IMG/VR virus record: IMGVR_UViG_3300012351_000032
Span: 1 to 20,897 of that record
DNA: 20,897 bases
Direction: 5' to 3' (one strand)
Source: a virus
The translations under genes and the position numbers were made by a program. The notes under the pieces are model-generated. The model was not told the DNA's origin. It was given only the letters and a program-made list of their open reading frames with translations, and made no database searches. Shown piece after piece: positions 1 to 20,897 of the stretch (the stretch's first letter is position 1; the number at the start of each line of letters is the position of its first letter).

Positions 1-198
1 GGCATGTCGGAGTCGTGGGTGCACCAGATGCTGAGGCGGCTGGCCGGCCTCGGCGCGGTCGTCCAGGTGGGCCGCGGCCGGTACGCCCCGGCCGGGGCGG
101 ACGGCGACGTGGCCGCGGCGATGGAGGCGGTCCGGTCGGCCGACGATGGCCTGCTGCGCGAGTTCCGGCAGTCCCGCCGCCGGGTTAACTCCGCGTGA
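1..198 (+). CDS. C-terminal part of a winged-helix protein (partial)
   Basis: The frame is open to the left edge, so this is probably the end of a longer gene rather than a 64-residue protein starting at the ATG at position 4. The visible part begins with a helix-turn-helix-like stretch (SESWVHQMLRRLAGLGAVVQ) followed by VGRGRYAP, the pattern of a recognition helix and wing in winged-helix domains. The remainder is a charged helical tail ending in Arg-rich sequence. In phages and plasmids such a C-terminal domain occurs in primase/replication proteins and in regulators; which one applies cannot be decided without the missing N-terminus. The stop overlaps an in-frame GTG at 195 of the next reading frame. 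Confidence 0.6.
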   Translation, partial: GMSESWVHQMLRRLAGLGAVVQVGRGRYAPAGADGDVAAAMEAVRSADDGLLREFRQSRRRVNSA

Positions 199-333
199 TC
201 CTCCAGCGGAGTTCCTCCAATTGGAGGTGCGCGCCCGTCTACGCGCAGGCGACGCGCGCACGCGCGAGAATCCTGCAATTGCAGGATTTCTGGAGGATGC
301 GGAGAGTGACGAATGGAGGATCAGTGGAGGATC
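196..333. repeat. Cluster of palindromes and TGGAGGAT repeats (operator-like)
   Basis: Two perfect palindromes share the centre CAATTG: CCTCCAATTGGAGG at 214-227 and AATCCTGCAATTGCAGGATT at 269-288. A 10-base inverted pair, TGATCCTCCA (196-205) and TGGAGGATCA (314-323), encloses them. TGGAGGAT recurs as direct copies at 291, 314 and 324. The dense symmetry between the end of one gene and the nuclease gene suggests binding sites for a dimeric regulator or replication protein; no protein partner can be named. Confidence 0.6.
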
Positions 334-740
334 GCGCGCGGTCGAGAAGCAAGGGCGACCAGGCCGGGCAAATGCGCCGTTACCGACGCAAGAACGGCGA
401 AGCACTCAATCTGCGACGCGCGGAACGAGAGCACGGCTCGGATTACACCCAGGTGTTCGCGGCGATGTGGGATGGGCAGGGCGGCCGGTGCTACCTGTGC
501 GGCCAGGAGATGATCCGCAGTAAGGCCAATGTTGACCACGACCACGCCTGCTGCCCGCCGCGGAGATCGTGCAGCGCTTGTCGGCGCGGTCTTGCTTGCC
601 ATCGCTGCAACGCCCTGATCGGCCAGGTAAAGGACGATCCGGAACTTCTCCGGCGCATCGCCGGCAACCTGGAGTCTCGCACCCCGGCAGCACGGCTCCG
701 CATTGCCGCCAAGCCGGTCCAGCTCGAGATGACGCCATGA
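324..740 (+). CDS. Endonuclease VII-type HNH nuclease
   Basis: Predicted metal-dependent nuclease of the recombination endonuclease VII class (His-Me finger), which in T4 resolves branched DNA before packaging. Visible order: a basic N-terminal helix region (RRYRRKNGEALNLRRAEREH), then CYLCG, then VDHDHACC with the catalytic His, a CSAC pair, and ACHRCNALIGQVKDDPELL, which matches the family's closing C-x-x-C-N...L-D-D-P pattern. The four-Cys zinc site is complete. The start is uncertain: GTG 324 has TGGAGGA a few bases upstream; ATG 372, GTG 306, ATG 297 and GTG 195 are in the same frame. The upstream ones would put the palindromes inside the gene, so 324 or 372 is preferred. The stop overlaps the ATG of the DUF2637 gene (ATGA). 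Confidence 0.8.
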   Translation: MEDRARSRSKGDQAGQMRRYRRKNGEALNLRRAEREHGSDYTQVFAAMWDGQGGRCYLCGQEMIRSKANVDHDHACCPPRRSCSACRRGLACHRCNALIGQVKDDPELLRRIAGNLESRTPAARLRIAAKPVQLEMTP

Positions 741-1543
741 CCATGACAGCAGCGCCGCACGCGAACGGCCGCGGCCGCTCCGTGACCCTGGCGCCGCTGC
801 GCCTGCCCGAGCACGGCCCCGCGCGGCCATGGCCGCAGCAGGACGATCCTGGACAGGCTCGGACGCCGCCGGACAAACCCGGACGCTGGCGTGCCATCGA
901 CGGCGACACGGCGATCCGCGTCCTGGCCGCCATCGTCGTGCTCGCCGTGGCCGCGTTCGGCGCCATCGTGTCCTACTCGCACATTTACGCTCTCGGCCGC
1001 GCCCACGGGCAAGATGGCACCGCCGCCCGGCTGCTGCCCTTGTCCGTTGACGGGCTGATCGCGGCTGCCAGCCTTGTCATGCTGCACGCTGCCCGCCGGG
1101 AGCTGCCTGTTCCCAGGCTCGCCCGGGGCATGCTCATCACCGGTGTCATCGCCACGATCGCCGCGAACATCCTCGACGGCCTGCCTGCAGCGTGGATCAG
1201 TTCTGTCGTGTCCGCGCTGATCGGCGCCGCCCTGTCTGCGTGGCCCGCTGTCGCGTTCATCGGCTGCGCCGAGATGGTTGTCCAGTTCGTCCGCGGCGCC
1301 CGGCATGACGCGGTGGCTGGCCAGCCGGTTGTCACCCCGCCTGTCATGGCGCACGATGACGGCAAGGACGGCGGGCCCGGCAGGCCGCCGCCGCCTGAGC
1401 GCCGCGCCGGCCTGACAAAGCAGGCCCGGGCCGCCGCCGTCATCCGGGACAACCCGGGCCTGGCGAACGCCGCCCTGGCTAAGCTCGCAGGCTGCGATAT
1501 CCGGACAATCTCACGTGCCAGGAACGGCAAGCAGGGAGCATGA
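737..1543 (+). CDS. DUF2637 family membrane protein with C-terminal helix-turn-helix
   Basis: A 268-residue protein with four predicted membrane helices, at about residues 59-86, 97-118, 129-152 and 154-186, after a Pro-rich cytoplasmic leader. This layout, including LSVDGLIAAASLVML in the second helix, is characteristic of the DUF2637 family found on actinobacterial plasmids and phages; some members were linked to plasmid spread, but the biochemical role is unknown. The C-terminus (residues about 225-262, with AALAKLAGCDIRTISRARNG) looks like a helix-turn-helix, so the protein may tether DNA to the membrane (inference). Translation is coupled to the preceding nuclease gene through ATGA; a second ATG lies two codons later. 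Confidence 0.85.
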   Translation: MTMTAAPHANGRGRSVTLAPLRLPEHGPARPWPQQDDPGQARTPPDKPGRWRAIDGDTAIRVLAAIVVLAVAAFGAIVSYSHIYALGRAHGQDGTAARLLPLSVDGLIAAASLVMLHAARRELPVPRLARGMLITGVIATIAANILDGLPAAWISSVVSALIGAALSAWPAVAFIGCAEMVVQFVRGARHDAVAGQPVVTPPVMAHDDGKDGGPGRPPPPERRAGLTKQARAAAVIRDNPGLANAALAKLAGCDIRTISRARNGKQGA

Positions 1544-1544
1544 C

Positions 1545-2026
1545 ATGAGCGAGACAGCACCGCCCGCCGGCCTCTCCGGCCATGACCGCCGCACCGTCGC
1601 CCGGGCCCGCGGGCTGATCGCGGTCTCCGGCCCCGCCGCCGTCAAGGAGCACACTGGCGACGCGGACGCCGGCATGGCGTACGCCTGCGCCTACGGCGAG
1701 GCCCGCGAGGTGATCGCCGGCCTGCTCGCCATCATTGAGCGCATCGCGGGCACCGGCGATGACGGCGACGGCCGGGAGGACGACGAGGCCTACGCCTGCT
1801 CCACGTGCGGCGCCCTGATCGGGATATTCGCCCCCCGCCCCGGCTGGCAGCATTACCCCGGCTGGCAGCACTACCGGGGCGAGGGCACCGCGGCCAGCCC
1901 GTTGACAGCGGGGGTCATCACCAGGACCTTGTCTACGACGGCGGGCTCTGGTGGTTCCCTGACCGGTCAATGTACGTCTACTACACCCCCCAGGCATGGC
2001 GGGATGACGGCCGCCTGCCCCGCTAG
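1545..2026 (+). pseudogene. Small Cys-containing protein broken by a one-base frameshift
   Basis: From ATG 1545 the frame reads a helical N-terminal domain (HDRRTVARARGLIAVSGPAA...), then YACSTCGALIGIF and HYRGEGTAASP. At about 1901 good coding passes to the -1 frame, where PVDSGGHHQDLVYDGG, then LWWFPDRSMYVYYTPQAW, runs to TAG at 2024-2026. Restoring one G at CCG|TT would give SPVDS and rejoin the halves. The original frame continues with low-complexity Thr/Ser/Pro sequence that does not look like protein. An 18-base tandem duplication (1839-1874) also repeats PGWQHY inside the gene. The function is unknown; small proteins with a CSTCG...GTAASPV pattern are, from memory, common in actinobacterial mobile elements. 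It could also be a sequencing error. Confidence 0.55.
1839..1874 (+). repeat. 18-base tandem duplication inside a gene
   Basis: CCCGGCTGGCAGCATTAC is followed directly by CCCGGCTGGCAGCACTAC, differing at one base. It adds six codons (PGWQHY) to the frameshifted gene. The reading frame is preserved by the duplication itself. Confidence 0.85.
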
Positions 2027-2027
2027 G

Positions 2028-2288
2028 ATGGCCGGGACCGTCCGGTCACCATCCTCCGCCTTGGCGCGCGCCTTCCGCGCTGCCCGCGGCGCGCCTGTCC
2101 AGGGGGGCATATTGGTCCGGGAGGCGGACGCGGCGGCGCTGGTGGCGGACGCGGCGATGGCGCTGGCGCGGCGCGGCCACGCCCCGGTGATCACGCACGC
2201 GAACGGCCCGGCGCTGGTGCGGCTGGCCGCGCTGATGCTCGACGGGTTCGGCGTCGGGACCACCGCCGAGAGTACGGAGGATGAGTGA
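2028..2288 (+). CDS. Small helical protein of unknown function
   Basis: An 86-residue protein starting at ATG 2028, one base after the TAG that ends the restored reading frame of the preceding broken gene. The core (LVREADAAALVADAAMALARRGHAPVITH..., then ALVRLAALMLDGF) is mostly amphipathic helix with one short beta-like stretch. It happens to be in frame with the N-terminal half of the frameshifted gene, which makes the two look like one 250-residue protein; the start context and composition argue that it is separate. The family is not recognised. The end overlaps the next ATG at 2281. Confidence 0.6.
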   Translation: MAGTVRSPSSALARAFRAARGAPVQGGILVREADAAALVADAAMALARRGHAPVITHANGPALVRLAALMLDGFGVGTTAESTEDE

Positions 2289-2478
2289 CATGGACTGCGT
2301 ATTCTGTCATCACCCGATGGCAGCTCATGATTTCCGCCGTGATCTCGGCCCCGGCCGCGGACACATCGCCGGCGGTTGCGCGCCCGTCCCGTGCACCGCC
2401 TGCCCGGGCGGCCGCTGCGAGGCGCTCGACGGGTTCGGCATCGGCGCCCGGGAGACGACGGAGGAACACGATGGCTGA
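2281..2478 (+). CDS. Small zinc-knuckle protein
   Basis: A 65-residue protein with MSDMDCVFCHHPMAAHDF at the start and CTACPGGRC near the middle. The C-x-x-C-H-H and C-x-x-C...C groups suggest one bound zinc. It starts at ATG 2281 just before the preceding stop (TGA 2286-2288), with GTACGGAGG upstream as ribosome binding site, and ends inside the next gene's start. Proteins of this pattern are frequent in actinophages with no assigned role. Confidence 0.65.
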   Translation: MSDMDCVFCHHPMAAHDFRRDLGPGRGHIAGGCAPVPCTACPGGRCEALDGFGIGARETTEEHDG

Positions 2479-2989
2479 CGACCTAGCCGCCACCCTGGCC
2501 GGGTGGCGCAAGACTCACCTCGAAGCCACTCCGGGTCCGTGGGGCAGCGAGGAGAAGCACGGACGCGACATCGCCGATGAAGGGTGGTCCGAGGTCCGCA
2601 TCATCGGCCCCCTTGACTCCCCGTCGCCGATCGCGATCACCTACCTGACCAACATCCTGGAGGCGGACTACACCGAGGCCGACGCCGCGTTCATCATCAC
2701 CGCCAGGACCGCGATGCCCCGTCTCCTCGCTGCCGTAGAGGCCGCACTGAAGCTGCACGCCCGTCAGGACAAGCCGGTCCGTTCCTGGGATCTGGGCTTG
2801 CGCTGCGAGGCTCACGACTGGACGAAGAACACGGTCCGGTCATTCGACGCGGTGCGCGACTGCCCGGACTGCTCGTACCGGGACCGCCACCCGTGCGTGC
2901 ACTGCCGCTGCGAGGACTGGCCGTGCCCGACCGTCCTGGCCATCACGGCGGCACTGACCGGAGCGGAGCCCGCCGTTCCGCGCACGTAA
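2471..2989 (+). CDS. Hypothetical phage protein with N-terminal ATPGPW motif and C-terminal Cys cluster
   Basis: A 172-residue protein. Residues 1-110 have WRKTHLEATPGPWGSEE, IIGPLDSPSPIAITYL and DAAFIITARTAMPRLLAAVE; the spaced pattern A-T-P-G-P-W followed by D-A-x-F-I-x-x-A-R is seen in many small phage proteins sometimes compared with the Ea22-like group. The C-terminal third has seven Cys (CEAHD, CPDC, CVHCRCEDWPC), suggesting a zinc-binding tail. A ribosome site GGAGGAA lies upstream of ATG 2471. The role is unknown. A 69-base gap with its own inverted repeats follows. Confidence 0.65.
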   Translation: MADDLAATLAGWRKTHLEATPGPWGSEEKHGRDIADEGWSEVRIIGPLDSPSPIAITYLTNILEADYTEADAAFIITARTAMPRLLAAVEAALKLHARQDKPVRSWDLGLRCEAHDWTKNTVRSFDAVRDCPDCSYRDRHPCVHCRCEDWPCPTVLAITAALTGAEPAVPRT

Positions 2990-2994
2990 CTCGC

Positions 2995-3054
2995 CACCTG
3001 CCCCGATACGATGGTCTCCGTACGTCTCCCGGTACCGGCGGATGCGGGCAGGTG
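2995..3054. promoter_or_regulatory. Inverted repeat spanning a gap and covering the next start site
   Basis: CACCTGCCC (2995-3003) is the exact complement of GGGCAGGTG (3046-3054). Between them lies the perfect palindrome CCGGTACCGG (3029-3038) and a weak -10-like TACGAT (3006-3011). The right arm covers the likely ribosome site of the gene starting at GTG 3059. It could be an operator or an RNA hairpin that hides the start. Confidence 0.45.
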
Positions 3055-3058
3055 ATGC

Positions 3059-3793
3059 GTGGCCACTGCGGCGGACCTCGTGCGGGAGGCGTGCACGCTG
3101 CTGGCCTCCTACCTGCCGCGGCTGGAGCGGCTGGCCCCGGAGCCGGACGTGGCCGCGCCCGCCGCCCCCGGGATGGCCGCCCGCCCCCCGGCCGCGCCGC
3201 TGCCCGGCAACGCCGCCGCCCTGTTCGCGCTGACGTCCGTCCACGCGACCGCCCGGCAGCTGGAGGGCGTCCTGAAGTACGCGGCCGGGGCCCGCCGCGG
3301 CGGCCCGCTGGCGGTGCGCGGCGGCTCCGACGCCAACACGCTGGCGGCGCTGGACGCCATCGGCGCCCTGGCCGAGATCGCCGACGACGACCTGTACCGG
3401 CTGGTCATCGCCGAGCTGGAGCAGCGCCTGGACGAGGCCCGCAGCGTCGCGGCGATCGACGAGGCGCAGCGGTGGCGGCACCTGCGCGGCCGGGCCTGCC
3501 CGTACTGCGGGTGCCTGGTCACCCTGAAGGTCGCGCTCGACGCCCGGGGCCGCCCGACCGGTCACGTCGAGTGCTTCGCCGGGGCCCGCGCCGACGGCGG
3601 GCGCTGCCTCGACGGCAACGGCCTGCGGCCCGTCGCCGCCATGGGCACCGACGAGCGCGGCCGTCCCGTGCTCGCGTGGGCGGACGGCAGGGTCGAGACC
3701 GTGCCGGATCTGGAGGAGTTATGCGCATCATCGGCGCTGATGTGGGCGGCCATTCGGACGCCTACCCGGTCCGGTATGAGGTGCTGCCCCTGA
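3059..3793 (+). CDS. Zinc-ribbon protein of unknown function, probable run-on C-terminus
   Basis: A 244-residue protein. The first 160 residues are helical and Ala/Asp/Glu-rich (ASYLPRLERLAPEP, ANTLAALDAIGALAEIADDD). A zinc-ribbon-like part follows: RACPYCGCLVTLKVALDARG, HVECF, then GGRCLDGNG and MGTDERGRPVLAWADGRVET. The last 24 codons (from about 3721) overlap the next gene entirely and lose the G/C third-position bias, so the ancestral stop was probably near VPDLEE. Starts GTG 3052 and ATG 3055 are in other frames; GTG 3059 is used here. No function can be given; the ribbon suggests nucleic acid or protein binding. Confidence 0.65.
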   Translation: MATAADLVREACTLLASYLPRLERLAPEPDVAAPAAPGMAARPPAAPLPGNAAALFALTSVHATARQLEGVLKYAAGARRGGPLAVRGGSDANTLAALDAIGALAEIADDDLYRLVIAELEQRLDEARSVAAIDEAQRWRHLRGRACPYCGCLVTLKVALDARGRPTGHVECFAGARADGGRCLDGNGLRPVAAMGTDERGRPVLAWADGRVETVPDLEELCASSALMWAAIRTPTRSGMRCCP

Positions 3794-3951
3794 AAGATGG
3801 CGCGGCGCTCAAGCTGGCCGACGCCCTCGGGCGCACTGCCGAGGTCGCGCTGACCGCCCATGATGCGCGCGTGCTAGCCCTGGCGCTGCTTGGCGCGCTG
3901 CCCCGCCAGTCCGTTTCGGGCGTGCTCGGAGCGGCGGCGAATGGCACGTAG
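3721..3951 (+). CDS. Small protein of unknown function
   Basis: A 76-residue protein preceded by CTGGAGGAG, a strong ribosome site. The sequence (MRIIGADVGGHSDAYPVRYE, KDGAALKLADALGRTAEVAL) predicts a mixed alpha/beta fold without Cys. Its start lies inside the preceding frame. Its TAG stop abuts the next ATG at 3952, pointing to one operon. It is not recognised. Confidence 0.6.
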   Translation: MRIIGADVGGHSDAYPVRYEVLPLKDGAALKLADALGRTAEVALTAHDARVLALALLGALPRQSVSGVLGAAANGT

Positions 3952-4164
3952 ATGGCTGCGCAGGAGCGCGCGAAAGGCGTCTGCCCCGAGTGCGGGCGGA
4001 CCGTCTCCGGCCGCGCTGTCGGACCCCAGGAAGACGCCGCAGGCCGGAGGTTCGTTGCCCTCGGCCCGCATAACCGGCAGCCGCGCGGCGCCCGCCGCCC
4101 CGCCGTGTGCCTGTCCAGGGGCGCCCGCCGCGTCGTCCCCCGCGTCGGCGGGCCCGCTGACTGA
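3952..4164 (+). CDS. Small CPECG zinc-ribbon protein
   Basis: A 70-residue basic protein: GVCPECGRTVSGR near the start, then LGPHNRQPRGARRPAVCLSR. CxxC plus a distal Cys and His is consistent with a zinc knuckle, and the combination CPECG...GPH is a pattern remembered from actinophage proteins of unknown function. The ATG follows the previous stop without any gap, so translation probably continues from the upstream gene. Confidence 0.6.
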   Translation: MAAQERAKGVCPECGRTVSGRAVGPQEDAAGRRFVALGPHNRQPRGARRPAVCLSRGARRVVPRVGGPAD

Positions 4165-4180
4165 GCTCTTCGGCATCCCG

Positions 4181-4438
4181 GTGGTCGTTGATGACCGCAT
4201 GCCGCCCGGCGTCGCTTTGGTCGTCGTCCGGGAGGTGCGCGCCCCGCCGCCGCTCGACGGGCTCGGCGGTGACACCATGCTCGCCGTCGCGGCCGTGCCC
4301 GGCAAGATCCTGGAGGAGTGGCGGCACGCCGCCATGGGCGTGTGGATAGCGTGGCCGCACGCGGCGGACGCGATCCACGCGGAGGAGATGACCGTCGCCC
4401 AGCTCCGCGCCATCCTCGCCGCCCGGGACGCCGGGTGA
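4181..4438 (+). CDS. Small protein of unknown function, start uncertain
   Basis: Good coding sequence begins around LTELFGIPVVVDDRMPPGVA and runs to a helical end (EEWRHAAMGVWIAWPH, EEMTVAQLRAILAARDAG). The first usable start after the preceding stop is GTG 4181, giving 85 residues, but conservation-like sequence begins eight codons earlier at CTG 4157, where ATG or GTG would be expected. A longer frame back to ATG 3890 exists, but that part is a Pro/Ala-rich shadow of the gene at 3952. The end overlaps the next GTG (4435). Confidence 0.5.
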   Translation: MVVDDRMPPGVALVVVREVRAPPPLDGLGGDTMLAVAAVPGKILEEWRHAAMGVWIAWPHAADAIHAEEMTVAQLRAILAARDAG

Positions 4439-4623
4439 GCACTGATGAGCTGGCCAGGGCGCAAGCCGAATTCCTTGCCGCATCCGTCACGGTGTGGCGG
4501 GAGATCGACCGGCTGGATTCACGCCCGGAGGGCTATCGCCCGACTGCGATGGACGTGGAGCTGCGCAAGCGGGAGCGTGCGGCCTGGGAACGGTACCGCG
4601 ATCTTCTGGACCGCGCGCCGTGA
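4435..4623 (+). CDS. Small helical protein
   Basis: A 62-residue, charged, all-helical protein (ELARAQAEFLAASVTVWREI, DVELRKRERAAWERYRDLLD). It starts at GTG 4435 overlapping the previous stop (GTGA) and ends overlapping GTG 4620. The heptad-like spacing suggests a short coiled coil or helical hairpin. It is not recognised. Confidence 0.6.
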   Translation: MSTDELARAQAEFLAASVTVWREIDRLDSRPEGYRPTAMDVELRKRERAAWERYRDLLDRAP

Positions 4624-4877
4624 CCGCCCACGGGTGGACCCTCGGCGAGGCGTGCGAGGAGTTCGGGCGCGCCGGGCAGCCCGTCGAGGAGGCCCGGTTC
4701 GCGGTCATCGTCCGTAACCTGCCCGGCCTGGTGCCCGTCGGCGAGGCCAGGAAGCTGCCCGGCAGCCGCGGCGGCCGCGGCCATGCCCTTTATGAAATCG
4801 GCGAGCTGCAGCGCCTTCACGCTGCGCTGGCGCCGTGGCTCACCGTGCAGGACGCGCCAGGAGGGACGCATGGATGA
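4620..4877 (+). CDS. Small possible DNA-binding protein
   Basis: An 85-residue protein: TLGEACEEFGRAGQPVEEAR, FAVIVRNLPGLVPVGEARK, GRGHALYEIGELQRLHAALA. The order of a helical segment, a Pro/Gly turn with Arg/Lys residues, and a second helix that reads like YEIGELQRLH resembles small helix-turn-helix proteins of phages. The G-R-G-G-R-G-H loop could be a wing. That role is inference only. It starts at GTG 4620 by overlap with the preceding TGA and has no ribosome site of its own. Confidence 0.55.
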   Translation: MTAHGWTLGEACEEFGRAGQPVEEARFAVIVRNLPGLVPVGEARKLPGSRGGRGHALYEIGELQRLHAALAPWLTVQDAPGGTHG

Positions 4878-5037
4878 ACCCGCATATGATTACCCGCTGA
4901 CGAACAGCGGCCCGCTGTGCCGCGCCGAGGAGTCGGGCTACCTGGACAGCACCGACGTGTACTGCCCGTTCACGGCGGGTCCGTGTACTGGCGGCTGCCC
5001 GACTAACCGTGAGCGTGCTTGCATCCTGGGACCGTGA
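4870..5037 (+). CDS. Small Cys-rich protein
   Basis: A 55-residue acidic protein with Cys in PLCRAEE, YCPFTAGPCTGGCPTN and ERACILGP, five in all. A strong ribosome site (AGGAGGG, 4858-4864) sits six bases before ATG 4870, and the gene overlaps the end of the previous one. It could bind zinc or a metal cluster; nothing more can be said. Confidence 0.6.
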   Translation: MDEPAYDYPLTNSGPLCRAEESGYLDSTDVYCPFTAGPCTGGCPTNRERACILGP

Positions 5038-5042
5038 GAGGA

Positions 5043-5213
5043 ATGGACGACTTGGGCCAGATCGCCTACGAGGCGTACATCAAGAGCTGCGGCGGCAAGA
5101 GCATCCACGGCGAGGACCTGCCGGACTGGGCAGGCCAGAGCCCGGCCATCCGGGCGCACTGGGATGCCGCCGCGCAGGCTGTAGTCAGGGCCGTAGTGGG
5201 CGATGGCGGCTGA
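5043..5213 (+). CDS. Small conserved phage protein of unknown function
   Basis: A 56-residue protein (MDDLGQIAYEAYIKSCGGKS, DLPDWAGQSPAIRAHWDAAA). The pattern G-x-I-A-Y-E-A-Y...G-K-S...L-P-x-W...S-P-A-I-x-x-x-W is widespread among small actinobacterial phage proteins (recollection). A GAGAGGA site lies directly before ATG 5043; an upstream ATG at 5019 would overlap the previous gene. The gene ends before a 74-base gap. Confidence 0.65.
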   Translation: MDDLGQIAYEAYIKSCGGKSIHGEDLPDWAGQSPAIRAHWDAAAQAVVRAVVGDGG

Positions 5214-5254
5214 CCGCCCGTAATCCGCGCGGCGCCCTGGCGCGTCCTGTAGGT

Positions 5255-5272
5255 TGACCGCAACTGACCGCA
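5255..5272 (+). promoter_or_regulatory. Direct repeat TGACCGCA at 10-base spacing before the secreted-protein gene
   Basis: TGACCGCA occurs at 5255-5262 and 5265-5272, exactly one helical turn apart; a partial copy TGACCGCC lies at 5211. The repeats are in the only sizeable gap in this gene run and precede a gene with its own ribosome site (GGGAGG), so they may be activator or repressor sites. TTGACC at 5254 could alternatively be a -35 box without a clear -10. Confidence 0.35.
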
Positions 5273-5287
5273 CCGGGAGGCGCCTCC

Positions 5288-6139
5288 ATGTCCAGACGCA
5301 TCACCGCGCTCGCGGCGGGCGCCGTCCTCGCCGCCGCCCTGGCCGCAGCCGGCGCCACCGCGGCGCGCGCCACCACCGGCACGTGCACCAGCATCGCCAC
5401 CCCCGTCAGCGCGCCCATCGGCTGCGGCGGGGTTTACCTGCCGCTGCTCGGCTCCGGCATCCAGCCCGACGCGTCCTCGCTCACGCTGACAGCGGCGAGC
5501 GACACGTGGAACGCGCAGGTGACCGTCACCCCGTACAGTGCCAGCGACTCCGCCCAGGACTTCACCGTCTGGCAGGCGTGCTCGTTCACCGTCGGCAGCG
5601 CCCCGGTCGCCCCGACAGCGGCCATGCCGTGCGGCACGAACGGCAGCCCGGTCCTGGACCCGGTGTCCGGGTTCGGCGAGTACGTGGCCGAGGTCACCCC
5701 GGACGGCCGTCACCTCGGCGGGACCATTAACAGCACCGGCAACCTGTGCCTGTCCGTCGAGGCCGTCCGCGACGGGCCGAGGACCTGGTGGGGCGGCCTG
5801 GCGATCCGCTGGCACGCCGTCGAGCGGACCTGCAATACGTTCGGCGCGCACTTCACCGCCGGGGCCCCTGACGGCGGCGCGGGCGTGCCCGGCGTCGTCA
5901 ACCTCGCCAACCGGTTCCAGACCTGGTCACCGATCCCGGCCGCCGGCGGCTACGTGCTCGCCAATAACGCCCTGTCCGGCAACGCGTTCAACCACCCGCT
6001 CGTCCTGGACGCCCGCGGCGGCCGCGGCCCGCAGGTGCTCGCCTTCCCGGAGAACGACCGCGCCAACGAGATCTGGAAGGTGATCGGCTGCACGAACCCG
6101 GTCACCGCCCTGACCCCCGGCTTCTTCAGCTGCCCGTGA
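5288..6139 (+). CDS. Secreted cysteine-rich protein with Sec signal peptide
   Basis: A 283-residue protein with a clear signal peptide: MSRR, a hydrophobic Ala/Leu core, and ARA at 26-28 before TTGTC, so cleavage after residue 28 is likely. The mature part has eight Cys, an even number suited to disulfides, and is mostly beta-like (SLTLTAASDTWNAQVTVTPY). The end (HPLVLDARGGRGPQVLAFPE, NDRANEIWKVIGC) resembles a lectin-like beta-trefoil repeat (weak impression). It has no membrane anchor after the signal. Within a phage gene run of cytoplasmic micro-proteins it looks like a moron: a cargo gene acting outside the host cell, perhaps in surface modification or exclusion. The role is unproven. It has its own ribosome site (CGGGAGG) and control-like repeats upstream. 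Confidence 0.7.
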   Translation: MSRRITALAAGAVLAAALAAAGATAARATTGTCTSIATPVSAPIGCGGVYLPLLGSGIQPDASSLTLTAASDTWNAQVTVTPYSASDSAQDFTVWQACSFTVGSAPVAPTAAMPCGTNGSPVLDPVSGFGEYVAEVTPDGRHLGGTINSTGNLCLSVEAVRDGPRTWWGGLAIRWHAVERTCNTFGAHFTAGAPDGGAGVPGVVNLANRFQTWSPIPAAGGYVLANNALSGNAFNHPLVLDARGGRGPQVLAFPENDRANEIWKVIGCTNPVTALTPGFFSCP

Positions 6140-6159
6140 CGCACACGAGGACGCACACG

Positions 6160-6444
6160 ATGATCACCGCTTACGTGTCGGCCGGCAACAGCGATGACAA
6201 GCTCAGTCAGGCCGACTGGGCCGCCTTCGTGCAGCAGGTCAGGCTCGCGCTCAGTGGCCGGGCACGCGAGACGCACGGCGAGTGGTACTCGCTGCCGGAC
6301 CAGCCTTACCAGAACGCCTGCTTCTGCGTGGTGTTCGCCGATGCGGACGTGCCGCTGGTCAAGCAGGAGCTGGCTAAGCTGCGCGAAGCGTGGGGCCAGG
6401 AGTCTGTCGCGTGGGCTGAGGTGCCCGCGACGGAGTTCATCTGA
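6160..6444 (+). CDS. Small conserved actinobacterial protein
   Basis: A 94-residue protein (MITAYVSAGNSDDKLSQADW, THGEWYSLPDQPYQNACFC, LAKLREAWGQESVAWAEVPA). The pattern I-T-A-Y-V-S-x-G-N-S-D-D-K-L...W-Y-S-L-P...W-Q/Y-Q-N-A-C is, from memory, a conserved small protein of Streptomyces and relatives and their mobile elements, without known function. ATG 6160 is preferred because conserved-looking sequence begins there and CACGAGG lies upstream; GTG 6136, overlapping the previous stop, adds eight residues (THTRTHT). It could interact with the preceding gene only by coupling. Confidence 0.7.
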   Translation: MITAYVSAGNSDDKLSQADWAAFVQQVRLALSGRARETHGEWYSLPDQPYQNACFCVVFADADVPLVKQELAKLREAWGQESVAWAEVPATEFI

Positions 6445-6681
6445 GCCCCGGCAGGCTGCCCGCAGCCGGAGACACCTGGCGCGGGGCGCTTGACAGCGGC
6501 GGTTGCGCGCGGTGAACTGTGCCTGACGCCGCATGCCCGGACGCACCCGCGTGCGGCTCGCGCCCGCTAACGCCCGCACCCCCGATACCCATCCCTGCGG
6601 GCCCTCCCCAGCGCGGCAGCCAGGCCCGGCATCCAAACCCCCCCGGACGCCGGGACCTGGCGCTTTTACCCGGAGGTAACC
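6445..6681 (+). other. 237-base non-coding leader with hairpins and a -35-like box
   Basis: No convincing gene is seen. A compact hairpin GGCTG-CCCG-CAGCC (6454-6467) follows the previous stop by ten bases and may end transcription, although no T-run follows. TTGACA at 6490-6495 lies 17 bases before TGAACT (6513-6518). Further on, AGGCCCGGC (6622-6630) can pair with GCCGGGACCT (6649-6658, one bulged A), and a smaller stem CCCGG-ACG-CCGGG (6642-6654) competes with it; TTTT follows at about 6664. The leader ends in CCGGAGGTAACC, the ribosome site of the next gene. The competing stems just before a ribosome site are attenuator-like. Confidence 0.4.
6490..6518 (+). promoter_or_regulatory. Possible promoter for the micro-gene array
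   Basis: TTGACA matches the -35 consensus of the main vegetative sigma factor; the -10 candidate TGAACT at 17-base spacing is poor. It is the best promoter-like pair in the leader and would drive the gene array starting at 6682. Confidence 0.3.
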
Positions 6682-6816
6682 ATGGACGGCCCGATTGCCA
6701 TGCTGCCTGTACGCATCCCCCGCGGCCCCGTCGACGGCGCCGTTGTTGAGCTCGCCCAGGACGAGAACGGCGTCATCACCGCCGAGATCCGCATCCCCGG
6801 CCCGGCGGTCCCGTGA
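6682..6816 (+). CDS. 44-residue protein, first of the micro-gene array
   Basis: Starts at ATG 6682 behind GGAGGTAACC, a strong ribosome site. The sequence is MDGPIAMLPVRIPRGPVDGA followed by VVELAQDENG and ending EIRIPGPAVP. Codon third positions are almost all G/C, supporting translation. The last 12 codons and the following start are repeated at 7492-7534, so the C-terminal EIRIPGPA tail is shared with the membrane peptide at 7441. The function is unknown. Confidence 0.6.
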   Translation: MDGPIAMLPVRIPRGPVDGAVVELAQDENGVITAEIRIPGPAVP

Positions 6817-6823
6817 CCATGGC
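6781..6823 (+). repeat. 43-base dispersed repeat, copy 1
   Basis: Matches 7492-7534 at all but two of 43 positions. It covers the codons for EIRIPGPA, the stop, and the TGACCATGGC junction into the next gene, so it carries one gene's end and the next gene's start as a unit. Confidence 0.85.
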
Positions 6824-6986
6824 TGAGCCGCTCCGCGAACCCGGCTGGTACCGCCTCACCGACCACGGCTGGGAACACGTCCCCGACGAGACCGCCCAGG
6901 CGGAGTTCGCGGCCATGGCCCCCGGCTACCAGGACCTCGTCTACTTCGAGACCACGGCACCCATGGCCGAGACCCCGCTGTTCTGA
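6819..6986 (+). CDS. Small acidic protein of unknown function
   Basis: A 55-residue protein: MAEPLREPGWYRLTDHGWEH, then ETAQAEFAAMAPGYQDLVYF. It begins at the ATG of a TGACCATGG junction with no separate ribosome site; an in-frame GTG 6813 adds two residues. The pattern GWYRLTDxGWEHV is compact and aromatic-rich and looks like a small folded domain. It is followed by a good ribosome site for the next gene. Confidence 0.6.
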   Translation: MAEPLREPGWYRLTDHGWEHVPDETAQAEFAAMAPGYQDLVYFETTAPMAETPLF

Positions 6987-7005
6987 CCGGAGGAGGCTGA
7001 CATGG

Positions 7006-7197
7006 GTGATGCCTGACGTGCTTGTCTGGGGTCCCGCCGCAGAAGGTGAGAGGACATCTCAAGGCCGCGCGCTCCCGGCAGGCTGGGTATGGACCTGCCC
7101 ATGCGGGGCGGATGGTGTCGGGTATACCAGCGAGGAAGCGGCGGATGACGCGGCGCTTGCCCACCGCTGCCGGCCGCCGCTCAGCGTCGTGCACTGA
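7006..7197 (+). CDS. Small Cys/His protein
   Basis: A 63-residue protein (MPDVLVWGPAAEGERTSQGR; WVWTCPCGADGVGYTSEEAA; DDAALAHRCRPP). CPCG plus HRC suggests a single zinc site; similar W-x-C-P-C-G...A-x-x-H-x-x-x-C proteins are common in Streptomyces and its phages. GTG 7006 is nine bases after GGAGGAGG; ATG 7009 is the next codon. ATG 7002 has the better spacing but reads only MGDA before a stop. Confidence 0.55.
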   Translation: MMPDVLVWGPAAEGERTSQGRALPAGWVWTCPCGADGVGYTSEEAADDAALAHRCRPPLSVVH

Positions 7198-7216
7198 CAT
7201 CTGACCGGAGGTAACC

Positions 7217-7438
7217 ATGTGCACCAAGGCGAATGGCCTCGAGTACCACAACGCCTGCTACTGCGCGGGCACCTTCTGCGGCGGCCACCTCGTGCTCAAC
7301 CCCGCATTCGCCACCATCACGCCGATCGGCTGGCAGGGCGCGGCGCAGCACACCTACACCACCGCCTGCTCAGGCCACCATGGACCCGGCCCGTGCCCGC
7401 CGTCGCAGCCGCCGGTATGGGTGGAGTTCGGGAGCTGA
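7217..7438 (+). CDS. Small Cys-rich protein
   Basis: A 73-residue protein with GLEYHNACYCAGTFCGGHLV near the start and TTACSGHHGPGPCPPSQPP near the end: six or more Cys plus several His, consistent with one or two metal sites. It starts at ATG 7217 after CCGGAGGTAACC, the same ribosome site as the gene at 6682. It has no signal peptide. The function is unknown. It ends in a TGACCATG junction to the membrane peptide. Confidence 0.6.
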   Translation: MCTKANGLEYHNACYCAGTFCGGHLVLNPAFATITPIGWQGAAQHTYTTACSGHHGPGPCPPSQPPVWVEFGS

Positions 7439-7440
7439 CC

Positions 7441-7527
7441 ATGCCGCGCTGGCTGATCCTGCTCATTGCCGCCCTGGTCATCCTGGCCATCGCCGAGATC
7501 CGCATCCCCGGCCCGGCGGCGCCGTGA
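7441..7527 (+). CDS. 28-residue single-helix membrane peptide
   Basis: MPRWLILLIAALVILAIAEI followed by RIPGPAAP: one predicted membrane helix from residue 4 to 19, a basic start and a short polar tail. The first 26 bases are identical to those of the peptide gene at 8078. Preserving MPRWLILLIA in two copies supports real translation. It may act as a small regulator of a membrane process, as many phage mini-membrane proteins do, but no target is visible. Confidence 0.55.
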   Translation: MPRWLILLIAALVILAIAEIRIPGPAAP

Positions 7528-7534
7528 CCATGGC
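7492..7534 (+). repeat. 43-base dispersed repeat, copy 2
   Basis: Second copy of the segment at 6781-6823, with two adjacent mismatches near the stop codon (CG instead of TC). It joins the end of the membrane peptide to the next gene's ATG. Confidence 0.85.
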
Positions 7535-7676
7535 CGCCGCCGCGATCAGGGGCGCCTGGCAGATGGCCTGCAACCGCACCGGGTGGGCGTGCGGCTGCGT
7601 CATCTGGCACGAACTGCACCCCGGCGGCTCGTGGATCACCCGGAGCTGGCCGTGCAGCAGGCACGACCATGGCTGA
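7530..7676 (+). CDS. 48-residue Cys/Trp-rich protein
   Basis: MAAAAIRGAWQMACNRTGWA, CGCVIWHELHPGG, RSWPCSRHDHG. Four Cys and several His could bind one metal. It starts in a TGACCATGG junction (an in-frame GTG at 7524 adds two residues) and overlaps the ATG of the next gene at 7669. It is not recognised. Confidence 0.5.
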   Translation: MAAAAIRGAWQMACNRTGWACGCVIWHELHPGGSWITRSWPCSRHDHG

Positions 7677-8052
7677 CATAGACGTCGAGGCCGAGGCCAT
7701 GGCGCTGCCCGCCTGTGTCCGCGCCGCCGCCGAGGCGATCGAGGCCAGTTCCGCGTTCCGGTTGCACTACTCGCCCGCGCAGCCGCTCGGCCGCCTGCAC
7801 CCGGCGGCGGTAGAGTTCGCCCGCCTCGCGTTCGCCACTATCCCCCTCGTGCCGAAAGAAGGACTGATCACCATGGGTGAATGGGCAATGACCATCCACG
7901 GCCACGGCATCCACGACAACGGCCGCGACGACGACGCTGACGCCATCATGGCCCGCTTCGTCGAGGAACTCCGCAAGAGCCAGGAGGTCAAGTCGGCCGT
8001 GTTCACCGTCGGTGCCGCCCGCGAGATAGGCGTCCCGGCCGCAACCCGCTGA
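7669..8052 (+). CDS. Protein of unknown function, possibly two small proteins in one frame
   Basis: 127 residues. The first 68 (MADIDVEAEAMALPACVRAA, AAEAIEASSAFRLHYS, AVEFARLAFATIPLV) are helical. After that the sequence MGEWAMTIHGHGIHDNGRDD and DADAIMARFVEELRKSQEVK reads like an independent small domain: a beta strand with H-G-H-G-I-H-D-N and a helix. An internal in-frame ATG at 7873 has AAGAAGGA about ten bases upstream, so a 59-residue product could also be made. The family with HGHGIHDN is familiar from Streptomyces phage genes but has no known role. Confidence 0.6.
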   Translation: MADIDVEAEAMALPACVRAAAEAIEASSAFRLHYSPAQPLGRLHPAAVEFARLAFATIPLVPKEGLITMGEWAMTIHGHGIHDNGRDDDADAIMARFVEELRKSQEVKSAVFTVGAAREIGVPAATR

Positions 8053-8077
8053 CCAGGGGAGGCGACGATTGACCGCC

Positions 8078-8155
8078 ATGCCGCGCTGGCTGATCCTGCT
8101 CATCGCCGTCCTCGCCGTCCTGTGGGCCGGGCACGTCCGCGTGAGCGTGCGCTGA
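8078..8155 (+). CDS. 25-residue single-helix membrane peptide
   Basis: MPRWLILLIAVLAVLWAGHV followed by RVSVR. It is a near copy of the peptide at 7441 over its first 12 residues, then diverges to a basic tail. One membrane helix is predicted at residues 4-17. GGGGAGGCGACG lies upstream as a distant ribosome site. The two copies are evidence of a duplicated mini-gene rather than chance. Confidence 0.5.
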   Translation: MPRWLILLIAVLAVLWAGHVRVSVR

Positions 8156-8175
8156 GCCATGGCAGACTCGGGACC

Positions 8176-8391
8176 GTGAACATCCGCGAGTACCGGGCCG
8201 CCATCGACGAGGCGACCGCCCTGCACAGCAAGCGCACGGAGGAAGTGCACCTCGACCTGCGCCAGGCAATCGCCAATATCACCGCGGAGTTCCTCGGCGA
8301 CAACATTGACGGCGAACCCGGGCGCGACTACCGGATCCGCGAGGCCGTGGCCGAGGCGCAGGACCACCCCGGCCGCACCGTCACCAGGTGA
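8176..8391 (+). CDS. Small helical protein
   Basis: 71 residues from GTG 8176: VNIREYRAAIDEATALHSKR, EEVHLDLRQAIANITAEFLG, RDYRIREAVAEAQDHPGRT. It is strongly amphipathic helix with high charge. Longer reading in the same frame upstream overlaps the membrane peptide and is unlikely. It ends in a TGACCATGG junction. It is not recognised. Confidence 0.55.
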   Translation: MNIREYRAAIDEATALHSKRTEEVHLDLRQAIANITAEFLGDNIDGEPGRDYRIREAVAEAQDHPGRTVTR

Positions 8392-8393
8392 CC

Positions 8394-8567
8394 ATGGCCG
8401 CGCCGCGCTGCTACGACTGCCTGACCGAGGACGTCGCGGTCAAGCTCACCGACGAACTGGGCTTCGACCACTGGTTCTGCGCCGCCGACTGGGCAGCTGA
8501 GCAGAAGTTTCACGAGAAGGTCATGGCGCTGCTCGGGAATGCGGCGCGGGCACTGGAGCAGGACTGA
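8394..8567 (+). CDS. 57-residue Cys-containing protein
   Basis: MAAPRCYDCLTEDVAVKLTD, ELGFDHWFCAADWAAEQKF, EKVMALLGNAARALEQD. Starts in a TGACCATGG junction (an in-frame GTG at 8388 adds two residues). CYDC followed by H-W-F-C looks like a four-ligand zinc knuckle, then a helix. Third codon positions are largely G/C. It is followed after two bases by another ATG (8570). Confidence 0.6.
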   Translation: MAAPRCYDCLTEDVAVKLTDELGFDHWFCAADWAAEQKFHEKVMALLGNAARALEQD

Positions 8568-8576
8568 CCATGGCTT

Positions 8577-8660
8577 GCCTCTCCCCGGTGGGTCTGCTGG
8601 CAGGGGTCAAGACGGATTCCGTGCCCTGCCGTGCGGTAGCGGTTCAACTCCGACAGAGGC
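8577..8660 (+). other. Folded tRNA-like segment, unassigned
   Basis: GCCTCT (8577-8582) pairs with AGAGGC (8655-8660) and encloses three hairpins: CCC-CGGT-GGG (8583-8592), a perfect GGCAGGG/CCCTGCC stem (8599-8605 with 8624-8630) whose loop holds ACGG-ATT-CCGT, and CGG-TTCAACT-CCG (8640-8652), whose seven-base loop matches a tRNA T-loop. The 84-base cloverleaf-like outline resembles a class II tRNA, but the D-arm and anticodon loop do not fit, so no tRNA is called. A 31-codon frame from ATG 8570 (MACLSPVGLL...) covers the same bases with weaker G/C third-position bias than its neighbours. Confidence 0.35.
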
Positions 8661-8667
8661 TCTGACC

Positions 8668-8997
8668 ATGGCCCGCACCCGCCGGGACTACCAGCGGTGG
8701 GCGCGCCGGGGCAGCACCGCGCAGCGCGGCTACGGCGGCCCGCACGCCCGGCTCCGCGCCCAGTGGAAGCCCAGGGTCGACGCAGGCCAGGCGTGGTGCG
8801 TCAAGTGCGGCTCGTGGATCCAGCCCGGCACACCCTGGGACCTTGACCACACCGACGATCGCGCCGGCTGGCGTGGCCCGGCCCACCGCGGATGTAACCG
8901 CTCCGACGGGCAGCGCAAGACCACCGCGATCCTGAACGCCAGGCGCGGCAACCGCATGCGCGGCACGACGCGGTGGATGACCAGCAGGCAATGGTGA
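8668..8997 (+). CDS. HNH endonuclease beside the terminase genes
   Basis: A 109-residue basic protein: RTRRDYQRWARRGSTAQRGY, GGPHARLRAQWKPRVDAGQA, WCVKCGSWIQPGTPWDLDHT, DDRAGWRGPAHRGCNRSDG. CVKC and a downstream Cys form the zinc site; DLDH holds the catalytic His, and HRGCNRS the N/H end of the HNH motif. Phages of the HK97 group often carry an HNH nuclease next to the terminase, where it takes part in cos cleavage and packaging; that role is inferred from position. ATG 8668 lies in a TGACCATGG junction. A longer frame upstream to 8539 runs through the folded segment and is not favoured. Confidence 0.8.
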   Translation: MARTRRDYQRWARRGSTAQRGYGGPHARLRAQWKPRVDAGQAWCVKCGSWIQPGTPWDLDHTDDRAGWRGPAHRGCNRSDGQRKTTAILNARRGNRMRGTTRWMTSRQW

Positions 8998-9239
8998 CAC
9001 CATCCGGGACCAGTCACGATCAGTGACCGCGAACCAGTGACCGCGGACCACGGTCAGTGACCACCGCACGGGCGCCTGTCCCCGGCATGGTCACCACCCC
9101 GCAAGCCTGCCGCGTTTCCGCAGGTCAGGGGTAGGGGGGGAGGGTCGTGACGGATGGTTCCGGCGCTGGTGACTCCGCAGTCATCTGCGATTTACTTACA
9201 GTAGCGACGTTTCGCGATCAGGGATCGTGGTGACTTTGT
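8998..9239. promoter_or_regulatory. Non-coding segment with GTGAC repeats: candidate cos/terminase site and promoter
   Basis: 242 bases without a gene between the HNH nuclease and small terminase. CAGTGACC repeats at 9021, 9035 and 9055; an inverted copy (GTCAC-GATCA-GTGAC) is at 9013-9027, and GTGAC or GTCAC recurs toward 9230. CCTGC (9106-9110) pairs with GCAGG (9120-9124) around CGCGTTTCC, followed by a G-rich run at 9126-9143. Near the end the DNA is AT-richer (GATTTACTTACAGTAGCGA, 9188-9206), with a CGATC-AGG-GATCG dyad at 9215-9227 just before the start codon. Position and repeats fit a packaging site plus the late promoter; neither can be proved here. Confidence 0.45.
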
Positions 9240-9500
9240 GTGAGGACCACGAACCGGGGCCAGCTGGAGCAGACGCTCAGGGAGCTGCGCCGTCTCGGCC
9301 GCATCGAGAAGATCGACGCCGCGGCGGTCCAGGCGCTCCGCTCGATGGCGTTCGCGCTGGACGATGACCCGTCGAACGCCGCCCTGTGGCGGCAGTACCG
9401 GGAGGCGCTGAGGGAGCTGACGGCGGATGACGATGACGGCCCCGCCGGTGCGGCTCTTGCCGACCTGTTCGCCGAAGTGGGCGACCAGGCGCCGTCCTGA
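9240..9500 (+). CDS. Terminase small subunit
   Basis: An 86-residue protein: RTTNRGQLEQTLRELRRLGR, IEKIDAAAVQALRSMAFALD, DDPSNAALWRQYREALREL. The two-helix core with D-A-A-x-V-x-A-L-R-S-M-A...D-P-S-N-A-A-L-W-x-x-Y is the pattern of short actinophage small terminases; these recognise the packaging site and load the large subunit. It begins at GTG 9240 without a strong ribosome site, directly after the dyad, so leaderless or weak initiation is possible. Its last 25 codons overlap the large subunit gene in another frame. Assignment rests on pattern plus position. Confidence 0.7.
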   Translation: MRTTNRGQLEQTLRELRRLGRIEKIDAAAVQALRSMAFALDDDPSNAALWRQYREALRELTADDDDGPAGAALADLFAEVGDQAPS

Positions 9501-10986
9501 GCGGGAGTCGTTCGGCGGTGAGCTGGCGTCGGTTGCGTCGAAGCTGGGTCAGCCGTTCATGCCGTGGCAGCGTGACGCGGCCATGGTCGGATGCGAGATC
9601 GACCCTCAGTCCGGCCTGCCGGCTTACCGCAAGGTGGTCATCACGGTGCCGCGGCAGCAGGGGAAGACGACGCTGTACCTGTCCTGGCAGGTCAGCCGGT
9701 GCCTGTCGCCGCGGTGGGCGCAGCCGCAGCGGTCGGCGTTCACGGCGCAGTCGGGGAAGGACGCGCGGGATAAGTGGATTGACGAGCTGTTCCCGCTGAT
9801 CCGCCGGTCCCGGGCGCTGAGGCCGGGCGCGGGACTGACGGCCCGGATTTATGAGGGCATGGGGAACGAGTACATCCGGTTCACGAACGGGTCGGTCATC
9901 CGGCTGCTGTCGACGTCGGCGTCCTCAGGGCACTCCAAGACGCTGCACCAGGCGGTGCTGGATGAGATCTGGCATGACGCGGACAGCCGCCGGGAGCAGG
10001 GACTGGGGCCGTCGATGCTCACGGTCGCCGATGCGCAGGTGCTGATGTGCTCGACGGCGGGGACGGCCGCGTCGGTGGTCCTGGACCGGTACATGGAGCT
10101 CGGGCGCGCGGCTGCCGGGGCGGATTCCGGGAACGGCATTGCCTACGTCGAGTATTCGGCGCCTGATGGCTGGGATCCGCTGGACGAGGATTCGTATTTC
10201 GGGTTCATGCCGGCGTTGTGTCCCGCTCCGCCGTGCCGGTGCGGGGGCGGGAAGTGGCGGCATACGGTCACGATGGACGCGATCCGCAGTGAGCGGGCCT
10301 CGATGGAGCCGGCTGAGTTCGCCCGGGCATACGGGAACGTCCCGGACCGGTCGGGGCAGCGGGCGGTCATGGCGTCCGGCGGGTGGGCGTCCTGCGCTGA
10401 CCCGGGGTCGCGGATCGAGGGCCGGGTGGCGCTGGCGTTCGCGGTGGCGTCCGATGAGTCGCCGTGGGCGGGTGCCACGTCGATCGCGGTGGCGGGGCGG
10501 CGGGCTGACAGCCTGGGCCACGGCGAGCTGGCGGAGCCGCCCCGGCCGGGCACGGCGGGGCTGGTGGGCCGGCTGGTGGAGCTGGCGGATAAGTGGGATC
10601 CGTGCGTGCTGGTGATGAACGGGGCCGGCGCGTCGGCGGCGTTCGAGAAGGAGCTGATCGAGCGCGGGTTCATGGTGGTCCCGGCGGGCAAGGACCCGCC
10701 TGCGGGGAAGCGGCGGCTGCAGGTCGTGGGGGCGCGGGAGTACGCCCAGGCATGCGGCGCATTGGTGCAGGACGTGAGTAACGACCGGTGGCGGCACCTG
10801 GGACAGGAGCCGCTGGACACGGCGGTCAGGGAGGCGCGGACACGCCCGCTATCTGATGCCTGGGCGTGGTCGTGGCGGGGCGCCAAGGCCGACACCAGCC
10901 CGGTCGAGGCGGTGACGCTTGCCCGCCATGGCCACGCGACCCATGGGGTTGCCGCGCCGCCTGCGCCGTTCGCACTCTGGGGTTAG
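9427..10986 (+). CDS. Terminase large subunit (ATPase and nuclease)
   Basis: A 519-residue packaging motor. PKWATRRRPERESFGGELA and LMPWQRD-like sequence (MPWQRDAAMVGCEIDP, 45-60) open the ATPase domain; Walker A is VPRQQGKTT (74-82), Walker B AVLDEIW (176-182, with D179/E180) and the coupling motif CSTAG (208-212). A Cys-rich loop (CPAPPCRCGGGKW, 265-277) precedes the nuclease domain. In that domain the strand usually carrying the first catalytic Asp reads VALAFAVASDES (A339), and the second reads VLVMNGAG (N398) where Asp is expected; the third acid (D489 in ADTSPVEA) is present. The start at ATG 9427 overlaps the small subunit by 74 bases; ATG 9433 and GTG 9448 are alternatives. It belongs to the HK97-like terminase group. 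Confidence 0.92.
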   Translation: MTMTAPPVRLLPTCSPKWATRRRPERESFGGELASVASKLGQPFMPWQRDAAMVGCEIDPQSGLPAYRKVVITVPRQQGKTTLYLSWQVSRCLSPRWAQPQRSAFTAQSGKDARDKWIDELFPLIRRSRALRPGAGLTARIYEGMGNEYIRFTNGSVIRLLSTSASSGHSKTLHQAVLDEIWHDADSRREQGLGPSMLTVADAQVLMCSTAGTAASVVLDRYMELGRAAAGADSGNGIAYVEYSAPDGWDPLDEDSYFGFMPALCPAPPCRCGGGKWRHTVTMDAIRSERASMEPAEFARAYGNVPDRSGQRAVMASGGWASCADPGSRIEGRVALAFAVASDESPWAGATSIAVAGRRADSLGHGELAEPPRPGTAGLVGRLVELADKWDPCVLVMNGAGASAAFEKELIERGFMVVPAGKDPPAGKRRLQVVGAREYAQACGALVQDVSNDRWRHLGQEPLDTAVREARTRPLSDAWAWSWRGAKADTSPVEAVTLARHGHATHGVAAPPAPFALWG

Positions 10987-10994
10987 GAGCACTC

Positions 10995-11468
10995 GTGAGC
11001 GCAGCGCGACTCGCGTGGGCGGCCGGCCTCTTCGAGGGCGAGGGCTCCTTGCAAATCTTCCGGAAGAAATACGTCCGAGCGCAATTGGCCATGACAGATA
11101 AGGATATGGTCGAGCGGTTTGCTGACATCGTTCAAGTCGGAACAGTCTATGGTCCTTATCAATACAGGACGAACCACAAACCGTTTTGGACGTGGATGTG
11201 TCAGGATGCGCTGGGAGTAGTCGCCGTCATTGATTCCTTCATGCCGTGGTTTGGCGAGCGCCGGAGAGCGAAGGCAGTAGAGGTCCGCGAGATGGCGATG
11301 ATCGTGGGGACACGGAAACGGAAACTATCCGACACCTGCCGCAGCGGCCATCTGCTCGAAGGCGACAATATGCGAATTGATCGTCACGAGAATGGCAATG
11401 TGACGCGCCGTTGCCGCGTGTGCCAGAAGCAACGGATGGACGAGTGGAAAATGAGGCAGCCAGCATGA
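10995..11468 (+). CDS. LAGLIDADG-type homing endonuclease
   Basis: 157 residues from GTG 10995, behind TTAGGAGCACTC, in which the ribosome site overlaps the terminase stop. LAWAAGLFEGEGSLQIFRKK is a LAGLIDADG-class motif with the acidic catalytic position; only one copy is present, so it should act as a dimer. LAMTDKDMVERFADIVQVGT follows the usual core layout. The C-terminus CRSGHLLEGDNMRID, RRCRVCQKQRMDEW is a zinc-finger-like tail seen in other phage-borne homing nucleases. The codons are visibly less GC-rich than those of every neighbour (many A/T third positions), pointing to recent arrival. It is free-standing between terminase and a small membrane gene, joined to the latter by ATGA, so it sits inside the operon without breaking it. 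Confidence 0.85.
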   Translation: MSAARLAWAAGLFEGEGSLQIFRKKYVRAQLAMTDKDMVERFADIVQVGTVYGPYQYRTNHKPFWTWMCQDALGVVAVIDSFMPWFGERRRAKAVEVREMAMIVGTRKRKLSDTCRSGHLLEGDNMRIDRHENGNVTRRCRVCQKQRMDEWKMRQPA

Positions 11469-11710
11469 CGTCTGTCGCTGAGCGCGTGCCGCTGGACCGG
11501 ATCGGCCGGCGCGCCCGTGCCGCCCGCCCGGGCCGCACCGTCCTGGCGGTGGTCGCGTCGGTGCTGTTCGGCCTGGGCTGGCTGGCGTACCGGGCGTGCG
11601 CGGTGGCGTGGCTTGCTGCCGCGTGGTGCGGCTGCGCGGTGATCGAGGGCTGGCAGGAGGCCCGCAGGGCCGAGGCTGTGCGGAGGGCCCGTGCCGGGCG
11701 TCCTGGATAG
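11465..11710 (+). CDS. Small two-helix membrane protein
   Basis: 81 residues: a basic start (RVPLDRIGRRARAARPGR), then TVLAVVASVLFGLGWLAYRA and CAVAWLAAAWCGCAVIEGW as two predicted membrane segments, and a basic Arg-rich end. It overlaps the endonuclease stop (ATGA) and the portal start. A membrane protein between terminase and portal is not a standard virion part; if not a holin-like or exclusion protein, it may be a passenger that came with the endonuclease, although its GC-rich codons match the phage. Confidence 0.6.
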   Translation: MTSVAERVPLDRIGRRARAARPGRTVLAVVASVLFGLGWLAYRACAVAWLAAAWCGCAVIEGWQEARRAEAVRRARAGRPG

Positions 11711-13100
11711 GGTCAGCGCACGGTTCGCGGCGGCGCGTGGCAGGCCGCAGGCGAGCCTGTCGATGGACGAGTACGCCAGCTGGTTCTCGTACGGCGGGAT
11801 GCAGTACCCGCTGCTGCAGACGACGTACAGCACGATCGACCAGGAACGGATCTCGGTCACCGCGGCGCATGCGGCGAAGACGTCGGGGCCGGTGTTCGCG
11901 CTGGTCCTGGCCCGGATGCAGGTGTTCAGCCAGATCCGGTTCGCGTGGACCCGGATGCAGGGCAGCCAGCCCGGGGACCTGTTCGGCACGGCCGAGCTGA
12001 AGCCGCTGGAGACGCCGTGGCCGGGCGGGGTCACGGCGGACCTGCTGGCCCGGATGGAGTGGGACGCGTCCGCGGCGGGGCAGGCGTACATCCGCCGCAA
12101 GGGGCCTAACCTGCACCGGCTGAACCCGTCGTGGGTGATCATCGTCATGGGCTCGGCCGAGGACGCGCCGAACCCGCAGATGGCGGCCGACACGACCGTC
12201 GCGGGGTACCTGTGGGTGCCGCCGGGCGGCAAGCCTCGCTTTTTCCAGCCGTCGCAGGTCGCCCATTACGCGCCTCTGCCGGACCCGGACGCGCATTTCC
12301 TGGGCATGTCCTGGATCACGCCGGTGCTGCGGGAGCTGCAGGGCGACCAGGCGTCCACTGAGCACAAGTGGCGGTTCTTCGAGAACAGCGCCACGCCGAA
12401 CCTGGCGATCAAGTTCGACCCGGCGGTCACGATCGACGCGGTGCGCGCCTTCAAGGAGCTGCTCGAGGAGGAGCACCGAGGCGTCGCGAACGCGTTCAAG
12501 ACCCTGTACCTGGGCGGCGGCGCTGACCCGGTGACGGTCGGCAGCAGCTTTAAGGACATGGACTACGCCGTCGTCCAGGGCCGCGCGGAGTCGCGGCTGG
12601 CGGCGGCGGCGGGCGTCCCGCCGAGCTGGGTCGGGTTCGCCGAGGGGCTGCAGGGGAGCTCGCTGAACGCCGGGAACTTCGACAGCGCCCGGCGGCGCCT
12701 GTCGGACGGCACCTGCGTGCACCTGTGGGGCAATGCCTCATCGTCGCTGGAGCCGATCCTGGACCGGCCGCGTGACAAGCGCGGTGCCCCGGTGCTGGGC
12801 GCGAACCTCTGGTACGACGACCGGATCCCGTTCATGCGGCAGGACGCGACGGACCGGGCAGGCATCCAGGCGCAGGAGGCGTCCACGATCGCGCTGCTGA
12901 TCCGTGACGGGTTCACCCCGGAGTCCGCGGTGAAGGCCGTGAGTAACAACGACTGGAAGCTGCTGGTCCACTCGGGGCTCACGTCGGTGCAGCTGGTCCC
13001 GCCGAGTTCCGGCGCTGAGCCGCTGCCCGGCTTCGCGCCAGGGCAGGCCGGGCAGGCACCGGCAGTGCCGGCATCGAACGGGAACGGAGCGCGCCCATGA
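11691..13100 (+). CDS. Portal protein (HK97 family)
   Basis: 469 residues, the usual length. After a short leader come AKTSGPVFALVLARMQVFSQ, a central region with AGYLWVPPGGKPRFFQPSQV, then AHYAPLPDPDAHFLGMSWIT and PVLRELQGDQASTEHKWRFF, which is the portal pattern (P-L-x-x-A...E...F-x-x-G/N). AESRLAAAAGVPPSWVGFAE and GNFDSARRRLSDGT complete the stem/wing region. The product forms the 12-subunit ring at one capsid vertex through which DNA enters and leaves, and binds terminase and connector. GTG 11691 has CGGAGGG immediately upstream and overlaps the membrane gene. The disordered Pro/Gly/Ala tail is common. Confidence 0.9.
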   Translation: MPGVLDRVSARFAAARGRPQASLSMDEYASWFSYGGMQYPLLQTTYSTIDQERISVTAAHAAKTSGPVFALVLARMQVFSQIRFAWTRMQGSQPGDLFGTAELKPLETPWPGGVTADLLARMEWDASAAGQAYIRRKGPNLHRLNPSWVIIVMGSAEDAPNPQMAADTTVAGYLWVPPGGKPRFFQPSQVAHYAPLPDPDAHFLGMSWITPVLRELQGDQASTEHKWRFFENSATPNLAIKFDPAVTIDAVRAFKELLEEEHRGVANAFKTLYLGGGADPVTVGSSFKDMDYAVVQGRAESRLAAAAGVPPSWVGFAEGLQGSSLNAGNFDSARRRLSDGTCVHLWGNASSSLEPILDRPRDKRGAPVLGANLWYDDRIPFMRQDATDRAGIQAQEASTIALLIRDGFTPESAVKAVSNNDWKLLVHSGLTSVQLVPPSSGAEPLPGFAPGQAGQAPAVPASNGNGARP

Positions 13101-15730
13101 CACGCACGCGCCAGCAGCGTGACGGTGACGGCAGCTGGTACCGGATCAGTAACCAGGCGGACGGTCCCGCGCAGATCATGATGTATGACCTGATCGGCAT
13201 GTGGGGTGTCACCGCGAAAGACTTCATCCGGGACCTCGCCGCCATCGACGGCCCCGTCGACATCCATATCAACAGCGACGGCGGGGACGTCTTCGAGAGT
13301 TTCGCGATCTACTCGGCTCTCGCGTCCCGGCCGGGCGTCACCACCGTGGTCGACGGCATCGCCGCGAGCTCGGCGTCGCTGATCGCGATGGCGGGCGAGA
13401 CGCGGCTGATGGCGAAGACCAGCCAGATGATGATCCACGACGCGTGGGCCGGGGTCGACGGGAACGCCGATGACCTGCAGCACATGATCGGGCGGCTGGA
13501 GACCGTGTCCGGGCAGATCGCGCAGGTGTACGCGGACACGGCGGGCGGCACCCCGGATAACTGGCGTGCCCTGATGAAGGCGGAGACGTGGTTCACCCCG
13601 GAGCAGGCCATGGCCGCCGGGCTGGCCACCGGCATCACCGGGACGGCCCGGGAGCCTGCCCGCGCGGGTGCTGGCCAGACCGCGGCGGCGGCGCGGTCCG
13701 GGGCGGTCCTGGCGGCCGCGGCGTGGGATCCGGACGGCGACGGGGATGACGACTCGACGCCGGAGGGTGACACCGACCACAGCCACTGGGCGGCGGACGG
13801 GACGCAGAAGAAGTCCGTGCCGGGCAAGCCGGTGCCCGGCCAGCCGCCCGCGGACTCGATCGCGGCGGCCAGCGTCGATGAGTCGGCGTGGGACGGGAAC
13901 GCGGCCATGTCGGCGTGCACGTCCGGGTCGGACTACGCCGCGATCTGCGCCGGGCGCAAGGCCGGCCCGCCGGATGAGCGCGGGTCGTACGCGCTGCCGC
14001 ATCACAAGCACCCGGGCGACCCGCCGAACGCGGCGGGCACCAGGAACGCCAAGGCTAGGCTCCCGCAGACGCAGGGCCTGACGAACCGGGCCGAGGCGGA
14101 GGCGCACCTCGATGCGCACATGAAATCGGTCAGCCCCGGCGGCCAGGCAGCCGGGTCAGCAGCATCAGCAGCGGCGGTCGCGCCGTCAGCCAGGGAAGGA
14201 AGGCAAGGCATGGGCAACGACGACGGCCCGCTGACCATCGAGGGGCGGCGGTCCAGGATCGCGGAGATCGAGGGACGCTGCCGGGAGGTCATGGCGTCCT
14301 ACCCGGCGTCGGTGTTCCCCGCTGACGTGCAGACCGAGTGGGACCGGCTGGTCATCGAGAGCCGGGAGCACCGCCACGCGCTGGAGGCGGTCGACGCGCG
14401 CAACGCTGACCTCGCGCAGATGTACGCGGCCAGCCCCGCCAGCCACGACGCGTCCCGGCCGCAGGGCGGCGGGAACGGGAACGGCGCCCCGCAGCCGCAG
14501 CGGTTCGGCGCGCCGGCCGTCCACATCCGCCACGACATCTACGACCTGGTCGCGATCCAGCAGGCGGCCCGCAACCGGGACGAGCTGCCGGGCCTGTACC
14601 GCGACAACGCGCTGCGGGCCATCGAGCAGCACCGGTTCCCCGGCTCCCCGTCCCGGGAGGCCGCGCAGGCCAGCGTGGCGAAGCTGCTCGACACCGTGAA
14701 CGACGACAAGTACGGGGAGCTGCCGAAGCGGATCCTGGCGACCGGGTCCCCCGCCTACACCCGGGTGTTCGGCCACGCCCTGCAGGTGGGGAACCCCGGC
14801 GCGCTCGGCAGCGAGGACAGCCGGATCCTGGCCCTGGGCGAGTCCCCGGACACCGCCGGCGGTTATGCCGTGCCGTTCCAATTGGACCCGACCATCATCC
14901 TGACGTCCTCCGGCGGGGTGTCGCCGCTGCGGGACATCTCCCGGGTGGAGAAGATCGTCGGGAAGGAATACGACCTGGTCACCTCAGCCGGGGTGACCGC
15001 CCACCGGGTCGCCGAGGCCGCCCCGAACGTGGACGACTCGCCGGTCCTGGCGCAGCCGACGGTGCGGGCCAACCGGGTGCAGGGGTTCGTGCCGTTCTCC
15101 GTCGAGCTGGAAGGCGACTGGAACGCGCTGCAGTCCCAGATGCTTGCCTTGCTCGCGGACGCGAAGGCCCTGGAGGAGGCTGACGCGGGCGGCGCCACGA
15201 CCGGGTTCTTCCTCGGCACCGGCGTCGCGCCGCAGGCGGGCGGGATCATCACCACCCTGGTGGCGGGCAGCCAGGTCACCTCGGGCACGGTCGCGACGTT
15301 CGCGCTGGCCGACATCTTCAAGGTCAAGAACGCGCTCGGGAACAGGTTCCGGCCCCGCGGCCAGTGGGTGGCCAACTCCTCGATCTACGACCTGTGCCGC
15401 CAGTTCGGCACGTCGATCGCGAATATCTGGGCCGAGTCGCTGCAGGCGGGCGTCCCGTCCAGGCTGATCGGCTACCCGGTGAACGAGGGCACCGCGATGG
15501 CGGCCACCACCACGACCGGGTCGCTGAACCTGCTGTTCGGCGCGTTCGACCAGTACCTGATCGTGGACCGGGTCGGGATGAACATGGAACTGGTGCCCCA
15601 GCTGTTCCGGCAGCAGACCGCCGGCGCCGGGTTCGGGCTGCCCACCGGGCAGCGCGGGTATTTCGCCTGGTGGCGGAACAATGCGGTGATCCTGAACCAG
15701 AACGCGTTCCGCCTGCTGAAGATCCAGTAA
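13097..15730 (+). CDS. Prohead protease fused to major capsid protein
   Basis: 877 residues in one uninterrupted frame. Residues about 25-190 are a ClpP-type serine protease: INSDGGDVFES (59-69), catalytic Ser91 in IAASSASLIAMAG and His114 in MIHDAW. Residues about 261-345 hold a segment known from other actinophage proteases (DESAWDGNAAMSAC, YALPHHKHPGDPPNAAGTRN). From residue 372 a normal capsid precursor follows: a charged helical scaffold-like region (IEGRRSRIAEIEGRCREVMA), then the HK97 shell from GYAVPFQLDP (589) through GVTAHRVAEAAP and FGAFDQYLIVDRVGMNMELV to the end. The protease would cleave the scaffold domain and itself after assembly. The fusion places the scissile region between the two activities. 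The start overlaps the portal stop (ATGA). Confidence 0.88.
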   Translation: MTRTRQQRDGDGSWYRISNQADGPAQIMMYDLIGMWGVTAKDFIRDLAAIDGPVDIHINSDGGDVFESFAIYSALASRPGVTTVVDGIAASSASLIAMAGETRLMAKTSQMMIHDAWAGVDGNADDLQHMIGRLETVSGQIAQVYADTAGGTPDNWRALMKAETWFTPEQAMAAGLATGITGTAREPARAGAGQTAAAARSGAVLAAAAWDPDGDGDDDSTPEGDTDHSHWAADGTQKKSVPGKPVPGQPPADSIAAASVDESAWDGNAAMSACTSGSDYAAICAGRKAGPPDERGSYALPHHKHPGDPPNAAGTRNAKARLPQTQGLTNRAEAEAHLDAHMKSVSPGGQAAGSAASAAAVAPSAREGRQGMGNDDGPLTIEGRRSRIAEIEGRCREVMASYPASVFPADVQTEWDRLVIESREHRHALEAVDARNADLAQMYAASPASHDASRPQGGGNGNGAPQPQRFGAPAVHIRHDIYDLVAIQQAARNRDELPGLYRDNALRAIEQHRFPGSPSREAAQASVAKLLDTVNDDKYGELPKRILATGSPAYTRVFGHALQVGNPGALGSEDSRILALGESPDTAGGYAVPFQLDPTIILTSSGGVSPLRDISRVEKIVGKEYDLVTSAGVTAHRVAEAAPNVDDSPVLAQPTVRANRVQGFVPFSVELEGDWNALQSQMLALLADAKALEEADAGGATTGFFLGTGVAPQAGGIITTLVAGSQVTSGTVATFALADIFKVKNALGNRFRPRGQWVANSSIYDLCRQFGTSIANIWAESLQAGVPSRLIGYPVNEGTAMAATTTTGSLNLLFGAFDQYLIVDRVGMNMELVPQLFRQQTAGAGFGLPTGQRGYFAWWRNNAVILNQNAFRLLKIQ
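14193..14212 (+). promoter_or_regulatory. Strong internal ribosome binding site for the capsid protein
   Basis: GGGAAGGAAGG (14193-14203) precedes the in-frame ATG at 14210 by six bases inside the fused gene. Its quality exceeds that of most gene starts in the window, and it lies exactly where the capsid precursor would normally begin. Confidence 0.65.
14210..15730 (+). CDS. Major capsid protein from internal start (nested, 506 residues)
   Basis: Starting at ATG 14210 the same frame yields MGNDDGPLTIEGRRSRIAEI..., a complete HK97-type capsid precursor: about 190 residues of helical scaffold/delta domain and linker (rich in Gly/Asn/Pro around GGGNGNGAPQPQRF), then the shell domain to the stop. 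The length matches ordinary HK97-like capsid proteins. Use of this start would supply many free capsid subunits while the full-length fusion supplies a few protease-linked ones. That ratio is inference, by analogy with the nested protease/scaffold genes C and Nu3 of phage lambda; the presence of start and ribosome site is seen directly. Confidence 0.7.
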   Translation: MGNDDGPLTIEGRRSRIAEIEGRCREVMASYPASVFPADVQTEWDRLVIESREHRHALEAVDARNADLAQMYAASPASHDASRPQGGGNGNGAPQPQRFGAPAVHIRHDIYDLVAIQQAARNRDELPGLYRDNALRAIEQHRFPGSPSREAAQASVAKLLDTVNDDKYGELPKRILATGSPAYTRVFGHALQVGNPGALGSEDSRILALGESPDTAGGYAVPFQLDPTIILTSSGGVSPLRDISRVEKIVGKEYDLVTSAGVTAHRVAEAAPNVDDSPVLAQPTVRANRVQGFVPFSVELEGDWNALQSQMLALLADAKALEEADAGGATTGFFLGTGVAPQAGGIITTLVAGSQVTSGTVATFALADIFKVKNALGNRFRPRGQWVANSSIYDLCRQFGTSIANIWAESLQAGVPSRLIGYPVNEGTAMAATTTTGSLNLLFGAFDQYLIVDRVGMNMELVPQLFRQQTAGAGFGLPTGQRGYFAWWRNNAVILNQNAFRLLKIQ

Positions 15731-16065
15731 TGCCGCGGCCCGGCGAAAGGATCTGGGCGCAGGTAACCCCGGTGACGCTCGCCGCGTCACCGGTCGTGAC
15801 CGGCTGGCTCGACACGACCGGTTTCACGAGCCTGCTGCTGTCGTGGGTGTTCACGAACTCGACGGGCACCACCACGCCGAGCATCGAGGGCAGCCTCGAC
15901 GGCCTCACCCAGGACACCGACATGACGTATGCCGCGCTCGCCGGGGCCTCGCAGCTGACGACGGGCCTGGTGGTCGCGGTCCTGACCCCGTTCATCCGGT
16001 TCCGCGTCGTGCAGGCGACGGCGGACGCGACCCGCACCAAGTTCTTCGTGCAGGCAAGGGCGTGA
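15730..16065 (+). CDS. Small virion protein candidate (111 residues)
   Basis: MPRPGERIWAQVTPVTLAAS, then alternating beta-like stretches SLLLSWVFTNSTGTTTPSIE and GLVVAVLTPFIRFRVVQATA. It begins by TAATG overlap with the capsid stop, so translation is coupled to the most abundant protein. The beta-rich composition and the place right after the capsid gene suggest a capsid decoration or minor head protein. No family is recognised. Confidence 0.6.
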   Translation: MPRPGERIWAQVTPVTLAASPVVTGWLDTTGFTSLLLSWVFTNSTGTTTPSIEGSLDGLTQDTDMTYAALAGASQLTTGLVVAVLTPFIRFRVVQATADATRTKFFVQARA

Positions 16066-16301
16066 TGATCATGTCAGAGATCGTGGTGGCCGCCCAGGAC
16101 GCGGCGGTCACGCTCGGCGACGACGGCGTCCCGCAGGTGATCATCTGCGGCGTCACCATGGCGCGCAGCACCCACCCGATCGTGACCGGGTACCCGGGGC
16201 TGTGGAAGCCGCTGGACGTCACCTACGACGTGGCGGAGCCGGAGCCGAAGGCGGCGGCCAGGACGCCGGCGGCGGCGAGGAAGCAGGGTGCGGGCCAGTG
16301 A
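16065..16301 (+). CDS. Small head-module protein
   Basis: 78 residues from ATG 16065 (or 16071). MIMSEIVVAAQDAAVTLGDD, GVPQVIICGVTMARSTHPIV and TGYPGLWKPLDVTYDV are short beta strands; the pattern D-G-V-x...S-x-H-P-I-V-x-G-Y-P-x-L-W is similar to small proteins found between capsid and connector genes in actinophages. The C-terminal 20 residues are Ala/Lys/Pro-rich and probably disordered. The start overlaps the preceding TGA. Confidence 0.6.
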   Translation: MIMSEIVVAAQDAAVTLGDDGVPQVIICGVTMARSTHPIVTGYPGLWKPLDVTYDVAEPEPKAAARTPAAARKQGAGQ

Positions 16302-16576
16302 GCGACCCGCGCCATGTCCTGGCCGTCCAGCCGCCGGTGAAAGCGGCCGGGCCGCTGGGCCTGTGCAACCCGTGCTGCGCGGCCCGCATCGCCGACCCGG
16401 GGCAGCCGCTGCGGGAGGCGGTGACGCTGGTGCCCGCGACGGTGCCGATCGGCGGGCCCGGCGGGCAGGTGATCGGCGTCGGGGTGGTGGCGCTGCCGCA
16501 CTGCTGGGAGCACATCCCCCGCCCCGGCGCGGGGCCGGGGCTGATCATCGCCAGCGGCCACGTGCCGCGCACGTGA
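16298..16576 (+). CDS. Small Cys-containing protein of the head module
   Basis: 92 residues: SDPRHVLAVQPPVKAAGPLG, LCNPCCAARIADPGQPLREA, VTLVPATVPIGGPGG, VIGVGVVALPHCWEHI. C-x-x-C-C plus H-C suggests a zinc site on an otherwise beta-like protein. GTG 16298 overlaps the upstream TGA; the end overlaps GTG 16573. The function is unknown. Confidence 0.6.
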   Translation: MSDPRHVLAVQPPVKAAGPLGLCNPCCAARIADPGQPLREAVTLVPATVPIGGPGGQVIGVGVVALPHCWEHIPRPGAGPGLIIASGHVPRT

Positions 16577-16848
16577 CAGCGGCGATGCTGACCCGGGCCA
16601 TGCCCCGGTCCCTGCTCAGGCGCTCCGGCTCGCGCCCCTGCCGGTGCGGGCATCCCCGCGGCGCGCACGAGCATTACCGGGCCGGCAGCGACTGCGGGCT
16701 GTGCCGGTGCCCGCGGTGGCGGCGATCACCTCCGGGACCGCGCCGGCGAGCTGATGGTCGCCGCCGGGGCGAGGGCCCGGGCCGGGACGATCCGCCGCCA
16801 CATGCTCACCGCGCAGGCCGGGACAGCAACCTGAAAGGCAAGAGATGA
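16573..16848 (+). CDS. Zinc-knuckle protein with a probable frame change in its second half
   Basis: The first half is convincing: CRCGHPRGAHEHYRAGSDCG followed by LCRCPRW, a Cys/His cluster known from other small actinobacterial proteins. After about 16712 this frame becomes Arg/Pro-rich with many A/T third positions, while the +1 frame reads GDHLRDRAGELMVAAGARAR then AGTIRRHMLTAQAGTAT with a stop at 16832-16834 and near-perfect G/C third positions. That stop lies ten bases before the next ATG, with AAAGGCAAGAG between, a normal spacing. So either a base has been gained or lost near 16710, or a second tiny gene (ATG 16754-16834) overlaps. GTG 16573 overlaps the upstream stop. Confidence 0.45.
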   Translation: MTAAMLTRAMPRSLLRRSGSRPCRCGHPRGAHEHYRAGSDCGLCRCPRWRRSPPGPRRRADGRRRGEGPGRDDPPPHAHRAGRDSNLKGKR

Positions 16849-17420
16849 GTTTCTACAGCGGCATCCCCAGCGAGCTGCTTTACAGCCTGCCGTCGCAGGT
16901 CACCAAGAACACCTACACCACGCAGGCCGTGTTCTCCCAGCCCGCGACCGGTGCGGTGGCCATCGTCCCGGCGAACTTCTTCTCCGGCAACCCCAACGGC
17001 ATCGGCCGCGCGCTGCGGCTCACCGCAAGCGGCACCATCGCCACCACCGCGGCGGCGACATTCCAGTTCGTGCTCGGCTGGGACCCGACGCCGGGCACGC
17101 TCGGCACCACGCTGGCGACGCCGTGGCCGACGCTAGCGCCGACCGCCGCGACGACCTGCGTCTGGTGGCTGGATGCGGTCATCAGCGCCTCGGCGGTCGG
17201 CTCGGCGGGGCTGACGCTGAACACCAACGGGCTGCTGCGGATGTCGGTGGTCGCGTCGGGCACGCTGGCGACCGCGAACCAGGAAGTCCTGTTCGGCACG
17301 CAGAACACGGGCCTGGTCGCGACTGCGCAGGCGGCGATCGAGTTCTGGGGCACCTGGTCGGCGTCCGCGGCAGGCAACACGACCACGGTGCAGCAGTACA
17401 TCCTGGCCGGCCTCAACTAA
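16845..17420 (+). CDS. Structural protein candidate (191 residues)
   Basis: MSFYSGIPSELLYSLPSQVT, QAVFSQPATGAVAIVPANFF, LRLTASGTIATTAAATFQFV, LLRMSVVASGTLATANQEVL, AIEFWGTWSASAAGNTTTVQ. The protein is Ser/Thr/Ala-rich with regular beta strands and no Cys cluster, as expected for a jelly-roll or similar virion surface protein. Its place after the small head genes suggests a decoration or fibre-base protein. It has its own ribosome site (AAAGGCAAGAG). No family is recognised. Confidence 0.65.
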   Translation: MSFYSGIPSELLYSLPSQVTKNTYTTQAVFSQPATGAVAIVPANFFSGNPNGIGRALRLTASGTIATTAAATFQFVLGWDPTPGTLGTTLATPWPTLAPTAATTCVWWLDAVISASAVGSAGLTLNTNGLLRMSVVASGTLATANQEVLFGTQNTGLVATAQAAIEFWGTWSASAAGNTTTVQQYILAGLN

Positions 17421-17481
17421 CGCAGGAGGGGCCATCCGCGCCCTTAGCCGGGAGGTGACGGCCGGGAGGCGGTGACGGCTA

Positions 17482-18591
17482 GTGGCTGACCAGCAGTCAC
17501 GCACCTTCCTGTACCAGCGCCGGGCACAGTCCGCGCCGCCGCCGCGGTCCCCGTCACCAGCGCCGCCGCTCCCGGCCGCGGCGCAGTCGCCCAGCCTGCT
17601 GCAGCACTCGCTGCCCCAGTCGCCCCAGTCGCCGCCGCTGACGGCCGTCTACACCGGGCTGTATCCCCAGGTGTACGGGGGGCAGCTGCCCCCCCCGGGG
17701 CAGCGGCCGCAGAACTCGGCCTTCCTGCTGCAGCGGGGCATGGCGCAGCAGCCGCAGTCACCCCAGATCCCGGGAGTCCCGCCGCCGGGGCCGGCCCCGG
17801 CGCAGTCGCCCGGCCTCCTGCGGCTGGGCCTGCCCCAGCAGGCACCGTCGCCGCAGCTGCCGGGGCTGCCCCCGCCGCTCCCCGCACCGCAGCAGGCAGT
17901 CACCCTGCTGCAGCAGGGCATGGCGCAGCAGCCGCAGTCACCCCAGCTGCCCGCTGGTCCCGCGCCGGTGCCCGCACCGCAGCAGAGCGCCATCCTGCTC
18001 CGGCTGGGCCTGCCGCAGTCGCCGCCGTCGCCCCGGCTGCCCCCCGCGGCGGTCATGCCGCCGCCGCCGCCCGGCGCTCAGGCCGCACAGTCGCTGACGC
18101 TGCTGCAGCAGGGCATGGCCATGCCGGGGCACTTCGCACAGCTGCCCCCCGCGGCGGCCATGCCGCCGTCCCTGGTCCCGGCCGGGGCGCAGTCGCCCAG
18201 CCTGCTGCGGCGGGGAATGGCCGTCGCGGGGCACTTCGCACAGCTGCCCCCCGTGGTGGCGGCGTTCCCGCAGCCGCAGCCGCAGCCGCCCGCGGCGCTC
18301 ACCCTGCTGCGGTGGCCGCCCACGTTCCCGCTGATCAGCTCGGCACCGCTCATCGTCCCGCCGCCACCGGCCACCTACGGGACCGCCCGGCAGGGCACCA
18401 TGACCATCCCGGGCACCGCCGCGGGGCAGTCTGCGGCCGCGCACGCTCAATCCGGGACCGGGGGCGACGCAGCGGCCTACGGGCCGGCCTACGAGCCGGC
18501 CTACGGGTCAGGGACGGGACACGCGCAAGCCGGGCAGATGAACGTCCCGGCCGCCCGGGACGGGCAGATGACGCTGCCCCGCGCACAGTGA
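17482..18591 (+). CDS. Pro/Gln-rich repeat protein
   Basis: 369 residues from GTG 17482 after a duplicated GCCGGGAGG segment. About eight degenerate repeats of 29-40 residues fill residues 30-290, each with an A-Q-S/x-x-x-L-L-x-x-G-M/L-x core followed by P-Q-S-P-Q-L-P and a Pro-rich spacer; two copies share LLQ-x-GMAQQPQSPQ almost exactly. Repeats begin near 17584, 17710, 17803, 17890, 17980, 18085, 18187 and 18292. The C-terminal 80 residues are Gly/Ala/Tyr-rich (AAYGPAYEPAYGSG). It has no Cys, signal peptide or membrane helix. Such a chain is probably extended, like a fibre shaft or flexible linker on the particle. No known family is recognised. Confidence 0.65.
   Translation: MADQQSRTFLYQRRAQSAPPPRSPSPAPPLPAAAQSPSLLQHSLPQSPQSPPLTAVYTGLYPQVYGGQLPPPGQRPQNSAFLLQRGMAQQPQSPQIPGVPPPGPAPAQSPGLLRLGLPQQAPSPQLPGLPPPLPAPQQAVTLLQQGMAQQPQSPQLPAGPAPVPAPQQSAILLRLGLPQSPPSPRLPPAAVMPPPPPGAQAAQSLTLLQQGMAMPGHFAQLPPAAAMPPSLVPAGAQSPSLLRRGMAVAGHFAQLPPVVAAFPQPQPQPPAALTLLRWPPTFPLISSAPLIVPPPPATYGTARQGTMTIPGTAAGQSAAAHAQSGTGGDAAAYGPAYEPAYGSGTGHAQAGQMNVPAARDGQMTLPRAQ
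17584..18330 (+). repeat. Degenerate 87-120-base coding repeats
   Basis: The segments containing CTGCTGCAGC-x-GGGCATGGC recur along the Pro/Gln-rich gene; the closest pair is at about 17726-17762 and 17909-17942, ending in CAGCAGCCGCAGTCACCCCAG in both. Unit lengths vary, suggesting growth by unequal recombination. Confidence 0.7.
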
Positions 18592-18619
18592 GGCAACCAG
18601 GACAGGAGGACCCGGCTAG

Positions 18620-20422
18620 ATGCCCGTGGACTTCACCCTGCCGCCCGACACCCGCGCTGTCGGCACCGGCAACCCGCCGCAGGACGTCGACAACATCGTC
18701 GACGCGCTCACCGCCGCGGGCGCCGGGCTGAACGTCCTGAACGCCGCCTACGCGGGCGGCGCCGACCCCACCGGGGCGAGCTTTTCCGACGCCGCGTTCC
18801 AGGCGTGCATGACCGCCGCCACCGGCACCGGCACCGGCACCCCCGGCGAGATGATCATCCCCCCAGGCGTCTACAAGCTCGCCGGGGACCTGCACATCAC
18901 CGGGCCGCTGAAGATCCGCGGGCTGGGGCCGGCCAACGGCTACAACTCGGCGGTCACCGGGAACGTCTCCACCCTGCCCGCCGTCACCATCAACTGCGCC
19001 GCGTCGACGTACCTGTGGAACATGCCAGCGCAGGGGTACCTGTGGGGCGGCCTGGAGATGTCCGGGCTGAACATCAACTTCACCGGCACCGGCAACGTGT
19101 TCGACTCGGTGAACTTCGCCGACTCCGCGTTCCGCGACATGACCATCACCCTGACCCAGGCCGGGTCCATGGTCATGACCTGCTCCGGGTCCAACTCGGT
19201 GCTCAACGTCATCCACGAGCGGTGCACCTTCGTCACCACCAGCGCCACCCGCACCAGCCCCATGTTCTCCATCGTGTCGTCCATCGGCGCCGGCATCAGC
19301 AACAACACGTTCCTCAAGTGCAAGTTCAGCAACGCCGGGCAGGACAACACCCAGTTCATGGTGTACTTCGGCTGCTCCGGCACCGGGTCCGCCTACCACG
19401 TCGCTGACAATTTGATCGAGTGCTGGTTCGAGCACCCGTTCGGCGGGATCTACAAGTCCCTGTCCGGGTCCAACATCAAGGTCGACGGGTGCATCGCCTG
19501 GGACATCCAGGGCGGCAGCCCGCTCATCGGCAACAGCCTGTACTACTTCGGCGCCTACAGCGGGAACTCCGGCAGCCAGGGCGTCCTGGTCACCGCGTGC
19601 GGCCGGAACCTGAACGGCCCCGACGGCACCGCCACCAACAAGTGGGACGTCGAGTGCGAGGCCACCACCTCCGGGGTGCAGGTCCAGGGCTACTACACGA
19701 CGCCGCTGAGCCCCTCGACCACCTACAACGTGTACTTCAACTTCCACGGCTGCAACGACGTGGTGCTGATTAACAACCAGTCGCCGCAGGGTGCCACGCT
19801 CAACGGCAACAGCACCACGGTGGTAACGAACCCGTCGCCGACGCAGGCCGTCATCTCCTCGGGGCTGGTCGCCCCCGCGCCGCAGGGCCTGTTCCTCCCC
19901 TCCGACGCGGCGTTCCTGGCGTGGAACTACGACCCGGCGGACATCAACGCGACCGCGTACGCGCCGGCCAGCGGGACCATCCAGGTGATCCGCATCCCGG
20001 TGCGGCAGGCCCTGTCCGTGACGAACGTGTGCCTGTACCAGCAGGTGGCCGGGTCCGGCCTGACCGCCGCGCAGAACCTTGCGGGCCTGTACACCTCCGC
20101 CGGCGCGCAGATCGGCGTCACGGCCGACCAGTCCGGGGTGTGGAACTCCGGCACGGACGTCCTCAAGACGATGGCGCTGGCGTCCGGGCCGTTCGCCGTC
20201 TCGCCGCCGTTCGCGTTCCTGCTCGTGCTGGCGGTGGGCACCACCCCGCCGACGTGGGGCCGCAAGCAGTCCAACTGGGCCAGCGCGTCCAACGCGAACC
20301 TGTCCGCCGCGCAGTCACGGTGGGCGGCCGGCGCGGCCGGCCAGACCGCGCTCCCGGCGTCGTTCACCCCGTCCACGTACCTGACGGCGGCGGCGGCGCA
20401 GGTCTGGGCGGCGCTGAGCTGA
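18620..20422 (+). CDS. Beta-helix (pectate-lyase-like) appendage protein
   Basis: 600 residues. GGADPTGASFSDAAFQACMT (47-66) then MIIPPGVYKLAGDLHITGPL (78-97) and KIRGLGPANG are the entry to a right-handed beta-helix of the pectate lyase superfamily, common to phage spikes that bind or cleave polysaccharide. The middle (about 110-400) has many N-x-x-F-x-x-C-x-F rungs (SNNTFLKCKFSNAG, DNLIECWFEHPFGG). The final domain (about 416-600: FLAWNYDPADINATAYAPAS, LSVTNVCLYQQVAGSGLTAA, GLYTSAGAQIGVTADQSGVW) is a C-terminal module known from other actinophage minor tail proteins. Catalytic residues cannot be named. A good ribosome site (AGGAGGA) precedes ATG 18620. Confidence 0.8.
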   Translation: MPVDFTLPPDTRAVGTGNPPQDVDNIVDALTAAGAGLNVLNAAYAGGADPTGASFSDAAFQACMTAATGTGTGTPGEMIIPPGVYKLAGDLHITGPLKIRGLGPANGYNSAVTGNVSTLPAVTINCAASTYLWNMPAQGYLWGGLEMSGLNINFTGTGNVFDSVNFADSAFRDMTITLTQAGSMVMTCSGSNSVLNVIHERCTFVTTSATRTSPMFSIVSSIGAGISNNTFLKCKFSNAGQDNTQFMVYFGCSGTGSAYHVADNLIECWFEHPFGGIYKSLSGSNIKVDGCIAWDIQGGSPLIGNSLYYFGAYSGNSGSQGVLVTACGRNLNGPDGTATNKWDVECEATTSGVQVQGYYTTPLSPSTTYNVYFNFHGCNDVVLINNQSPQGATLNGNSTTVVTNPSPTQAVISSGLVAPAPQGLFLPSDAAFLAWNYDPADINATAYAPASGTIQVIRIPVRQALSVTNVCLYQQVAGSGLTAAQNLAGLYTSAGAQIGVTADQSGVWNSGTDVLKTMALASGPFAVSPPFAFLLVLAVGTTPPTWGRKQSNWASASNANLSAAQSRWAAGAAGQTALPASFTPSTYLTAAAAQVWAALS

Positions 20423-20580
20423 TGGCACGTTATCCGCGGGGTCAGCCGGTCATCGTCTCGACGACCGTCCGGGACCGCTCCGGCACCGCCACCACCCTGC
20501 CCCTGGTGGTGAAGCTGGCGCAGGCTGACGGCACGCGGACGGCCACGGGCTGGCCCCGCAGCGGAAGGAGGCAGCCATGA
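20422..20580 (+). CDS. Short beta-domain protein, possibly truncated
   Basis: 52 residues: MARYPRGQPVIVSTTVRDRS, GTATTLPLVVKLAQADGTRT, ATGWPRSGRRQP. It starts by TGATG overlap with the beta-helix gene. The sequence reads like the first half of an Ig-like phage structural domain (R-G-x-x-V-x-V-S-x-x-V-R-D...L-x-V-K-L-A-Q-A-D-G-T) but stops just where further strands would be expected, and the next gene begins with another such domain. Either a short functional peptide or the remnant of a duplication. Confidence 0.5.
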   Translation: MARYPRGQPVIVSTTVRDRSGTATTLPLVVKLAQADGTRTATGWPRSGRRQP

Positions 20581-20897
20581 TCAGCGCCGGCGGCATGTAC
20601 CCCATCGCGTTCGACGTCCTCGACGCGGCCGGCGCCCTGGCCCACGCCGCCACCGCCGCCCTGGTCATCACCCTGCCCGACGGCACCACCGCCAGCCCCG
20701 CGATCACCGACACGGCAGTCCCCGGCCAGTACCGGCTCAGCTACCAGACCACCATCCCCGGCCGGTACACCGCGCACGCCGCCACCACCGGGCCCGTCAC
20801 CTCCTGGGACGACGAGTTCGACGCCGCCCCCGCGCCGTGGCCCGCGATCATCTCCCTCGCCGACGCCAAAGCCCAGCTGAAAATGCCGGTCACCGAC
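20577..20897 (+). CDS. Ig-like domain joined to a head-tail connector start (partial)
   Basis: The gene opens at ATG 20577 behind GGAAGGAGG (20563-20571) and runs off the right edge; 107 codons are visible. MISAGGMYPIAFDVLDAAGA, ALVITLPDGTTASP and AVPGQYRLSYQTTIPGRYTA form an Ig-like beta domain. Then IISLADAKAQLKMPVTD appears, which matches the opening of gp6-like head-tail connector proteins (I-S-L-A-x-A-K-x-x-L-x-x-x-x-T-D). So an Ig-like domain probably decorates the connector ring at the portal vertex. The second part rests on 17 residues only. Confidence 0.6.
   Translation, partial: MISAGGMYPIAFDVLDAAGALAHAATAALVITLPDGTTASPAITDTAVPGQYRLSYQTTIPGRYTAHAATTGPVTSWDDEFDAAPAPWPAIISLADAKAQLKMPVTD

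Follow-up and report, generated by a model that had tools for sequence, protein, structure and literature searches.

A protease and a capsid precursor in one reading frame

The window (the whole stretch of 20,897 nucleotides analysed here) comes from a source described as a soil phage. Directly downstream of a portal protein gene (11691–13100, + strand; PF04860) lies an open reading frame of 877 codons plus stop (13097–15730, + strand) with no internal stop codon, whose start ATG overlaps the portal stop as ATGA. Protease and capsid share this one uninterrupted frame between the portal and the head–tail genes, the arrangement of a phage protease–capsid fusion.

The N-terminal part (aa 25–181; 13169–13639, + strand) is, by profile, a ClpP-type (S14) head maturation protease. 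Pfam CLP_protease (PF00574) matches aa 50–181 at 3.7e-26 (92.6 bits; cut-off 20.2), and the NCBIfam head maturation protease model NF045542 scores 153.9 bits, above its cut-off of 120. In alignments to the ClpP chains 3q7h and 6hwm, Ser91 and His114 coincide with the catalytic Ser and His, and both are invariant; the position of the catalytic Asp is occupied by an equally invariant Glu163. The C-terminal part is an HK97-fold major capsid domain (14858–15721, + strand): Phage_capsid (PF05065) matches aa 588–875 over profile positions 1–279 of 280 (3.7e-27, 95.9 bits; cut-off 24.2), TIGR01554 scores 126.1 bits against a cut-off of 27.5, and PDB entry 9lw6 is matched at 6.3e-61. The open reading frame, Pfam and NCBIfam thus agree with the sequence-only reading of this locus, which had proposed one 877-codon frame holding a ClpP-type protease and a complete HK97-type capsid precursor, with an internal start at 14210 (residue 372); both position and residue number are correct.

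A nested open reading frame of 506 aa (14210–15730, + strand) begins at the in-frame ATG that encodes Met372 of the fusion. AlphaFold2 predicts a helical, delta-like N-terminal scaffold domain in its product (aa 1–74; 14210–14431, + strand), with helices at residues 10–30 and 38–74 (pLDDT about 72–87) and the remainder at low confidence. Since pLDDT was 40.8 for the protease–linker part and 46.3 for most of the capsid, the models were unfit for a fold search and only these two helices were used; they are as expected for an HK97-type scaffold domain.

Two features occupy the linker. An acidic block, WDPDGDGDDDSTPEGDTDHSHW (13724–13789, + strand; aa 210–231), is conserved in most of the fused relatives, occurs in separate-gene relatives too, and had no Pfam match. 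It is more conserved than much of the protease and resembles calcium-binding DxDGDG loops. A module of about 85 aa (13880–14131, + strand; aa 262–345) is found in some fusions and absent from others (L009–L012, L089, L090). Elsewhere in the window, a Pro/Gln-rich open reading frame (17482–18591) contains degenerate 90- and 102-bp tandem repeats (17724–18312).

The internal start and its ribosome site

The ATG at 14210 sits between protease and capsid and is preceded by AGGGAAGGAAGGCAAGGC; the Shine–Dalgarno (SD)-like stretch is GGGAAGGAAGG (14193–14203, + strand). With an SD duplex energy of −12.0 kcal/mol it has the strongest site when compared with the 43 other in-frame ATG or GTG codons of the frame; the start of the fusion itself (ATG 13097) is weaker, with a 4-nt SD match and −8.5 kcal/mol. 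At 14210 the exact SD core match extends to at most 5 nt (AAGGA), not AGGAGG, and this length is also reached by 3 of the 43 other in-frame starts. The earlier description of the ribosome site as near-ideal is therefore slightly generous. A synonymous-codon test on the window alone is individually weak (p about 0.28 for duplex energy, 0.6 for exact match) because the sequence REGRQG that is encoded there calls for purine-rich codons in any case. Support for a nested start comes from the family, not from the SD statistics of the window.

Conservation of the internal start among fused relatives

Loci of relatives were collected from IMG/VR and GTDB scans. Searching every frame of each locus with profiles for ClpP, S78/U35, two linker modules and the capsid yielded 27 distinct fused genes belonging to the window's capsid family, 18 with a ClpP protease and 9 with an S78 (HK97 gp4-like) protease, the latter confirmed by Pfam PF04586 in L082, L199, L179, L183 and L203. 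Capsid identity is 36–85% among aligned members. Streptomycetaceae genomes contain two of the ClpP fusions (L089, Streptomyces; L090, Actinacidiphila), which makes an actinobacterial host likely. Named phages with a homologous capsid are Rhodococcus REQ1, Madraxi and Shagrat, in which it is fused to S78, and Mycobacterium Brujita and Gordonia Bunnybear, in which the genes are separate; of the cultivable fused relatives, REQ1 and Madraxi come nearest in their capsids. A sequencing or assembly artefact is ruled out by the agreement of the 27 distinct fused loci, which come from many contigs, named phages and the two Streptomycetaceae genomes.

Every one of the 27 fused genes has an in-frame start codon at the homologous capsid N-terminus (ATG in 24, GTG in 3), nearly always preceded by a purine-rich SD; examples are GGAAGGAACGAC-ATG (L005), GAAGGAGAGCAGGCT-ATG (L008), GGAAAGGGAAACCCC-ATG (L010), AGGAGAGGAAGACC-GTG (L014) and AAAAGGAGCATCCCC-ATG (REQ1). 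Loss of this start in relatives, which would count against a nested gene, was looked for and seen in none. Of the 27 boundary starts, 19 follow an SD core match of 5 nt or more, compared with 8.6% of 513 other in-frame ATGs in the same frames (odds ratio 25; Fisher 1.4e-13), where the best SD was taken if the boundary window held several candidate starts and four starts were assigned by eye. The mean SD match at the boundary starts was not equalled in any of 3000 synonymous recodings (0/3000). The mRNA around the internal starts is locally unstructured: the folding z is +1.57 (25 of 27 positive) versus +0.06 at other in-frame ATGs (p 1.3e-10; as the 27 loci share ancestry, this and the other p-values for the family are optimistic). 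A chance start codon is ruled out by the SD enrichment, the synonymous null and the folding taken across the 27 genes.

The SD is encoded by differing peptides in differing codon phases (REGRQG, STGRND, LEGNQA, TEGEQA, NGKGNP, AAQEGST), which argues that a nucleotide signal rather than a peptide has been kept. Four loci (L084, L199, L203, L204) have no core SD match at strict spacing; in the last three, GGAGTGA lies slightly farther upstream of the internal start. In REQ1 and Madraxi the N-terminal start has the stronger site, the opposite of the window, so a simple ratio of SD strengths does not generalise. Comparative support for the predicted nested start is strong.

The gene break in separate-gene relatives

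The sequence-only reading had also proposed aligning residue 372 with the break between separate protease and capsid genes, and relatives with separate genes do break at the homologous position. In Brujita (gp6/gp7) and Bunnybear (gp5/gp6), the capsid gene starts at the homologous boundary with a 4-nt overlap. These phages resemble the window in their homologous capsid (34–36% identity), gene order and break position, and differ from it in having separate genes in different frames and an S78-type protease. At 16 distinct loci the same ClpP–linker protease is a separate gene accompanied by a distant capsid, and there the protease ends 27–46 aa after the linker module; Met372 of the window lies 26 aa after it. 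Three loci (L206, L225, L233) have separate protease and capsid genes in one frame, the capsid ATG immediately following the protease stop; by sequence this arrangement is one substitution from a fusion. Read-through of the stop at these loci would also give a protease–capsid fusion.

Retention of the frame and exchange of the protease

The distance from the end of the protease to the internal start takes 25 distinct lengths among the 27 fused genes, from 34 to 469 aa, and the frame across this variable linker is never broken and contains no stop in any of them. If only the free capsid were needed, stop codons or frameshifts would be expected in so variable a linker, just as the genes are separate in some relatives. 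An open frame across 25 linker lengths suggests selection for the fusion as well, so that selection appears to keep both the fusion translatable and the internal start usable.

The acidic block behaves as a mobile module, being N-terminal of the protease in S78 relatives (L199, L200, L203, L204, L239). The module of about 85 aa is variously present or absent among close relatives, is duplicated in L210, L218, L226 and L240, and lies N-terminal of ClpP in L017. In L183 and L239, DUF6582 (PF20223) adjoins the acidic block and is possibly the same kind of module.

On the capsid tree, whose root depends on very distant capsids, the fused genes group together with moderate support (86/86), and the ClpP-fused clade (98/95) is nested inside S78-fused lineages. 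Its sister pair, L179 and L183, has the S78 protease yet also carries the acidic block, and L179 carries the second linker module too. The most economical interpretation is a replacement of the protease within a fused frame, with linker, internal start and capsid retained. The nesting of the ClpP clade among S78 fusions indicates that the fusion and its internal start outlasted this presumed exchange.

Other protease–capsid fusions

In 15 S78 fusions of the SEA-PHAGES type, a core SD precedes the first ATG after the protease in 10 of 15 cases versus 27 of 97 other ATGs (p 0.005), and folding at this ATG is open (p 3e-5). Under a looser score, any 4-mer of the extended SD consensus, the comparison becomes 10 of 15 versus 43 of 97 (p 0.09), the scoring having been changed after the first result was seen. 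An extension of the nested start to unrelated S78 fusions is thus suggestive, on weaker evidence than that of the 27-locus family. Similar internal starts recur in the small-genome fusions of Arthrobacter, Microbacterium and Rhodococcus phages; PensacolaC28 has GTG instead of ATG after the protease, and in Camille and Count the ATG lies farther on. For the Arthrobacter and Microbacterium fusions, a PDB search for relatives that could have revealed a mature N-terminus returned none. An internal capsid start was looked for and not found in the fusions of Emperor and SallySpecial (L249, L254). In these two a membrane-like N-terminal domain is fused ahead of the S78–capsid protein; in SallySpecial a good SD-ATG precedes the protease, with none found before the capsid.

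Among ClpP–capsid fusions of the NF045540 type from other hosts, an SD-ATG follows the protease in L027, L114, L138, L155 and L164. A further group of ClpP fusions of 634–678 aa (L043–L080) has a conserved Met (PHNM) in the unstructured A/C-rich context CATCACAGACACCACACAAC-ATG without an SD, perhaps an SD-independent internal start. In L178 (2429–6898), portal, ClpP protease and capsid profiles fall in one 1490-codon frame that keeps the internal capsid SD-ATG; this would be either a portal–protease–capsid fusion or a missing stop. In four loci (L070, L099, L109, L147) a ClpP protease–scaffold-like frame has a GTG or ATG start with an SD ahead of its scaffold-like part, an arrangement like that of lambda C/Nu3 but with ClpP as the protease.

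Relation to known systems

In lambda, an in-frame start nested in the protease gene C yields the scaffold Nu3, and the capsid protein gpE is encoded by a separate gene. As in the window, the protease is an N-terminal extension of the nested product that it acts with, and in the window too, by sequence and conservation, the nested frame has an in-frame start and a ribosome site of its own within the protease gene. The nested product differs: in lambda it is a scaffold without a capsid fold, whereas the nested frame of the window comprises a scaffold domain and the whole HK97 capsid domain. In herpesvirus UL26/UL26.5, too, the protease extends the N-terminus of an assembly protein that is nested in frame; there, unlike in the window, the nested product is a scaffold made from its own transcript, and the capsid protein is separate.

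Lambda C/Nu3 had been named as the nearest known logic, but the annotated 'major capsid and protease fusion proteins' and NF045540 are nearer. Protease–capsid fusions as such are known from SEA-PHAGES annotations (in passages of PMC7302621 and PMC5513430, the latter also mentioning a scaffold–protease fusion) and from NCBIfam NF045540 and NF045541. Like the window, the SEA-PHAGES fusions have protease, scaffold and HK97-like capsid in one frame between portal and connector genes, and most have an in-frame SD-ATG after the protease. Unlike the window, their protease is S78 (HK97 gp4-like), not ClpP, and most of their capsids are not homologous to its capsid by sequence, those of the Rhodococcus fusions being homologous at 35–39% identity. 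NF045540, 'ClpP-like prohead protease/major capsid protein fusion protein', shares with the window a ClpP-type protease fused in frame to a capsid, and its members L027, L164 and L114, together with the weaker matches L138 and L155, share the SD-ATG. The window scores 168.8 bits against this model, below the cut-off of 475, and matches profile positions 2–169 of 652, the protease part only; its capsid belongs to another family.

The passages describing fusions in PMC7302621 and PMC5513430 make no mention of a nested start, and no described internal capsid start was found in the open-licence papers searched, an absence that is weak evidence of novelty. These papers gave no description of a nested capsid start, of its conservation or of the apparent exchange of the protease beneath it; the fusion itself is not new.

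A probable dual-start gene and the alternatives

The window has a fused frame with both domains, an internal start with an SD in open mRNA, conservation of these features across differing linkers and across the apparent exchange of the protease, and a gene break at the same place in relatives. We consider it probable (at roughly 0.7) that this is a dual-start gene giving a free capsid precursor and a protease–capsid fusion that co-assembles with it and delivers the protease into the prohead. Translation from ATG 13097 would give the protease–linker–capsid fusion, and initiation at ATG 14210 the plain precursor with its delta-like scaffold and HK97 fold. Copies of the fusion, presumably the minority, would co-assemble with free capsid through the common capsid part. 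In HK97 the N-terminal scaffold domain of the capsid protein points into the prohead (PMC10275583); by the same geometry the protease of the fusion would be placed inside, where it could cut off the scaffold domains and itself. The independently startable capsid gene of the sequence-only reading is upheld by the 27 conserved starts and the homologous gene break; two products, and a protease dose fixed by translation rates as that reading put forward, would be further steps, as would the unequal ratio, co-assembly and self-release.

The main alternative is a single polyprotein, in which the 877-aa fusion is the sole product, every capsid subunit bears a protease, and the capsid is released by self-cleavage at the junction, the internal ATG and SD being incidental. 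The open frame fits this, as does the annotation of the fusion as sole product in all named relatives, and cleavage is expected of ClpP-like head proteases. Yet such a polyprotein fails to predict a start codon, SD and open mRNA at the boundary across 27 of 27 loci, nor does it predict that the peptide changes around an SD that is kept, or that the boundary coincides with the place where separate capsid genes begin. With a protease on every subunit, the prohead interior would also contain it in great excess; we regard the polyprotein as unlikely. The internal start might instead persist by inertia after a recent fusion of two genes through loss of a stop codon, a step that L206, L225 and L233 are only one substitution away from taking. 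The fused genes form an ancient and varied group, with capsid identities as low as 36%, two protease folds and linkers of 34–469 aa; a start kept by inertia should by now have been lost from one or more of the 27, and such a relic seems highly improbable.

It could also be that the internal start alone matters for head assembly, with the protease, for example, releasing itself in the cytoplasm and never entering heads as a capsid subunit. Proteases from separate genes evidently work in relatives, and co-assembly of the fusion is a proposal of the model rather than an observation. The frame kept open over 25 linker lengths suggests that the covalent link is itself useful, and we give this possibility little weight, somewhat less than the polyprotein and more than the relic.

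Implications

If the annotated fusions were made as one protein, every shell subunit would bring its own protease. A conserved nested start would offer a way out, yielding from one gene mostly plain capsid and a minority of subunits that carry the protease inside; covalent attachment to the capsid is suggested as an alternative to non-covalent protease packaging. For hundreds of annotated phages this makes a testable prediction, a capsid precursor that starts at the internal Met. Whether nested dual-start expression is a general rule of phage protease–capsid fusions we would put at even odds: unrelated proteases (S78, ClpP) are joined to unrelated capsids, the internal capsid start appears repeatedly kept and the protease exchangeable, and covalent attachment to a minority of subunits would then serve as a protease-packaging device. 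Within the family of the window, one protease appears to have given way to a non-homologous one in a single frame that retained its nested gene.
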